Source: Streptomyces dangxiongensis (GTDB lineage Bacteria; Actinomycetota; Actinomycetes; Streptomycetales; Streptomycetaceae). Taken from it: a stretch of 64,000 nucleotides of DNA. Position 1 is the stretch's first letter; every line of letters starts with the position of its first letter. Of the stretch, positions 1 to 64,000 are shown one piece after another. The stretch is taken from NCBI RefSeq assembly GCF_003675325.1, contig NZ_CP033073.1, positions 5,642,001 to 5,706,000 on the forward strand, written 5' to 3'. The translations under genes and the position numbers were made by a program. Under the pieces are notes generated by a model. It saw only the letters and a program-made list of their open reading frames with translations, had not been told where the DNA came from and did not search any database.

Positions 1-28
1 CGGTGCCGGTCTGTATGGACTCACTCAT
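1..28 (-). CDS. 5' end of an unidentified gene (partial)
   Basis: On the minus strand an ATG at 26-28 is preceded by a strong ribosome binding site (AGGAGAAG, about 6 nt upstream). It opens a frame that runs off the left edge and encodes MSESIQTGT. Only nine residues are visible, so no function can be assigned. The gene lies downstream of the decarboxylase gene in the same orientation, about 195 bp away, so it could be transcribed from its own promoter in that gap. Confidence 0.4.
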
Positions 29-223
29 CGGCGACTTCTCCTCATCGGATGGTTCGCGTGCGCTCCCGTGGGTGCGCCGGCCGGCGCGTGCCGCGAGGCC
101 TCGCGCCGGGCACCGCACGGGACCGTCCGTCCCGCTCCGAGTGGCCATTTGTCCGGGATTGACACTCCCGTGGGGATTCGGGATGTCACGGTCCTGGTGA
201 GCGGACCGACGAGAACGCCCGGG

Positions 224-2722
224 TCACTCCCGGCGCAGGCACTCGATCTCGTAGTCGCCGGTGTCCTCGTCGATCGTCACGCCGTGCGTCTCGCTGCGGA
301 AGCCCGGGAAGCGGCGGTCGAAGGTCTCCAGGGCGGTGAGGTAGCGCAGCAGGGGACCGTCGTGGGTGCCGGTGGACTCGCCCGGCATGAGGACGGGGAT
401 GCCGGGCGGCGTCACCGTGACCATCGCCGCCGCCACCCGGTCCGCCGCGTCGGCGATCCGCACCCGTTCCGTGCCGCCCCGCACCAGTCGCTGGTAGCAG
501 TGCTGCGGCGGGAAGACCGGCTCGGGCAGCCGCTGGAACGCGGTGTCCAGCAGTTCCACCAGGCGTGCCGAGCGCAGCTCTTCGTGCATCTGGCGGCACA
601 GCTCGCGCAGGGTCATTCCGGCGTAGCGGCGGGGGTGCCCGGCGACCGCCTCGGGCAGCACCCGGTCCAGGGGGGCGTCGCCGTCGTACAGTGCCTTGAA
701 GTCCATCAGGGCATCCAGCAGCGTGCCCCACTTGCCCTTGGTGATGCCCATGGAGAACAGCACCAGCGTGGTGTAGCTGTCGGTCTTCTCGACCACGATG
801 TTCCGGGTGGCCAGGTACGCGGTCAGGACGCGTGCCGGGATGCCCTCCTCGGCCATCTCACCGGTCGCGGAGATGCCGGGGCAGGTCAGCGTGACCTTCA
901 CCGGGTCCAGCATGCAGTGACCCTCGGTCAGCCCCGGGAACCCGTGCCAGTCGGCGTCCGGCTCCAGCAGCCAGCAGGACTGTTCGGTGCGCAGCAGCTC
1001 CGGCGGGGCCGCGTCGAAGGCGAGCCGTTCGCCCGTCGCCGGGTCGGTGACCTCCTCCGGCTGCCAGACGCCGAAGAACCACGGCGGCCGGTCCCCGGCG
1101 CTCTCCACCCGCCGGCGCAGCCGGACCATCTCCTGCCGGAAACGGACCGCCTCCGTCACCGCCTCGTCGATCAGCCACTCGCCCTGCGGCCCGTCCATCA
1201 TCGCGGTCGCCACGTCCAGCGAGGCGATCATCGGGTACAGGGGGGAGGTGGTGCCGTGCATCATCAGGGCCTCGTTGAAGCGGTCGTGCTCCACCGGTGC
1301 CCGGGGCGCCGGCCGCACGTGCACCATCGCGGACTGCGACAGGGCGGCCAGCAGCTTGTGCGTGGACTGGGTCGCGAAGACCGTCGGCCGGTCCGGGCCG
1401 GGGAAGGCCTCCGGGTCCACCGACATGCCGTACCGGCCCGCGTACAGCGGGTGGAACCGGGCGTAGGCGAACCAGGCCTCGTCGAAGTGCACCCGGGGCG
1501 TGCTGGCCGCGAGTGCCCGCGCCGCCGGGACGGCCGCGTAACTGAGGCCGTCGTAGGTGGAGTTGGTGAACACCGCGTACTGGGCGTCCTGGGAGACGGC
1601 GCCCTCGGTGAGCGGGTGGGCGGCGATCCGGGCCGCGACGGAGTCCGCCGCCATCTCGGCCGGGGGCAGCGGGCCGGCGAGGCCGTAGCCGTTGCGGGTG
1701 GGGATGAGCCAGACGGGCCGGGCACCGGAGACGACCAGGCCCTGGAGCACCGACTTGTGGCAGTTGCGGTCCACCAGGGCCAGTTCGTCCCGGGTGACGC
1801 TGAAGTGGCCCACCAGCCGGTTGCAGGTGGAGTCGCCGTGCAGCACGAAGTAGGTCAGCTCGGAGCCGAAGACGCGGGCCGCGTTGCGTTCGGCGTCGCC
1901 GATGGGGCCGGTGTGCTCGAACAGCGAGCCGAGCTGCTCCACGGAGATCGACAGGTCGCTGCGCAGCAGCCGTTCGCCGAAGTAGTCGTGGAAGGCCCGT
2001 CCGGCGGGCGACTTGAGGAAGGCGACGCCACCGGAGTGGGCGGGGGTGTGCCAGGAGTACTCGTGGGCGTCGTCGAAGCGGCGCAGCGCCCGGAAGAACG
2101 GCGGCAGGACGTCCTCCCGGTAGGCGCGGGCGGCGGTGGTGATGCGGCCGGCGATGAACCCGGGGGTGTCCTCCAGCGGCCACACGTATCCGACGACCGT
2201 CTCCGACACCCACAGCGGCAGGTCCTGCAGGCCCTCGTCGGCCATGACCAGGAACACCGGCAGATCCCGGAACCGCCGCCCGATCCCGCGCAGTACGGCA
2301 GCCCCGCCCGTGGCCCCCTCCGTGCTCCCGGCCGTGGCCCCGTCCGTGGCCCCGTCCGTGCGCCCGTCCGTCCGGCCCCTGCCGTCCGTGCTCCGGCGGG
2401 CGGCGCCGTCCCGCAGGGCCGGCGGGGCGAGCGCGGCTCCGGGGCCGTCGCCGCTGATCCGGTGACCGTCCCCGCTGATCCGGTGACCGTCGCCGCTGAT
2501 CCGCGCCCCCGCGCCTGGCACGGGCAGGTCCCAGGCGATCAGGGCCGCCGCCAGTCCCGCCTCGGTGCGCAGTACGGCCTCCGCGTCCTCGGCGGTGACC
2601 GCCCAGCGCACCCCGAAGCCACCCGCCTCCACCGCGTCCCGGATCTTGCGAAGCTGCTCGGCCGCGGCGCCCTCGGCGTGCGGATGCTCGGGCACCGCCA
2701 CCAGGATCTTGTTGTCGGACAT
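224..2722 (-). CDS. Orn/Lys/Arg decarboxylase family protein, PLP-dependent
   Basis: An 832-aa fold-type I PLP enzyme of the prokaryotic ornithine/lysine/arginine decarboxylase family, which makes diamines such as cadaverine, putrescine or agmatine. Residues 1-200 form the receiver-like wing domain, the PLP domain follows, and a C-terminal domain ends the protein. The family signature STHKLLAALSQSA is present, with the PLP-binding lysine at about residue 456; FDEAW just upstream holds the conserved Asp that contacts the PLP ring nitrogen. The ATG at 2720-2722 was chosen because it begins directly at the wing domain (MSDNKIL); the open frame extends upstream without conserved sequence. It is longer than the usual 710-760 aa because of a low-complexity Gly/Asp/Thr/Arg insertion at about residues 73-140, which includes three copies of RISGDG. 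The substrate cannot be told from sequence alone. Confidence 0.85.
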   Translation of the reverse strand: MSDNKILVAVPEHPHAEGAAAEQLRKIRDAVEAGGFGVRWAVTAEDAEAVLRTEAGLAAALIAWDLPVPGAGARISGDGHRISGDGHRISGDGPGAALAPPALRDGAARRSTDGRGRTDGRTDGATDGATAGSTEGATGGAAVLRGIGRRFRDLPVFLVMADEGLQDLPLWVSETVVGYVWPLEDTPGFIAGRITTAARAYREDVLPPFFRALRRFDDAHEYSWHTPAHSGGVAFLKSPAGRAFHDYFGERLLRSDLSISVEQLGSLFEHTGPIGDAERNAARVFGSELTYFVLHGDSTCNRLVGHFSVTRDELALVDRNCHKSVLQGLVVSGARPVWLIPTRNGYGLAGPLPPAEMAADSVAARIAAHPLTEGAVSQDAQYAVFTNSTYDGLSYAAVPAARALAASTPRVHFDEAWFAYARFHPLYAGRYGMSVDPEAFPGPDRPTVFATQSTHKLLAALSQSAMVHVRPAPRAPVEHDRFNEALMMHGTTSPLYPMIASLDVATAMMDGPQGEWLIDEAVTEAVRFRQEMVRLRRRVESAGDRPPWFFGVWQPEEVTDPATGERLAFDAAPPELLRTEQSCWLLEPDADWHGFPGLTEGHCMLDPVKVTLTCPGISATGEMAEEGIPARVLTAYLATRNIVVEKTDSYTTLVLFSMGITKGKWGTLLDALMDFKALYDGDAPLDRVLPEAVAGHPRRYAGMTLRELCRQMHEELRSARLVELLDTAFQRLPEPVFPPQHCYQRLVRGGTERVRIADAADRVAAAMVTVTPPGIPVLMPGESTGTHDGPLLRYLTALETFDRRFPGFRSETHGVTIDEDTGDYEIECLRRE

Positions 2723-2862
2723 CCGTGCCCTCGTCTCTCCCGGCAGCCGCCCGGCCGCCGCCCCGGGAAGTCTGCGGGGCGGCCCGCCGGATGTGCGTAG
2801 CCCGGGTCGGGAAGACACCGTGATGGCGGAAAGCCCGGCTGCCGTGTTGACCCGGGGTGCGG

Positions 2863-3882
2863 CTATCCGAGGTACGCCGGCGACACGGCGGCCGCACTGA
2901 TCCGCCGCGGCCGTCCCGACCCGTCCGCCTGGACCTCGTACAGGTCGGCGCCGTAGTCCCCGGGCAGCGCGTACACGAGCGTGCGCGTGTCCCGCCACAG
3001 CGCCTGGTCGTCCACGCTGCGCGGTTCGGCGAGCGGGGTCTCCCGCATGGTGCGCAGGTCGAGGACGTACAGCCGCCAGGGCGCGTCCCCGGGCAGCCCC
3101 GCCACCCGCTTCTTGTACGCGACCCGGGTGCCGTCGGGGGACAGGGACGGGCACTCCACGTTCGTGTGCAGGGTGGTGACGGTGCGGCCGCGCAGGTCGC
3201 CGCGGACCAGGTAGGTCCGGCCGCCGGTGGCCAGGGTGGCGTAGAACGTGCGGTCGTCGGCCGCGAACGTCACGCCCCAGAAGTTGGCGTCCGCCGCCCG
3301 GTAGGGCCGCCCGTCCCGGACGATCCGGAAGGACTCCAGCGACGGGATCAGCTCCCCCGTGCGGGTGTCCACGATCGCGGCGCGCGTGGAGAAGTTCGTC
3401 CCGGCGTACGAGTCGCCGCCCACGAACGCCGTCCAGGCCGCGAAGTGCCCGGTGGGGGAGACCCGGGCGCGCGAGGGGATGCCCGGCACGTCGTAGCGGT
3501 CCACGATGTGCAGACGGGCGTCCAGGATCAGCGCGCGGTAGGTGTCCGAGACCGGCCCGTGCACGGCTTGCAGGCACACGCCGGTGCCCGAGGCGGCGTG
3601 GAAGCGGAGGCACTTGAGGCCGGCGGCCGTGCGCGGTCCGCCCGGGTCCCCGGCCGGTACGGCGGTCAGTTCGTCGCGGTGGGGGCCCCACGCCATGTTG
3701 CGGAACACCAGGCGCCCGGACCCGTGCAGCGTCACCGTGCCCGAGGTGACGCGCGGACCGCCCGCCTGCGTGCGGTCACGGCGCTCGGCGCGCGCGGAGG
3801 CGTGCAGCACGGCGGCCAGCCCGACCGCCGCGAGTACGGCGACGGCCGCGACGAGGATCAGGACGCGCGAGCGTACGGTCAT
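2863..3882 (-). CDS. Membrane-anchored TolB/beta-propeller-like protein
   Basis: A 339-aa protein with a short cytoplasmic N-terminus, one membrane segment (about residues 7-26, VLILVAAVAVLAAVGLAAVL) and a long extracytoplasmic part. The latter carries repeated propeller-type motifs such as ARVSPTGHFAAW, VTFAADDRTFYATL and PSLSPDGTRVAYK, as in TolB/WD40-like (PD40) proteins. Such domains bind partners or ligands rather than catalyse, so no specific role can be given. The ATG at 3880-3882 overlaps the stop codon of the upstream MFS gene (ATGA), which implies translational coupling. It is the last gene of a three-gene operon with the MFS transporter and the phosphoesterase. Confidence 0.75.
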   Translation of the reverse strand: MTVRSRVLILVAAVAVLAAVGLAAVLHASARAERRDRTQAGGPRVTSGTVTLHGSGRLVFRNMAWGPHRDELTAVPAGDPGGPRTAAGLKCLRFHAASGTGVCLQAVHGPVSDTYRALILDARLHIVDRYDVPGIPSRARVSPTGHFAAWTAFVGGDSYAGTNFSTRAAIVDTRTGELIPSLESFRIVRDGRPYRAADANFWGVTFAADDRTFYATLATGGRTYLVRGDLRGRTVTTLHTNVECPSLSPDGTRVAYKKRVAGLPGDAPWRLYVLDLRTMRETPLAEPRSVDDQALWRDTRTLVYALPGDYGADLYEVQADGSGRPRRISAAAVSPAYLG

Positions 3883-5132
3883 GCGGTCACCGTCCTCGCC
3901 GGGCGCAGGGTGAGGGAGAACGCGGCACACGCGGCCAGCGCCACCGCCGCGCCCGCCAGCGCCGCCCGGTCGCCCCACACCGTCCAGGCCGTGCCGAACA
4001 GCAGGGAGCAGGCGAACCGGGTCAGCGCCTGCCCGGTCTGGACGACGGCGAGACCGGAGGAGCGAAGCCGCTCCGGCACGCTGTCCGAGGCGGCGGCCAT
4101 CAGTACCCCGTCGGTGGCCGCGTAGAAGCCGCCGTGCAGGGCGAGGACGAGACAGAGCAGTCCCGTGCCGTGCCAGGAGGTCAGCAGCAGGGCGTAGGCG
4201 AGGAGCAGGGCCCCGTGCCCGGCGAGGAAGACCGCCCAGCCGCCCACCCGGTCCGCGAGCCGGCCGAGCGGCACCGCCAGCAGCAGGAACGCGGCGGCCG
4301 TACCCAGCGGCAGCAGCGCGAACCAGCGGTCGGGCACCCCGAGCCGGCGCTGGAGCAGCAGGTAGACGAAGGAGTCGCTGACCGTCGCGAGGCCCAGCAG
4401 CAGCGCGCAGACGGTGATCCGGCGCAGGTCGCGGCGGCGCAGCAGCCCGACGGCGGCCCGCAGGGTCGGCCGCTGCCCGGGGGCCGCCGGCGCGCGCCCG
4501 CCCGGTACGAAGAGCACCAGCACGAGCAGGCCCAGTGCGGCCACGCAGGCGCTGACGGCGAACACCGCGTCGTAACCGTCCACCGTGGCCCGCAGGATGA
4601 GGAACGCCACCAGCGGCCCGAGCAGGGCCCCGGCGGTGTCCATCGCGCGGTGCACCCCGAAGGCCCGCCCGCGCGTCTCCGGCGTGCTCGACAGCGAGAT
4701 CAGCGCGTCGCGCGGGGCCGTCCGCAGCCCCTTGCCGGTGCGGTCGGCGGCGAGCACGGCCCCGAGGGGGGTAAGCGAGTGCGCCACCAGCAACAGCGGC
4801 TTGCAGAGGGCCGAGATGCCGTACCCGAGTCCGGCGACCCACTTGTGCCGCCCGCCGCCCCGGTCGGCGAAGTGCCCGCCGACGAGGCGTACGAGCGCCG
4901 AGAAGCCGTTGTAGATGCCGTCCAGCAGCCCGAACCCCAGGGGGGACAGGCCGAGTCCGGTCACCAGGTACAGCGGCAGCACCGCCGTCACCATCTCCGA
5001 CGACACGTCGGTGACCAGGCTCACCGTCCCCAGCGCGAGCACCGTCGGCGCGACCGCGGCGCGGCGCCGCCCGGCAGCAGGCCGGGCGGCGCCGTGAGCG
5101 GACGTGGACGCGCGACTGTCCGCTACGTACAC
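3879..5132 (-). CDS. MFS transporter
   Basis: A 417-aa integral membrane protein with about twelve hydrophobic segments and the conserved loop pattern of the major facilitator superfamily: the GRAFGVHRAMDTAGALLGP region in the middle of the N-terminal half and GRLADRVGG in the C-terminal half. It starts with GTG (5130-5132), one base after the stop codon of the upstream phosphoesterase gene, and its end overlaps the start of the propeller-protein gene by 4 bp. These spacings indicate one transcript. The substrate is unknown. The neighbours suggest a link with an exported phosphate ester or related small molecule, but that is inference only. Confidence 0.85.
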   Translation of the reverse strand: MYVADSRASTSAHGAARPAAGRRRAAVAPTVLALGTVSLVTDVSSEMVTAVLPLYLVTGLGLSPLGFGLLDGIYNGFSALVRLVGGHFADRGGGRHKWVAGLGYGISALCKPLLLVAHSLTPLGAVLAADRTGKGLRTAPRDALISLSSTPETRGRAFGVHRAMDTAGALLGPLVAFLILRATVDGYDAVFAVSACVAALGLLVLVLFVPGGRAPAAPGQRPTLRAAVGLLRRRDLRRITVCALLLGLATVSDSFVYLLLQRRLGVPDRWFALLPLGTAAAFLLLAVPLGRLADRVGGWAVFLAGHGALLLAYALLLTSWHGTGLLCLVLALHGGFYAATDGVLMAAASDSVPERLRSSGLAVVQTGQALTRFACSLLFGTAWTVWGDRAALAGAAVALAACAAFSLTLRPARTVTA

Positions 5133-5133
5133 G

Positions 5134-6021
5134 TCAGGACGCCCAGACGCCGGTGATGTCCTTGGCGCCGGCCGCGTTGCCCGCGTGCGTGGTCAGGCCC
5201 TGGCTGTCCTCCAGGGTGCGCAGCAGGTCGTAGTGGTTGTACGTGACCGAGGAGCTGGACCCGGCGGTCACGGGCTGCCCGTAGAGCACGGTCGGGATCC
5301 GGTTCCCGCTGAGCCGGTTGTCCTCGTCGAAGGTGACGACGAGCAGACTGTTGTGGGTCTTGGCCCAGGTCGCGTACGCGCCCAGGTTGTTCTTCAGCCA
5401 GGTGTCACCGGTGGACACCGAGCAGTCGTGCATGTCGCTGCACAGGTTCGGCACGACGAAGGACACCTGGGGCAGCGTCGAGTAGTCCGCCGGGAACTGG
5501 GCGAACGTCTTAGCGGACGACACCGGCACGTTGCTGAAACCGAACCAGGGGTTGTGCTTGCGCGCGTACGTGCCGCTGCTGCACGTGGTGGAGCCCTGGC
5601 TCGGCAGGGTCTCGTTGTAACTGGCCCAGCCGCGCCCGGCGGCGATCAGCTCGGACGCCAGGTTGGGCGCCGAGGAGAAGCCCGGCGTGTAACAACTGTC
5701 GTCGGTGATGCCCTGCGTGGAGCCGGAGAACAGCGCGAAGTAGTTCGGCTGGCTCGGGTGGGTCTCGGCGTACGACTGCGTGAGGTTCGCGCCGCCGGTC
5801 TTCAGCGAGTTGATGTACGGCGCGCTGGAGGAACCGATGACCTGGCTGTAGGCGTGGTTCTCGAAGACCACGACGACGACGTGGTCCGGGCTGGGCACGG
5901 TGCCCGCGGCGTGCGCGGATCCGCTGCCGAGACCGGTCCACAGCCCGAACGCGGCTGCGGCGAGGGCCGACGCGGACGCCACGACGGTACGGGCACGGCG
6001 GTACACGGAACTGCCGGACAC
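5134..6021 (-). CDS. Secreted phosphoesterase (acid phosphatase/phospholipase C-like)
   Basis: A 295-aa exported protein of the bacterial phosphoesterase family (alkaline-phosphatase-like fold, related to acid phosphatases and non-specific phospholipases C). A signal peptide with a VYRRAR basic start, a hydrophobic core and a SAHAAG cleavage region covers about residues 1-40. The mature protein begins with PDHVVVVVFENHAYSQV, the metal-binding FENH motif of the family, and later has TFDEDN and a conserved NHYDLLRTLED. GTG at 6019-6021 is chosen because GGAGG lies 5 nt upstream; an overlapping ATG is out of frame. First gene of the operon with the MFS and propeller genes, and divergent from the DUF72 gene. 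Confidence 0.85.
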   Translation of the reverse strand: MSGSSVYRRARTVVASASALAAAAFGLWTGLGSGSAHAAGTVPSPDHVVVVVFENHAYSQVIGSSSAPYINSLKTGGANLTQSYAETHPSQPNYFALFSGSTQGITDDSCYTPGFSSAPNLASELIAAGRGWASYNETLPSQGSTTCSSGTYARKHNPWFGFSNVPVSSAKTFAQFPADYSTLPQVSFVVPNLCSDMHDCSVSTGDTWLKNNLGAYATWAKTHNSLLVVTFDEDNRLSGNRIPTVLYGQPVTAGSSSSVTYNHYDLLRTLEDSQGLTTHAGNAAGAKDITGVWAS

Positions 6022-6147
6022 ATCAACCTCCGGGTAGGGATGGACGGCTGGCGGTGCGCTCAGAGCATGCACACGCCAATATTCCCGTGGCCCACGCGGG
6101 CCGACCCCGTGGGTGAAGAGCCGGTGAACGGCGGGTACCCGCGCCCC

Positions 6148-7011
6148 ATGGCGGACATCCTCATCGGCACCTGCGGCTGGACCGACCCGGCACTCCTCAC
6201 CAGCGGCTGGTACCCACCGGGCCACCGCGACGCCGAGAAACGCCTGCGCCACTACGCGACCCGCTTCCCCGTGGTCGAGGTCGACTCCCCGTACTACGCC
6301 CTGCCGACCGCGCGCACCACCACCCTGTGGGCGGAGCGCACACCGCCCGGCTTCCGCTTCGACGTCAAGGCGTTCTCCCTCCTCACCGGCCACTCCACCC
6401 GCCCGGCCGCGCTCCCCGCGGACCTGCGCGGCCACCGCCGCGACGAGGCCCTGCGCACGGAGGTCTGGGCACGCTACGCCGAGGCGGTCACCCCCCTGCG
6501 CGACGCCGGCCGACTGGGCACCCTCCTCTTCCAGTTCCCGCCCTCCCTCACCCCCGGCCCCGAGGCCGAGGCCTTCGTGCGCGCCGCCCGCGAACGCGCC
6601 CGCGACTGGCCGTTCGCCGTCGAGTTCCGCGACCCCGCCTGGTGGCGGACCGGCCGTACCGCCGCGTTCCTCGCGGACATCGACGCCTCCGCCGTGGCCA
6701 CGGACACCGTCGAGGGCATGACGCCGGCCGTCGTGACCACCCCCCGCCTGGCCGTGGTCCGCTTCCACGGCCGCAGCCCCCTGTGGGGCACGGGCACGAA
6801 GGAGGAGCGCTTCCGCCACACCTACACACCGGCGGAACTGACCGAATGGCTGCCGCGCGTCCGGGACCTGTCCCGGCAGACCGGGGAACTGCACCTCCTC
6901 TTCAACAACTGCTGCGGCGACGCGGCGCCGAGGGCGGCACAGGCCATGCACGACCTGCTGACGACGGCGTTCCCGCACCAGCAGGACCGCACGAGCCGGG
7001 TGATCGCCTGA
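6148..7011 (+). CDS. DUF72 domain-containing protein
   Basis: A 287-aa protein of the DUF72 (YecE-like) family, with the typical opening ILIGTCGWTDP, the VEVDSPYYALP region, FRFDVKAFSLLTGH, LLFQFPPSL and VEFRDPAWW, and the terminal LHLLFNNCCGDAAP. The family adopts a TIM-barrel fold; its biochemical role is not established. The ATG at 6148 is taken because it places the conserved ILIGTCGW block at the N-terminus, as in relatives. It lies between the divergent phosphoesterase gene and glnE, and the 140-bp gap before glnE suggests separate transcription. Confidence 0.85.
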   Translation: MADILIGTCGWTDPALLTSGWYPPGHRDAEKRLRHYATRFPVVEVDSPYYALPTARTTTLWAERTPPGFRFDVKAFSLLTGHSTRPAALPADLRGHRRDEALRTEVWARYAEAVTPLRDAGRLGTLLFQFPPSLTPGPEAEAFVRAARERARDWPFAVEFRDPAWWRTGRTAAFLADIDASAVATDTVEGMTPAVVTTPRLAVVRFHGRSPLWGTGTKEERFRHTYTPAELTEWLPRVRDLSRQTGELHLLFNNCCGDAAPRAAQAMHDLLTTAFPHQQDRTSRVIA

Positions 7012-7151
7012 CCGGGACCCGTACGGCCCGTACAGCCGCGTGCGTCCTCGCGCACGGGCGCGTCCCCACCCGACCGCGGGCGGAGCTGCCCCGGCCCGCT
7101 CCGGTTAGGCTCTGGCCAGGACGACCGAAGATCCGAGGGGAGACCACGGGG

Positions 7152-10145
7152 ATGACGCCGGGGCGCACGAGCAGCACCTTCACCCGTCTGCTGCGGCACG
7201 GTTTCACCGACCCCTCCGCCGCCGAGCGCCTCCTGGACGGCCCCGAACTCGCCCCCGTCCGCGACGACCCGGTCCTCCTCGAAGCCCTCGCCGCCACCGC
7301 CGACCCCGACCTCGCCCTGCACGGCCTGGTCCGCCTCCTGGAGGCGCAGGACGGCCCCACGGCCCACCGCTCCCTGCTGGACACCCTCATCGCGGCCAAG
7401 CCCCTGCGCGACCGCCTCCTCGGCGTCCTCGGCGCCTCCGCCGCCCTCGCCGACCACCTGGCCCGCCACGCCACCGACTGGCAGGTCCTGGTCACGTACG
7501 AGCCGCAGGACCTGCACCCGGGCCTCACGGAGTTCGAACGAGGCCTGGCCGAGGCCGACGACCCGGTCACCCTCCGCGTCGCCTACCGCCGCTGCCTGCT
7601 CTCCATCGCCGCCCGGGACGTCTGCGGCACCACCGACGTGGCCGAGACCGCCGCGGAACTCGCCGACCTGGCCACCGCCACCCTCCGCGCGGCCCTGGCC
7701 ATGGCCCGGCGCGCCGCCCCCGAGGACGCCGCGGCCTGCCGCCTCGCCGTGATCGCCATGGGCAAGTGCGGCGGCCACGAGCTCAACTACGTATCCGACG
7801 TGGACGTCATCTTCGTGGCCGAGGCGGCCGACGGCGCACCCGAGACCAAGGCCCTCAACTCCGCCACCCGGCTCGCCTCCCACCTCATGCGGATCTGCTC
7901 CGAGACGACCGTCGAGGGCTCCATCTGGCCGGTCGACGCCAACCTCCGCCCCGAGGGCCGCAACGGCCCCCTCGTGCGCACCCTCAGCAGCCACCTCGCC
8001 TACTACCAGCGCTGGGCGAAGACCTGGGAGTTCCAGGCCCTCCTCAAGGCCCGCCCGGTGGCCGGCGACGCCGACCTCGGCCAGGCCTACCTCGACGCGC
8101 TGCACCCCCTCGTGTGGCAGGCGGCGGACCGCGAGAACTTCGTGACGGACGTGCAGAGGATGCGCCGCCGCGTGGTGGAGAACATCCCCGCGGCCGAGAT
8201 CGACCGCGAACTCAAACTCGGCCCCGGCGGGCTGCGCGACGTCGAGTTCGCCGTGCAGCTCCTCCAACTGGTGCACGGCCGCACCGACCCGGCCCTGCGC
8301 AGCGGCACCACCCTGGACGCCCTCCAGGCCCTCGCCGCCGGCGGCTACGTCGGCCGCGAGGACGCCGCCCGCCTGGACGAGGCGTACCGCTTCCTGCGCT
8401 CGATGGAGCACCGTATCCAGCTCTACCGCCTGCGCCGCACCCACCTCGTCCCCGAGGCGGAGGCGGACCAGCGCCGCCTCGGCCGCTCCCTGGGCCTGCG
8501 CACCGACCCGGTGACCGGCCTGAACCGCGAGTGGCGGCGGCACACCGGCGCCGTACGGCGGCTGCACGAGAAGCTCTTCTACCGCCCGCTGCTCGACGCC
8601 GTGGCCCAGTTGGCGCCCGGCGAGACGCGGCTGAGCCCCGAGGCGGCCCGCGCACGCCTGGTCGCCCTCGGCTACGCCGACCCGGCCGCCGCCCTGCGCC
8701 ACCTGGAGGCCCTGGCCTCCGGGGTGACCCGCAAGGCGGCGATCCAGCGCACCCTGCTCCCGGTCCTGCTCGGCTGGTTCGCCGACTCGGCGGACCCCGA
8801 CGCCGGCCTGCTCAACTTCCGCAAGGTCTCCGACGCGCTCGGCAAGACACCCTGGTACCTGCGGCTGCTGCGCGACGAGGGCGCCGCGGCCGAGAACCTG
8901 GCCCGCGTCCTGTCGGCGGGCCGCCTCGCCCCCGACCTGCTGATGCGCGCCCCCGAGGCGGTGGCCCTGCTGGGCGACGGCGACGCCGGCGGCCTCGCGC
9001 CCCGGGACCGCGTCCCCCTGGAACAGGAGATCATGGCCGCGGTGGGCCGCGCGGCCAACGCCGAGCAGGGCGTCACCGCGGCCCGCGGCGTCCGCCGCCG
9101 CGAGCTGTTCCGCACCACCGCCGCCGACATCGTCGGCTCCTACGGCACCGAGGCCAACGCCGCCGAGACCGACCAGGGCGCCCTCGTGGACCGGGTCGGC
9201 GCGGCCGTCTCCGACCTCACCGCGGCCACCCTCGCCGGCACTCTGCGCGCGGTCGTCCGGGACGGCTGGGGCGACACCCTGCCCACCCGGTTCGCGATCA
9301 TCGGGATGGGCCGCTTCGGCGGGCACGAGCTGGGCTACGGCTCCGACGCGGACGTGCTGTTCGTGCACGAACCCCGCGACGGCGCGGACGAGCACGAGGC
9401 TTCCGCCGCCGCGAACAGGATCGTCGCCGAGATGCGCCGCCTGCTCCAGCTCCCCAGCGCCGACCCGCCGCTGCTCATCGACGCCGACCTGCGTCCGGAG
9501 GGCAAGTCGGGCCCGCTGGTGCGCACCCTGAAGTCGTACGAGGCGTACTACCGCCGCTGGTCCCTGGTCTGGGAGTCACAGGCGCTGCTGCGGGCCGAGC
9601 CGGTCGCCGGCGACGAGGACCTGGGCCGGCGCTTCACCGCCCTGGTCGACCCGCTGCGCTATCCGGCCGAGGGCCTCGGCGAGGAGGCGGTCCGCGAGAT
9701 CCGCCGGCTGAAGGCACGGATGGAGTCCGAGCGGCTGCCCCGGGGCGCCGACCCCAAGCTGCACACCAAGCTCGGCCCCGGCGGCCTGTCCGACGTCGAG
9801 TGGACCGTCCAGCTCCTCCAGCTCCGCCACGCCCACCACGAGCCCGGCCTGCGCACCACCCGCACCCGCGAGGCCCTGGCCGCCGCCCGCGACGCCGGGC
9901 TGCTGCCGGCCGCGGAAGCGGAGATCCTGGACGAGGCGTGGGTGCTGGCCACCCGGGTGCGCAACGCGGTCATGCTGGTCCGCGGCCGGGCCGGGGACAC
10001 CTTCCCCACCGAGCCCCGCGAGCTGGCCGCCGTCGGCCGCTACCTCGGCTACGGCGCCGGACACGCCGGGGACATGCTGGACGCCTACCGGCGCACCGCC
10101 CGCCGGGCGCGCACGGTCGTGGAGGAGCTGTTCTACGCGGACTGA
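7152..10145 (+). CDS. glnE: Bifunctional glutamine-synthetase adenylyltransferase/deadenylase
   Basis: A 997-aa protein with the tandem nucleotidyltransferase layout of GlnE. The N-terminal deadenylylase half carries GKCGGHELNYVSDVDVIFV; the C-terminal adenylyltransferase half carries GMGRFGGHELGYGSDADVLF. Each half also has a KLGPGGLRDVE or KLGPGGLSDVE block. GlnE transfers AMP to a tyrosine of type I glutamine synthetase (GlnA) to lower its activity, and removes it again. Its target glnA lies about 32 kb away in this window and has the acceptor tyrosine. The ATG at 7152 follows a GAGGGGAGA ribosome site. Transcription is convergent with the PAP2 gene, 46 bp away. Confidence 0.97.
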   Translation: MTPGRTSSTFTRLLRHGFTDPSAAERLLDGPELAPVRDDPVLLEALAATADPDLALHGLVRLLEAQDGPTAHRSLLDTLIAAKPLRDRLLGVLGASAALADHLARHATDWQVLVTYEPQDLHPGLTEFERGLAEADDPVTLRVAYRRCLLSIAARDVCGTTDVAETAAELADLATATLRAALAMARRAAPEDAAACRLAVIAMGKCGGHELNYVSDVDVIFVAEAADGAPETKALNSATRLASHLMRICSETTVEGSIWPVDANLRPEGRNGPLVRTLSSHLAYYQRWAKTWEFQALLKARPVAGDADLGQAYLDALHPLVWQAADRENFVTDVQRMRRRVVENIPAAEIDRELKLGPGGLRDVEFAVQLLQLVHGRTDPALRSGTTLDALQALAAGGYVGREDAARLDEAYRFLRSMEHRIQLYRLRRTHLVPEAEADQRRLGRSLGLRTDPVTGLNREWRRHTGAVRRLHEKLFYRPLLDAVAQLAPGETRLSPEAARARLVALGYADPAAALRHLEALASGVTRKAAIQRTLLPVLLGWFADSADPDAGLLNFRKVSDALGKTPWYLRLLRDEGAAAENLARVLSAGRLAPDLLMRAPEAVALLGDGDAGGLAPRDRVPLEQEIMAAVGRAANAEQGVTAARGVRRRELFRTTAADIVGSYGTEANAAETDQGALVDRVGAAVSDLTAATLAGTLRAVVRDGWGDTLPTRFAIIGMGRFGGHELGYGSDADVLFVHEPRDGADEHEASAAANRIVAEMRRLLQLPSADPPLLIDADLRPEGKSGPLVRTLKSYEAYYRRWSLVWESQALLRAEPVAGDEDLGRRFTALVDPLRYPAEGLGEEAVREIRRLKARMESERLPRGADPKLHTKLGPGGLSDVEWTVQLLQLRHAHHEPGLRTTRTREALAAARDAGLLPAAEAEILDEAWVLATRVRNAVMLVRGRAGDTFPTEPRELAAVGRYLGYGAGHAGDMLDAYRRTARRARTVVEELFYAD

Positions 10146-10191
10146 ACCGGCCACGCACACGGCAGGCGGTGCGGGACGCCGCGCCGTGGCG

Positions 10192-11064
10192 CTACGCGGA
10201 CCGGCCGGCGGGCACCGGCTCACCCGCGGCCTGCACCGTCACCCGCCGCGGCAGCGCGTGCGGCAGGCTGCCGTACCAGAGCCGGGCCACCGCGAACCCG
10301 AAGCACAGACAGACCACGCCGCCCACCGCGTCGAGCCAGAAGTGGTTGGCCGTGGCGACGATCACGAGGAGGGTGGCCGCCGGGTACACCAGTCCCAGCA
10401 CCCGCGCCCACGGCACCGAGGCCAGCGCGAAGACCGTCAGCCCGCACCACAGCGACCAGCCGATGTGCATCGACGGCATCGCCGCGTACTGGTTCGACAT
10501 GTGCTTGAGGTCGCCGGACGCCATCGAGCCCCAGGTGTGGTGCCTCAGCACGGTGTCGACGAAGTGCCCGCCGTGCATGAGCCGGGGCGGCGCCAGCGGG
10601 AACAGGTAGTAACCGACCAGGGCCACGCCCGTCGTCGCGAACAGTGCCAGCCGGGTCGCCGCGTACCGGCCGGGATGCCACCGGTACAGCCACACCAGGA
10701 CCCCGATCGTGATCACGAAGTGCAGTGTGGCGTAGTAGTAGTTCATGCCGACGATCAGCCAAGTCACCGAGTTGGCGGCGTGGTTGACCGACTGCTCGAC
10801 GGCGACGCCCAGGTCGTGCTCGACGCGCCAGATCCAGCGCGCGTTGCGCAGCGCCTCGGCCCGCTGCTCCGGGACGGCGTTGCGGATCAGCGAGTACGTC
10901 CAGTAACTCACTGCGACCAGAAGGATCTCGAACCACAGCCGGGGCCGCCGCGGACGCCGCAGCCGTCCCAGCGGACCTCGTCCGGCCTCGCCCGTGACGA
11001 CCCGCGGAACGGCCACCTGTTCGCGACCTTCCGGCTCTGTCACGGTCGAGTCACCCATAGACAC
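10192..11064 (-). CDS. PAP2-superfamily membrane phosphatase-like protein
   Basis: About 290 aa with five or six membrane segments and the PAP2 phosphatase pattern of the Aur1/inositol-phosphoceramide-synthase-like branch: MPSMHIGWSLW (PSxH motif) and ATANHFWLDAVGG (motif with the catalytic His and Asp). Members act on lipid phosphates at the membrane; the substrate here is unknown. The N-terminal 45 residues are basic and cytoplasmic. The start may be GTG at 11064 or ATG at 11058, and neither has a strong ribosome site. Its 3' end faces that of glnE. Confidence 0.8.
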   Translation of the reverse strand: MSMGDSTVTEPEGREQVAVPRVVTGEAGRGPLGRLRRPRRPRLWFEILLVAVSYWTYSLIRNAVPEQRAEALRNARWIWRVEHDLGVAVEQSVNHAANSVTWLIVGMNYYYATLHFVITIGVLVWLYRWHPGRYAATRLALFATTGVALVGYYLFPLAPPRLMHGGHFVDTVLRHHTWGSMASGDLKHMSNQYAAMPSMHIGWSLWCGLTVFALASVPWARVLGLVYPAATLLVIVATANHFWLDAVGGVVCLCFGFAVARLWYGSLPHALPRRVTVQAAGEPVPAGRSA

Positions 11065-11137
11065 AGAGTCTGCCAGAAAAGGTTTCTCCGCCGATCATCC
11101 CCTGGACGGATGTGCCGCGCACCTTCTGCGGGGCACG

Positions 11138-12172
11138 CTACGAGGCGCGCACGACGTGCGGGGCCGAGGCCGTGGAACCCCGCACCACCAGCTCCGGCAT
11201 GAACACGAACTCGCTGTGCGGCGCCGGGGTCCCGCCGATCTCCTCCAGCAGCGTGCGCACCGCCGCCTGCCCCATCGCCGGGACCGGCTTGCGGACGGTG
11301 GTCAGCGGGGGGTCGGTGAAGGCGATGAGCGGGGAGTCGTCGAACCCGACCACCGACACGTCCCGGGGCACCTCCAGGCCCCGCTGCCGGGCCGCCCGTA
11401 TCGCCCCCAGGGCCATCATGTCGCTGGCGCAGACCACCGCCGTACAGCCCCGCTCGATCAGCGCCGTGGCCGCCGCCTGACCGCCCTCCAGGGTGTACAG
11501 CGAGTGCTGGACCAGCTCCGTCTCGACGGTCTGCGCGGGGATGCCGAGCTGCTCCTGCACGGTCCGCACGAAGCCCTCGATCTTGCGCTGCACCGGCACG
11601 AACCGCTTCGGCCCGAGCGCCAGCCCGATCCGGGTGTGCCCCAGCGACACCAGGTGCGTCACCGCCAGCGCCATCGCCGCCCGGTCGTCGGGGGAGATGA
11701 ACGGCGCCTGCACCTTCGGCGAGAAGCCGTCCACCAGCACGTACGGCACGCCCTGCGCGCGCAGCCGGTCGTAGCGCTGCATGTCGGCGGTGGTGTCGGC
11801 GTGCAGCCCGGAGACGTAGATGATCCCGGCGACCCCGCGGTCCACGAGCATCTCGGTCAGCTCGTCCTCCGTCGACCCGCCCGGGGTCTGCGTGGCGAGC
11901 ACCGGTGTGTACCCCTGACGGGTCAGCGCCTGGCCGATGACCTGGGCCAGCGCCGGGAATATCGGGTTCTCCAGCTCCGGCGTGATCAGGCCCACCAGGC
12001 CCTCACTGCGCTGGCGCAGCCGCACCGGACGTTCGTAGCCGAGCACGTCCAGCGCGGCCAGCACGGACTGGCGGGTGGTGGCGGCGACGCCCGGCTTCCC
12101 GTTGAGGACCCGGCTGACGGTCGCTTCGCTCACCCCCGCCTGCGCGGCGATATCGGCAAGCCGTGTGGTCAC
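11138..12172 (-). CDS. malR: LacI-family maltose operon repressor
   Basis: A LacI/GalR regulator. The N-terminal helix-turn-helix TRLADIAAQAGVSEATVSRVLNG is followed by the hinge helix and a periplasmic-binding-protein-like effector domain ending in MPELVVRGST. It represses maltodextrin genes until maltose is present. The GTG at 12170-12172 gives 344 aa, the usual length for Streptomyces MalR, and puts the HTH at the very N-terminus. An in-frame ATG at 12263-12265 with a better ribosome site (GAGGGAGCG) would add 31 residues and cannot be excluded. The gene is divergent from malE, and the gap contains operator-like CTTGCA/TGCAAG repeats. Confidence 0.93.
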   Translation of the reverse strand: MTTRLADIAAQAGVSEATVSRVLNGKPGVAATTRQSVLAALDVLGYERPVRLRQRSEGLVGLITPELENPIFPALAQVIGQALTRQGYTPVLATQTPGGSTEDELTEMLVDRGVAGIIYVSGLHADTTADMQRYDRLRAQGVPYVLVDGFSPKVQAPFISPDDRAAMALAVTHLVSLGHTRIGLALGPKRFVPVQRKIEGFVRTVQEQLGIPAQTVETELVQHSLYTLEGGQAAATALIERGCTAVVCASDMMALGAIRAARQRGLEVPRDVSVVGFDDSPLIAFTDPPLTTVRKPVPAMGQAAVRTLLEEIGGTPAPHSEFVFMPELVVRGSTASAPHVVRAS

Positions 12173-12288
12173 GCCACTGGACTGTACCGGTCGTATGTCC
12201 CCTTGCACACCGGCCGGACGCCGGGCGCGGGCGGCCGCGGGGCCTGCCGTGGGTTGCTGCCTCATCGCGCTCCCTCGGATTCGTGGTG

Positions 12289-12311
12289 GCAAGAGCTTGC
12301 AGAGTCTTGCA
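12289..12311. promoter_or_regulatory. Candidate MalR operator 1 (malR side)
   Basis: GCAAG at 12289-12293, CTTGCA at 12296-12301 and a second CTTGCA at 12306-12311 form a cluster of one inverted and one direct copy of the same half-site, spaced 10 bp apart (one helical turn). It lies just upstream of the longer malR reading frame. LacI-family regulators bind such repeats. That this one is bound by MalR is inferred from position and from the match to operator 2. Confidence 0.6.
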
Positions 12312-12397
12312 CAGGAGTCGTCCTCGCCGCTCAGCCGGTCCCCCGTTGGGTCGCACCGCGGTCGAGCGCCGGTCACGGGTGGGTAACCATCGTGTTC

Positions 12398-12420
12398 CCT
12401 TGCACTTTTTTTCTGCAAGG
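12398..12420. promoter_or_regulatory. Candidate MalR operator 2 (malE side)
   Basis: A perfect inverted repeat with 7-bp arms, CCTTGCA (12398-12404) and TGCAAGG (12414-12420), around a 9-bp T-rich centre. It lies about 130 bp upstream of the malE start. The half-site is the same as in operator 1. Dyad symmetry and location fit a MalR binding site overlapping or flanking the malE promoter. Confidence 0.65.
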
Positions 12421-12552
12421 TCTTTCGCGACGCTTACATCGCTGTTACGTTCCCAGTCGCCCGGCCGCGGCAACGGCGCAGTCGGCAAGTCGCAGGGGCG
12501 GCGGACGGGGCCGCCTCCTGTACCACTCGGGCTTAACCCTCAAGGAGAACTC

Positions 12553-13827
12553 ATGCGGCGTGGCATAGCGGCCTCCGCGCTGGTGGCGTCCCTCGCCCTC
12601 ACGGCGACGGCGTGCGGCGGGAACGACAGCGACAGCGGAAAGTCGGACGGCCCGGTCACCATCACCTGGTGGGACACCTCCAACGCCACCAATGAGGCGC
12701 CGACGTACAAGACCCTGGTCCAGCAGTTCGAGAGCGCCAACAAGAACATCAAGGTCAAGTACGTCAACGTCCCCTTCGACCAGGCGCAGAACAAGTTCGA
12801 CACCGCCGCCGGCGCCCAGGGCGCCCCGGACGTGCTGCGCTCCGAGGTCGGCTGGACCCCCGCCTTCGCCAAGAAGGGCTTCTTCCTGCCGCTGGACGGC
12901 ACCGAGGCACTCGCCGACCGGGCGAAGTTTCAGCCCAGCCTGATCCAGCAGGCCCAGTACCAGGGCAAGACCTACGGCGTCCCGCTGGTGACCGACACCC
13001 TCGCCCTGGTCTACAACAAGGCGCTGTTCAAGAAGGCCGGCATCACCGAGGCGCCCAAGACGTGGGACGAGCTGAAGTCCGACGCCGCCAAGGTCCGGGC
13101 CAAGGCCGGGGCCGACGGCTACTGGGGCTCCACCCAGGGCTACTACGCCCAGACCTTCCTCTACGGCGAGGGCACCGACACCGTCGACGCCGCCGCCAAG
13201 AAGATCACCGTCGGCTCCGCCGCCGCCAAGAAGGCCTACGGCACCTGGCTGAGCACGTTCTCCGGCAAGGGCCTGCACAAGGCCGACACCACCGCCGACG
13301 CCTACGCCCACATCCAGGACGCGTTCGTCAACGGCAAGGTCGCCGCGATCATCCAGGGCCCGTGGGAGATCACGAACTTCTACCAGGGCGCGGCCTTCAA
13401 GGACAAGGCCAACCTCGGCATCGCCACCGTCCCGGCCGGCTCCTCCGGCAAGGCGGGCGCCCCGACCGGCGGCCACAACCTCTCGGTCTACGCCGGCTCG
13501 GACAAGGCCCACCAGGAGGCGGCCCTGAAGTTCGTCAAGTTCATGACCTCCGCGAAGTCCCAGGAGGCCGTCGCCCTGAAGAACTCCACCCTGCCGACCC
13601 GCTCCGACGCCTACACCGCCCAGGTCAAGGCCAACCCCGGCATCGCCGGCTACCAGGGCGTCCTCGCCGCCGCCCAGCCGCGCCCGGCGCTGCCCGAGTA
13701 CAGCTCCCTGTGGGGCCCGCTGGACACCGAGCTGCCCAAGATCGCCTCGGGCCGGGAGTCCCTGGACAAGGGCCTGACCGACGTCGAGCTGGCCATCGCC
13801 AAGCTGGTGCCCGACTTCAGCAAGTGA
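12553..13827 (+). CDS. malE: Maltose/maltodextrin ABC transporter, substrate-binding lipoprotein
   Basis: A 424-aa family-1 extracellular solute-binding protein. The signal peptide ends in a lipobox-type LTATAC with the lipidated Cys at about residue 22, so it is membrane-anchored outside the cell. The mature part has typical features (VTITWWDTSN start, IQGPWEITNF, AGSDKAHQEAALKFVKFM). It captures maltose and maltodextrins and delivers them to MalF-MalG. ATG 12553 follows AAGGAG with ideal spacing. First gene of malEFG, and strongly supported by the divergent malR. Confidence 0.95.
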   Translation: MRRGIAASALVASLALTATACGGNDSDSGKSDGPVTITWWDTSNATNEAPTYKTLVQQFESANKNIKVKYVNVPFDQAQNKFDTAAGAQGAPDVLRSEVGWTPAFAKKGFFLPLDGTEALADRAKFQPSLIQQAQYQGKTYGVPLVTDTLALVYNKALFKKAGITEAPKTWDELKSDAAKVRAKAGADGYWGSTQGYYAQTFLYGEGTDTVDAAAKKITVGSAAAKKAYGTWLSTFSGKGLHKADTTADAYAHIQDAFVNGKVAAIIQGPWEITNFYQGAAFKDKANLGIATVPAGSSGKAGAPTGGHNLSVYAGSDKAHQEAALKFVKFMTSAKSQEAVALKNSTLPTRSDAYTAQVKANPGIAGYQGVLAAAQPRPALPEYSSLWGPLDTELPKIASGRESLDKGLTDVELAIAKLVPDFSK

Positions 13828-13832
13828 GCCCG

Positions 13833-13882
13833 CGGTGGCCGTCGGATCCTCTCGTCAGGAGAGGAGGATCCGACGGCCACCG
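13833..13882 (+). terminator. Strong stem-loop between malE and malF
   Basis: Perfect inverted repeat with 19-bp arms (13833-13851 and 13864-13882) around a 12-nt loop, starting just after the malE stop codon. There is no T tract, so it may act as an attenuating or mRNA-stabilising element rather than a full terminator. malF follows in the same direction only 46 bp later. Confidence 0.85.
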
Positions 13883-13927
13883 CCCTGTGCCCAGCCCGAA
13901 CCCGTGATCTTTTGAAGGTGTCGAACC

Positions 13928-14932
13928 ATGACAGTCGCCATCGACCGCGCGACCGGCAAGCGCCGCGGTGACCGCGCGCCTCGGCCCGGGCTGGGCCGGC
14001 GCATCAGACACGGCTGCCAGAAGCACTGGTACGCCTACGCGATGATCGCCCCGGTGGTCGCCGTACTCGGCGGCATCGTCGCCTACCCGCTCCTCCGCGG
14101 CGTCTACCTCACCCTCACCGACGCCAACAGCCTCAACTCGGCGCGCACCATCGGCGTCAACCACATCGACGCCACCTACCGGTTCATCGGCCTGGACAAC
14201 TACAAGGACATCCTGTTCGGCCCGACGGCCTACGACCGCTTCTGGTCGCACTTCCTGTGGACCGTCTTCTGGACGGCCGCCTGCGTGGTCCTGCACTACG
14301 CCATCGGTCTCGGCCTCGCGCTCATGCTCGACCAGAAGCTGCGCGGCCGCACCGTCTACCGGCTGCTGCTCGTGCTGCCCTGGGCCGTACCGACCTTCGT
14401 CACCGTCTTCTCCTGGCGGATCATGCTCGCCGACTCCGGCGTGCTCAACCAGCTCCTCGGCGCCCTCCACCTGCCCCAGCCGCAGTGGCTGGAGGACACG
14501 TTCTGGCAGCGGTTCGCCGCCATCATGGTCAACACCTGGTGCGGCGTGCCGTTCATGATGCTCTCCCTGCTCGGCGGCCTGCAGTCCATCGACTCCTCGC
14601 TCTACGAGGCCGCGGAGATGGACGGCGCCACCGCCTGGCAGCGCTTCCGGCACGTCACCCTGCCCGGTCTGCGCTCGGTCAGCTCCACCGTCGTCCTGCT
14701 CGGTGTCATCTGGACCTTCAACCAGTTCGCCATCATCTTCCTGCTGTTCGGCCCGACCGGCGCGCCCGACGCCCAGATCCTCGTCACCTGGGCCTACTAC
14801 CTCGGCTTCGGCCAGCAGCCGCGTGACTTCGCCCAGTCCGCCGCGTACGGCGTGCTGCTGCTGTCGGTCCTGACCGTCTTCACCTCCTTCTACTTCCGCT
14901 GGCTGAAGCGCAATGACCAGCTCGCCGTCTGA
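13928..14932 (+). CDS. malF: Maltose ABC transporter permease
   Basis: A 334-aa binding-protein-dependent permease with six predicted membrane segments and the EAA loop (EAAEMDGATAWQRFRHVTLP) that docks the ATPase. It pairs with MalG to form the maltodextrin channel. The N-terminal 30 residues are basic and cytoplasmic. ATG 13928 is preceded by GAAGGTG. It lies 100 bp after malE with a large hairpin in between, and malG follows directly. No ATP-binding subunit is in the cluster. In Streptomyces the shared ATPase MsiK usually serves such importers, so that is the likely partner. Confidence 0.95.
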   Translation: MTVAIDRATGKRRGDRAPRPGLGRRIRHGCQKHWYAYAMIAPVVAVLGGIVAYPLLRGVYLTLTDANSLNSARTIGVNHIDATYRFIGLDNYKDILFGPTAYDRFWSHFLWTVFWTAACVVLHYAIGLGLALMLDQKLRGRTVYRLLLVLPWAVPTFVTVFSWRIMLADSGVLNQLLGALHLPQPQWLEDTFWQRFAAIMVNTWCGVPFMMLSLLGGLQSIDSSLYEAAEMDGATAWQRFRHVTLPGLRSVSSTVVLLGVIWTFNQFAIIFLLFGPTGAPDAQILVTWAYYLGFGQQPRDFAQSAAYGVLLLSVLTVFTSFYFRWLKRNDQLAV

Positions 14933-14951
14933 CGCCGCAGGAGCCGCCGCC

Positions 14952-15857
14952 ATGAGCACCCCGACCCTGGAAATGACCGAGGCCGCACCGGCCCCCGCCG
15001 CCGCGGCCGGGCGCCGCACCCGCCGGCGCGGCGAGCGCGGCCCGCTCGGCACCGCCCTGCTGCACGGCGGCCTCACCGCGGCGAGCCTCATCGCCCTGGC
15101 CCCGGTGGCCTGGCTGTTCTACCTGTCCCTCGGCCCGGACAAGGACGACTACCTGCACCCGGGCAAGATCGCGGACAAGCTGACCATCGGCAACTACCGC
15201 TTCGTGCTGGAGCACACCGCCTTCTTCGACTGGTTCAGGTCGACGATGATCGTGGCCCTCGGCACCACCGTCATCGGTGTCTTCGTCGCCGCGACCACCG
15301 GCTACGCGGTCTCCCGCATGCGCTTCCCCGGCTACAAGCAGCTCATGTGGGTCCTGCTGCTCACCCAGGCCTTCCCGATCGCCATCCTGATCGTGCCGAT
15401 GTACGAGATCTTCGGCGAACTCGGCCTCATCGACACCTACTGGTCGCTGATCATCGTCAACTGCACCACCGCGGTGCCGTACAGCGCGTGGCTGCTCAAG
15501 GGCTACTTCGACACCATCCCCTTCGAGATCGACGAGGCCGGACGCGTGGACGGGCTCAGCCCGTTCGGGACGTTCTTCCGGCTGGTCCTGCCGCTGGCCC
15601 GCCCGGGCCTGGCCGTCGCCGCGTTCTACAACTTCATCACCGCCGTCGGCGAGGTCGCCTTCGCGACCACCTTCATGCTGGACGACTCCAAGTACACCTT
15701 CGCCGTCGGCCTCCAGACCTTCGTCAGCGAACACGACGCCCAGTGGAACTACATGGCCGCCACCGCGGTGCTGATCGCCATACCCGTGACCGTGTTCTTC
15801 TACCTCGTGCAGAAGAACCTCGTCACCGGCCTCACCGCCGGCGGCACCAAGGGCTGA
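14952..15857 (+). CDS. malG: Maltose ABC transporter permease
   Basis: A 301-aa permease with an Ala/Pro-rich cytoplasmic N-terminus, about six membrane segments and the EAA motif (DEAGRVDGLSPFGTFFRLVLP). It forms the translocation pore with MalF. The ATG at 14952 has AGGAG 8 nt upstream. An in-frame upstream ATG at 14913 would overlap malF by 20 bp and is less likely. Last gene of malEFG. Confidence 0.95.
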   Translation: MSTPTLEMTEAAPAPAAAAGRRTRRRGERGPLGTALLHGGLTAASLIALAPVAWLFYLSLGPDKDDYLHPGKIADKLTIGNYRFVLEHTAFFDWFRSTMIVALGTTVIGVFVAATTGYAVSRMRFPGYKQLMWVLLLTQAFPIAILIVPMYEIFGELGLIDTYWSLIIVNCTTAVPYSAWLLKGYFDTIPFEIDEAGRVDGLSPFGTFFRLVLPLARPGLAVAAFYNFITAVGEVAFATTFMLDDSKYTFAVGLQTFVSEHDAQWNYMAATAVLIAIPVTVFFYLVQKNLVTGLTAGGTKG

Positions 15858-15920
15858 CGCCCGCCGGGGAGTGACTCCCGCGCGGCCCCGCCGCGCGGGC
15901 GGGCGGGCCGCGGTGGCCTT

Positions 15921-15943
15921 CCCCCCGCTGTCCGAGCGGGGGG
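15921..15943 (+). terminator. Hairpin after malG
   Basis: Inverted repeat CCCCCCGCT / AGCGGGGGG with a 5-nt loop, 64 bp after the malG stop and about 95 bp before aglA. It probably ends or attenuates the malEFG transcript, so aglA may be partly uncoupled from it. Confidence 0.6.
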
Positions 15944-16038
15944 ACGACCGCACCCCGCCGGCCCCGCGGCCCGCCTCGTACCCTCCGTCCGCCGCCGTAC
16001 CCACGACCACCATGCCCCTGTCACGTATCAAGGACGCC

Positions 16039-17721
16039 ATGAGCCAGCAGCACTCCGCCGCACCGGCCCGCCACCTCGCCGCCACCGTCGCCCACCGCCG
16101 CGACTGGTGGCGGGACGCGGTCATCTACCAGGTCTATCCGCGCAGCTTCGCCGACAGCAACGGCGACGGCATGGGCGACCTGGAAGGCGTACGCTCCCGC
16201 CTGCCGTACCTGCGCGACCTCGGCGTCGACGCCGTGTGGCTGAGCCCGTTCTACGCCTCCCCGCAGGCCGACGCCGGCTACGACGTCGCCGACTACCGCG
16301 CCGTCGACCCCATGTTCGGCAGCCTCCTCGACGCCGACGCGCTCATCCGCGACGCCCACGGACTGGGGCTGCGGATCATCGTCGACCTGGTCCCCAACCA
16401 CTCCTCCGACCAGTACGAGTGGTTCAGGCGCGCCCTCGCGGAGGGCCCCGGCTCGCCGCTGCGGGAGCGCTACCACTTCCGGCCCGGCAAGGGGAGGAAC
16501 GGCGAACTGCCGCCCAACGACTGGGAGTCCATCTTCGGCGGCCCGGCCTGGACCCGGGTGACCGAGCCGGACGGCACCCCCGGCGAGTGGTACCTGCACC
16601 TGTTCGCCCCCGAGCAGCCCGACTTCAACTGGAACCACCCGGCCGTCGGTGACGAGTTCCGCTCGATCCTGCGCTTCTGGCTGGACATGGGCGTCGACGG
16701 CTTCCGGATCGACGTGGCCCACGGCCTGGTCAAGGCGGAGGGCCTGCCCGACCTCGGCTCGCACGAACAGCTCAAACTGCTGGGCAACGATGTCATGCCG
16801 TTCTTCGACCAGGACGGCGTGCACGACATCTACCGCCAGTGGCGCGGGATCCTCGACGAGTACGCGGGTGAGCGGATCTTCGTGGCCGAGGCCTGGACCC
16901 CGACCGTCGAGCGCACCGCCCACTACGTCCGCCCCGATGAACTGCACCAGGCATTCAACTTCCAGTACCTGGGCACCGAGTGGGACGCCGGTGAACTCCG
17001 CGCCGTCATCGACCGCACCCTGGAGGCCATGCGCCCGGTCGGCGCGCCCGCGACCTGGGTACTGTCCAACCACGACGTCACCCGGCACGCCACCCGCTTC
17101 GCCAACCCGCCCGGCCTCGGCACCCAGATCCGCACCGCGGGCGACCGCGAACTGGGTCTCAGGCGGGCCCGGGCGGCCACCCTGCTGATGCTGGCCCTGC
17201 CCGGCTCGGCCTACGTCTACCAGGGCGAGGAGCTGGGCCTCCCGGACGTCGTCGACCTGCCCGACGAGGTGCGCCAGGACCCGGCGTACTTCCGCGGCGC
17301 CGGCCAGGACGGCTTCCGCGACGGCTGCCGGGTGCCGATCCCGTGGACCCGCGAGGGGGCGTCGTACGGCTTCGGCGACGGCGGAAGCTGGCTTCCGCAG
17401 CCGGCCCAGTGGGGCGAGCTGAGCGTCCAGGCGCAGACCGGCGCGCCCGGCTCCACCCTGGAGCTGTACCGCGCCGCGCTGCGGCTGCGCCGGTCGCGGC
17501 CGGACCTCGGCGCGGGCGACGCGGTGGAGTGGCTGCGGGCGCCCGAGGGCGTACTGGCCTTCCGGCGCGGCGACTTCGTCTGCGTCGCGAACACCACGGC
17601 CGAGGCGGTACGGATCCCGGCGTACGGCCGGGTGCTGCTCAGCAGCGGCGAGATCGCGGAATCCGGTGACGAGGCGAAGGTGCCCGCCGACACGACCGTG
17701 TGGTGGTCCGCCGCGGTCTGA
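16039..17721 (+). CDS. aglA: Intracellular alpha-glucosidase, GH13
   Basis: A 560-aa GH13 enzyme without a signal peptide. The (beta/alpha)8 motifs are complete: [17 protein letters not shown] with nucleophile Asp225, VAEAW with acid/base Glu284, and LSNHDVTRH with Asp346. It resembles the alpha-glucosidases that follow malEFG in Streptomyces and releases glucose from imported maltose and maltodextrins. ATG 16039 follows AAGGAC; the frame is open further upstream but not conserved. A stem-loop terminator follows the gene. Confidence 0.94.
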
Positions 17722-17758
17722 CGGGCCGTCCGAAAGTTACTCGCATCAACTTCATGAC

Positions 17759-17785
17759 GGCCCGCTGCCTTTCCGGCAGCGGGCC
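17759..17785 (+). terminator. Terminator of the mal/aglA unit
   Basis: Perfect 11-bp arms GGCCCGCTGCC / GGCAGCGGGCC with loop TTTCC, followed by TTTAA. It is placed 38 bp after the aglA stop and upstream of the amylase gene. Confidence 0.85.
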
Positions 17786-17803
17786 TTTAACATCTGCGTC
17801 ACC

Positions 17804-17829
17804 GCAAGTTTCCGCAACATTGCAGCAAG
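17804..17829. promoter_or_regulatory. Candidate MalR-type operator of the amylase gene
   Basis: GCAAG (17804), GCAA (17814), TTGCA (17820-17824) and GCAAG (17825) are crowded within 26 bp directly upstream of the amylase ribosome site. They match the half-site found between malR and malE. Co-regulation of the amylase by MalR is a reasonable inference, but is not shown by the sequence. Confidence 0.4.
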
Positions 17830-17854
17830 AACCTTCAACGTCGAAGGACCCCAC

Positions 17855-19237
17855 ATGGCACGCAGGATCCTCCCCGCGGGGCTCGCCCTCGCAGCCGCAC
17901 TCATGATTGGCATGAACCCGACCACCGCTGAGGCCTCCCCGCCCGGCACCAAGGACGTCACCGCGGTCCTCTTCGAGTGGAACTTCGCCTCGGTAGCCCG
18001 GGAGTGCACCACCACCCTCGGCCCCGCCGGATACGGCTACGTCCAGGTGTCCCCGCCCGCCGAGCACATACAGGGCTCGCAGTGGTGGACGTCGTACCAG
18101 CCGGTGTCCTACAGGATCGCCGGCCGTCTCGGCGACCGGGCCGCCTTCCAGAACATGGTGAACACCTGCCACGCGGCGGGCGTCAAGGTCGTCGCCGACA
18201 CGGTCATCAACCACATGTCGGCCGGCAGCGGCAGCGGCACCGGCACCGGCGGCACGTCGTACACGAAGTACGACTACCCCGGGCTGTACTCCTCGTACGA
18301 CTTCGACGACTGCACCTCCCAGGTCGGCAACTACGCGGACCGCTGGAACGTCCAGCACTGCGAACTCGTCGGCCTGGCCGACCTGGACACCGGCGAGGAC
18401 CACGTCCGCAAGACGATCGCCGGCTACCTGAACGACCTGCTCTCCCTCGGCGTCGACGGCTTCCGCATCGACGCGGCCAAGCACATCGACAGCGCCGACC
18501 TGGCCGACATCAAGAGCCGCCTGACCAACCCCGGCGTCTACTGGAAGCAGGAGGTGATCTACGGCGCCGGAGAGGCCGTCCAGCCCACCGAGTACACCGG
18601 CAACGGAGATGTCCAGGAGTTCCGCTACGCCTACGACCTCAAGCGCGTCTTCACCAGCGAGAAGCTGGCCTACCTGAGCAACTACGGCGAGGGCTGGGGC
18701 TATCTGAACAGCTCCTTGGCGGGCGTCTTCGTGGACAACCACGACTCCGAGCGCAACGGCAGCACCCTGAACTACAAGGCCGGCGCCCGGTACACCCTGG
18801 CCAATGTCTTCATGCTCGCCTGGCCGTACGGCGCCCCCGACATCAACTCCGGCTACGAGTGGACCGACGCCGACGCCGGCCCGCCCAACGGAGGGAAGGT
18901 CAACGCCTGCTGGCAGGACGGCTGGAAGTGCCAGCACGCCTGGCCGGAGATCAGGTCCATGGTGGCCTTCCGCAACGCCACCCGCGGCCAGGCGGTCTCC
19001 AACTGGTGGGACGACGGCAACAACGCCATCGCCTTCGGGCGCGGCACCAAGGGGTACGTGGCGATCAACCACGAGACCTCGTCGCTGACCCGCACCTACC
19101 AGACGTCGCTCGCGGCCGGCACCTACTGCAACGTCCAGAACAACACCACGGTGACCGTGAACTCCGGCGGTCGGTTCACCGCCACCCTGGGCCCGGACAC
19201 GGCCCTGGCGCTCTACGCCGGCAGGTCGAGCTGCTGA
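17855..19237 (+). CDS. Secreted alpha-amylase, GH13
   Basis: A 460-aa exported endo-alpha-amylase. The signal peptide covers about residues 1-28 (cleavage near AEASPP). Catalytic motifs are complete: [15 protein letters not shown] with Asp206, [11 protein letters not shown] with acid/base Glu233, and FVDNHD with Asp297. The C-terminal 80 residues form the usual all-beta domain, and there is no separate starch-binding domain. Cysteine pairs fit an extracellular protein. ATG 17855 follows AAGGA. It cuts starch to maltodextrins for the MalEFG importer encoded just upstream. Confidence 0.95.
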
Positions 19238-19275
19238 CCCGTCAGCCCCCCGTCCCTGAAATGTCTTGCCAATGG

Positions 19276-19295
19276 TTTCAGGACTATTGCTGAAA
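19276..19295. promoter_or_regulatory. Inverted repeat upstream of the pullulanase gene
   Basis: TTTCAG (19276-19281) and CTGAAA (19290-19295) form a dyad with an 8-bp centre in an unusually AT-rich stretch of the 160-bp gap between amylase and pullulanase. CTTGCC lies just upstream at 19265. It could be a promoter or operator; the regulator is unknown. Confidence 0.35.
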
Positions 19296-19398
19296 TCTTT
19301 TCGCCGGCGGTACGGTCGCGCGGGCGCCCGGCGGCGCAGCGTGCCGCCGGCGTCGGGGTCGCCCCCAAGAGAGCCGCAACCGCAAGGAGTTACCGCCT

Positions 19399-22300
19399 GT
19401 GATACCGAGATGGCCGGCGCCCCGCACGCGCCGTACCCCGCGTCGCAGAAGGGCGGCGGCCGTCACCGTCGTCGCCCTGGCCGCAGCCCTGGTCCAGCCA
19501 CTGGCCGCCCGGGCCGCCACCCCGCCCGCGCCCCCCTCGGACGCGAAGCTCGCCGCGAGCGCCACGGCGAGCAGCACCACGGGCACCCCGCCCGCAGCCG
19601 AGGTGCCCACGGCCACCTCCCGGGACTACGCGGTCGTCCACTACAAGCGCACCGACGGCGACTACGCCGACTGGAACCTGTACGCCTGGGGAGACCTCGC
19701 CGACGGCGAGGCCACGAACTGGCCGGCCGGCCACCCCTTCACCGGCCGGGACGCCTACGGCGCCTTCGCCTACGTCAGGCTCGAACCGGGCGCCTCGAAC
19801 GCCGGCTTCCTGGTCGTCGACAAGGACGGCGACAAGGACGTCACCGCCGACCGGTCGATCGACGTCACCAGGACGGGTGAGGTGTGGATCGAGCAGGGCA
19901 AGGCCGACGTCCGCACCCAGCGCCCCGAGTACCCCGCCCAGGACAGAACCAAGGCCGTCCTCCACTACCACCGGGCCGACGGGAACTACGACGGCTGGGG
20001 CCTGCACGTCCGGACGGGTGCCGCACACCCCACCGACTGGTCGAAACCCCTGGAGCCGGTGCGGACCGACCCCTACGGCGCGGTCTTCGAGGTGCCCCTC
20101 ACCGAGGGCGCCGGCAGCCTCGGCTACATCGTCCACAAGGGCGACGAGAAGGACCTCCCGACCGACCGGTCCCTGGACCTCACCGCCGACGGCCACGAGG
20201 TGTGGCTGCTGAACGGCCAGGAGCACGACCTGCTGCCGCAGCCCGCGGACAACGCCGCCGCGCTCGACCTGACCACCTCCCAGGCGGTCTGGATCGACCG
20301 GGACACGGTGGCCTGGAACGGCACCGACGGTGCCGCCTCCACCCAGTTGCTGTACTCCGCCGACGGCTCGATCGCCGTCAAGAACGGGACGCTGACCAGC
20401 GACGACGAGCGCTGGCTGCGGCTGACGAAGACCGCGCTCACCGACGCGCAGAAGGCGCGGTTCCCGCATCTGAAGGGCTGCACGGCCTGGTCCGTGGACC
20501 CGCGCGACCGGGACCGGGTGCGCGAGGCGCTCACCGGCCAGCTCGTCGCCTCGCAGCGGTCCGCCGACGGTGCCGTGCTCGCCGCGACCGGCGTGCAGAC
20601 CGCCGGCGTGCTGGACGACCTCTACCCCGGCGCCACCAAGGCCCGGCTGGGCCCGGTCTTCCACCACGGGAAGCCGACCCTCTCCGTCTGGGCGCCGACG
20701 GCCCGCTCCGTCCGTCTCGACCTGGACGGCCGCGGCGTCGCGATGCACCGGGACACCGCCACCGGCGTCTGGTCCGTCACCGGCCCCGCGTCCTGGAAGG
20801 ACAAGCCCTACCGGTACGTCGTACGGGTGTGGGCGCCCAGTGTCCGCAAGCTGGTCACCGACAAGGTCACCGACCCCTACTCCGTCGCCCTCACGGCCGA
20901 CTCCGAGCGCAGCCTCGTCACCGACCTGAACGACGCGTCCCTGGCGCCGGCCGGCTGGTCGGCGCTGCGCAAGCCCCGGGCCGTACCGCTGCGGGATGCG
21001 CAGATCCAGGAGCTGCACATCCGGGACTTCTCCGTCGGGGACCGCACCGCGAAGCACCCGGGCACCTACCTGGCCTTCACCGACAAGGACAGTGACGGGT
21101 CCAGGCACCTGAAGGCGCTGGCGAAGGCGGGCACGTCGTACGTGCACCTGCTGCCCGCGTTCGACATCGCCACGATCCCCGAGAAGAAGGCCGACCAGGC
21201 GACCCCGGACTGCGACCTGGCCGCCCTGCCGGCCGACTCCGACCGGCAGCAGGAGTGCGTCGCGAAGACCGCCGCGAAGGACGCCTACAACTGGGGGTAC
21301 GACCCGTACCACTACACCGTCCCCGAGGGCTCGTACGCCACCGACCCGGACGGCACGGCCCGCACGGTCCAGTTCCGCAAGATGGTCAAGGCGCTGAACG
21401 AGGACGGCCTGCGGGTCGTCATGGACGTCGTCTACAACCACACCGCGGCGAGCGGCCGGGCGGACACCTCCGTGCTCGACAAGATCGTGCCCGGCTACTA
21501 CCAGCGGCTCCTGGCCGACGGCTCGGTCGCCGACAGCACCTGCTGCGCCGACACGGCGCCCGAGAACGCCATGATGGGCAAGCTGGTCGTGGACTCGATC
21601 GTCACCTGGGCGAAGCAGTACAAGGTGGACGGGTTCCGCTTCGACCTCATGGGCCACCACCCCAAGGCCAACATCCTCGCCGTCCGCAAGGCCCTGGACG
21701 CGCTGACCCCGGAGAAGGACGGCGTCGACGGCAGGAAGATCATCCTCTACGGCGAGGGCTGGAACTTCGGCGAGGTCGCCGACGACGCCCGGTTCGTGCA
21801 GGCCACCCAGAAGAACATGGCCGGCACCGGCATCGCCACCTTCTCCGACCGCGCCCGCGACGCCGTGCGCGGCGGCAGCCCCTTCGACTCCGACCCCGGC
21901 GTGCAGGGCTTCGCCTCCGGGCTCTACACCGACCCCAACTCCTCCACCGCCAACGGCTCCGAGGCGGAACAGAGGACCCGGCTCCTGCACTACCAGGACC
22001 TGATCAGGATCGGCCTCACCGGCAACCTGAAGTCGTTCGCCTTCACCGACACCGACGGCAAGCAGGTCACGGGCTCCGAGGTCGACTACAACGGCTCGCC
22101 CGCCGGATACGCGGACGCGCCCGGCGACGCCCTCGCCTACGCCGACGCCCACGACAACGAATCCCTCTTCGACACGCTGACCTACAAACTGCCCGCCTCG
22201 ACAAGCGCCGCCGACCGGGCCCGGATGCAGGTCCTGGCGATGGCCACGGCCACCCTCTCCCAGGGACCGTCGCTCTCCCAGGCGGGCACCGACCTGCTGC

Positions 22301-22833
22301 GGTCCAAGTCCCTGGACCGCAACTCGCACGACAGCGGGGACTGGTTCAACGCCATCCACTGGAACTGCGCCGACGGCAACGGCTTCGGACGCGGACTGCC
22401 CATGGCCGCCGACAACCGGTCCAAGTGGACGTACGCCCGACCGCTGCTCACCACGGTGAAGGCCGGCTGTCCGCAGATCACCGGGGCCTCGGCCGCCTAC
22501 CAGGACCTGCTGAGGATCCGGACGAGCGAGAAGGCCTTCTCCCTCGGCACGGCCGCCCAGGTGCAGGACCGGCTGTCCTTCCCCCTGTCCGGCAAGGACG
22601 AGACACCCGGCGTGATCACCATGCGCCTCGGTGGCCTGGTCGTCGTCCTCAACGCCACCCCGCACCGGCAGGAGCAGCGGATCGGCGCCCTCGCCGGCAC
22701 GCACTACCGGCTGCACCCGGTGCAGGCGGCCGGTGCCGACCCGGTGGTGAGGACCGCCTCCTACGCGGCCGGCCCGGGTACCTTCACCGTGCCGGCGCGG
22801 ACCGTGGCGGTGTTCACCAGGACCGGGAACTAG
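19399..22833 (+). CDS. pulA: Secreted type I pullulanase
   Basis: A 1144-aa exported debranching enzyme. A highly basic signal peptide ([10 protein letters not shown], then a hydrophobic core ending in ARAA) is followed by two tandem carbohydrate-binding domains of the pullulanase-associated type (about residues 75-175 and 185-285, each with VHYKR/LHYHR and [19 protein letters not shown]). Next come a linker, an N-terminal beta domain and the GH13 catalytic domain. The YNWGYDP signature of type I pullulanases is present, as are [19 protein letters not shown] and [11 protein letters not shown] with the three acidic catalytic residues. GTG 19399 follows AAGGAG. It removes alpha-1,6 branches so that amylase and MalEFG can use starch fully. 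Confidence 0.93.
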
Positions 22834-22865
22834 GCTGACACCGTTGCCGTGGAACAGGAGTGCGC

Positions 22866-23228
22866 ATGCCGCAGATCACCATCGACTACTCCGACACCGT
22901 GCAAGACGCCTTCGACCGCGAGGGGTTCGCGCGGGCGCTGCACGAGGCGACCGTGGAGATCGCGGCGGCGAAGCCGGAAGCCTGCAAGACGCAGTTCCGG
23001 CCGAGCGCGTACACGGTGTTCGGGTACGAGGATCCCGAGGCGCGCGGGCACGCCGTCGTGCACGTGACGATCGGGCTCCTCGCCGGCCGCAGCGAGGAGA
23101 CGAAGGCGAGGCTCACCGGGGCGGTCCTGGAACTGCTCCGCGAGCACGTGGCTCAGGCGGCGGTCACCCTGCACGCCTCCGCCGAGGTCCGTGACCTCGA
23201 CGCGTCGTACCGCAAGTTCGACCGGTAG
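22866..23228 (+). CDS. 5-carboxymethyl-2-hydroxymuconate isomerase-like tautomerase
   Basis: A 120-aa member of the CHMI branch of the tautomerase superfamily. The ATG at 22866 makes Pro the second residue (MPQITIDYS), which becomes the catalytic N-terminal proline after Met removal; ACAGGAG lies 5 nt upstream. The alternative GTG at 22860 would destroy this feature, so it was rejected. The C-terminal part (AAVTLHASAEVRDLDASYRK) matches the family. No homoprotocatechuate degradation genes are nearby, so its physiological substrate is unclear. Confidence 0.8.
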   Translation: MPQITIDYSDTVQDAFDREGFARALHEATVEIAAAKPEACKTQFRPSAYTVFGYEDPEARGHAVVHVTIGLLAGRSEETKARLTGAVLELLREHVAQAAVTLHASAEVRDLDASYRKFDR

Positions 23229-23235
23229 GCACCGC

Positions 23236-23952
23236 TCAGGACGCCAGGGACACGAGCCGGCCGGCCAGCTCCGCGAAGGGGCCGTCGGCCGGCTCGTCCC
23301 GCATCATCGTGCGCAGCAGCGCCGCCGTGTCCGGGTCGTAGGCGGCACTGACGGCGGCCAGCGCGGCGAAGTCGTGCACGAGCTGCGTCTCCAGCTCGGC
23401 GCGCGGGACGCGGCGGCCGTCCAGCCAGAGCAGGGCCGTGGACTCGGCCAGCGAGATCCAGGAGCGGACGACCAGCTCCAGACGTGCGGACGCCTCGGCC
23501 ACGCCGAGATGCGACAGGATCCGGTCGTACGCGGCCTGCCGTACGGAGTCGATGAGCGCGTTGGTCGCCGACGCGTGCTCCCGGGAGCCCACGCCGTCCG
23601 CGGGCACGGCGGGGCCGCCGCGCATCAGCGCCGAGAAACCGGGCCCGTGGTCGTCCACGAAGTCGAAGTAGCGGCGCATCACACGCAGCAGCCGGGCGCC
23701 GAGCGGGCCCTCGTGCGGCTCGTCGAAGCGGCTCGCGAGATCCTCCGCGGCCCGCTGCAACGCGGCCTCGTACAGGCTGAGTTTGCCGGGGAAGTAGTGG
23801 TAGACGAGCGGGCGCGAGATGCCCGCCGCCGTCGCTATCTCGTCGATGGAGACCTCGTCGGGCGAACGCCGGCTGAAGAGGTCGAGGGCGACACCGATCA
23901 GTTGCTGCCGCCGCTCCTCGACGCCCATCCTGCGGCGAACCCCGGTACTCAT
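23236..23952 (-). CDS. TetR-family transcriptional regulator
   Basis: A 238-aa TetR protein with the N-terminal DNA-binding helices (RRQQLIGVALDLFSRRSPDEVSIDEIATAAGISRPLVYHYFPGKLSLY) and a helical ligand domain. It is convergent with the tautomerase gene (7 bp apart). Upstream lies the degraded ferredoxin-reductase pseudogene in the same orientation. Its targets cannot be told from the sequence. Confidence 0.9.
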   Translation of the reverse strand: MSTGVRRRMGVEERRQQLIGVALDLFSRRSPDEVSIDEIATAAGISRPLVYHYFPGKLSLYEAALQRAAEDLASRFDEPHEGPLGARLLRVMRRYFDFVDDHGPGFSALMRGGPAVPADGVGSREHASATNALIDSVRQAAYDRILSHLGVAEASARLELVVRSWISLAESTALLWLDGRRVPRAELETQLVHDFAALAAVSAAYDPDTAALLRTMMRDEPADGPFAELAGRLVSLAS

Positions 23953-23988
23953 GCGAACACCTTACCGATCAGATTCGGCCGCCGGTGT

Positions 23989-24612
23989 TCACCTGTCGAG
24001 CACCAGGCGGTCGCTCCGGGCCCGTGAGACGCAGATCAGCAGGGAGTCGGCCCGCTCCGCGGCCGTCAGCAGCTCGTCGCGGTGATCGACCTCGCCCTCC
24101 AGCACCCGCTGTCGGCAGGTCCCGCAGAACCCCTGCTCGCACGAGTAGGGCGGTGTCCGGCAGCGCGCGCCGCACGGCGGCCAGCACCGTGGAACCGGCC
24201 GGCACCGTCAGGGTCCGCCCGCTGCGGCGCAGTTCGAGCTGGAACTCCGCGTCGCCGCCGCCCCCGGCACCGGGCGCGAACCGCTCCGCGTGCAGGGTCA
24301 CCCCGGCGGGCAGCCGATCCCGTACCGCCGCCGTCGGACCCTCCGGGCCGCAGCAGTACACCGCCGTTCCCTCGGTCACGTCCGCGAACAGCGCGTCCAG
24401 GTCCGGCCGCCCGTCCTCGGCGACGACCGTCAGCCTCCCCCCGCCGGCCCCGTCCCGGCGAGCCCGCGCAGCCGGTCCAGGTACGGCATCGACGCCCGCG
24501 TCCGCGTACAGCAGCCGTCGCTCGGCGCCCTCCGGCAGGGCCCGCAGCATAGGCAGGATCGGGGTGATGCCGATACCGCCGGCGACGAAGACGTACGACT
24601 CCGCCTGCTTTG
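23989..24612 (-). pseudogene. Degraded Rieske-type oxygenase reductase / [2Fe-2S] ferredoxin oxidoreductase
   Basis: Remnant of a phthalate-dioxygenase-reductase-like protein. One frame has the NAD-binding start YVFVAGGIGITPILPML and YCCGPEGP. The [2Fe-2S] part [16 protein letters not shown] lies in another frame, so a frameshift occurs near 24,160. A second pair of compensating shifts between about 24,435 and 24,500 hides ASMPYLDRLRGLAG in a third frame. The N-terminal flavin domain is missing. At least three indels plus truncation make a sequencing error unlikely; this is a dead gene. The last codons end at 23989. Confidence 0.8.
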
Positions 24613-24739
24613 AGGGCGACCCGCTCGGACTCCACCGGCCGGGCCCGCTTATGAGACATGGCGTCAATGCACTGGCGGGTACGGCATGTGAGAACCCCCG
24701 CGTTACACCTTGTTGACGCCGCTGTCAGCCAGGGCCCGG

Positions 24740-26635
24740 CTAGCGCAGCCCGGTGATCCGCCGGCCGTCCGCCAGCGTGCCGGCCAGGTCGGCCCGGACG
24801 CCCTGCGTCGCCCTGACGGCCAGCAGCGGGCCCCGCGCCGACGCGGTGACCCCGCCCGTCGCCGAGACCGACGACGTCCCCGAGCTGCCCGCGGCCAGCA
24901 GATACCAGCGCCCGCCCGCCGACTTCCACAGCACTCCGGCCAGCACATGGGGATCCCGCGGCCCGCAGGCCGGTACGTCCGTGCCCTTGGCGACGACCGC
25001 CCCGGTCGCCCCGCCCGGCGTACGGAACTGGGCCAGCGCGGCCGTGCCGTCACCGCGCCAGGTCTCGGCCCGTGTGCACACCCACGAACCGGCCCCGCTG
25101 CCGTCGGGCAGCGGCTGCTCGGCGTAGGCCCAGGCGTTGACGCTCCGGATGCCCGCCGACCGCTCGGCCGCCAGCGAGCAGGCGAACGGCGCCCACGTGC
25201 GCAGCCGTTCGCCACCGGTCACCTCCCGGGGCGAGCCGGGGCGGCCGGCCGTGAGACGGGCCGGGACCAGTTCGCCGAGGTCGCTGGCCACCTGGGTGCC
25301 GGACGGGCCGGTCAACTGGAGCACGGTCCACGAGGTGCAGGAACCTGACCGCGGGGCCGGGCCGGCCACCGGCGCGGTCACCCCGTCGGTCACGGTCAGC
25401 GGCACCGCGGCCGTGTCCGGCTTCGTCAGGTCACGCCGGGCCGCCCCGCGCACCCACGGAGCGGTGAGATAGCGGACGTTGCCGTCGGCGCGGCTCAGTA
25501 CCAGCGCGCTCGACCCGGCACGCGTCGCGCCGTCGACCCGGGCGAAGTCGAGGGCCGCGCCCTGGGTGCCGTCCCTCGGCTCGGCGTACCGGGCGATGCG
25601 CAGCCCGTCGTACAGGAGCACCACTCGGGCGTTGTCCACCTCGCCCGCGTACAGCAGTCGGGGCGGGCCGGCCGGGCCGCCGGTCGCGGTGCCCGGGGGC
25701 GCCGAGACGCGGACCGTCCCCCCGGGACGGGCCCATACCGCGAGGGCCCGGCGCAGCAGGGCGCGGTCCCCGGTGAGGGGACCGCGCGCGGGCCACACCG
25801 AGAAGTCGGTGCGGGCCGAGGTGTGCCAGGCGGTGGGGGAGACCCGGGTGAGCCTGCCGGGGTCCAGGGCGGCCTCGGCGGCCGGGTTCTCGGCGTAGAC
25901 GGGCGCGGCGGCGCCGTCCGGGCCCCAGCCGCCGCCCGGCACGGCCACCAGTACGCCGCACACCGCGAGCGCCGCGGCGGCGGCGAGCGCGCCCCTGGCG
26001 TGCTGGTGGCGGCGCCTCAGGTCGGTGGGGCGGGCCTGGAGCGCGCACGGGTCGAACTCGGGGGAGGCGAGCAGGGCCGGGTGCGTGGGCACGCTGTTCG
26101 CCGAGGCCAGCGCGCCATCCGGGTCGTCCACGCCGGCGTCCTGGAGGATCTCGCGGACGTCCCGGTCGGACAGCTTCTCCAGGCCGCGCAGCACGTAGGC
26201 GGCGCGGGCCGGGGCGGACAGGGTGGCCAGCCGCTGGTCCAGCGCGAGTGCGTCCGCGCCGCCCGAGCCCGGGGACAGCCGCAGGCCCCACACCAGGGGC
26301 AGCGTCAGCCGGGGCAGGCCCGTGCGCGGGCGGGCCGCCTCGAGGGCCGCCCGCAGGACCCGCCCGCGCAGATAGGCGTACCCCGGGTCGCCCTCCCGGC
26401 CCGGCACTCGGGCCGGGATCACGGCCGGCCGCTTGCGCCCGCGGGGCAGGGCGCGCTGGGCGAGGGCGTGTGCGGTCAGCACGCGGCGACTGCGGCCGGG
26501 GCCCGGCGGCAGCACGAGGTAGGCGAGCCGGACCAGCCGGGGGTAGTGCTCGACGAGCGCGGCCTCGGCCTGCTCGACGCCGACGTGACCGGCGGAGGCG
26601 GGTGCGTGACGCTGGGCTACTTCCTGTGACTGCAC
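24740..26635 (-). CDS. Membrane-anchored protein with sigma-factor-like N-terminus
   Basis: A 631-aa protein with three parts. Residues 1-210 look like a diverged ECF sigma factor: a region-2-like EAALVEHYPRLVRLAYLVLPPG and a region-4-like block LSAPARAAYVLRGLEKLSDRDVREIL. A single membrane segment follows (about residues 213-235). The remaining 400 residues are extracytoplasmic and contain paired cysteines (SGSCTSW, APFACSL, WVCTRAE, VPACGPR). The layout suggests a transmembrane signalling protein or a sigma-like domain kept as a tethered regulator. GTG 26635 is the start used. The function is not known. Confidence 0.6.
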   Translation of the reverse strand: MQSQEVAQRHAPASAGHVGVEQAEAALVEHYPRLVRLAYLVLPPGPGRSRRVLTAHALAQRALPRGRKRPAVIPARVPGREGDPGYAYLRGRVLRAALEAARPRTGLPRLTLPLVWGLRLSPGSGGADALALDQRLATLSAPARAAYVLRGLEKLSDRDVREILQDAGVDDPDGALASANSVPTHPALLASPEFDPCALQARPTDLRRRHQHARGALAAAAALAVCGVLVAVPGGGWGPDGAAAPVYAENPAAEAALDPGRLTRVSPTAWHTSARTDFSVWPARGPLTGDRALLRRALAVWARPGGTVRVSAPPGTATGGPAGPPRLLYAGEVDNARVVLLYDGLRIARYAEPRDGTQGAALDFARVDGATRAGSSALVLSRADGNVRYLTAPWVRGAARRDLTKPDTAAVPLTVTDGVTAPVAGPAPRSGSCTSWTVLQLTGPSGTQVASDLGELVPARLTAGRPGSPREVTGGERLRTWAPFACSLAAERSAGIRSVNAWAYAEQPLPDGSGAGSWVCTRAETWRGDGTAALAQFRTPGGATGAVVAKGTDVPACGPRDPHVLAGVLWKSAGGRWYLLAAGSSGTSSVSATGGVTASARGPLLAVRATQGVRADLAGTLADGRRITGLR

Positions 26636-26684
26636 GTCCGGAAGAACGAGCGGGCGGTGGGTTGGTCACCGCCGGACCAGCGTT

Positions 26685-27185
26685 TCACGCCTCCGGTCCG
26701 GTGAGGGCGCGCGCGTAGGCCGCCATCGACCGCTGGTAGCGCGGCAGATGCGGGGCCAGGGCCCCGAGCACGAGGGCCAGCCCCTCGCGGTCACGGCCGA
26801 GGGAGGACAGGCACAGGGCGAGGGTGGCGCGGACGGCGTCGTCCAACTCGTCCGAGGACGCGTCCAGTTCGGGAGTGAGGAGCCGGACGCCCTTCGCCGC
26901 CTGTCCGATGTTGCGCAGCGAACTCGACAACTGGATCCGGGCGCGGCGGCCCTTGTACCCCGTCAGCCCGCGGGCGAGCGCCAGCCGGTACAGCGGCACC
27001 GCCCGGTCCGAGTGGCCGGTCGAGTCCCAGGCGCACGCCGACTCGAAGGGACCCAGCGGACTGCCGGCCGGCAGCTCGGCGACGAGGCCCTCGATCACCG
27101 CGCGGAACTCGTCCGCCCGCTCCTGCGGATACTCGTCGAAGGACGCCCAGGCGGCGGCCACGCGGTCTTCCCAGTCCTGGTTCAC
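26685..27185 (-). CDS. Tetratricopeptide-repeat protein
   Basis: A 166-aa all-helical protein with TPR-like repeats (ESACAWDSTGHSDRAVPLYRLALARGL, RIQLSSSLRNIGQAAKGVRLL, LALCLSSLGRDREGLALVLGAL). It resembles the small tetratrico-peptide proteins common in actinobacteria. GTG at 27183-27185 is chosen because the conserved part begins with NQDWEDRV; sequence upstream in this frame is not conserved. It is probably a cytosolic protein-interaction module; the partner is unknown. Confidence 0.7.
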   Translation of the reverse strand: MNQDWEDRVAAAWASFDEYPQERADEFRAVIEGLVAELPAGSPLGPFESACAWDSTGHSDRAVPLYRLALARGLTGYKGRRARIQLSSSLRNIGQAAKGVRLLTPELDASSDELDDAVRATLALCLSSLGRDREGLALVLGALAPHLPRYQRSMAAYARALTGPEA

Positions 27186-27300
27186 CGGGTCACCCTGGCA
27201 CACGGGCGCGCACCCCGGCGAGGAATTTGAGCGGACCGCTCGCGGCATCCGTATCCGTGGACGCCGGGGCATGCTCGGCCCACCAGGACCGGAGGAACAG

Positions 27301-27693
27301 ATGAGGTTGACAAGGCTGCTGCTCGGCGCCGCGGCCGTGACGGCGCTGGCGGGCTGCGCCCCGGGCGGCCGCACCGAGGCGGTGCCGCCCACCGCGACCG
27401 GCAGCCTGGAACGCCTGGCCGCCGAGGTGCGCTGCAAGCCGGACATGCAGACCGACGCCGACGAGATCCGCCAGGCCATCTGCCGCAACGGCGACGGCAG
27501 GTTCGTCCTCGCCACCTTCGCCACCGACCGGGGCCAGCGCGAGTGGATCAACGAGGCGAAGGACTACGGCGGCCACTACCTGGTCGGCCGCAAGTGGGTG
27601 GCCGTCGGCGACGACGGGGTGGTCAAGGCGCTGCGCGGCACGCTCGGCGGCGATCTGGAGGCCGGCACCGACCATCACGCGCACAGCGGCTGA
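27301..27693 (+). CDS. Small secreted lipoprotein
   Basis: A 130-aa putative lipoprotein. The signal peptide ends in LAGC with the lipid-anchored Cys at residue 19. The mature part has two cysteines (VRCKPDM, AICRNGDG) likely to form a disulphide, and ends in a His-rich DHHAHSG that might bind metal. GGAGGAACAG precedes the ATG. No family recognised. A terminator hairpin follows. Confidence 0.75.
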   Translation: MRLTRLLLGAAAVTALAGCAPGGRTEAVPPTATGSLERLAAEVRCKPDMQTDADEIRQAICRNGDGRFVLATFATDRGQREWINEAKDYGGHYLVGRKWVAVGDDGVVKALRGTLGGDLEAGTDHHAHSG

Positions 27694-27717
27694 CCCGGCC
27701 GTGCCACGGGGCACGAC

Positions 27718-27756
27718 GAAGGCCGGCGACGGGAGGGGGACTCGTCACCGGCCTTC
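27718..27756. terminator. Bidirectional terminator
   Basis: Arms GAAGGCCGGcGACG and CGTCaCCGGCCTTC (one mismatch) around an 11-nt loop, between the convergent lipoprotein gene and the DUF1996 gene. Confidence 0.75.
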
Positions 27757-27778
27757 TGTCATGTGTCCCTCGCGGGGA

Positions 27779-29347
27779 TCAGGCGCAGTTCTGGCCCCGG
27801 TTCAGGCAGTTGGCGATCTTGTTGGCCAGTCCGTTCTTCGTGATGCTGATGAAGTCGTCGTGGTCCGTGGCCGCCTTGTGTAGCTGCTCCGGGAAGCCGT
27901 CCACCGCGTAGGCGTTCTTCACCTGGCCGTTCTGCACGGTCGGCGGGGTGATGTTGTACACCAGGCGCATCGTGAGCTGCGGGATGGCCTTGAAGCCGTT
28001 CGGGCAGACACCGCTCGCCGGGTCGGCGAAGGCGACGTGCGTGCGGTGGTTGGCGCTGTCGGCGTTCTGCCCGTCCCAGCAGCTCTGGAAGGCGAAACTC
28101 CGCACCACCTTGCTGCCCTGCGGGCAGATCGGGTACTGCTGCGTCAACTGGACCTTGCCCTCGAAGCCGGTGCAGCTCCAGTGGGCGTTGGCGTTCGCCA
28201 GACCGTTGGTGGTGGTCTTGGCGTCACCGGTGATGATGCGCAGGAACTGCGGCATCGCGACCACCTTGCTCGCCGGGCTGCCCACGTACTTGATCTGGGC
28301 CTGGGCCGGGGTCAGGATCTTGCCGACGTTGCCTTCCTTGCCACCGCCGTCCTTGTTCTGGTCGAAGTCCTGCGTACCGTCCTGGACGCGCACGACCGGC
28401 CAGTAGTACGACGACAGGTCGCTGGTGTTCTGGCAGCTAGTGCCGCCCTGGAGGAACGTGTTGTTGCTGGCGAACGCGTTGATCTTCTGGTTGCCGACGT
28501 AGTCGTGCAGGTGGTGCGCGCCGTTGGTCACGCCGGGCGCCACGATCACGTTGTCGGTGTTGAAGTTCTTGTTGGCGTTCACACCGCAGCGCGTGGTGAA
28601 CGTGCCGGTCGAGGCGTTCCCGCTCCTGCGCGGCTTGCCCTGGACGTTCGGCGCCACCTTGGTGATGTCGACGAAGTCGGCCGCCGCCGGGCCGTTGCCG
28701 GCCTGCCCGCCGACATTGCCCTGCTGACCGTTGTTGCCCTGCTGCTGCCCGTTCTGGCCCTGCTGCTGTCCGCCGTTCTGCTGCTGGCCACCGGTGTTGT
28801 TCTGCTGCTGACCGCCCGTGTTGTTCTGCTGGCCGCCGTTCTGCTGCTGACCGCCGGCGTTGGTCTGGTTGGCGGCCTGCGTCGTACAGGCGGCGAGCTG
28901 CCGGAGCGCGTCGTCGAAGGAACCGCCGACCCGCTGGATGTCGATCCGGATCCGGTCGATCGTCGCCGCCCGCTTCTCCTTGAGGGGGCCGACGATCGCG
29001 TTCTGCACGAAGCTCGCGTCCCGCGTCTGCGCGTTGCGGGTGGCGGCGAGCCGGGTGTAGGCCTCGGTGATCTGCTTGTCGAGGTTGGCCACCTCCGTCG
29101 CCACGCCCTGCCGGGCCGCGTTCGGCACGTTCGTCAGCTTCTGGCCGACGTCCGGGCAGGAGATGGTCGCGACCTGCGCCGTCGAGGCCTTGGTCTGGTT
29201 GCCTCCCCACGTCTGGTGGTCCGGCTCGTGCGCCGAGGCGTAGAAATTCGCCCAGATCAGCCCGCCCCCGCCGAGCGCTAGGGCCGCCGATGCGGCTATG
29301 GCCTTGGTGGCCAGCGGCGTGCGGCGTTTGCGTGTGTTGCGTCCCAT
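27779..29347 (-). CDS. Secreted DUF1996 protein with a Q/N-rich repeat region
   Basis: A 522-aa exported protein. A basic N-terminus ([10 protein letters not shown]) and a hydrophobic segment at about 18-38 form a signal or anchor. A helical region follows, then a Gln/Asn/Gly low-complexity linker at about 195-260 (tandem GGQQQN-type units), and a DUF1996 domain with the family start [17 protein letters not shown] and paired cysteines. DUF1996 proteins are secreted and sometimes carry wall- or cellulose-binding parts; the activity is unknown. ATG 29347 follows GAGGAG. A smaller protein with a similar helical head and Q-rich linker is encoded at 33,836-34,549. Confidence 0.8.
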
Positions 29348-29521
29348 GGAACTCCTCTGACTTCCTTGCGGGGCAGCATCGAGGCGCCCGACAGGAGTGA
29401 AGCGGCGCCCTTCCATACGCACGCCGTCGCGCAGGTGTTCAACCGTCCCGCGAATCAGTCCCGGGGCCACCACGCCACTTCCGCACCAACAACCGCCTGA
29501 ACAGCGGATGTTCGCGGGAAA

Positions 29522-30175
29522 TCAGCGGTCGCGGTCCAGGTGGGCGAGCACGGCCAGAACGCGTCGGTTGTCATCGTCCGACACCTCCAGGCCCAGTTTG
29601 CCGAAGATGTTGGAGGTGTGTTTGGCAATGGCCCGTTCCGTCACCCCCAACTGTGCCGCGATACCCGCGTTGGACCGGCCCTGCGCCATCAGCTCCAGCA
29701 CCTCCCGCTCGCGCGGGGTGAGGCGGCCCAGCGCCCGGTCGCCGGCCGACCGCCGTGCCAGGAGCTGCTGGATCACCTGCGGGTCCATCGCCGTACCGCC
29801 CGCCGCCACCCGTCGTACCGCGTCCACGAACTGGTCCGTGTCGAACACCCGGTCCTTCAGCAGATAGCCGATGCCGCCGTCGCCGTCGGCGAGCAGCTCG
29901 CGCGCGTACAACTGCTCGACGTGCTGGGAGAGCACCAGCACAGGCAGCCCGGGCCGCTCGCGCCGGGCCGCGAGCGCGCACTGGAGACCCTCGTCGGTGT
30001 GCGTCGGCGGCAGGCGCACATCGACCACCGCCACGTCCGGCCCCGACCCGGCCAGCGCGCGGGCGAGTTCGGGACCGGTCCCGACGGCGGCGGCGATCTC
30101 GAAGCCGTAGGCCTCCAGCATCCGCACCAGTCCGTCGCGCAACAGGAACAGGTCTTCGGCTAGGACAACACGCAC
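29522..30175 (-). CDS. NarL/LuxR-family response regulator
   Basis: A 217-aa response regulator: receiver domain with the acidic pocket near the N-terminus (LAEDLFLL), phospho-acceptor Asp in VAVVDVRLPP, and Lys in LLKDR; then a C-terminal LuxR-type HTH (LTPREREVLELMAQGRSNAGIAAQLGVTERAIAKHTSNIF). The GTG start at 30175 overlaps the end of the sensor kinase gene by 16 bp, so the two are translated together. Confidence 0.93.
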   Translation of the reverse strand: MRVVLAEDLFLLRDGLVRMLEAYGFEIAAAVGTGPELARALAGSGPDVAVVDVRLPPTHTDEGLQCALAARRERPGLPVLVLSQHVEQLYARELLADGDGGIGYLLKDRVFDTDQFVDAVRRVAAGGTAMDPQVIQQLLARRSAGDRALGRLTPREREVLELMAQGRSNAGIAAQLGVTERAIAKHTSNIFGKLGLEVSDDDNRRVLAVLAHLDRDR

Positions 30176-31437
30176 GGGATCTCCACGGTCACCATGGTGG
30201 GACCGCCGGCGGGGCTGCTGACGGCCAGGACTCCGTCGAATGTACCGAGCCGCCGCTCGATCCCGGCGAGCCCCGAGCCGGGCCCGACGGCCGCGCCGCC
30301 CCGTCCGTTGTCCGTGACCGTGATCCGCAGCCGGCCGTCGTCGTGGTGCACGTCGATCCAGATCCGGTCGGCCCCGGAGTGCTTGACCGCGTTGGTGAGC
30401 ACCTCGCTGACCGCGAAGTAGGCGGCCGACTCGACCGGCGCCTCCACCCGGCCCGCCAGCTCCACGGACACCTCCGTCACCGGCGGCAGCCGCAGCGCCA
30501 ACGCCCGTACGGCGTCACCGAGTCCGCGTTCGGCGAGGACCGGCGGATGGATGCCGCGCACCAGGTCGCGCAGTTCCTCCAGGGCCTCCGCGGAGTTCCG
30601 CCGGGCCTGGGCGAGCAGCCTCTTCGCCTGCGCCGCGTCCCGTTCGACCAGCATCTCGATGGTGCCCAGGTCCATGCCCATCGCGACCAGCCGGGCCTGG
30701 GCGCCGTCGTGCAGGTCCCGCTCGATGCGGCGCAGCTCGGCGGCCGAGGTGTCCACCGCGTCCTGCCGGGTCTCGGTCAGCACCCGTACCCGCTCCACGA
30801 GTTCGCCCTGTTCCCCGCCGAGAACGGCCCGGGTGAGCCGGAAGTGCGCGGTGAGCAGCCGCGGGGCGAAGCGGTGGGCGAACACCAGCACCGCGGCGGC
30901 GAGCGCGGCGGCGAGGAAGGCGGTGGCCTGGCCGGTGACCGGCACGAAGGCGTACCAATAGGTGTCGGCCGGACCGGACACGTACGCGCGCCACAGCCCG
31001 GCCGGCAGCAGCAGCCCCTGAAACGGGAAGAACAGCACCAGGGCCGGGAGCAGCGCGGTGACGAAGCCCGCCGTCATGTCGACCAGCAGCCAGCGCACGT
31101 CCCGCCAGGTCTGTGGGTCGCGGAGCATGGTGAGGGTGCGCGTCCAGGGGCCGGCGCCCTGCGGGACGGGCCGGTACGCCACCGGGATCCGCACCCCGCA
31201 CCACTCCTCGGCCAGCCGGCGCCGGGTGTTCGCGTAGTCCCTCAGCCCGCCGAGGATCCAGGGGGTCAGCAGGAACCCGAGTCCCACCGGGAGGAGTTCC
31301 AGCGAGACGAGGGTCAGGGTGAGGCACAGCAGCGTCACCGGCAGCATCACCAGGGCGAGGACGAGCCCCCGTACCGCGGCCAGCACCGCCTCCCGGGCGC
31401 GGCTGCGGAAGTCGTCCTCGTACGTGTCCGTGTCCAT
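30160..31437 (-). CDS. Two-component sensor histidine kinase
   Basis: A 425-aa NarL-type sensor kinase. The N-terminal 190 residues hold a sensor-domain-type arrangement of four or more membrane segments. Next come the HisKA_3 dimerisation helix with the phospho-His in RIERDLHDGAQARLVAMGM, and an HATPase domain (EVLTNAVKHSG, DNGRGG, GSGLAGIERRLG). It phosphorylates the regulator encoded immediately downstream. The signal is unknown. ATG at 31437. Confidence 0.92.
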   Translation of the reverse strand: MDTDTYEDDFRSRAREAVLAAVRGLVLALVMLPVTLLCLTLTLVSLELLPVGLGFLLTPWILGGLRDYANTRRRLAEEWCGVRIPVAYRPVPQGAGPWTRTLTMLRDPQTWRDVRWLLVDMTAGFVTALLPALVLFFPFQGLLLPAGLWRAYVSGPADTYWYAFVPVTGQATAFLAAALAAAVLVFAHRFAPRLLTAHFRLTRAVLGGEQGELVERVRVLTETRQDAVDTSAAELRRIERDLHDGAQARLVAMGMDLGTIEMLVERDAAQAKRLLAQARRNSAEALEELRDLVRGIHPPVLAERGLGDAVRALALRLPPVTEVSVELAGRVEAPVESAAYFAVSEVLTNAVKHSGADRIWIDVHHDDGRLRITVTDNGRGGAAVGPGSGLAGIERRLGTFDGVLAVSSPAGGPTMVTVEIPCVLS

Positions 31438-31488
31438 GGGGCCAGTCTGTCCGGCCCGGCCCGCCCGGTCACTGGGCGCAGCCCCACG

Positions 31489-32514
31489 TCAGGGGGTGGT
31501 GCCAGGTACACCCCCGGCGCCGGCCAGCAGCCTCGCCTCCACCCGCGGGTCCAGGCCCGTGGGGGGCCGGTCCGGCCGCAGCGGCGCCGTGCCCCCGGTC
31601 TCCGTCAGCCACCGCCAGGTGTCCGCGACGGTCTCGGCGGCCGGCCGGCACACCAGGCCCGTCGCCAGCGCCCGCGACACGTCGGCGCCGTACACCGCGA
31701 CGTGCAGCTCGCTGTCCGGCGGCACCCACACCGGCAGCTCCGTCCACGGCTCGATCCCGGCGCCGAGGATCACGTCCGGGTCGGTCCAGCGCAGCTCCGC
31801 GTCCGCGCCGGTGACACGCAGACAGGCCTGGAGCAGCTCGTCCGTCGTGGTGTGGCCGAGGGGGCTCGCCAGGTTGTACGGCCCGCTCAACTCCCGCTCC
31901 ACACCGCCCAGCAGCCAGTCGGCGAGGTCGCGCGCGTCGACGTACTGGATCGGCAGCCCACGCGGACCGGGAGCGAGGACGGGGCCGCCGCGGGCCACGC
32001 GGGTCAGCCACCAGGGCAGCCGGCCGATGTTCTCGTACGGGCCGAGGATCAGCCCGGCCCGGACCAGGAGGGAACCGGCGGTGCCGAAGGCCCCGACGGC
32101 GGCCAGCTCGCCGCCCCGCTTGTCCCGGGCGTAGTCCGTCGCCTCAGCGTCGGCGGCGGCACCCTCGACCAGCGGGGCGTCCTCCGTGCCGCCGCGGGGC
32201 CGGGGCCAGGCGTACACCGACCGGCTGGAGACGTACACGTACCGCCCGGCCCGGCCGCGCAGCAGCCGGGCCGCCGCGTCCACGGCACGCGGCGCGCCCG
32301 GCCAGGTGTCGACCACGGCGTCCCAGCCGCCGCCGTCCGCCGCGAGCGCGGCGAGGCCGTCGGCGGCGGTACGGTCACCGGTCAACGCCCGCACGCCCGG
32401 CGGGGCCGGGTGCCGCCCCCGGTTGAGGACGGTCACCTCCCAGCCGCGTCCGAGCGCGGCCTCCACGACGGCCCGCCCCACGAACTCCGTACCGCCCAGC
32501 ACCAGAAGTCTCAT
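31489..32514 (-). CDS. NAD(P)-dependent epimerase/reductase (SDR, extended)
   Basis: A 341-aa Rossmann-fold protein. The nucleotide-binding motif is LVLGGTEFVGRAVV at the N-terminus and VYVSSRSVYAW contains the catalytic-region serine/tyrosine pattern. It resembles the isoflavone-reductase-like or NAD-dependent epimerases of actinobacteria. The substrate is unknown. The gene lies 51 bp from the start of the kinase gene in the same direction, so it could lead a transcript into it. Confidence 0.8.
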   Translation of the reverse strand: MRLLVLGGTEFVGRAVVEAALGRGWEVTVLNRGRHPAPPGVRALTGDRTAADGLAALAADGGGWDAVVDTWPGAPRAVDAAARLLRGRAGRYVYVSSRSVYAWPRPRGGTEDAPLVEGAAADAEATDYARDKRGGELAAVGAFGTAGSLLVRAGLILGPYENIGRLPWWLTRVARGGPVLAPGPRGLPIQYVDARDLADWLLGGVERELSGPYNLASPLGHTTTDELLQACLRVTGADAELRWTDPDVILGAGIEPWTELPVWVPPDSELHVAVYGADVSRALATGLVCRPAAETVADTWRWLTETGGTAPLRPDRPPTGLDPRVEARLLAGAGGVPGTTP

Positions 32515-32583
32515 GCCGGGATGGTGCCCCGTCCGGGGGCGGACCGGAACCGGACTCTGCCGAGGGCAGAGCCGCCAGGAGGG

Positions 32584-33162
32584 TCAGCGGCCCGCCGGCG
32601 GGGTGTACTTGTAGCCGACGCGCCGCACCGTCTGGATGGTCTGGCGGTGCTGGGCGCCCAGCTTGCGGCGCAGCCGGGCGATGTGGACGTCGACGGTGCG
32701 GCCGTCACCGACGTGGCCGTACCCCCAGACCGTGGTGACGAGCTGGTCGCGGGTGTGCACCCGGTGCGGGTGCGCCACCAGGTGCGCGAGCAGCTCGTAC
32801 TCCAGGTAGGTCAGGTCGAGTTCACGGCCGTCCACGCTGGCGGTGCGCTGCACGGGGTCGATCCGCACCAGCGGCTCGGCGTCGCCGGCGTCCTGCTCGG
32901 CCTCCGGCTGGTCCGGGACCGCGACCGGCAGGAACGGGGGCCGCTGGTCGGCCGGGACCAGCACCAGGTAGCCGACCATCGGCGGCTGGCCGGGCAGGGT
33001 GGGCAGGGTGTGCTGCGGCGCGGGCAGCCAGGTGGCGCCGGGCGGCAGGAAGTCCGCGACGTCCACCACCTCGTCCCGGTCGACGGCGCGCAGCCGGTGC
33101 CGGGAGCCGTTCTGGGCAGGGGAGTTGACGGCGGCGGTGGAGAGGGAACGGGTGGTCGCCAT
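32584..33162 (-). CDS. OmpR-type winged-helix DNA-binding protein lacking a canonical receiver
   Basis: A 192-aa protein. The C-terminal 95 residues are a clear OmpR/PhoB winged helix (RELDLTYLEYELLAHLVAHPHRVHTRDQLVTTVWGYGHVGDGRTVDVHIARLRRKLG). The N-terminal half does not show the phospho-acceptor pattern of a receiver domain, only a short hydrophobic block (MVGYLVLVPADQ). It is therefore probably an orphan regulator that does not depend on phosphorylation. It is followed by 69 bp and then the epimerase gene. Confidence 0.85.
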   Translation of the reverse strand: MATTRSLSTAAVNSPAQNGSRHRLRAVDRDEVVDVADFLPPGATWLPAPQHTLPTLPGQPPMVGYLVLVPADQRPPFLPVAVPDQPEAEQDAGDAEPLVRIDPVQRTASVDGRELDLTYLEYELLAHLVAHPHRVHTRDQLVTTVWGYGHVGDGRTVDVHIARLRRKLGAQHRQTIQTVRRVGYKYTPPAGR

Positions 33163-33606
33163 GAGAGGTCAGCTCTTTCGCGCGAGAGGTTCGTCGGGCA
33201 GGACGGCGGCCACGATTCGTGGTCGGGCACGCCGGGGACGTACGTCGTTTCGCGCTGGCCGAAGGCCGGGGGTGTACGGCTTTAGAGGGCCCGCGCGTTC
33301 GTCGCGCGGCAACACACACGGTCGAAGTCGTGGTGCTGACGGGAAGGCCAGAACGGCTGGAGGTCGTGACGACCCGTCGCGGTGATCATCTGGAAGCCGG
33401 CCATGGGCCCATTGAAGCAGAGGCGCACGCCCGGCAGGAGTCTCCTCTCACTGCTTGGACGCTTCCTTGGCATGAAATTGACATTGCGTGCGACCGCGGG
33501 ACCGGCCCGAAGGCCTGGTCAGGGGCCTGGGGGCCGGTCGGCGTGTCCGGAATCCCGTCTCACTCCTCGGACGGCACCGTCGCGGCCGCGAGGCGGCGGC
33601 ATGCGC
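33163..33606. other. Long upstream region with no recognised gene
   Basis: About 440 bp upstream of the winged-helix regulator gene hold no convincing coding frame. The stretch is less GC-rich near 33,460-33,490 (TGAAATTGACATTGCG) and may contain the regulator's promoter. I see no riboswitch or repeat. Confidence 0.4.
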
Positions 33607-33639
33607 GAGGGGCGCCCGCCATGACGGCGGGCGCCCCTC
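33607..33639. terminator. Strong hairpin terminator
   Basis: Perfect 14-bp arms (GAGGGGCGCCCGCC / GGCGGGCGCCCCTC) with loop ATGAC. It lies 17 bp beyond the stop of the small minus-strand frame at 33,657 and so ends the transcript from 34,549. Confidence 0.85.
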
Positions 33640-33656
33640 GGATGCGGTCCGGCGGA

Positions 33657-33839
33657 TCAGACCTGACCGGCCCTCTCCGGCGCGGCGCAGCAGGTGTCCA
33701 CCGACAGGCGGGTCACCGCGTACGGGTCGACGTTGGCGTTCGGGCGGCGGTCCTCGAGGGCCGGTGTCCCGCTCTCCGTGGCCGTGGACAGCGGGACACC
33801 CGCGTCATCACCGGACCGGTTCCCGGGTCCGGGCCTCAC
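33657..33839 (-). CDS. Possible small coupled gene (60 aa)
   Basis: A GTG at 33837-33839 overlaps the stop codon of the secreted-protein gene upstream (GTGA), and the frame ends 17 bp before a strong terminator, which is how a real last gene of an operon would look. The 60-aa product has an acidic/polar head and a tail with VDPYAVTRLSVDTCCAAP. No family is recognised and there is no signal peptide. It may be a chance frame. The vicinal CC and the coupling make it worth checking. Confidence 0.35.
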   Translation of the reverse strand: MRPGPGNRSGDDAGVPLSTATESGTPALEDRRPNANVDPYAVTRLSVDTCCAAPERAGQV

Positions 33840-34549
33840 CCCACCTTCTCGATCACCGCCCGCCGGATGAGGAACTTGCCGGGCTCGCGGACCTGCTCGA
33901 ACGCGGCGTTGTTCAGCAGGACGCAGCTTCCGGAGACGGACGTCACCTTCACCGTGGTGGACTTGTTGTTGTCCAGGTTGGTGACCTTGAGCGTCGTCCC
34001 CGCCGGGAACTGGCCGCTGGAGGCGGCCGGGGCGCCGCCCTCACCGGAGAGCGTCACGGTGGAGCCCTTGCACACCTGCTGACCGGAGGCCTGCTGGGCG
34101 CCCCCCGCCTGCTGGCCGTTGCCCTGCTGGGCGCCGCCCGCCTGCTGGCCATTGCCCTGTTGAGCGCCGCCCGCCTGCTGGCCCGAGCCCTGCTGGGCGC
34201 CGCCGTTCTGCGCCGCCTGGGAGTCCTGAGCCGACTCCCCAACGGTGCAACCGGACGCCTTCTGCTGGACCTTGATCTGGTCGATCACCGCCTGCCGGTT
34301 GGCGATCCGGGCCGCCGACTGCGCGTCCGGCTTCGCCTTCTGGCCGTCGATGAACTTCTGGTTGTTGCCGAGGGCGGTGGCGAGCCCCTGGCAGACCGTC
34401 GAATCACCGGTGGACAGGGTCTTCGCCTGCTGTGGCTGTGCGGCGCCGGACGTGCCGGCCAGCGCGAAGGCCCCACCGCCCGCCACCGCCGCGGCGCTGA
34501 CGAGCAGCGCGATCTTCTTCTTCGTACCGAGACTTCGCTTGCGCGACAT
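33836..34549 (-). CDS. Secreted protein with Q/G/A tandem repeats
   Basis: A 237-aa exported protein. The signal peptide MSRKRSLGTKKKIALLVSAAAVAGGGAFALAG is followed by a helical head, then a repeat region (about residues 115-160) of 11-residue units GQQAGGAQQGN, and a C-terminal beta-rich domain (TLKVTNLDNNKSTTVKVTSVSG) resembling a double-psi-barrel or expansin-like fold. The DNA repeats lie at about 34,075-34,205. The head and Q-rich linker recall the DUF1996 protein at 27.8 kb, which suggests common descent of their N-terminal parts. Function unknown. Confidence 0.75.
   Translation of the reverse strand: MSRKRSLGTKKKIALLVSAAAVAGGGAFALAGTSGAAQPQQAKTLSTGDSTVCQGLATALGNNQKFIDGQKAKPDAQSAARIANRQAVIDQIKVQQKASGCTVGESAQDSQAAQNGGAQQGSGQQAGGAQQGNGQQAGGAQQGNGQQAGGAQQASGQQVCKGSTVTLSGEGGAPAASSGQFPAGTTLKVTNLDNNKSTTVKVTSVSGSCVLLNNAAFEQVREPGKFLIRRAVIEKVG
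34075..34205. repeat. Tandem 33-bp repeats inside the secreted-protein gene
   Basis: About four in-frame copies of a 33-bp unit (GCCGCCCGCCTGCTGGCC core on the plus strand) encode GQQAGGAQQGN repeats. Copy number is likely to vary between strains because near-identical units can slip. Confidence 0.8.
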
Positions 34550-34668
34550 GCGCGCCTCCTGAAGAGCTAGGGGAGCGTACGCCGCTATGTACGAGATACC
34601 GAACGAAGTGACTCAACGGTCCCGGCACTGTCTCAAGTAACGTGAGTCACAGGCGAGTTGAGAAGCGC

Positions 34669-35040
34669 TCAGTTTTCTCTGCCACGGGACACGCCCTCCC
34701 GCACCGCCTCCTCGGTCCGCGCGACCAGGGCCGTACCGTCGTCGGCGGTGATGATGGGCCGCTGGATCAGCCGGGGGTGCTCGGCGAGGGCCGTGATCCA
34801 CCGCCCCCGCGACGCCTCGTCCCGGGCCCAGTCCCCGATCCCCAGCTCCTGGGCGACCGCCTCCTGGGTGCGGGTGATGTCCCACGGCTCCAGGCCCAGC
34901 CGCTCCAGAACGGCCCTGATCTCGTCCTCGCCCGGCACGTCCTCCAGATAGCGGCGGACGGTGTAGTCGGCCTTCTCGGCGTCCAGCAGGCTGAGGGCGC
35001 TACGGCACTTGGAGCAGGCCGGGTTGATCCAGATTTCCAT
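34669..35040 (-). CDS. ArsC/Spx-family thioredoxin-fold protein
   Basis: A 123-aa ArsC-like protein. It begins MEIWINPACSKCRSALSLL, with Cys9 and Cys12 forming a CxxC pair, and shows the ITRTQE and RPIITADDGTALVAR blocks of the family. The arrangement fits the YffB/arsenate-reductase-like branch; real arsenate reduction is not proven and no ars genes are nearby. ATG at 35038-35040. Confidence 0.85.
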   Translation of the reverse strand: MEIWINPACSKCRSALSLLDAEKADYTVRRYLEDVPGEDEIRAVLERLGLEPWDITRTQEAVAQELGIGDWARDEASRGRWITALAEHPRLIQRPIITADDGTALVARTEEAVREGVSRGREN

Positions 35041-35260
35041 GCGGCACACGGTACCCGGCCCCACCCCTGTTCGAATTCCCGACACCTCGGCAGCCCCACC
35101 GTCATCTGCCGTGACGGGGCGCCAATTTCCCGCCTCACCTGGCGCTTTACTGACTCCGGCACGCCCCCGGTTGTCAGTGCCCGGCAGTAGACTGGAGGCA
35201 GTGTTCGAGGGCAGGCGCCGGACCGCCGGCGGCTGCCCTGACCGCGACAGGAGGATGCCC

Positions 35261-35575
35261 GTGCCCGCTGCCGCCCTGAAGCCGAAGCCGTTGCCGACCC
35301 AGTCCACCGCCCAGCGATCCGTGCTGTTCGACTCGCCCTACGAGCCCGTGGCGAAGCGCCCCCTGCCGGCCGGACGGCCACGCGAGTGGTACGTCGCGCA
35401 CAACCGGCGCCTGAAGGCCATGCGCCTCGCCATAGCCCTGCTCGACTCCGGGGTCCACCTCCCGGGCGAGGCCCGCGACGAGACCATCCGCGGCACTGCG
35501 GAGCGGATCGGGATGCGTCCGCCGTCCGACACGACGTGCCACATGGTGCGGGCGCTGATGCGTTACTCCCGCTGA
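35261..35575 (+). CDS. Small conserved basic protein
   Basis: A 104-aa basic protein (VPAAALKPKPLPTQ..., then REWYVAHNRRLKAMRLAIALLDSG and IRGTAERIGMRPPSDTTCHMVRALMRYSR). GTG at 35261 has AGGAGG 6 nt upstream; an ATG at 35255 directly abuts that site and is less well spaced. The helical middle could bind nucleic acid, but no family is recognised. It is convergent with the hydrolase gene, with a terminator between them. Confidence 0.65.
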   Translation: MPAAALKPKPLPTQSTAQRSVLFDSPYEPVAKRPLPAGRPREWYVAHNRRLKAMRLAIALLDSGVHLPGEARDETIRGTAERIGMRPPSDTTCHMVRALMRYSR

Positions 35576-35588
35576 ACCGGCCGTGCCG

Positions 35589-35618
35589 CCGGGTGCCCCG
35601 CCGGTGCGGGGCACCCGG
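35589..35618. terminator. Bidirectional terminator
   Basis: Perfect 12-bp arms CCGGGTGCCCCG / CGGGGCACCCGG with a 6-nt loop, between two convergent genes. Confidence 0.85.
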
Positions 35619-35623
35619 CACCG

Positions 35624-36367
35624 TCACGCCGTCGGCTCCCGCTCCGACACGGCCTCCACCAGCGCCGCCACCAGTGCCCTCCGGTCCTCCGCGTGGTCGC
35701 GCAGCCACAGCCCCAGCCAGTGGTCGGCGTCCGTTAGCTCCAGGCGCGAGAACCGCGCGCGGGCCGACAGCGCTTCCTGCACGGCTCGGGTCACCACCGC
35801 CGGGATGACCGTGTCGGTGCCCGGGACCACCAGGACCGCCCGGCCCTCGTAGGACGAGAAGGCCTCCAGGGCGGGGGAGGTCCGCCAGCTATCGGGAGTG
35901 CGGATGATCTCCGAGAAGCGGCTGTCACCGTCGCCGAACGGCACCTCCCAGGCCTCGGGGGAGTAGACGGCGGGCGCGCACAGGCCGACGGCGGCGACCC
36001 GGCGTCCGTAGTGCCGCATCAGATCCGCGACCGTCTGGCCGCTCATGCTGAAGCCGACCAGGATCAGCGGATCGTCCGCCGGGGCGTGCGCGTCGAGCAC
36101 CGCCACCGCCTGCTCGTGGCGCCGGCGCAGGCTCAGCTCGGCGAGCGCGCCCGTGCTGTCGCCGTGTCCGGAGAAGTCGAACGCCAGGGCACGGCAGCCG
36201 TGGCCGGCGAAGTCGGCGAGCAGCGGCGACAGCCGTTCCTTGCTGCCGTTGCCGGCGCCGTGCAGCAGGATCGCCGTGGCCCGGCCGGCCGGACCGGCGC
36301 TCACCCCGCTGAGCCGTTCGCCGTCGTACGCGTAGCTGAAACCGGTGAGTTCGTCCATGCGGGTCAT
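35624..36367 (-). CDS. Alpha/beta hydrolase
   Basis: A 247-aa alpha/beta hydrolase with oxyanion region LLHGAGNGSKE, nucleophile elbow GFSMSG, acidic residue in VVPGTDTVIP and catalytic His in TDADHWLG. No signal peptide. It resembles cytosolic serine esterases or lysophospholipases; the substrate is unknown. The start is at 36367, or the ATG three codons further on. Confidence 0.85.
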   Translation of the reverse strand: MTRMDELTGFSYAYDGERLSGVSAGPAGRATAILLHGAGNGSKERLSPLLADFAGHGCRALAFDFSGHGDSTGALAELSLRRRHEQAVAVLDAHAPADDPLILVGFSMSGQTVADLMRHYGRRVAAVGLCAPAVYSPEAWEVPFGDGDSRFSEIIRTPDSWRTSPALEAFSSYEGRAVLVVPGTDTVIPAVVTRAVQEALSARARFSRLELTDADHWLGLWLRDHAEDRRALVAALVEAVSEREPTA

Positions 36368-36505
36368 TCACTCACGCCGGCCCCGCGGCCGGAGAACCGG
36401 ACGCACCCGCGGTGACGCTCTCCCCGCGCCGGGCGGAACGGAGGCGCGACGGCCCCTCCGCCCGGTCTCCCCGGACGCGGCACCCACTCCGGGCGGCGCC
36501 GGACG

Positions 36506-37090
36506 TCACAGGCCCGGGGCGCCCCAGACCGGGAACCAGCGGCCCAGGTCCGGCTCGATCCGCAGGTCGTCCCCGAGCACCGCCCGCACCTGCAGCTCCA
36601 GCGCGCTGTCCCGCCGCCCGGCGCCACCGGGCAGTGGACCGAACGGGTAGTACGTGCCGCGCTTGTACAGGTAGACGAGCGCCAGCTTCCGGCCGGTGTC
36701 ATCCCTGAAGCCGGCCAGGGAGCAGAGTAGCTGCGGACCGAAGCCGTTGGCCTCCAGGGACGTGTTCACCGCGTGCAGGTCACCGACGAGCTGCGGCAGC
36801 CGGTCGGGGGAGCGGCGGGACACCAGCCAGGAGTAGCCGTAGCCGTCCCGGCGCAGCTCCACCGGCGGGCCGGTGCGGTCGCTGTCCGCGTCCAGCAGCG
36901 CCCGCACCTCACGGTGGGTCTGCTCGAAGGCCGCCCCCTCCACGGTGGCGAAACACACCGCACCGTCGCCGGTCGCCGTGAAACCGGCCGCCGCCTGGAG
37001 GGTCACGGCGGCGGAGGGCAGCGCGAACAGCCGGTCGAGATCCGGCGCGACCGGTCTCGTACGGCCCAGCAGGATGTCCAGCAGGCCCAC
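36506..37090 (-). CDS. pspAB: PspA-associated protein PspAB-like
   Basis: A 194-aa protein beginning MGLLDILLGRTRPVAPDLDRLFALPSAAVTL, the typical opening of the actinobacterial PspA-associated family found beside htpX/pspA. It likely acts in the membrane-stress response with the HtpX protease encoded immediately upstream; the htpX stop codon ends 3 bp before its ATG. No signal peptide and no catalytic motif visible. Confidence 0.75.
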   Translation of the reverse strand: MGLLDILLGRTRPVAPDLDRLFALPSAAVTLQAAAGFTATGDGAVCFATVEGAAFEQTHREVRALLDADSDRTGPPVELRRDGYGYSWLVSRRSPDRLPQLVGDLHAVNTSLEANGFGPQLLCSLAGFRDDTGRKLALVYLYKRGTYYPFGPLPGGAGRRDSALELQVRAVLGDDLRIEPDLGRWFPVWGAPGL

Positions 37091-37093
37091 CGC

Positions 37094-38015
37094 TCAGCCC
37101 GCCCTGCCCGGACGGGCGGCCTCGCCCAGCTCCGCGGAGATCCGGCCGAGCTGCTCCAGCCGCTGCTCCAGGGCCGGGTGGGTGGAGAAGAACCGCTCCA
37201 GACCGGCCTTCCCGCCGGTCGCCGGGGTGAAGTAGAAGGCGTTGAACGCCTGGACCGTGCGCAGGTCCTCGGCCGGGATCCGGGCGATCTCCCCGGAGAC
37301 CTTGGTCAGCGCCGACGCCAGCGCCGAAGGCCGCCCGGTGAGGAGGGCCGCCGCACGGTCGGCCGCCAGCTCCCGGTACCGGGACAGCGCTCGGATCAGC
37401 AGGAAGCTGATCGCGTACACGGCCAGGGAGACACCCAGTACGGCGGCGAGCACGGCGGCCGTGTTCTGGTCCCGGCGGCCCCCCGCCCAGGATCTGCGAG
37501 TAGAGGGCGAACCGCACGACCAGACCGGCGAGCACCCCGAGGAACGACGCGATCGTGATCACGGCGACGTCCTTGTGCCGCACGTGCGACAGCTCGTGCG
37601 CCAGCACGCCCTCCAGCTCCCCGGGATCCAGCCGGCGCAGCAGCCCGGTGGTCACGCAGACGACGGCGTGCTCGGGGCTGCGCCCGGTCGCGAACGCGTT
37701 CGGCATGTCCATCGGGGACACGGCGACCGCCGGCTTGGACAGGTCGGCCATCGCACACAGCCGGTCCACCACCGCGTGCAGCTCCGGATACTCCTCGCGC
37801 TCGACGACCCGCCCGCGCATCGCGAACATGGCGATCCGGTCGGAGAACCAGAACTGCGCCACGAACATCGCCCCGACCAGGACGGCCACCAGCACCCAGG
37901 ACCGCAGCAGCACGATCAGCGCGGCGACGAACCCGACGTACAGCAGCCCGAGCATGAACAGCGTCAGACCCATGCGCACGGTCAGGCGCCGGTCGCTCCG
38001 GAATCGGCTCTGCAT
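37094..38015 (-). pseudogene. htpX: Zinc metalloprotease HtpX, single frameshift
   Basis: Encodes a complete HtpX-type membrane protease in two frames. The first (38015 to about 37484) has two N-terminal membrane helices and the zinc site HELSHVRHKDV. The second (about 37484 to 37094) carries the remaining helices and the third ligand region ELAADRAAALLTG. Removing one base from a run of six G on the coding strand (C run at 37479-37484) joins them into 306 aa, the normal length. Both halves are otherwise intact, so this is a very recent mutation, a phase-variable run, or a sequencing error. Confidence 0.8.
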
Positions 38016-38134
38016 GCTGCATCACCCCGCACTCAGGCACTCGTCCCGCATCCAGTGTGCACCCGCCGCTCCCCATGAAGCGGTCGGGAACGCGCCCAGG
38101 GGCGGCAAAGAGGCCACGGCCGCGCCGGCGCGCG

Positions 38135-38389
38135 TCAGTAGGAGGAACGCATCTGCGCGTAGCCCAGCAGCACGATCACCACGGCCACGCAGCCGAGCAC
38201 CACGGCCGTCGACACCCACGACGAGCGGCGCGGCACCGGACCGGGGTCGGCGCGGAAGGGCGCCGGGTCCGGCGGGTTCTCCTTCCAGCGGGCGGCGAGC
38301 ATCCGGGCCCGCGCGGAGGGCTCCTTGTGCTCGGCCGAGTTCGCCCACCTGTGATCGAACTCGCGCTCCCACTCTTCCTGTTCCGGCAT
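38135..38389 (-). CDS. Small C-tail membrane protein
   Basis: An 84-aa protein with a charged N-terminal part (MPEQEEWEREFDHRWANSAEHKEPSARARMLAARWKE) and one C-terminal membrane helix (STAVVLGCVAVVIVLLGYA). It is tail-anchored, with the soluble part probably in the cytoplasm. The ATG at 38387-38389 has purine-rich sequence upstream. No function recognised. It follows the htpX start region in the same orientation, after about 120 bp. Confidence 0.6.
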   Translation of the reverse strand: MPEQEEWEREFDHRWANSAEHKEPSARARMLAARWKENPPDPAPFRADPGPVPRRSSWVSTAVVLGCVAVVIVLLGYAQMRSSY

Positions 38390-38547
38390 TCCCCGTGCCA
38401 CCTCTCTCGTCCGGCAGAGCCCGGAGGGACGATCCCCCGACAATAGGAAGTCCGGGAAGCGCGCAAGGTTGCACGGGGGAGCGGACCGGCCAGCCGGGCT
38501 GACGAAGACAGTCCCGGCAGGCGGTGGGCGCGAGGCACCGAGGACGC

Positions 38548-38832
38548 TCACGGGGCGCTCGCACCGTCGCTGTCCTCACTGACGTGTGCTCCCAGTGGCG
38601 CACGCCGAGGGGTTCCGCCGTTCGAGCCGGCCACATGGGTGCCGGGGGAGTCGGCACCTGCCGACCGGCTACGCCCCCCGGACCCGACCGCACCGTTCCA
38701 CTCCTGCCGTACCCGGCGCCAGGCGCTGATGATCTGCGGCAGTCTCGCCAGCACGTCGCTGACCTGCGCCAGCAGGAGTGAAACCGCGCCGAAGAATGCG
38801 AGGATGAAGAGGGAGGATGCCGTCCCAGGCCA
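38548..38832 (-). pseudogene. Frameshifted copy of a small membrane protein
   Basis: ATG at 38832 starts MAWD; one extra base then breaks the frame. The continuation in the next frame reads ASSLFILAFFGAVSLLLAQVSDVLARLPQIISAW and runs to a stop at 38548. It aligns residue for residue with the intact paralogue at 39266-39529 (WDDVSLVILAAFGCVTLLLTQISEVLSRLPQIIRAW). The membrane helix and following amphipathic helix are conserved, so this is a disrupted duplicate. Confidence 0.6.
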
Positions 38833-38835
38833 TCA

Positions 38836-39175
38836 GCGACTCCCCCATTCCGGCCGCCGGGCCACACTGTGACGCATGGTGACGGCCCGCAGGCCGGGGC
38901 TGCTCGCCGGAAGCAGCGCAGCAGCGCGGACCCGATCCAGTCGAGGTCGCGCTCGTCCTTCCACGTCTCCGGGTAGCCGCGTATATCGGCCTCTTCGTGA
39001 TCGGTCAGCGAAGGGCTTCGCCACAGCGGCGGGTACCCAGCCTCCGTCCAGCGGTGCCACCGTTCGATGTCTGCCACGCGCAGACCGACGACACCGTGAC
39101 CTGCACACCCGGCGTGTCATCGGTGGACAGATGGGGCCATGGCTCCTTCATCCACGAACGACCCTGCAACGGGGC
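38836..39175 (-). pseudogene. Remnant of an immunity-like/hypothetical gene
   Basis: A coherent coding fragment, VGLRVADIERWHRWTEAGYP through EADIRGYPETWKDERDLDWIGSALLR, is in one frame from about 39,095. An apparently matching upstream piece STDDTPGVQVTV is in another frame, with a 2-base offset between them at about 39,100. The downstream end fades into non-conserved sequence. It looks like a decaying gene next to the duplicated small membrane proteins. The family is not identified. Confidence 0.4.
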
Positions 39176-39265
39176 GGTGCAGGACCGGGATCGGCCGCCT
39201 GACGGCCTTCCCCGAGTCTGCCGCAAACAGGGGGCCGCGCGTACAAGGCGGATGATCGGTCCGGA

Positions 39266-39529
39266 TCAGTCGTCCCGCTCCGCTTCCGGCTCTCCGGATG
39301 CATGGCCTTCCCTGCTGCTGAGGTCGGCCGCGAGCGTGCCGGGGCTGGTGGCGCTCGTCGAGTGGTCCAGGCCGCCGGACCCGGTACCACCGCTCAGTTC
39401 CTGCCGTACCTGCCGCCACGCGCGGATGATCTGTGGCAGCCTCGACAGAACCTCGCTGATCTGCGTCAGCAGTAGCGTGACGCACCCGAACGCGGCAAGG
39501 ATCACCAGGCTGACGTCGTCCCACTTCAC
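39266..39529 (-). CDS. Small membrane protein (87 aa)
   Basis: GTG at 39527-39529 opens an 87-aa frame with one N-terminal membrane helix (VSLVILAAFGCVTLLL), an amphipathic segment ISEVLSRLPQIIRAWRQVRQEL and an acidic Ser/Gly-rich tail. Conservation of the helix and the following segment with the neighbouring broken copy supports that it is a real gene. Function unknown. Confidence 0.55.
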   Translation of the reverse strand: MKWDDVSLVILAAFGCVTLLLTQISEVLSRLPQIIRAWRQVRQELSGGTGSGGLDHSTSATSPGTLAADLSSREGHASGEPEAERDD

Positions 39530-39856
39530 AGCGCGGCCCCCCTGTTCTGCCGGGCCGGTTCGCGCCGCGCGGACAGCCACGGCGCCGCGTGACCGAGTCC
39601 GACGCCGGTGTGGTCGCCGAGACGGGCGCGTTGCGGTCGCCAGAGGATTCGGATACGCGTGCGAGCCAAGGTGGTGCCCGTGCTTCTGTGCATTCGTTAC
39701 CTCGCGCCACCCGGGCCGGCACTTAGGGTGACATACCTGGTGAACCACTGATGTCCGCGTGGCGGAGTTGGATGATCCACGCCCATGTGCGGCTACCACG
39801 GGTGCCGGGGCCCGTGGCGCGCCGCCCACCGACTCGCCGCGAGCCGGGGTGGCGCG
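39530..39856. other. Gap without a recognised gene
   Basis: About 330 bp between the small membrane protein gene and the 471-aa gene. The minus-strand frame continues upstream of 39,529 without conserved features. No RNA, repeat or hairpin stands out. Confidence 0.4.
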
Positions 39857-41272
39857 TCAGCCGAGCAGGGCCTGGCGGGAGATCCAGTCGAGTGTGTCTG
39901 CCCCTAGCCGGTCGGGTGCTTCGAGCAAGGCGGCCTCCACGGCCGAGAGGCCGGCCAGCGCCTCGGGCGCGCCCGAACGGTCCAGCACGGCGAGACGGTC
40001 CATCGCCGAGGCGACAGCGCCGGGCCAGCCTGGCATACCGAAGCCGGTGGGAGCCTTGGACGCGGCCGAAGCGGCTCTGTGCAGCAGCCCTGCGCGCCAG
40101 CCCTGTTCACGCATCACCTCCGCGGTGAACCGGACCTCGTCGTCCACGTGCCGGACGAACTCCGCCACCGCGGATCCGGACGCCGTCCGCAGCGCGAAGC
40201 GCGAGCCGCCGGCCCACGGGAGGTCCACGTCCGAGGCGACGGCCAAGAACGCGAGCAGCGCTTCGGGCCCGTCATGCCGCGCGGCCACCAGCGCCGCGCG
40301 GGCCCTGCGGTACAGATCGACGCTTTGCGCGAAGATTTCCCCCTCGCTCGGCCCGCCGTCGGCGCGGATCACATCCAGCGGCCCCTCGCACCAGGCGTCG
40401 GCGACCAGACCGGCCGCCGCCGCGCTCACCAGAACATCGGTGTCGTCCGTGTCGATGCCGTAGCGCGCCAGAACAGCGGGGGCCTGTTCCTCGACGGCCG
40501 GAAGCGGCGGACGCTTCTCCTCGGCCTCGGTCTCCTTCAGGAGCGACGCAAGCCGAGGTGACAGGGGTTCCGGTTGCGGCTTCTCCACGGTGATTCCGTG
40601 CTCCAACAGATCCTCGAAGACGGCGTCCGGCCCGCAGTCGATGTGTGAGGAGTCGTGGCGTCCCGAGCAACCCTCCGGACACTCGAACTCCTCGCACATG
40701 TCAGGCTCTTCGGGCTGCGCCTCGTTGATCAGGTGATAGGCGAGCCGCTGCGCCACCGCCTCCCGCGCCGTGATCATGGCCAGGTCGAGCCGGAAAGCCT
40801 CGTCCCTGAGCTGCGAGTCCTCGCGATCCACAGAAGCAGGCGGCTCGGGTGCCTCCGGGACCCAGGTGTACGCCGATTCCAGTGAGACCAGTAGCCAGGC
40901 GACCGGCAGCGCCTCGGTACCACCGTCCCGGGCCAGCCGGGCCACGGCCTCCGCGGCCTGCCTCACACGGTCGAGCCGGGTGAGATGCCGCTCACGCGCC
41001 GGCAGCCAGGCCGCGGACTCCTCTCGGGCCCGCCTGGCGTCCTGGGGCAGAGCGGCGTCGCGGGTCCGCCGCGCCCGGGTGACCAACCGGGTCAGACACG
41101 GACGGCATCCGAACAGCCCGGACGTCGGTGTCGGCCCGAGCGGTATGGCCGCGAGGTCGTCGCTGAACGGCTCGTCGCACAGACAGCAGTCAAGGCCGCC
41201 CACCTGACGTGACGTGGGCATGCTGGGCATGGCGGCGCGGATCGTGCCATGGGCGTAGGAGGGGATGTGCAT
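39857..41272 (-). CDS. Hypothetical protein with N-terminal zinc-ribbon-like cysteines
   Basis: A 471-aa soluble protein. Near the N-terminus CCLCDEPF and GCRPCL form a four-cysteine zinc-ribbon-like site. A second cysteine/His cluster (MCEEFECPEGCSGRHDSSH) occurs in the middle. The rest is helical and acidic. No family recognised. It is divergent from the regulator gene at 41,454 with a shared 181-bp promoter region, so the two may work together. Confidence 0.6.
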   Translation of the reverse strand: MHIPSYAHGTIRAAMPSMPTSRQVGGLDCCLCDEPFSDDLAAIPLGPTPTSGLFGCRPCLTRLVTRARRTRDAALPQDARRAREESAAWLPARERHLTRLDRVRQAAEAVARLARDGGTEALPVAWLLVSLESAYTWVPEAPEPPASVDREDSQLRDEAFRLDLAMITAREAVAQRLAYHLINEAQPEEPDMCEEFECPEGCSGRHDSSHIDCGPDAVFEDLLEHGITVEKPQPEPLSPRLASLLKETEAEEKRPPLPAVEEQAPAVLARYGIDTDDTDVLVSAAAAGLVADAWCEGPLDVIRADGGPSEGEIFAQSVDLYRRARAALVAARHDGPEALLAFLAVASDVDLPWAGGSRFALRTASGSAVAEFVRHVDDEVRFTAEVMREQGWRAGLLHRAASAASKAPTGFGMPGWPGAVASAMDRLAVLDRSGAPEALAGLSAVEAALLEAPDRLGADTLDWISRQALLG

Positions 41273-41453
41273 GGGTGGCGACTCCTCGGCTGGCGGCGCT
41301 CCATCGGCGCCCTTCCCATGCTCACCTCGACGTTCGGCCGCGAGTCACGGTTTGGCGGGCGGGACGGCGAACTTGACGAAAGCTGACTCGGCTCTGGCCA
41401 GTGGCTTCTACGGTGTTGGCGGAACTTGACACCCCGAGCAGGGAGGAACCCGC

Positions 41454-42416
41454 GTGGCCGCTTCCAACGCCTCATCCCAACCGCTGAAGGCACACTCGGA
41501 GTTGGCCGAAGCCCTGCGGGAGCTGCACCGGGCAGCCGGCCGGTTGAGCTTCCGGAAAGTGAGCACGCTCATCCGCGGCCGTGACGACCGGTTGTCGGAA
41601 GCCAGTCATGAGAGCGTGCGGTCCGCCGTCAACGGGATACGGGTGCCGCGATGGGAGACCGTCCACGACATCGTCATGGTGCTCGCCGGCCTGTGCAGCC
41701 CGCCCCGGGACGAGGAGTCCGAGACGGCCAGGTTCCTGCCGCTGTGGCGCGCGATCCGTGAAGGGGAGTCGGGCGCGCTGAAGTCGTTCCAGGAACTCGT
41801 CAACGGCGGCTGGGGAGGTGAGGACGGCAAGTGGACGCCGGAGCTGGTCATGGGCGCCCTGCTCAACCCCTTCAACGCCATCGAGATCCACCCGTCGCTC
41901 GCCGTCCCGCACGAGCCGCTGGTGTCGGAGGACGACTGGGTCCGGCTCATGCTGAAGCACATGGAGGAGCAGGGCGCCGAACACGCACTGCGTGTCCTAC
42001 TGCACATGCTGAAGGGCGATTACGTGGGGGCGGCGGAGGGCGCGCCGTACGGATACCGCAACCCCGACCGGGAGGCGATGGAGGCGTACGCGGCCTTCCG
42101 GTACGGCTGCCGGGAGATCCTCCGGCGGCTGGGCGGCGAGCCGAATCTCCTCGCGGCGTCGATCCTCGCCATGCGCGCCGACGAGACGATGGACCGGGAC
42201 GACCGGGCGGAGATGCTGGAGAACGAGTCGGACCTGAGCCTGATGCGCGAGGTGATGATCGTGACTCCGGACACCTGGCACGAGGTGTCGGAGGAAGCGC
42301 ATCACATGGTCTTCGGCTATCTGATCAAGCAGATCAGCCCCGTGGGCCCGCTCGGGCTTCCCGACACCGAGCGCTTCCGCATCACCTGGCGCATTCCCGA
42401 GCCGCCCGCGGCGTGA
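41454..42416 (+). CDS. Putative HTH regulator with large C-terminal domain
   Basis: A 320-aa protein. Residues 10-80 resemble the helix-turn-helix start of a Streptomyces regulator family (LAEALRELHRAAGRLSFRKVSTLI, then RSAVNGIRVPRWETVHDIVMVLAGL). The rest is helical and acidic with no recognised domain. GTG 41454 follows GGGAGGAA. Divergent from the cysteine-containing gene on the left. Convergent with glnA. Confidence 0.6.
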   Translation: MAASNASSQPLKAHSELAEALRELHRAAGRLSFRKVSTLIRGRDDRLSEASHESVRSAVNGIRVPRWETVHDIVMVLAGLCSPPRDEESETARFLPLWRAIREGESGALKSFQELVNGGWGGEDGKWTPELVMGALLNPFNAIEIHPSLAVPHEPLVSEDDWVRLMLKHMEEQGAEHALRVLLHMLKGDYVGAAEGAPYGYRNPDREAMEAYAAFRYGCREILRRLGGEPNLLAASILAMRADETMDRDDRAEMLENESDLSLMREVMIVTPDTWHEVSEEAHHMVFGYLIKQISPVGPLGLPDTERFRITWRIPEPPAA

Positions 42417-42535
42417 CGCCCCCGCATTCGGGCCCGGATACGCCGGCGAGGGTCGCCACCCCCGACCGTGGGGCAGCGACCCTCGCAGGTCACAGCTTCG
42501 CGCAGGGCTCCGTTCAGGTCACCCGACCGTGCTTC

Positions 42536-43945
42536 CTAGACGTCGAAGTACAGCTCGAACTCGTGCGGGTGCGGGCGCAACTGGAGCGGCGCGATCTCGT
42601 TGGTGCGCTTGAAGTCGATCCACGTCTCGATCAGGTCGGGCGTGAAGACGTCGCCCTGGAGGAGGAACTCGTGGTCGGCCTCCAGGCGGTCCAGGACCGC
42701 GCCGAGGGAGGTCGGGACCTGGGCCACGTTCGCGTGCTCCTCGGGAGCCAGCTCGTAGAGGTCCTTGTCGATCGGCTCGGCCGGCTCGATCTTGTTCTTG
42801 ATGCCGTCCAGACCGGCCAGCAGCAGCGCGGAGAAGGCCAGGTACGGGTTGCCGGAGGCGTCGGGGGCGCGGAACTCGACGCGCTTGGCCTTCGGGTTGG
42901 AGCCGGTGATCGGGATACGCATCGCGGCCGAGCGGTTGCGCTGCGAGTACACCAGGTTCACCGGGGCCTCGAAGCCCGGCACCAGGCGGTGGTAGGAGTT
43001 CACCGTCGGGTTGGTGAAGGCCAGCAGCGACGGCGCGTGCTTGAGGATGCCGCCGATGTAGTAGCGGGCGGTGTCCGACAGGCCCGCGTAACCGGCCTCG
43101 TCGTAGAACAGCGGGTCGCCGTTGCTCCACAGCGACTGGTGCACGTGCATGCCCGAGCCGTTGTCACCGAAGATCGGCTTCGGCATGAAGGTCGCGGTCT
43201 TGCCGTTGCGCCAGGCGATGTTCTTCACGATGTACTTGAAGAGCTGGAGGTCGTCCGCGGCGGCCAGCAGCGTGTTGAACTTGTAGTTGATCTCCGCCTG
43301 GCCGGCGGTGCCCACCTCGTGGTGCTGGCGCTCGACCTTCAGGCCGGACTTCTCCAGCTCCAGGGAGATCTCGGCGCGCAGGTCGGCGAAGTGGTCGACC
43401 GGCGGGACCGGGAAGTAACCGCCCTTGTAGCGGACCTTGTACCCGCGGTTGTCCTCCAGCGCACCGGTGTTCCAGGCGCCCGCCTCGGAGTCGATGTGGT
43501 AGAAGGACTCGTTCTCGGCGGTCCGGAAGCGCACGGAGTCGAAGACGTAGAACTCGGCCTCGGGACCGAAGTACGCGGTGTCCGCGATACCGGTCGAGGC
43601 GAGGTAGGCCTCCGCCTTCTTCGCCACGTTGCGGGGGTCACGGGAGTACTGCTCGCCCGTGATCGGGTCGTGGATGAAGAAGTTGATGTTGAGGGTCTTG
43701 TCCCGGCGGAACGGGTCGACCCGCGCGGTGGACAGGTCGGGCCGCAGGGCCATGTCCGACTCGTGGATGGCCTGGAAACCGCGGATCGAGGACCCGTCGA
43801 ACGCCTGCTCGGCGTCGGGGTCGAACGCCTCGGCGGGCAACGTGAAGTGCTGCATGACGCCCGGCAGGTCGCAGAACCGGACGTCGACGAACTTGACGTC
43901 CTCGTCCGCGATGTACTTCTTGGCCTCGTCGGCGTTCTGGAACAT
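42536..43945 (-). CDS. glnA: Type I glutamine synthetase
   Basis: A 469-aa GSI-beta enzyme that makes glutamine from glutamate, ammonia and ATP. The beta-grasp region includes DGSSIRGF; active-site blocks include [21 protein letters not shown] and NRSAAMRIP. The adenylylation site is Tyr397 in [12 protein letters not shown], the target of GlnE encoded at 7.1-10.1 kb. The ATG at 43943-43945 follows AGGAGGAG. The upstream region carries two consensus GlnR boxes, so expression should rise under nitrogen limitation. It is divergent from the RDD gene. Confidence 0.97.
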
Positions 43946-44042
43946 CCAGCTCCTCCTACTCCCGACCGTCGACGCCGGGGTGGTATGTCGTTCGTGCGGC
44001 CAGTGCGGTGGCACACGCTGGTCCCGACCCTAGGGACGGGTG

Positions 44043-44080
44043 ATTTCTCGGGCGTGACCCGATTGTTTCGCAGAAGTTAA
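44043..44080. promoter_or_regulatory. Two-box GlnR operator upstream of glnA
   Basis: Read on the minus strand: TTAAC-N6-GAAAC (44080 to 44065) and GTCAC-N6-GAAAT (44058 to 44043), separated by 6 bp. Both match the actinobacterial GlnR consensus gTnAC-n6-GaAAc with a 22-bp repeat period. The site lies about 100-135 bp upstream of the glnA start codon. Confidence 0.88.
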
Positions 44081-44156
44081 CCAGTCACCTGTCCGCCGTA
44101 GCTCCGGGTACACCCCTGGGCGTAGTGCCCGGAACCGGGCACAGTACCGTGGACGG

Positions 44157-44624
44157 GTGGACAACAGGCAGGCACTCGGATCGTGGCTCTCCGGCCCCCG
44201 CGCGGCCATGGAGGACGCGGGCGCCGACTTCGGATACCGGGGCGAGCAGCTAGGTCTGCCGGAGGACGGGCCGAACTCGATCGCACGGCCCGGACGGCGG
44301 CTCGGCGCCCTCGTCGTGGACTGGGCGCTGTGCGTGCTGATCGCATACGGCCTGATCACCCACGGCTACGGCCCCGCCACCAGCAACTGGGCACTCGGCG
44401 TCTTCTTCGTCCTGAGCGCCCTGACCGTCGGCACGGTCGGCTTCACCCCGGGCAAGCGCCTGTTCGGCATCCGGGTCGTGGCCCTGGAGACCGGCACTGT
44501 CAGCCCTGGGCGCTCGCTGCTGCGCACGGTCCTGCTGTGCCTCGCGATCCCCGCCCTGGTCTGGGACCGGGACGGCCGCGGCCTGCACGACCGGCTCGCC
44601 AGGACGGTCGAAGTCCGCAGCTGA
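44157..44624 (+). CDS. RDD-family membrane protein
   Basis: A 155-aa protein with RDD-type features: the Arg-containing start RPGRRLGALVVDWALC, three hydrophobic segments, TPGKRLFGIRVV and the terminal DGRGLHDRLARTVEV. GTG 44157 is the first plausible start. Role unknown; RDD proteins often sit beside glnA in Streptomyces. From memory of S. coelicolor, the DUF4191 gene should follow closely, but here the pigment cluster and the integrated element separate them. Confidence 0.88.
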   Translation: MDNRQALGSWLSGPRAAMEDAGADFGYRGEQLGLPEDGPNSIARPGRRLGALVVDWALCVLIAYGLITHGYGPATSNWALGVFFVLSALTVGTVGFTPGKRLFGIRVVALETGTVSPGRSLLRTVLLCLAIPALVWDRDGRGLHDRLARTVEVRS

Positions 44625-44838
44625 CACACGTGCCGGACGGGCACCGACGTCCCGGACGGCACCCGCATGCCGGAGGCGGCCTGGACGCCGGGCACCGCCC
44701 GCGTGCCGGAGGAAACCCGCACAGCGGATGCCCCACGTGCCGGCCGCCATCCGCACCCCCGGACGGTATCCGACGCACGGCGTCCGACGCCGCCCGTGTC
44801 CCCAGGTGCGGGCGGCGTCCGGCGTGTGCGCGGCCGTC

Positions 44839-46485
44839 TCAGCCGCGGCGCAGGATGTCCGCCAGCACCTCCCGCAGCCCGGCCTCCGGGTCCCGGACGG
44901 TGCCGGAGGCACGCCAGGCCACGAATCCGTCCGGCCGCACCAGCACCGCCCCGTCGGCCGTGACGCCGTGGGCCGCCGCCCAGTCTTCGCCCTCCGTGTC
45001 GTACGTCAGCCCGGCGTCCGCGCCCGCACCGATCCGGTACGCCTCCAGGGGCACGCCGTCCGTGCCGGCGACACGGCCCGCGGCGGCGTGCCAGCCGGCG
45101 CCGGCCGCAGACCCGGCGTCGCAGAGCAGCACCGGGAACCGCTCGTACAGGTCGAGGGTGGAGATCCGTTCGCCCGCGCGGCGCAGCCACAGGTGCGGGG
45201 CCCGGCTGCCCGGCTCCCCGGTCAGCCGCAGCCCGTCGGGGACGACCGGCTGGTCCGGGTCGGCGCCCACGACGGCGCCCTCGGGGTAGCGGTAGCCGAG
45301 GACCACGTTGAGGATGCCGCCGCGCTTGCCGCCACCGATGCCGGGCGCGGGCGCGAAACCGGGGTGGCTGTGCTCCACCGAGCGGGCCGAGGCCCGGGCG
45401 CTGGTCGCCAGGGCCACCGGCCGGCGCTCGGTGTCGTACGTCCCCAGCAGGCCGGGCCCGGCCCAGCCACCGAGTACGGCGGCCAGCTTCCAGGCCAGGT
45501 TGTGGGCGTCCTGGATGCCGGTGTTGGAGCCGAACGCGCCGGTGGGCGACATCTCGTGGGCGGAGTCGCCCGCGAGGAACACCCGGTCGGCCGCGTACCG
45601 TTCGGCCACCCGTTCGGCGGCCCGCCAGGACGCCTTTCCGGTGATCTCGACATCCAGGTCCGGGGCGCCGACCGCGTGGCGGATGTGCCGCTGGAGCCGC
45701 TCCTCGGTGAACTCCTCCAGGGTCTCGCCGTGCTCCGGGTGCCAGGGGGCGTGGAAGACCCAGTTCTCCTTGTTGTCGACCGGCAGCAGCGCCCCGTCAC
45801 CCCCCGGGTCGGTGAGGTAGCAGCAGATGAAACGCCGGTCGCCGACGACGTCGGCGAGCAGCTTGGACCGGAAGGTGACGCTCACGTTGGCGAAGAGGTC
45901 GCCGGGGCCGTCCTGCCCGATGCCGAGCCGGCCCCGGACGGGGCTGCGCGGGCCGTCGGCCGCGACCAGGTAGTCCGCGCGGACGGTGTACATCCGGTCG
46001 CTGTCGCGGTTCCGGATGTACGCCGTCACTCCTTCGGGGTCCTGCGCGAACGACTCCAGCTCGTGGAAGTACCGCAGGTCGCCGCCGAGCGCGCGGGCCC
46101 CCTTCACGAGGACCGGCTCCAGGTCGTTCTGGCTGCACAGGCACCACCCCGTGGGGCTGAGTCTCGCGAGCCCGCCGCCCGGGTCGATCTCCTTGAACAG
46201 CCATTCCCCGGCGTCACCGACCAGGGACGGGGTCTGGAGGATGCCGTGGTTGCCCGCGAGGAGCGCGGCCGCCTCCTGGATGCCGGGCTCGACGCCGGCC
46301 CCCCGGAACAGCTCCATCGTCCGCACGTTGTTGCCGCGTCCGCGCGGGTGGACCGAGGTCCCGGAGTGCCGCTCGACGAGCATGTGCCGTACGCCGAGAC
46401 GGCCCAGGAACAGGGACATGGACAGGCCCACCAGAGAGCCGCCCACGACGAGGACGGGAACCTGGTGATCGGCTTTGTGCTGCAT
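44839..46485 (-). CDS. FAD-dependent polyketide hydroxylase (whiE ORFVIII-type)
   Basis: A 548-aa flavin monooxygenase of the aromatic polyketide hydroxylase type. The Rossmann FAD motif VLVVGGSLVGLSMSLFLGRLG is near the N-terminus, and the second FAD motif is RVFLAGDSAHEMSPTGAFGSNTGIQDAHNLAWKL. A thioredoxin-like C-terminal domain ends the protein. It probably oxidises the aromatic product of the adjacent type II PKS. It is transcribed divergently from the PKS operon, exactly as the ORFVIII hydroxylase is in whiE. The ATG at 46483-46485 follows CAGGAG. Confidence 0.9.
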   Translation of the reverse strand: MQHKADHQVPVLVVGGSLVGLSMSLFLGRLGVRHMLVERHSGTSVHPRGRGNNVRTMELFRGAGVEPGIQEAAALLAGNHGILQTPSLVGDAGEWLFKEIDPGGGLARLSPTGWCLCSQNDLEPVLVKGARALGGDLRYFHELESFAQDPEGVTAYIRNRDSDRMYTVRADYLVAADGPRSPVRGRLGIGQDGPGDLFANVSVTFRSKLLADVVGDRRFICCYLTDPGGDGALLPVDNKENWVFHAPWHPEHGETLEEFTEERLQRHIRHAVGAPDLDVEITGKASWRAAERVAERYAADRVFLAGDSAHEMSPTGAFGSNTGIQDAHNLAWKLAAVLGGWAGPGLLGTYDTERRPVALATSARASARSVEHSHPGFAPAPGIGGGKRGGILNVVLGYRYPEGAVVGADPDQPVVPDGLRLTGEPGSRAPHLWLRRAGERISTLDLYERFPVLLCDAGSAAGAGWHAAAGRVAGTDGVPLEAYRIGAGADAGLTYDTEGEDWAAAHGVTADGAVLVRPDGFVAWRASGTVRDPEAGLREVLADILRRG

Positions 46486-46693
46486 CGAGGCTCCTGAGGC
46501 AGAGGTGGGGTGTGGGGTGTGAGGCGTGTCGGAGTGTCCATGCCCGGTGGGAGGGGTTCCGCGTGCGCAATCACCCGCGTGGTTCACGCGAGTCGCGCGC
46601 ACCGGGGGACCGGCACAGGATCAGAAAGCGCTGACGTCGCGTCATCGGCGGCCGGCGTTCGGCTCTGCCCCCCGTGAAGGAGATGTGCGCAGC

Positions 46694-47779
46694 ATGACCA
46701 CCACGTCGGAAAAGGTTTCTGAACAGCTGACGCGACACGTGTCGAAGCGGGTCTCCCAGTCCGTGTTCGACGGCTCCCGCCTCCGCGTCGTCCTGCTGGT
46801 GGACGTACACGACGGCGCCCAGCAGCAGTTCCTGGAGGCCTACGAACAACTGTGCAGCCAGGTCGCGTCCGTGCCCGGCCACGTCAGCGACCAGTTGTGC
46901 CAGTCGATCGAGAACCCCTCCCAGTGGCTCATCACCAGCGAGTGGGAGAGCGCCCCGCCGTTCCTCGCCTGGGTGAACAGCGAGGAGCACGTGCGGATGG
47001 TGGAGCCGCTCCATAGCTGCGTGCGGGACACCCGCTCGCTGCGCTTCCACGTCGTCCGCGAGACGGGCGGCGACGCCGCCGCGGCCAGCGCGGCACAGCG
47101 CCGGCTCCAGACGGCCCCGCGGATCGGCGACGGCGTGATCCGGCACGCGCTCACCTTCACGGTGAGGCCGGGCAGCGAGCCGCAGGTCGCGAAGATCCTC
47201 GCGGACTACGCCTCGCCCGAGGCGCGGGTCGACGAGACCACCCGTCTGATGCGCACCTCCCTGTTCATGCACGGCAACCGGGTCGTCCGGGCCATCGAGG
47301 TCCGCGGTGACCTGCTCGCCGCACTGCGCCACGTCGCCCGGCAGCCCGAGGTACGGGCGGTCGAGGAGGCCATCAACCCCTACCTGGAGCAGGAGCGGGA
47401 CCTCCACGACCAGGAGTCCGCACGGGTGTTCTTCACCCGGGCGGCGCTGCCGGCCGTCCACCACGTCAGCGCGGACGAACTGCCCGAGGGCGAGCGGCAC
47501 GCGCTGTACTACCCCGCGAGGCCGGGCCTCGGGATGCGGCTGGCCGAGCTGCTCGCCCGGCAGGACGAGGAGGCGGCGGAGGACCCGGGCAGCCCGGTCC
47601 TGCGCAGCACGATCTTCCAGCGTGACGACGTCGTCGTCCGGCTGATCGACGTGCGCCCCGGCCCGGGCGCCGACGCGGTCCTGCCGCGACGCGCGGCGCG
47701 GGCCCCGCTGGACGCCCTGCTGGACGGCGACGCCGTCCGCATGGAACTCATCACCGACCGCCGCTCGCCGGTCGCCTGA
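46694..47779 (+). CDS. SchA/CurD-like protein (whiE ORFI-type)
   Basis: A 361-aa protein of the SchA/CurD family found as the first gene of spore-pigment PKS operons. It contains antibiotic-biosynthesis-monooxygenase-like ferredoxin folds ([39 protein letters not shown] with WLITSEWES; later domains are weaker). The exact activity is not established. First gene of the minimal PKS operon. ATG 46694 has AAGGAG about 11 nt upstream. Followed by the cupin gene after 33 bp. Confidence 0.85.
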
Positions 47780-47812
47780 CTGTCAGGCGCAGCACACCCA
47801 CGGAGGAACGTC

Positions 47813-48277
47813 GTGATCAAACCCCTTCCGAAGATCGTGGACCTCAGCGAGGTCGAGCACAACACCCGGCGCGGTGGCGATCTGCGAGCCATGCTCACCC
47901 CGGCCACGGTGGGCTCCACCAGCGGTTTCATGGGCGTGGCCCTCATCCGGCCCGGCGAGCGCATCGGCGAGCACTACCACCCGTACTCCGAGGAGTTCGT
48001 GTACGTCGTCTGCGGGGAGCTGGAGGTGGACCTCGACGGCGAGCCGCACCCGCTCCGGCCGGAGCAGGGGCTGATGATCCCCATCGACGTGCGCCACCGG
48101 TTCCGCAACGTGGGCGACGTGGAGGCGCGGATGGTCTTCCACCTGGGTCCGCTGGCCCCGCGCCCGAGCCTGGGACACGTCGACACGGAGGAGACGGAGG
48201 TCATCGGGGCCGCCGCGGTGGTCACGGAGCCCGCTGTCGCGGGTGCCGCCCGCGGCCGGGGTCAGGTCCGGTCATGA
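47813..48277 (+). CDS. Cupin protein (whiE ORFII/SchB/CurC-type)
   Basis: A 154-aa cupin. The barrel carries [25 protein letters not shown] with metal-binding His/Glu residues and the second motif [11 protein letters not shown]. It is conserved in spore-pigment clusters, where it is thought to help tailor or cyclise the polyketide. GTG 47813 follows GGAGGA. Its stop overlaps the KS-alpha start (ATGA). Confidence 0.85.
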
Positions 48278-49542
48278 CCCGGCGCGTGGCGGTCACTGGC
48301 ATAGGCATCGTCGCCCCGGGCGGCATCGGCGTACCGGCCTTCTGGGATCTGCTCGCCAACGGCCGGACCGCGACGCGGGGCATCACCTTCTTCGACCCCT
48401 CGGGACTGCGGTCGCGCATAGCGGCGGAGTGCGACTTCGACCCGGCGGCCCACGGCCTGGACGAGGAGCAGGCCGCACGCGCGGACCGGTACATCCAGTT
48501 CGCGCTGGTCGCCGGGGCGGAGGCGGTCCGTGACTCGGGCCTCGACCTGGCGCGGGAGGACCCGTGGCGGGTCGCGGTGTCCCTGGGCACCGCGGTCGGC
48601 GGCACCACCCGGCTGGAGCACGACTACGTCCTGGTCAGCGATCGCGGCGAGCACTGGGACGTCGACCACCGGCAGGCGGAGCCGTACCTGCACCGGGCGT
48701 TCTCGCCCAGCACGGTCGCCTCCGCGGTGGCGGAACGGTTCGGCGCCCAGGGCCCGGTGCAGACCGTCTCCACCGGCTGCACCTCCGGCCTGGACGCGGT
48801 CGGGTACGCCTTCCACACCGTTGAGGAGGGCCGGGCGGACATCTGCATAGCGGGTGCCTCCGACTCCCCGATCTCCCCGATCACCATGGCCTGCTTCGAC
48901 GCGATCAAGGCCACGTCCCCCAACAACGACGACCCCGCCCACGCCTCCCGGCCCTTCGACAACAACCGTGACGGATTCGTCATGGGCGAGGGCGGCGCGG
49001 TGCTCGTCCTGGAGGAACTGGAGCACGCCCGGGCCCGCGGCGCCCATGTGTACTGCGAACTGGGCGGTTACGCCACCTTCGGCAACGCCTACCACATGAC
49101 CGGCCTGACCAGCGAGGGCCTGGAGATGGCGCGGGCCATCGAACTGGCCCTCGATCACGCCCGGCTGGACCCGACGGCGATCGACTACGTCAACGCGCAC
49201 GGCTCCGGCACCCGGCAGAACGACCGTCACGAGACGGCGGCCGTGAAACGGGCGCTCGGCCCGCACGCCTACGACACGCCGATGAGCTCCATCAAGTCGA
49301 TGGTGGGGCACTCCCTCGGGGCGATCGGGGCGATCGAGGTCGTCGCCTGTGTGCTGGCCCTGGCCGAGCAGGCCGTACCGCCGACCGCCAACTACGACAC
49401 CCCCGACCCCGAGTGCGACCTGGACTACGTCCCGCGCGTCGCCCGCGAACGGAAGCTCTCCAGCGTCCTGTCCGTGGGCAGCGGGTTCGGGGGCTTCCAG
49501 TCCGCCGTGGTCCTGACCCGGACGAGGGAGAGGACACCATGA
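48274..49542 (+). CDS. Type II PKS ketosynthase alpha subunit
   Basis: A 422-aa KS-alpha. The catalytic triad is complete: Cys169 in [13 protein letters not shown], His309 in VNAHGSGT and His346 in [13 protein letters not shown]. It condenses malonyl units on the ACP with KS-beta. The [11 protein letters not shown] form fits the spore-pigment clade. The start overlaps the cupin stop and the end overlaps the KS-beta start (both ATGA), giving equal translation of the two subunits. Confidence 0.95.
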
Positions 49543-50783
49543 GCGAACCGCACGACCGGCGCGCGGCCATCACCGGCATCGGGGTGGTCGCGCCGAACGG
49601 CACCAGCACCGACACCTTCTGGAAGGCCACCCAGGAAGGCCTCAGCGTCCTCGACCGGGTCACCCGCGAGGGCTGTGAGCACCTTCCGCTGAAGGTGGCC
49701 GGCGAGGTCCGCGGCTTCGACCCGGCGGCGACGATCGAGGAGCGGTTCCTCGTCCAGACCGACCGGTTCACCCACTTCGCCATGGCCGCGGCGGACTTCG
49801 CCCTCGACGACGCGCGGCTCGGGCAGGCCGACGCCACCGAGGCGCCCTACTCCATCGGCGTGGTGACGGCGGCCGGCTCCGGCGGCGGCGCGTTCGGCCA
49901 GCGCGAACTCCAGCAGCTATGGAGCAAGGGCAGCCGGTTCGTCGGCCCCTACCAGTCCATCGCCTGGTTCTACGCCGCCAGCACCGGCCAGATCTCCATC
50001 CGCCGCAAGTTCAAGGGCCCCTGCTCGGTCGTCGCCTCCGACGAGGCCGGCGGCCTGGATGCCCTGGCGCACGCGGCACGGGCCGTACGGCGCGGCACCG
50101 ACGTGATCGTGGCCGGTTCCACCGAGGCGCCGCTCGCGCCGTACTCGGTGGTCTGCCAGCTCGGTTACGACGAGCTGAGCACCGTCGCCGACCCGTCCCG
50201 CGCCTACCGCCCGTTCACCGAGGACGCCTGCGGGTTCGTGCCGGCCGAGGGCGGCGCGATGCTCGTGGTGGAGGCGGAGACGGCCGCCCGGGAACGCGGC
50301 GCGGACATCCGCGCCCATCTCGCGGGACACGCGGCGACCTTCACCGGCGCCTCCCGCTGGGCGGAATCCCGCGAGGGGCTCGCCCAGGCGATCCGCGGCG
50401 CCCTGGCCGAGGCGGACTGCGCCCCGGAGGAGGTCGACGTGGTCTTCGCCGACGCCCTCGGGGTACCGGAGGCCGACCGCGCCGAGGCGCTGGCCATCGC
50501 CGACGTCCTCGGCGCGCACGGCCGGCGCGTGCCCGTCACGGCGCCCAAGACCGGGACCGGCCGCGGCTACTGCGCGGCACCGGTGCTGGACACCGCGGCG
50601 GCCGTGCTGGCACTGGAGCACGGCCTGATCCCACCCACCCCGGGTGTCGTCGCCGTCTGCCACGACCTCGACCTCGTGACCGGCCGAGCCCGCCCCGCCG
50701 AGTTGCGTACGGCGCTGATCCTCAGCCGGGGCCTGATGGGGTCGAACTCGGCACTCGTCGTGCGCCACGGCGCCGTCGGGTGA
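49539..50783 (+). CDS. Type II PKS ketosynthase beta subunit (chain-length factor)
   Basis: A 414-aa KS-beta/CLF. The overall fold matches KS-alpha, but the active-site cysteine is missing. The corresponding block reads [16 protein letters not shown], with Glu169 at the position where most chain-length factors have Gln (AEQAGG). It dimerises with KS-alpha and sets chain length; whiE-type systems make long dodecaketide-type chains. The gene overlaps KS-alpha by 4 bp, with the ACP gene 54 bp downstream. Confidence 0.93.
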
Positions 50784-50837
50784 ACCGCACCGCCGCCCGC
50801 CCAGCAGCACACCAGCAGCAAAGGAGAAGGAATCGCC

Positions 50838-51576
<739 letters not shown>

Positions 51577-51597
51577 GCCGGACGACAGGAGAAGACC

Positions 51598-51930
51598 GTG
51601 CACCAGGCCCTGATCGTCGCCCGCATGGCCCCGGGTTCCGCCTCCGACATCGCCAAGGTGTTCGCGGAGTCCGACCGCGGAGAGCTGCCGCACCTCGTCG
51701 GCGTCGTCCGGCGCAGCCTCTTCCAGTTCGGCGACGTGTACATGCACCTCGTCGAGTCCGAGCGGGAGCCGGGACCGGCCATCGCCAAGGTCACCTCGCA
51801 CCCCGACTTCGTCGAGGTCAGCGAGCGCCTCTCGGCGTACGTCAGCGCGTACGACCCGGAGACCTGGCGGTCCCCGAAGGACGCGATGGCGCAGCGCTTC
51901 TACCTCTGGGAGCGCGACGCCGGAGCGTGA
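51598..51930 (+). CDS. TcmI-family polyketide cyclase (whiE ORFVII-type)
   Basis: A 110-aa ferredoxin-like-fold cyclase of the TcmI family (HQALIVARMAPGSASDIAKVFAESDRGELPHLVGVVRRSLFQFGDVYMHLVE). It closes later rings of the aromatic product. GTG 51598 follows AGGAGAAG. Last gene of the pigment operon, with a strong terminator 14 bp after its stop. Confidence 0.92.
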   Translation: MHQALIVARMAPGSASDIAKVFAESDRGELPHLVGVVRRSLFQFGDVYMHLVESEREPGPAIAKVTSHPDFVEVSERLSAYVSAYDPETWRSPKDAMAQRFYLWERDAGA

Positions 51931-51943
51931 GACCCCGTCCGGC

Positions 51944-51986
51944 CACCGGTGCCGGGCCCGCGTCCGACGCGGGCCCGGCACCGGTG
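51944..51986. terminator. Bidirectional terminator after the pigment operon
   Basis: Perfect 19-bp arms (51944-51962 / 51968-51986) with a 5-nt loop, between the convergent cyclase and methyltransferase genes. Confidence 0.92.
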
Positions 51987-52005
51987 TGGCGTGCGAGGCG
52001 TCCGC

Positions 52006-53070
52006 TCACGCGGAGACCGTGCAGTCGAACGCGTGCAGATAGGGGTTGACCGGCCGGATGTCACCGACGGCCAGACCCGCGCGCTCCAGCCGCGCGACCA
52101 TGCTGGCGGTGGTGTGCTTGGCCCCGCCGACGTTGAGCAGCAGCAGCAGGTCCATGGCGGTGCTGAACCGCATCGACGGGGTGTCGTCGACGAGGTTCTC
52201 GATGACCACGACCCGGGTGCCGGGTCCGCCCGCCTCCACCACGTTGCGCAACAGCCTGGTCGTGGACCCGTCGTCCCACTCCAGGATGTTCTTGATGATG
52301 TAGACGTCGGCCTCGACCGGGACGGACACGCGGATGTCGCCGGGCACGATGCGCGCCCGGTCGGAGAGGTCGCCGCCCTCGCGCAGCCGCGGCACGGCCT
52401 TCTCCACCACCCGGGGCAGGTCGAGCAGGTAGCCCCGCATCGCCGGGTACTTGTCCAGCAGGCTCGCCACCACGTGACCCTGCCCGCCGCCGAGGTCCGC
52501 GACGGAGGTGGCGCCGGACAGGTCCAGCAGGGCGGCGACATCGCGCGCCGACTGCTCGCTGGAGGTGGTCATCGCGCGGTTGAAGACGTCCGCCGACTCG
52601 GGGGCGTCCTCGTTCAGGTAGACGAAGAACTCCTTGCCGTAGAGGTCCTCGACGACGTTGCGGCCGGAGCGGACCGCCTCGTCCAGCCTCGGCCAGGCGT
52701 CCCAGGTCCACGGCTCGGTGCACCACAGGGAGATGTGGCGCAGGCTGTTCGGGTCGTCCTCGCGCAGCAGCCGCGACATCTCGGTGTGGGTGAACGTCCC
52801 GTCCGGCCGCTCGGCGAAGACGCCTTGGCAGGACAGGGCGCGCAGCAGCCGGCGCAGCGGCTCGGGCTCGGCCCGCACCGCCGTCGCCAGGTGCTCCACG
52901 GTCAGGGGCGCGTCGCCGAGTACGTCGGCGACGCCCAGCCGGGCGGCGGCGCGGACGGCGGCGGCACAGGCCGCCCCGAACACGAGCTCTCTCAGCCGCA
53001 TCGACGGCGGAGGAGGAGGGAGCGCCCCTTGCCCGGCCGGTGCCGACAGCTCGGGGGATGGTGCGGTCAT
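52006..53070 (-). CDS. SAM-dependent O-methyltransferase
   Basis: A 354-aa O-methyltransferase of the polyketide/acetylserotonin type: N-terminal winged-helix dimerisation domain (LVFGAACAAAVRAAARLGVADVL), SAM-binding DLGGGQGHVVASLL and a late VVVIENLVDD block. It is convergent with the PKS operon and probably methylates a phenol of the pigment. This enzyme is not part of the eight-gene whiE core as I recall it, so it may give a modified product. Confidence 0.88.
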   Translation of the reverse strand: MTAPSPELSAPAGQGALPPPPPSMRLRELVFGAACAAAVRAAARLGVADVLGDAPLTVEHLATAVRAEPEPLRRLLRALSCQGVFAERPDGTFTHTEMSRLLREDDPNSLRHISLWCTEPWTWDAWPRLDEAVRSGRNVVEDLYGKEFFVYLNEDAPESADVFNRAMTTSSEQSARDVAALLDLSGATSVADLGGGQGHVVASLLDKYPAMRGYLLDLPRVVEKAVPRLREGGDLSDRARIVPGDIRVSVPVEADVYIIKNILEWDDGSTTRLLRNVVEAGGPGTRVVVIENLVDDTPSMRFSTAMDLLLLLNVGGAKHTTASMVARLERAGLAVGDIRPVNPYLHAFDCTVSA

Positions 53071-53113
53071 GTGCCGCCTTCCTTCCTTGCGTGGGTGGGG
53101 TACGCCTGTCCGG

Positions 53114-54205
53114 TCAGCACAGTCCCGCGGGCTTGGAGGCCCGGCAGGAGTTGCCGTCGAAGGTGTTCTTGCGCTTGACGGCCTCCTGGTTCACCAGGTC
53201 CGCCGGGGCGTTGTCCTCCAGGTGGTTGCCGGTGATCCGGTTCTGTTCGCTCGCGGCGCCCACGAAGCTCTTGAACAGGACGATGCCGCCCGACAGGGGG
53301 GACTTCCCCGAGTGACCGATGATCGTGTTCCCCGTCACCAGTGCCTTCTCGGTGCCGGTCAGCACGATGCCGGACCCCTTCAGGTAGGGCAGCCGGGCGG
53401 TCTTGGGGCAGTACTTGTTGTTCCACTCCAGGCGGTTGTCGCTCACCGTCAGGGCGCCCGCCCGCGGCTTGTTCTCGTCGCCGACGACGAACACGCCGGC
53501 GCAGTTGGCGGTGAGGTAGTTGCCGGTGACGGTGAGGTTGCGCAGTCGGCGGACGGTGATGCCGATGCGGTTGTCCTCGAGGTGGTTGTGCTGGACCAGC
53601 GCGCCCTTGCTGTCGGCGGCGCCCTGCTCGGCCTTCACGTTGTTGGCGAGGAACAGGCCCGCGTCGCCGTTGCCCCGGGCGGTGTTCTCCCGGAAGACGC
53701 CGCGGGTGGAGTGCTCCTGGGCGATGCCCCACTGCCCGTTGTCGTCGGCGGTCACCCGGCGCACGGTCAGGTGGTCGGTGCCCATGGCCCACAGGCCGGT
53801 CCGGGAGAAGCCGGCCACCTTCAGGTCGGCGACGGTGACGTCCCGCAGGGCCTTGTTCTTCCCGCCGACGACGCAGATGCCGTTGCCGTTCCCGCTACAG
53901 GTGACGGAGGCCTTCTTCGGCTTCTTCGAGGTCGTGGCGGGTTTCTTCCCGGCGGGCCGGATCACCGTGCGGTGACCGGCACCGCGCAGGGTCAGTCCCG
54001 GTGTCCGCACCGTGACGCTCTCCCGGTAGGTGCCGGCGAGTACGAGCACGGTGTCGCCGGACCGGGCGGCGTTCACCGCCTTCTGGATCGACTCACCCGG
54101 ATGCACCACGAGGGTCCGATGGGCGGCCGACGCCGGGGTGGTGCCGGCGAACGTGCCGAGGAGGGCCGCGGTGCACGCGAGGTACGAGATTTGGCGTTTT
54201 TTCAC
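53114..54205 (-). CDS. Secreted right-handed beta-helix (NosD/pectate-lyase-like) protein
   Basis: A 363-aa exported protein with a signal peptide (KKRQISYLACTAALLGTFAGTTPASAA), then a parallel beta-helix start (LVVHPGESIQKAVNAARSGDTVLVLAGTYRESVTV) and many Asn-rich turns (NHLEDN, GNYLTAN, GNTIIGH), as in NosD/PbH1 proteins. Four C-terminal-half cysteines may form disulphides. No catalytic set is recognised, so wall or polysaccharide binding or hydrolysis are both possible. The start GTG at 54205 lacks a good ribosome site. It lies 43 bp beyond the methyltransferase start in the same orientation. Confidence 0.78.
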   Translation of the reverse strand: MKKRQISYLACTAALLGTFAGTTPASAAHRTLVVHPGESIQKAVNAARSGDTVLVLAGTYRESVTVRTPGLTLRGAGHRTVIRPAGKKPATTSKKPKKASVTCSGNGNGICVVGGKNKALRDVTVADLKVAGFSRTGLWAMGTDHLTVRRVTADDNGQWGIAQEHSTRGVFRENTARGNGDAGLFLANNVKAEQGAADSKGALVQHNHLEDNRIGITVRRLRNLTVTGNYLTANCAGVFVVGDENKPRAGALTVSDNRLEWNNKYCPKTARLPYLKGSGIVLTGTEKALVTGNTIIGHSGKSPLSGGIVLFKSFVGAASEQNRITGNHLEDNAPADLVNQEAVKRKNTFDGNSCRASKPAGLC

Positions 54206-54399
54206 AATCCGAAGGCTAGGAGCGCATGACCCGATCACCCGGTGGATGCTCCGTTCGGCGGCGTGTCCACCGGAGTCGGGGGAGCGTCCCGCACGGGCGT
54301 CCGGGGAACGGCCGTGCGGGACGCTAGCTTCGCGAGCGGTCCGACGGCTCCGCCCCGTCCCGGGGCGGGACGGGGCCACGGCTGCGAGCGGGGGCAACG

Positions 54400-54900
54400 G
54401 TGACCGGTTCCACGCAGGACGCGCACGGTGCGGCAGCCGACCCCCTCGGGCGCCGGAGTTTCCTGGCGTCGGCGGCCCTGGTGGCCGCCGCCCAGGTCCC
54501 GGCCGCAGATTCGGCGCGGGCCGCAGATTCGGCGCGGGCCGCGGACCCGACCCGGCCGGGGGTCCCGACCCGGCCGGCGCGCTGCCGGAGTGCGGGCCGC
54601 CCGCCGGGCCCGGCGGGCGGCCCGTGGCGGGACCGCTCGCCGTCCCCGAGGCGGACCGCGGGGTCGGCTGGCCGAGGCAGGCCCTGGAGGCGCCGTGGCA
54701 CTCGAACCCATGCGTGCGATGGAGGAGCCCGCCGTGCGGCTGATGGAGTTCACGATCCCGGACGCCCCGGGCAACTACGGCCCGCTGTTCCGCCTGATCC
54801 GGACGGCCCCGAGCGCCCCCGCTCCCAAGGACGCCGGCCCGGGACGACGCCGGCCCCGACAACGCCCGGGGGCGTGCGGGGCCTGACGGTCGTGCGGGGC
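54400..54900 (+). pseudogene. Disrupted Tat-exported protein gene
   Basis: A GTG at 54400 opens a frame with a twin-arginine signal (PLGRRSFLASAALVAAAQV). Coding character then moves through other frames: ALPECGPPAGPGG in one, and ALEPMRAMEEPAVRLMEFTIPDAPGNYGPLFRLI in a third. A tandem 18-bp repeat (two copies of CCGCAGATTCGGCGCGGG at about 54,500-54,540) sits at the first break. I read it as a frameshifted secreted-protein gene. The family is not identified. Confidence 0.4.
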
Positions 54901-54950
54901 CTGACGGTTGCGGACGGCCGGTGGTGGTGCGTGGTGGTGCGGCGGAGTGC

Positions 54951-55010
54951 TCAGCGCCCCCGCGGGCCACCCTTGGGCAGCTTCATGCCCTTCGGCATCG
55001 GGCCCTTCAC
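54951..55010 (-). pseudogene. Displaced original 3' end of the DUF4191 gene
   Basis: The minus-strand codons VKGPMPKGMKLPKGGPRGR followed by TGA form the natural continuation of MSNMPVPKGP in the DUF4191 gene whose body is at 61.68-62.33 kb. The 11-bp core shared by both places (AAGGGCCCGAT on the minus strand) is where the element integrated. Joining 61,683 to 54,996 across the core restores MSNMPVPKGPMPKGMKLPKGG with no break. The fragment has no start of its own. Confidence 0.85.
54997..55007. repeat. Left attachment-site core of the integrated element
   Basis: ATCGGGCCCTT, identical to 61,672-61,682. To its left lies the displaced tail of the target gene, to its right the element. It is the crossover core of a serine-integrase reaction, inferred from the sequence pair and the restored reading frames on both sides. 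Confidence 0.85.
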
Positions 55011-55082
55011 TCTGTCAGCGACGCTCTGACCTGCGCAGACAGCCTCAGTAAGGCGGTGCCGGCCTCGCAGACCGGACAAGAA

Positions 55083-55110
55083 GAAGGCCCGGCCAGCAGG
55101 CCGGGCCTTC
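55083..55110. terminator. Perfect terminator near the left element end
   Basis: 12-bp arms GAAGGCCCGGCC / GGCCGGGCCTTC, loop AGCA. In the integrated state it has no obvious upstream gene on the plus strand. In the excised circle it would lie 31 bp after the stop codon (55,049-55,051) of the integrase frame. Confidence 0.85.
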
Positions 55111-55213
55111 CCTGTCTCATCCACGGCACTGACAGCCCGCCACCTACTCACCCGATCGTGTGTCGGCAGCCGTCCGGGCCCCCAGCCCGCACCGGATTCA
55201 TTCTGTCAGGGCG

Positions 55214-55414
55214 TCAGGGCTGCACGCTCTTGGCCATCTCCATGAAGGCGGCCCAGGCGCCGGCCGAGACGTTCAGTATCGGACCATCGTCGTACTTGGT
55301 GTCCCCCACGGGGACCAGGCCATGGCTAGCGGCAAGGTTCGTGGCGACCTTGACGCACTGGCCGCCGTTGCTGCTGTAGGAGGACGTGAACCATTGCGGG
55401 TGTTCGGTCGTCAC
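55214..55414 (-). CDS. DUF397 protein
   Basis: A 66-aa DUF397 protein (WFTSSYSSNGGQCVKVATNL..., GPILNVSAGAWAAFMEMAKS). Such small proteins are partners of XRE regulators in Streptomyces (BldB-like, toxin/antitoxin-like pairs). Its GTG start at 55412-55414 overlaps the stop of the regulator gene (GTGA), so the pair is co-translated. Confidence 0.93.
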   Translation of the reverse strand: MTTEHPQWFTSSYSSNGGQCVKVATNLAASHGLVPVGDTKYDDGPILNVSAGAWAAFMEMAKSVQP

Positions 55415-56238
55415 AGGATGCCCTTTCGTAACTCACGGATCATGGCCACACTGGCGGTCTGAGACTCCGCCTCGACCTGAAGCTGATGGTAGGCCGTCAA
55501 GGCTGTAACGACGGACGTGGCTTCCCTTACGAGATGGCCACGTTGCGCCGACTCGGCGTAGACGAGCTGCGTTCTGTCCCTCAGCGTCAGCATGGTTACT
55601 GGCAGGTCGAAAGCCCGGCGCTCACCAAGAGCGTACGGGGCCACCTGGAGAACAGTCGACGGCAGCTCCGCGAACTCAATTAACCTGTCGAGCTGACCCG
55701 CCATGACCTCAGGACCGCCCACGGGCCGCCTGATACAGCTCTCGTCCAACACGGCATGCACCAGAGGGACCGGCGTGCGCGCTAATGCCGCTTGCCGCTC
55801 CGCGAGGTGCGACAACCGTTCTTCCGCCTGTGACTCCGTGATCGCACCCCGCCTGACCGCTCCAGCCTGGATGGCTGCGGCGTACTCGGGTGTCTGGAGC
55901 AAGCCGGGGATGATCCCGACCTCGAAGAGTCGGATTTCGACTGCCCGTAGCTCATGAGGGACGTACTCCCTGAACCCTTCTAGCAACGACGGACGGTGTA
56001 CCTCCTCGCACTCGCGCTGAAGCTGGTACCCAGTGCCAAGCGCCCTGTCAGCACTTGCCGCAAACTGTGGAGTTGGAGAACGGCGACCAGTTTCGACAGC
56101 CGAAATGTGCGAATCGGTGCAGCCGATCCGATCAGCTAGCTCCTGCTGTGTCAGCCCTTCCTTGTCTCGCAGCCTGCGGAGGAGCTGGCCGAACGCTGCC
56201 TTGGCCGACGCCTGCGGGTCGAGCTTCCTTCGGTTCAA
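55411..56238 (-). CDS. XRE-family regulator with DUF5753-type C-terminal domain
   Basis: A 275-aa regulator: N-terminal HTH (FGQLLRRLRDKEGLTQQELADRIGCTDSHISAVETGRRSPTPQF) and the C-terminal DUF5753 domain common to the Streptomyces regulators paired with DUF397 proteins. Probably controls the divergent small-gene cluster of the element. The intergenic region 56,239-56,373 would hold both promoters. Confidence 0.92.
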   Translation of the reverse strand: MNRRKLDPQASAKAAFGQLLRRLRDKEGLTQQELADRIGCTDSHISAVETGRRSPTPQFAASADRALGTGYQLQRECEEVHRPSLLEGFREYVPHELRAVEIRLFEVGIIPGLLQTPEYAAAIQAGAVRRGAITESQAEERLSHLAERQAALARTPVPLVHAVLDESCIRRPVGGPEVMAGQLDRLIEFAELPSTVLQVAPYALGERRAFDLPVTMLTLRDRTQLVYAESAQRGHLVREATSVVTALTAYHQLQVEAESQTASVAMIRELRKGIL

Positions 56239-56373
56239 CGGACCAACCTCAACTCTCTAAACGGAACGCGCAAGTTGAAGACAGGGCGACAGTAGTCCAC
56301 GCTGAAGTTCCTCGGTAGCGGAATCACTACAGAGGGCTACAGCTCTGCGGCCGATGACGCGAAGGATCGCTCG

Positions 56374-56655
56374 ATGCTCCCCAACAGCAGTGACGATGAC
56401 ACGTCGGACCGGCTGGTGATCGAGGCCGAGGAGGTCACCGAGGCCCTGGCCGGGGTCCTCGCGGAGGCTGGTATCCAGCTCCCTCGCCTGGTGGGCATCA
56501 CGGCAATCGGTCCCACGGCACCGAGGGAAGAGCGTGAGTGGCTGGTGCAGCTCGGGCAGTGCAACGTGCGCGCGGGTTTGGCTCTCTACAACCTCCTTCG
56601 AGACGGCATGACCTTGAGGCAGAAGCACCCCGAGGAGTCCATCAATGCCCGATGA
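56374..56655 (+). CDS. Small hypothetical protein (93 aa)
   Basis: A 93-aa acidic protein (VIEAEEVTEALAGVLAEAGIQLPRLVGI..., WLVQLGQCNVRAGLALYNLLRDGM). GAAGGAT precedes the ATG. It overlaps the next gene by 11 bp. Similar small proteins accompany XRE/DUF397 pairs on Streptomyces elements, but no defined domain is recognised. Confidence 0.7.
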   Translation: MLPNSSDDDTSDRLVIEAEEVTEALAGVLAEAGIQLPRLVGITAIGPTAPREEREWLVQLGQCNVRAGLALYNLLRDGMTLRQKHPEESINAR

Positions 56656-56989
56656 CACACCTACACCCACGGATCGCCTCAACACGGCACATGACAGCCT
56701 CGCCAAACTCAACGCCGCCTTCATCAGGGTGGGTTGGCTGGTGGACGTGAAAGTCAAGGGGACCGTGAGAGGCTTCCACATCTACTTCCCTCATGGGCTG
56801 ACCGTGGCCCAGGCCGATGAGCTGGCTCAGACGATCGACGCCGGCATTGAGAAGAGGGTGATCAGGAGGCCCTCCTCCAGGGAGGGGAGAGGGCCAGTCC
56901 GCACCTGGAAGAGGAGTCACATTGAAGTCCATCACCTTGATTGGTTTGGCCGGCCTGGGACTCGGGGCAGCTCATCTCTGGCGGGCTGA
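56645..56989 (+). CDS. Small hypothetical protein (114 aa)
   Basis: ATG at 56645, with GAGGAG 7 nt upstream inside the preceding gene, gives a 114-aa protein. The first 75 residues (AFIRVGWLVDVKVKGTVRGFHIYFPHGLTVAQADELAQTI) look like a compact alpha/beta domain. The tail overlaps the next gene by 68 bp and is probably not conserved. Function unknown. Confidence 0.6.
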   Translation: MPDDTPTPTDRLNTAHDSLAKLNAAFIRVGWLVDVKVKGTVRGFHIYFPHGLTVAQADELAQTIDAGIEKRVIRRPSSREGRGPVRTWKRSHIEVHHLDWFGRPGTRGSSSLAG

Positions 56990-57347
56990 GGAGCGTCACC
57001 GCGAAGAGAAGCAGCTCGAATTCGTCAAGCTGCACGCCGACATTTGCCGCGGCATCAGCGGGTCCGAGATCCTGTCGGATACCGTGTGGCCGGGGCTGGA
57101 TCACGCCGAGACGGCGAAGAGGCTGACGGCGAACCGATGGATGACCCTCTGGGGGGCCATGCTGCGCCTGGGTTACTACAGCGGCGGCAGTCTCCGTGAG
57201 GCCCTGGACACCTTCATGGGCCTGGAGTCGAACCGGCGGTACTGGGAGAGCGCTCGCCAGCGGCGGAGGGCTACGGCGCGGGATAAGTACGACCTCCTCC
57301 TCAACGACCTGGCCGCGGACGCATACGAAGAGGCCAGTACGCAGTAG
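56922..57347 (+). CDS. DUF6082-like membrane-anchored protein
   Basis: A TTG at 56922-56924 with GAGGAG 5 nt upstream starts a 141-aa protein: a membrane segment (ITLIGLAGLGLGAAHLW), then a helical part with LEFVKLHADI, RWMTLWGAMLRLGYYSGGSLREALDTFM and RRYWESARQRRRATA, the pattern of Streptomyces DUF6082 proteins. It overlaps the preceding gene by 68 bp. Role unknown. Confidence 0.7.
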   Translation: MKSITLIGLAGLGLGAAHLWRAEERHREEKQLEFVKLHADICRGISGSEILSDTVWPGLDHAETAKRLTANRWMTLWGAMLRLGYYSGGSLREALDTFMGLESNRRYWESARQRRRATARDKYDLLLNDLAADAYEEASTQ

Positions 57348-57686
57348 GGATCTGATTTCGTCTGTCGGCGTCCTTAATTGGGCGATCCTCAAGGGGGGAC
57401 GACAAGTGTCCGGCAGATGGCCCATGAACCAAGGCCATTCGAAAATTACCTACGGCTGCGGCTGGCCGATCCGGTCCAATCCCGGACATGGGCACCCCCC
57501 TCAACCCCTTGTAGTTTAGTCAGGGAAAACACCCCAACGCGCATAAGGCCACATTCGGGGCGATCGGGCGCGGGGAGACTCACGGTTCAAGTCCGGGCAA
57601 GGGGACTGCTCGCCCTGGGGCACAAGGTCCAGGACAGCCCGAGCGCCACCAGGGCGAGCCCGAAACAATCGAGGCCGGGAGAGACC
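57348..57686. other. Non-coding leader region of the radical-SAM operon
   Basis: About 340 bp with no convincing gene. It is less GC-rich than the surroundings, with AT-rich patches at 57,440-57,455 and 57,505-57,535 (TTGTAGTTTAGTCAG). The promoter of the maturase/peptide genes is probably here; no hairpin or riboswitch recognised. Confidence 0.4.
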
Positions 57687-58804
57687 ATGCATCAGGTGAT
57701 CGTGAGTCCCCAGCACAAAAAGTACGTTGCCGTGCGTCCTGGTTCACGCGGCGGGATGCAGCTTCCTCGTGAGAAGTACGTGGAAGTACGTGAAACTGTG
57801 AGCGCTGGCAGTCCCTTGCCCGCGTGGTTCATCGACGCCACAAAGAAGGTCTGGGGGCTGCGCCTGGACAGCGGGTCCGCGTCGAACACTGTCCTGGTCC
57901 GCCCTGAGACGGCGCTGAACTACAGCCGAGCAACCTGGGAGATCAACAAGGGTTGCAACTTCGCCTGTGACATGTGCGTGGTCTGGCAGCGCCCTTTCGC
58001 TGGTCTGCCGATGGGGGAGAAGATCAGACTCCTGGAGATGGTTCGGGATACCGGCGTGCTCTGGTTCCAGTTCACGGGAGGTGAGCCGACCATCGACCCG
58101 GACTTCATTGAGTCGTACCGCACCGCGTACGACATGGGGATGATGGTGGAGGTGCTAACGAACGGGTCGCGGCTTGACCACGGCCCTACGCTGGAAACCC
58201 TCACCGATCTGCCGCCCCACAAGGTCACAGTCTCCCTGTACGGGGCCTCGGCCGAGACCTTCGAGGCGCTAACGCGGACGCGAGGGGCCTACCGGAGAGT
58301 TCTCCGAGGACTCAGGGCGGCTACGGCCGCCGGGCTGCCCCTTGAACTTTCGCTCATCGTCACCGAACACAACGCGCACGAAGTCGATTCCATGAGGGCC
58401 CTGGCGGACAGCCTGACGTCCCGTACAAGGTATTCGCCAATATGTCTCCGTCTTACGACGGTGACAGAGGCCCACTCGACTTCCAGGCAACCGAGTACAT
58501 CAACAGGGAAGAGGTGTTCCGCGGATGTCCCGCCGGACACAGCTTCTACCACTTGGACCCGTTCGGCAGCGCAACTATGTGCAAGGTCGGACGCGAGAAC
58601 CCCATCAATCTCATGAGGACCGGGGTTGGTGGTCTGCGGCATCTGCCGCTCATCGCAGATGCCCAGATGCTTCGGACTGGGGGATGCAGCGGGTGCAAGC
58701 TCTCCGGCTCCTGTCGGGTGTGTCGACCGCTCGCCAAGCTCTACCAGCAGGCCGAAGCGCCGCTCAGTCACTACTGTCAGCACGGCTTCAAGGAGGACTC
58801 GTGA
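57687..58804 (+). pseudogene. Radical SAM/SPASM peptide maturase, single frameshift
   Basis: Encodes a radical SAM enzyme in two frames. Residues 1-75 form a PqqD/RRE-like N-terminal part (QLPREKYVEVRETVSAGSPL). Then comes the [4Fe-4S] motif CNFACDMC with Cys90, Cys94 and Cys97, and FTGGEP for SAM binding. A missing base near 58,413-58,417 shifts the frame. The rest (PYKVFANMSPSYDG onward, 58,419-58,804) holds the SPASM cysteines (RGCPAGHS, TMCKVG, GGCSGCKLSGSCRVC, YCQHG). Adding one base gives 372 aa, the normal size. The stop overlaps the start of the precursor gene (GTGA). Both halves are well preserved, so the break is recent or a sequencing error. Confidence 0.85.
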
Positions 58805-58905
58805 ACACGACCGAGGAGAGTAGCGAGGTCGTCCTCGTGGACGACGTGGAGGCCCTGGCCGAGGGCACCACGCCCGGCTGTGGGGATGACAACCCGTACC
58901 AGTGA
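58801..58905 (+). CDS. Candidate RiPP precursor peptide (34 aa)
   Basis: GTG at 58801 overlaps the maturase stop, with AAGGAGG 4 nt upstream inside the maturase gene. The 34-residue product has an acidic leader (EESSEVVLVDDVEALAEG) and a short core-like end TTPGCGDDNPYQ with a single Cys. A coupled short gene after a radical SAM/SPASM enzyme, ending just before a terminator, is the classical layout of a ribosomally made modified peptide. The type of modification is unknown; Cys, Thr, Asp/Asn or Tyr could be involved. Confidence 0.8.
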   Translation: MNTTEESSEVVLVDDVEALAEGTTPGCGDDNPYQ

Positions 58906-58920
58906 CCAGCACGTTCCAGG

Positions 58921-58948
58921 CGCAGGCCCCGCTTCGGCGGGGCCTGCG
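58921..58948 (+). terminator. Terminator after the precursor gene
   Basis: Perfect 12-bp arms CGCAGGCCCCGC / GCGGGGCCTGCG with a TTCG tetraloop, 15 bp after the peptide stop. Read-through could still supply the phosphotransferase gene 25 bp further on. Confidence 0.88.
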
Positions 58949-58972
58949 TCGCGTTGATGAGAAAGTGACCTC

Positions 58973-59785
58973 ATGGCCTCTCGTACCGCCTTTGAAGAGC
59001 TGCCCTCTGCCGTCCGTACGGCCATCGAGTTGCACACAGGGCGAATTCACCGTGTCGACCCTGTGTCCTCGGGCCTCAACAGTCAGGTAGCGGCCCGGCT
59101 GTACTGCGATGCCGGCGACGTGCATGTGAAGGGCCTTCGCTCTGACCATAAGTGGGCCTGGACACAGCAGCGTGAAGCCGAAGTGAACGCCTACCTCAGG
59201 GGAATTTCTCCAGAACTGCTCTGGCGGGTTAGAGAGAGTGGCTGGGATGTTCTCGGATTCTCCCTCATTACTGGCCACCACGCCGATTACACGCCGGAAT
59301 CGCCTGATCTCCCTCTTGTGGTTGACCTGCTTACGCGACTCGGAGGGGTGGAAGCCCCATCAATCGAGCTACGGGAAGCGGGACAAAGGCTGAGCAGTTA
59401 CGTAGATGACCCCGCACTGCTCTCCCTATTTGAGGGGAACGCACTCCTCCACACGGACCTGAATAATGAGAACGTTCTGATCCAAGGAGAACACGCCTAT
59501 ATGGTCGATTGGGCCTGGGCCACCCGCGGAGCCGCCTGGCTAGATGCAGGTTATTGGGTAATTTGGCTCATGGCCGCTGGAGGACACCCGGCCGAACAAG
59601 CGGAGTGGTGGGCCGCAAAGGTGCCTTCTTGGAGAACCGCGCCCTGCGAAGGAATCAAAGCCTTCGCTGTGGCCAACGCTAATCTTTGGAACGAGATTGG
59701 CGGGAATTCACCGGACCCTTGGACGGCTCGAATGGTGCTCGCAGCCAAAGAGTGGGCTGAGTACCGGTCCGCACTGTGTAGCTAA
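58973..59785 (+). CDS. Aminoglycoside phosphotransferase-like kinase
   Basis: A 270-aa protein with the APH/choline-kinase catalytic loop LLHTDLNNENVLI (HxDxxxxN) and the metal-binding Asp in MVDWAWATRG. The N-lobe is weakly conserved. It may phosphorylate the modified peptide, give self-protection, or act in another small-molecule step; position next to the peptide operon supports a role in it. GC is lower than in core genes. Its stop codon TAA is formed by the target TA plus the first base of the inserted IS; without the IS the stop would be TAG at the same place. Confidence 0.8.
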   Translation: MASRTAFEELPSAVRTAIELHTGRIHRVDPVSSGLNSQVAARLYCDAGDVHVKGLRSDHKWAWTQQREAEVNAYLRGISPELLWRVRESGWDVLGFSLITGHHADYTPESPDLPLVVDLLTRLGGVEAPSIELREAGQRLSSYVDDPALLSLFEGNALLHTDLNNENVLIQGEHAYMVDWAWATRGAAWLDAGYWVIWLMAAGGHPAEQAEWWAAKVPSWRTAPCEGIKAFAVANANLWNEIGGNSPDPWTARMVLAAKEWAEYRSALCS

Positions 59786-60653
59786 GGGCTGTCCCGTAAC
59801 TGCTGGTCACAGGTGGGATGATCTTGCCGTGTCTGGTGTGATCACGGCGTCGGAGCCTTCCTGGATAGCCCCGTTCACCGGGCTGAGCCCGCGGCAGTTC
59901 GGCAAGCTGGTCACCGCGCTGCGGCGGGAGGGTGCGGATCCGGTCCGCAAGGGCCGGCCGTGGAGCCTGCCGCTGGAGGACCGGGTCCTGCTGGTCGCCG
60001 CGTACTGGCGCACGAACCTCACCCTGCGCCAACTGGCGCCGCTGTTCGGGGTGTCGAAGTCGGCCGCGGACCGCATCATCGACCACCTCGGCCCGGCGCT
60101 CGCGCTGCAGCAGCGCAAGCGGTTCCGCAAGGACACCATGCTCATCGTGGACGGCACCCTGGTCCCCACCCGCGACCACCAGGTGGCCGAGCAGTCGAAG
60201 AACTACCGGTACTCCACCAACCACCAGGTCGTCATCGACGCCGACACCCGGCTCGTCGTCGCTGTCGGCCGACCACTGCCCGGCAACCGTAACGACTGCA
60301 AGGCGTGGGAGCTGTCCGGCACCAAGGATGCCGTCGGCCACACCACCGTCATCGCCGATGGCGGCTACCGCGGCACCGGCCTGGTCATCCCGCACCGCCG
60401 CCAGCCCGGCCAGGCCGACCTCCCCGAATGGAAAGAGGAACACAACGCCTCACACCGCAAGGTCCGCGCCCGCGTCGAGCACGCCTTCGCCCGCATGAAG
60501 ACCTGGAAGATCCTCCGCGACTGCCGCCTCAAAGGCGACGGCGTCCATCACGCCATGCTCGGCATCGCCCGCCTGTACAACCTCACCCTCGCCGGGTGAC
60601 GAGAAAACAAGCAGGTCACCAGGCACGTCAAAGATCATTTACGGGACAGCCCT
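59785..60653 (+). mobile_element. IS5-family insertion sequence (IS427-like group), 869 bp
   Basis: Terminal inverted repeats AGGGCTGTCCCGTAA (59,785) and TTACGGGACAGCCCT (ending 60,653) are perfect over 15 bp and flanked by TA on both sides (59,783-59,784 and 60,654-60,655), a 2-bp target duplication as in the IS427 group. It holds one transposase gene. High GC and an intact gene suggest a recent arrival. It lies exactly between the phosphotransferase gene and the truncated integrase. Confidence 0.9.
59829..60599 (+). CDS. IS5-family DDE transposase
   Basis: A 256-aa transposase with an N-terminal HTH (LTLRQLAPLFGVSKSAADRIIDHL) and a DDE domain: Asp in LIVDGTLVP, Asp in VIADGGYRGTG and Glu in RARVEHAFARMKTWKILRD. 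The GTG at 59829 starts 44 bp inside the left end. Complete and probably active. Confidence 0.93.
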   Translation: MSGVITASEPSWIAPFTGLSPRQFGKLVTALRREGADPVRKGRPWSLPLEDRVLLVAAYWRTNLTLRQLAPLFGVSKSAADRIIDHLGPALALQQRKRFRKDTMLIVDGTLVPTRDHQVAEQSKNYRYSTNHQVVIDADTRLVVAVGRPLPGNRNDCKAWELSGTKDAVGHTTVIADGGYRGTGLVIPHRRQPGQADLPEWKEEHNASHRKVRARVEHAFARMKTWKILRDCRLKGDGVHHAMLGIARLYNLTLAG

Positions 60654-60655
60654 TA

Positions 60656-61744
60656 GGCAGCAGCCCCAAGGAGGACGAGAGTTTGCACTACGTGTGCGCT
60701 GGCAAGAGGCCCGAGTATGCCGGCGCTGCAACGTGCTCTTGCTCCCAGATTTACGCGGACGGCGTTGAGGGGTGGGTCTGGGAAAACGTCTGCAACCTGC
60801 TTGGTGACCGGGACCGACTCTTGGCGCTTGCTGATGAGTGGGTGGGGGCAACCGCGAAGAAGCAGGTGGATTACTCCTCTCGCCTTGCTTCGCTGGATCA
60901 GAAGATCGCCGAGAAGAGCGACACCATCGACCTCATGACGGCCACCTTCGCAACGCAAGTGACCCGGCAAGGGCTCACAGGGCAGGCTGCTGAGGCCGCG
61001 GTCGAAAGGAAGCTCCAGCCGCACTACGCGGATCTTGAGCAGCTTCAGAAGGAACGAGCTGACATCGAGCTGTGGCAGTCGGAGGCTCAGGAAGCTGATC
61101 AGCGGGCGAAGGATCTTCACGCGCTTGCGCAGTCGGCGCACGGGCGCTTGCAGACCTTCACGAAGGAGCAGCAAGCGGAGTGGCTTGCCCTGCTGGACAT
61201 CAAGGTCAAGGTTCTTGAGAACCCGCCCCCGATGCGTCGGGGTCTCGCTTGCCCTGTCGGCGAGTGGTTCCGGGAGCATGAGCGCGACGTGCCGACTCTG
61301 GACGATCAGGTCTGGGGGCGGATTGCTGAGCTAGAGGGCTTCCCGAACGGGGGGCTCGTTCCTCGTCAGGCGGGCGGGGTGGCGCCTCGGACCGTGCTTG
61401 AGGCCTTCCTCAAGAAGGCTCGCACGGGGGCGTCGTGGCCCGCCCTGGAGGCTGAGACGGGCTCTAAGGGCCTGATCGGTCAGTGGAAGCGTTGGAGCAA
61501 GCAGGGACGTTGGGAACGCGTCATGGAGGTTATGAAGGGCTGTGACGGGGTGCCTGTGGCCCCCCGTCACCGACTCCCGAAGATGCAGATGACCGGGAAG
61601 GTGCGGCCCGGGGTCATCCTTGCCGCAACTAGCGCCCGCGAGGCGGGCGACCAGGAAGGCCACGCCCAGGAATCGGGCCCTTGGGCACCGGCATGTTGCT
61701 CATCAGGTCGCCCAGGGCGCGCAGCCGGTCGTTGGTGGCCGTGA
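60656..61744 (+). pseudogene. C-terminal half of a large serine integrase
   Basis: The frame lacks any start codon after the IS and begins inside the zinc-ribbon domain (LHYVCAGKRPEYAGAATCSCSQI with its four cysteines, EGWVWENVCNLLGD). A long coiled coil (about 60,860-61,190) and the conserved RRGLACPVGEWFREHERDV region follow. The N-terminal catalytic serine domain and most of the recombinase domain are gone. At the 3' end the frame crosses the attachment core at 61,672 and runs antisense into the DUF4191 gene to a stop at 61,742. In the excised circle it would instead end in SGPSLCQRRSDLRRQPQ and TAA. No longer able to mobilise the element by itself. Confidence 0.85.
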
Positions 61745-62327
61745 CCTGGGGGCCGGTGAGCACGCGCGGCAGCTTCAGCATGGTCGTGCGGAGCTTCTTC
61801 AGCTCGACCTGGCCCTCGCCGGTGCCGACGATCAGGTCGTGCACCGGGATGTCCGCGACGATGCGGTTCATCTTCTTCTTCTCGGCGGCCAGCAGGCTCT
61901 TCACCCGGTTCGGGTTGCCCTCGGCGACCAGCACGATGCCGGCCTTGCCGACCGCCCGGTGCACCACGTCCTGACTCCGGTTCATCGCCACCGCCGGAGT
62001 GGTCGTCCAGCCCCGGCCGACGTTGTCCAGCACGGCCGCCGCGGCACCCGGCTGGCCCTCCATCTGGCCGAAGGCGGCCCGCTCGGCACGACGGCCGAAC
62101 ACGACGGCCGTCGCCAGCAGGGCGATCAGCAGCCCGAAGACACCCAGGTAGACCGGGTGGCCGATCAGGAAGCCGATCGCGAGGAAGACACCGAGCGTGC
62201 CGATGCCGACGGCCGCGAGCACCAGGCCGATCGTCTTGTCGGCCTTGCGGGTCATCTTGTACGTGAGGGCGATCTGCTTCAGTCGCCCGGCATTCGCGGC
62301 GTCCGCCGCGGTTTCCTTCCTCGCCAT
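61629..62327 (-). CDS. DUF4191 membrane protein with element-derived C-terminus
   Basis: A 232-aa protein with two adjacent membrane helices (TIGLVLAAVGIGTLGVFLAIG, VYLGVFGLLIALLATAVVFG) and a cytoplasmic helical C-terminal part, as in actinobacterial DUF4191 proteins beside lipA. The last 13 residues come from the integrated element: PIPGRGLPGRPPRGR replaces the native PMPKGMKLPKGGPRGR. The new tail is still basic, Pro/Gly-rich and ends in PRGR, so the element restores the gene's end. Stop TAG at 61629. Confidence 0.88.
   Translation of the reverse strand: MARKETAADAANAGRLKQIALTYKMTRKADKTIGLVLAAVGIGTLGVFLAIGFLIGHPVYLGVFGLLIALLATAVVFGRRAERAAFGQMEGQPGAAAAVLDNVGRGWTTTPAVAMNRSQDVVHRAVGKAGIVLVAEGNPNRVKSLLAAEKKKMNRIVADIPVHDLIVGTGEGQVELKKLRTTMLKLPRVLTGPQVTATNDRLRALGDLMSNMPVPKGPIPGRGLPGRPPRGR
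61672..61682. repeat. Right attachment-site core of the integrated element
   Basis: ATCGGGCCCTT, identical to 54,997-55,007. It lies within both the integrase frame (plus strand) and the 3' part of the DUF4191 gene (minus strand). The element between the cores is 6,675 bp including one core copy. Confidence 0.85.
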
Positions 62328-62404
62328 GCCACGAAGTCTACGTGCCCCCGGGAGCGCGGACGACGACAGTGTCCGGCGGGAGGGCGCCGGGACCGCGGCG
62401 GGCG

Positions 62405-62602
62405 TCAGGAGCGGGTGGCGGCCTGCTCCAGGAACCGCTGGGCCTCGACCCGGTCCTTGGCGCGGCGGCGGTCCTCCAGGACGGAGGTCCAGGCGTTGCG
62501 GCGGGCGGTGCGCTGACCGCCGCTCATCAGCAGCGATTCGACGGCCTTCAGAGCGTCGGTGAAGGACGGGATCGCGGTGGCGTGTACCGGCGCGGCCTGC
62601 AT
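62405..62602 (-). CDS. Small conserved helical protein (65 aa)
   Basis: A 65-aa protein (MQAAPVHATAIPSFTDALKAVESLL..., RNAWTSVLEDRRRAKDRVEAQRFLEQA), conserved between lipA and the DUF4191 gene in Streptomyces as I recall. The ATG at 62600-62602 has a G-rich ribosome site. Helical and basic; function unknown. Confidence 0.75.
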   Translation of the reverse strand: MQAAPVHATAIPSFTDALKAVESLLMSGGQRTARRNAWTSVLEDRRRAKDRVEAQRFLEQAATRS

Positions 62603-62857
62603 GGTCGGGGTCCCCCCTGGAAGCGGATGGTGTACGGGGCGTGATACCAGAGTCACTGTTCGGTGTTACCAGGGCGTGTCCGGCCGGTCAAACGGGCATG
62701 AACCCGAATGCGTCGCCCCGTGAACGCCGACGCGGTCCTGACGTGTGTCCTCATCAGCGAGGACGGTCAGGACCGCGTGGGTCCGGCCATTACCGGCCGG
62801 TAAGTGCTTGTGCGTGACTTCACACAGCGGGTCTCGCAGGGCTTTCCGCCCGGCGTC

Positions 62858-63823
62858 TCAGACGGCCTGGGCCGCGATGTACGCGCCGCGCTTCTCCACG
62901 GCCATCCGGTAGAGGCGGCCGGCGCGGTAGGACGACCGCACCAGCGGGCCGGACATCACCCCGGAGAAGCCGATCTGCTCGGCCTCCTCCTTCAGCTCCA
63001 CGAACTCGTGCGGCTTGACCCAGCGCTCCACCGGGTGGTGGCGGACGGAGGGACGCAGGTACTGGGTGATGGTGATCAGCTCGCAGCCCGCGTCGTGCAA
63101 CTGCCGCAGCGCCTCGCCGACCTCCTCACGGGTCTCGCCCATGCCGAGGATCAGGTTGGACTTGGTGACCAGGCCGAAGTCGCGGGCCTCGGTGATGACC
63201 TTCAGCGAGCGCTCGTAGCGGAAGCCGGGGCGGATGCGCTTGAAGATCCGGGGGACCGTCTCGACGTTGTGCGCGAAGACCTCGGGCCGCGCGGAGAAGA
63301 CCTCCGCGAGCTGCTCGGGGACCGCGTTGAAGTCCGGGGCGAGCAGCTCGACCTTGGTGCGGCCCTCCGCGCGGCCGGCGGTCTGCTCGTGGATCTGCCG
63401 CACGGTCTCGGCGTACAGCCAGGCGCCGCCGTCGTCGAGGTCGTCACGTGCCACGCCGGTGATGGTGGCGTAGTTCAGGTCCATGGTGACCACGGACTCG
63501 CCGACGCGGCGCGGCTCGTCCCGGTCCAGCGCCTCGGGCCTGCCGGTGTCGATCTGACAGAAGTCGCAGCGCCGGGTGCACTGGTCGCCGCCGATGAGGA
63601 AGGTCGCCTCGCGGTCCTCCCAGCACTCGTAGATGTTCGGGCAGCCGGCTTCCTGGCAGACCGTGTGCAGGCCCTCGCTCTTCACGAGGCCCTGCATCTT
63701 CGTGTACTCGGGGCCCATTTTCGCCCGGGTCTTGATCCACTCGGGCTTGCGCTCGATGGGGGTCTGGCTGTTGCGGACCTCCAGGCGCAGCATCTTGCGT
63801 CCGTCGGGTGCGACTGCGGACAC
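62858..63823 (-). CDS. lipA: Lipoyl synthase
   Basis: A 321-aa radical SAM enzyme that inserts two sulphur atoms into protein-bound octanoyl chains. Both iron-sulphur sites are visible: auxiliary cluster [12 protein letters not shown] and radical SAM motif CTRRCDFC. The end matches LipA ([22 protein letters not shown]). GTG at 63823 as start. It lies 102 bp downstream of the end of a probable lipB, which provides its octanoyl substrate. Confidence 0.97.
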
Positions 63824-63925
63824 GACCGGCTCCCTAGCGATTGATTCTTCGGCGTTCCCCAGGGTACGCCCGTTGATTTCATGGCCCGGCGCGGGCGCCG
63901 TCCAGCGGGGGGCGGCGGGCCGCTG

Positions 63926-64000
63926 CTACGCGGGCGTCCGCTCGATCACCCGCGGCCTGAGGTCCGCGTTCTCCAGGATGTCGCTCAGGTGCTTCTCGAC
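63926..64000 (-). CDS. lipB: C-terminal end of probable octanoyltransferase (partial)
   Basis: The minus-strand frame ending at TAG (63926-63928) reads VEKHLSDILENADLRPRVI then ERTPA and runs off the right edge. Only 24 residues are visible. The identification as LipB rests on its place directly upstream of lipA, the usual order in Streptomyces, and on the acceptable fit of the tail. Confidence 0.55.
   Translation of the reverse strand, partial: VEKHLSDILENADLRPRVIERTPA

Follow-up and report, generated by a model that had tools for sequence, protein, structure and literature searches.

The decayed element and its host gene

The window, i.e. the whole 64-kb stretch of DNA that was analysed, carries a decayed phage-type element in the 3′ end of a host DUF4191 gene of the 8.16-Mb genome. 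The features at both element ends are listed in Table 1; C-terminal sequences are given throughout up to the stop codon. A large serine integrase gene (int) is represented at both ends: the right end carries its C-terminal half, the left end its 3′ terminus. The open frame at 60,305–61,744 holds the integrase stretch from 60,650 onward. As stated in a preliminary description of this DNA, the integrase frame passes into the right core (from 61,673) in the codons for SGP: it crosses the core as AQESGP and then runs into host DNA as WAPACCSSGRPGRAAGRWWP. The original ending of the DUF4191 protein, which is stranded beyond the left end, is identical to the ending at locus L110 of a related genome. 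Neither tRNA nor Rfam matches were detected in the 64-kb window, a plasmid relative was not found in our search, and the left end in the window had no match in phage records.

Table 1 Features at the two ends of the element, with positions in the window
Feature	Position	Strand	Basis
Stranded original DUF4191 3′ end PMPKGMKLPKGGPRGR, beyond the element, stop at 54,951	54,951-54,997	-	Translation
attL, left core TCGGGCCCTT	54,998-55,007	+	Comparison with related left ends
Junction where 31 bp of four related attL are absent; TTC on both sides in the relatives	55,005-55,006		Six aligned left ends
Residual tail of the free-form integrase, FTLSATL, stop TGA at 55,027-55,029, frame kept in relatives	55,006-55,029	+	Alignment, translation
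TAA named in the preliminary description, in the shifted frame	55,049-55,051	+	Translation
Hairpin, T-rich side on the minus strand	55,083-55,110		Folding, terminator scan
DUF397 gene, converges on the hairpin	55,214-55,414	-	Annotation
HTH/DUF5753 regulator gene	55,411-56,238	-	Annotation
IS5-type insertion sequence, DDE transposase, abuts the integrase remnant	59,782-60,656	+	Inverted repeats, annotation
C-terminal part of large serine integrase	60,650-61,672	+	Match to P0002
Host DUF4191 gene with replacement C-terminus IPGRGLPGRPPRGR, antisense to the last integrase codons	61,629-62,327	-	Translation
attR, right core TCGGGCCCTT, within the integrase frame	61,673-61,682	+	Alignment, frame reading
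Host-derived integrase tail, antisense through the DUF4191 gene	61,683-61,744	+	Translation

An RDD-family gene, which is located about 120 bp past the end of the host gene in locus L036 (S. cellostaticus), is about 10 kb away here (window positions 44,157–54,950), so that a second stretch of about 10 kb lies between the two genes. A radical SAM gene (57,378–58,905 region) is apparently split by a frameshift near 58,440. It is followed by a small ORF ending TTPGCGDDNPYQ, which could encode a peptide precursor and has no Pfam match, and by a gene at 58,973, again without Pfam match.

The integrase remnant

The stretch at 60,650–61,681 corresponds to residues 341–684 of P0002, a 701-aa serine recombinase with the C-terminal end PSVQFSRVAYPFTCSVSV, with 94% identity. 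Because of this identity the window piece is placed among the large serine recombinases; its sole domain match is DUF4096, below the cut-off. When the whole genome was searched with P0002, residues 1–325 had no match, and the second genomic match (residues 326–573) belongs to a distant paralogue. The place of the 5′ half of int is occupied by the IS5-type element, which is bordered by 21-bp inverted repeats (59,782–59,802 and 60,636–60,656). Since the catalytic N-terminal half was not found in the genome, a switch of integrase expression or activity, as considered in the preliminary description, is not possible in this window and was rejected for this copy.

The left end and the tail of the free form

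In four related attL with an intact core (L036, L133, L147, L149), CCC and TTCACTCTG are exactly 31 bp apart. An alignment of six left ends revealed that the two are adjacent in the window (distance 0); the remaining left end, L042, has the same downstream sequence, but its core is damaged. The left end of the window thus appears to have lost 31 bp between the TTC repeats, and this loss would shift the integrase frame. The preliminary description had taken the tail SLCQRRSDLRRQPQ, closed by the TAA, as the true C-terminus of the free form. Continued literally from the left core the frame does read SGPSLCQRRSDLRRQPQ up to this TAA; this reading lies outside the conserved frame, however, which ends with FTLSATL, and the tail proposed earlier would be an artefact of the 31-bp loss. 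With its attL shortened and its catalytic half gone, the element in the window is a fossil.

Both element ends are found in one locus in L036, where the left core reads on as SDPSAAFSKVAFAFTLRV. Further attL tails at the DUF4191 site are PSEEFAIMGYPFTLATAP (L133), PSGLFTQVAFAFTLRS (L147) and PSAVFSGVALPFTLRSEG (L149), and SKVAFGFTLRV behind the damaged core of L042. A tail was thus read at 5 of 12 distinct genome loci with this site, the window excluded, and none at the other seven (L033, L035, L038, L039, L045, L054, L074); in L033 the left core is present and the expected tail is absent behind it. As a pattern for the host 3′ end matched only 1 of 12 genomes, left ends were located by core and neighbour gene instead. 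Little beyond the integrase gene is present between the RDD and DUF4191 genes of L038, L039, L045, L054 and L074, which we regard as solitary or stripped elements.

The hairpin next to the left end

The segment 55,060–55,135 is predicted to fold on both strands (plus strand −37.1 kcal/mol, z −3.7; minus strand −47.1 kcal/mol, z −4.6). The scanner matched the hairpin on the minus strand only (55,102–55,086, followed by TTCTTCTTGT), in a scan that is weak evidence by itself (5 sites versus a mean of 3.6 in shuffles), and at this hairpin the int strand gave no match to a terminator of the intrinsic type with its T run. The minus-strand match is in keeping with the convergent DUF397 gene, the end of which is at 55,214. 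The hairpin had been described as a terminator that has no gene other than int. It does exist, but the DUF397 gene (55,414–55,214 on the minus strand) converges on it, and a reading as terminator of int only was rejected in view of this gene and of the T-rich side on the minus strand. A hairpin follows the free-form stop in six left ends including the window (five with −22 to −32 kcal/mol, L149 with −13 kcal/mol), and it is possibly a shared two-way terminator.

Exchange of C-termini within the integrase family

Two protein searches yielded 150 proteins, 140 of which were long enough for a comparison of tails; P0019, P0020, P0034, P0035, P0036, P0056, P0065, P0104, P0125 and P0144 (short or partial) were left out before counting. 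Not one of the 140 tails ends in QRRSDLRRQPQ, the ending that homologues had been expected to share. The free-tail motif, consisting of alternating hydrophobic residues and small last residues, was present in 36 of 64 metagenome/viral proteins and in 0 of 76 NCBI-source proteins, a class that includes one enrichment culture and one MAG (Fisher test 3e-16, with the motif written after seeing the tails and relatedness uncorrected). Ends in AA occurred in 32/64 versus 0/76 proteins (Fisher test 5e-14, relatedness uncorrected). The C-terminus of free-type proteins is a conserved strand, typically IRFRMxLAA; integrated ones have other tails, derived from the host. Tails of the integrated state had been named as evidence against a split gene, and on this point the homologues give a mixed picture; nevertheless, non-free tails in all 76 NCBI-source proteins are expected if those copies are integrated. 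The simplest reading is that isolate genomes represent integrated prophages and metagenomes also contain free phages.

Comparisons of near relatives agree with this reading. P0038 (VTPGVIRFRMDLAA) and P0042 (ARAKSQGNS), at 85% identity, diverge only at the tail. The residues FKAS are common to P0083, P0084, P0093 and P0099, after which P0099 runs on into the end of an acyl-CoA synthetase. A precomputed AMP-binding_C domain is present in at least five proteins (among the 120 of 147 matches listed for the second search) and was confirmed for P0092. Membership of the relatives in the large serine recombinases is borne out by Resolvase and Zn_ribbon domains above the cut-off in both P0002 and P0038; a Recombinase domain was matched in P0038 (23.1 bits) and not in P0002. 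Between the coiled coil and the tail lies a DUF4096 domain (IS4/5 transposase type), above the cut-off in P0038 and P0130 and below it in P0002 and P0092.

The free-type ends closest to the window at its own site are SV, RV, RV, RS, AP, EG and GA, with TL in the window, and none of them is AA. Ends in AA occur in more distant members of the window-site group (P0033, P0108, P0118, P0131, P0139). Two isolated Streptomyces phages with distant homologues (26–28% identical) have the endings MDFNPTR and CVASLTV.

attL at other host sites

Tails that continue the Int frame from attL were found at five sites, namely DUF4191, dprA, an acyl-CoA synthetase gene, a Pnkp-like phosphatase gene and an unnamed site in L012. 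The claim that integration splits int, the free form having a different C-terminus, thus holds for relatives at five host sites. The identity of the synthetase site is based on a computed AMP-binding_C match, and those of DprA and of the phosphatase are our assumption. Outside the DUF4191 site attL was found at 8 of 24 loci (23 distinct, since L013 and L076 are one locus): L049, L051, L053 and L070 in a first set of 15 loci, and L010, L012, L014 and L019 in a second set of 9. The candidate left ends L046, L047 and L048 have short plausible tails without a verified core and were not counted.

At dprA the attL was read in 5 of 7 loci, with the ends MGVPTPLAGGATLAPIRFRLAIAA (L010), IGVPTPLPGGAALAPIRFRLAIAA (L014), MGVPTPLPGGAALAPIRFRVAIAA (L019), MGVPTPISGGAALAPIRFRLDHAA (L049) and GVPGPIPGSATLAPIRFRLDHAAA (L053). 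The frame in L010 and L019 was taken from continuity with the host DprA frame and not from a shared core, and in L007 and L020 the contig begins within about 10 kb upstream. The synthetase site (L070) has a shared core of 15 bp and the end FKASRSGGIPFQMRLGA, which resembles FKASRSGGISFLLTVAA, the end of the viral-contig protein in L087. At the phosphatase site (L051, end TAVSRGIIPFRIMVAA) and in L012 (end TVTPSVIRFRMELAA) the cores comprise only 5 bp, ATGGT and GTGAC, respectively, and the assignment rests on frame and motif.

Int and the host gene have the same direction at the dprA, synthetase and phosphatase sites. In this orientation Int is extended by 116–129, 115 or 602 residues from the host, and its own tail is passed to the truncated host protein. 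In L051, from 10,001, a single open frame comprises the integrase and about 600 residues of the phosphatase-like host protein.

Position of attP and proposed course of integration

The window very probably contains attL and attR of a decayed large serine integrase element whose attP would lie inside int, with exchange of the integrase tail upon integration. This position of attP, as deduced by sequence comparison from attL, attR and free-type proteins, is borne out, as are the exchange of C-termini and, at three sites, fusions with host genes in frame. In this family, which is characterised by a resolvase domain, a zinc ribbon and a DUF4096/IS5-type domain, attP would be situated within the last 15–25 or so int codons. 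Integration would cut int in such a way that its body stays at attR with a host-encoded tail. At attL the C-terminal residues of Int itself would remain, which in the wider family usually form a strand with the end FRMxLAA. The preliminary description is hence confirmed in part. It points to a real and general arrangement, the details of which were misread because the copy in the window is a fossil whose left end is shortened and whose catalytic half is missing. That QRRSDLRRQPQ is nonetheless the true free-form tail with a terminator of its own corresponds to the literal reading of the window, but it is extremely improbable and was rejected, given the frameshift by the 31-bp loss, its absence from the 140 tails, the polarity of the hairpin and the convergent gene.

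Possible roles of the exchanged tail

We infer that Int of the free form has an ssrA-like tail or a direction-specific strand which is absent from prophage Int, so that integration would reset stability or activity of the enzyme. The host tmRNA tag, ANTKRDSFALAA, ends FALAA and resembles the AA ends, and an AA-ending tail could therefore act as a ClpXP-type tag. It would mark newly made Int for proteolysis; integration would remove it and leave a stable prophage Int, and sense-oriented sites would pass the tag on to the truncated host protein. This account is plausible, if short of probable. Ends in AA are confined to the metagenome/viral proteins, attL host fusions end DHAA, AIAA and MVAA, and F, A and A hardly vary across 35 aligned proteins, which were, however, selected for free tails (P0084, P0100, P0109, P0112 and P0146, similar in the tail, were left out). 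A precedent in phage repressors is described in the available parts of PMC8092301 and PMC9934374. On the other hand, the closest relatives of the window lack AA, by a crude background count AA is also the end of 32 of the 296 long stop-to-stop ORFs from ten viral loci, and an AlphaFold model based on the 35-protein alignment places the tail in a β-strand. Rather tentatively, we extend the degradation account to the whole family: free Int might be short-lived owing to its ssrA-like LAA tail, and integration might yield a stable prophage Int with host sequence, sometimes a whole host domain, together with a degradation tail grafted onto the truncated host protein.

The same model allows for a structural role, in which the tail would be a β-strand of the C-terminal domain and its loss would alter DNA or RDF contacts and help to fix the direction of recombination. 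The strand is predicted at residues 678–684 (pLDDT block means 50 and 72) and follows a linker (657–676, pLDDT <50) at which the tail exchange falls, and strands 522–525 and 646–652 are nearby in the C-terminal part of the chain. Distant relatives keep the alternating hydrophobic pattern. We consider this role possible but doubtful, since the confidence of the model is modest, the alignment of 35 sequences is shallow and the model of P0002, from an alignment of mostly integrated-type proteins, has no ordered tail. The tail might also be without function in a compact module, as a passenger of an attP arm that overlaps the 3′ end of int. In the DUF4191-site tails pN/pS is 1.08 and GTTCACTCTG is invariant in five relatives, which points to a constraint at the DNA level, presumably by the attP arm, at this site; ACT is a rare codon in Streptomyces. 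The 14 tail codons at dprA are under mild constraint only (pN/pS 0.52). Yet the PIRFR codons therein are conserved with mostly silent change (pN/pS 0.06; five codons picked by eye, five sequences), and like tails recur at several attB sites as well as among free-type proteins, so that a mere passenger seems unlikely.

Relation to known systems

The arrangement resembles that of suicidal (SSV-type) archaeal tyrosine integrases, in which the att site lies inside the integrase gene and the gene is split on integration; here the split is deduced from attL tails and free-type proteins. In contrast to the SSV type, our family comprises bacterial serine integrases, with serine and not tyrosine recombinase domains, and a short C-terminal tail alone is exchanged, the catalytic part being whole in intact relatives. 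The available part of PMC8371274 describes integrases that split their own gene on insertion as a feature of archaea only.

In the integration-dependent immunity of mycobacteriophages (Broussard 2013, as presented in the accessible parts of PMC8092301 and PMC9934374) attP lies in a phage gene and an AA-ending, ssrA-like tail of the free form is removed by integration. AA ends on free-type proteins, which integration would remove, form a pattern in the wider family, but they are absent from the closest relatives of the window. In mycobacteriophages, as far as these sources reach, the split gene encodes the repressor and is located beside a tyrosine integrase gene, whereas here the serine integrase gene itself would be split, and attP is placed in int and not in a repressor gene. 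Integration-dependent immunity has also been proposed by synteny for the Streptomyces phage Tubberson, which has a serine integrase, with attP not named in the part of PMC12243558 at hand.

According to the accessible parts of the respective papers attP is located outside int in three phages: in phiJoe it lies 18 bp upstream (PMC5311408), in SV1 downstream of g27 (PMC4068962) and in Samy upstream of int (PMC12924846). The phiJoe and SV1 enzymes are Streptomyces serine integrases and thus of the same class, but attP adjoins int in these phages as far as described and would lie inside int here. Among the matches listed from the open-licence PMC literature, none described a serine integrase whose attP is located within its own gene.

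Tail removal by integration is known for repressors and splitting of the own gene for archaea, in so far as the sources cited cover this, and both appear to meet in one family of bacterial serine integrases, in which the arrangement recurs at several host sites. Whether the phage uses insertion itself to change the stability or direction of its integrase is a testable question. If int is copied from an integrated prophage of this family, the C-terminus that it encodes would be the wrong one, and searches for integrases usable in genome engineering could be misled.
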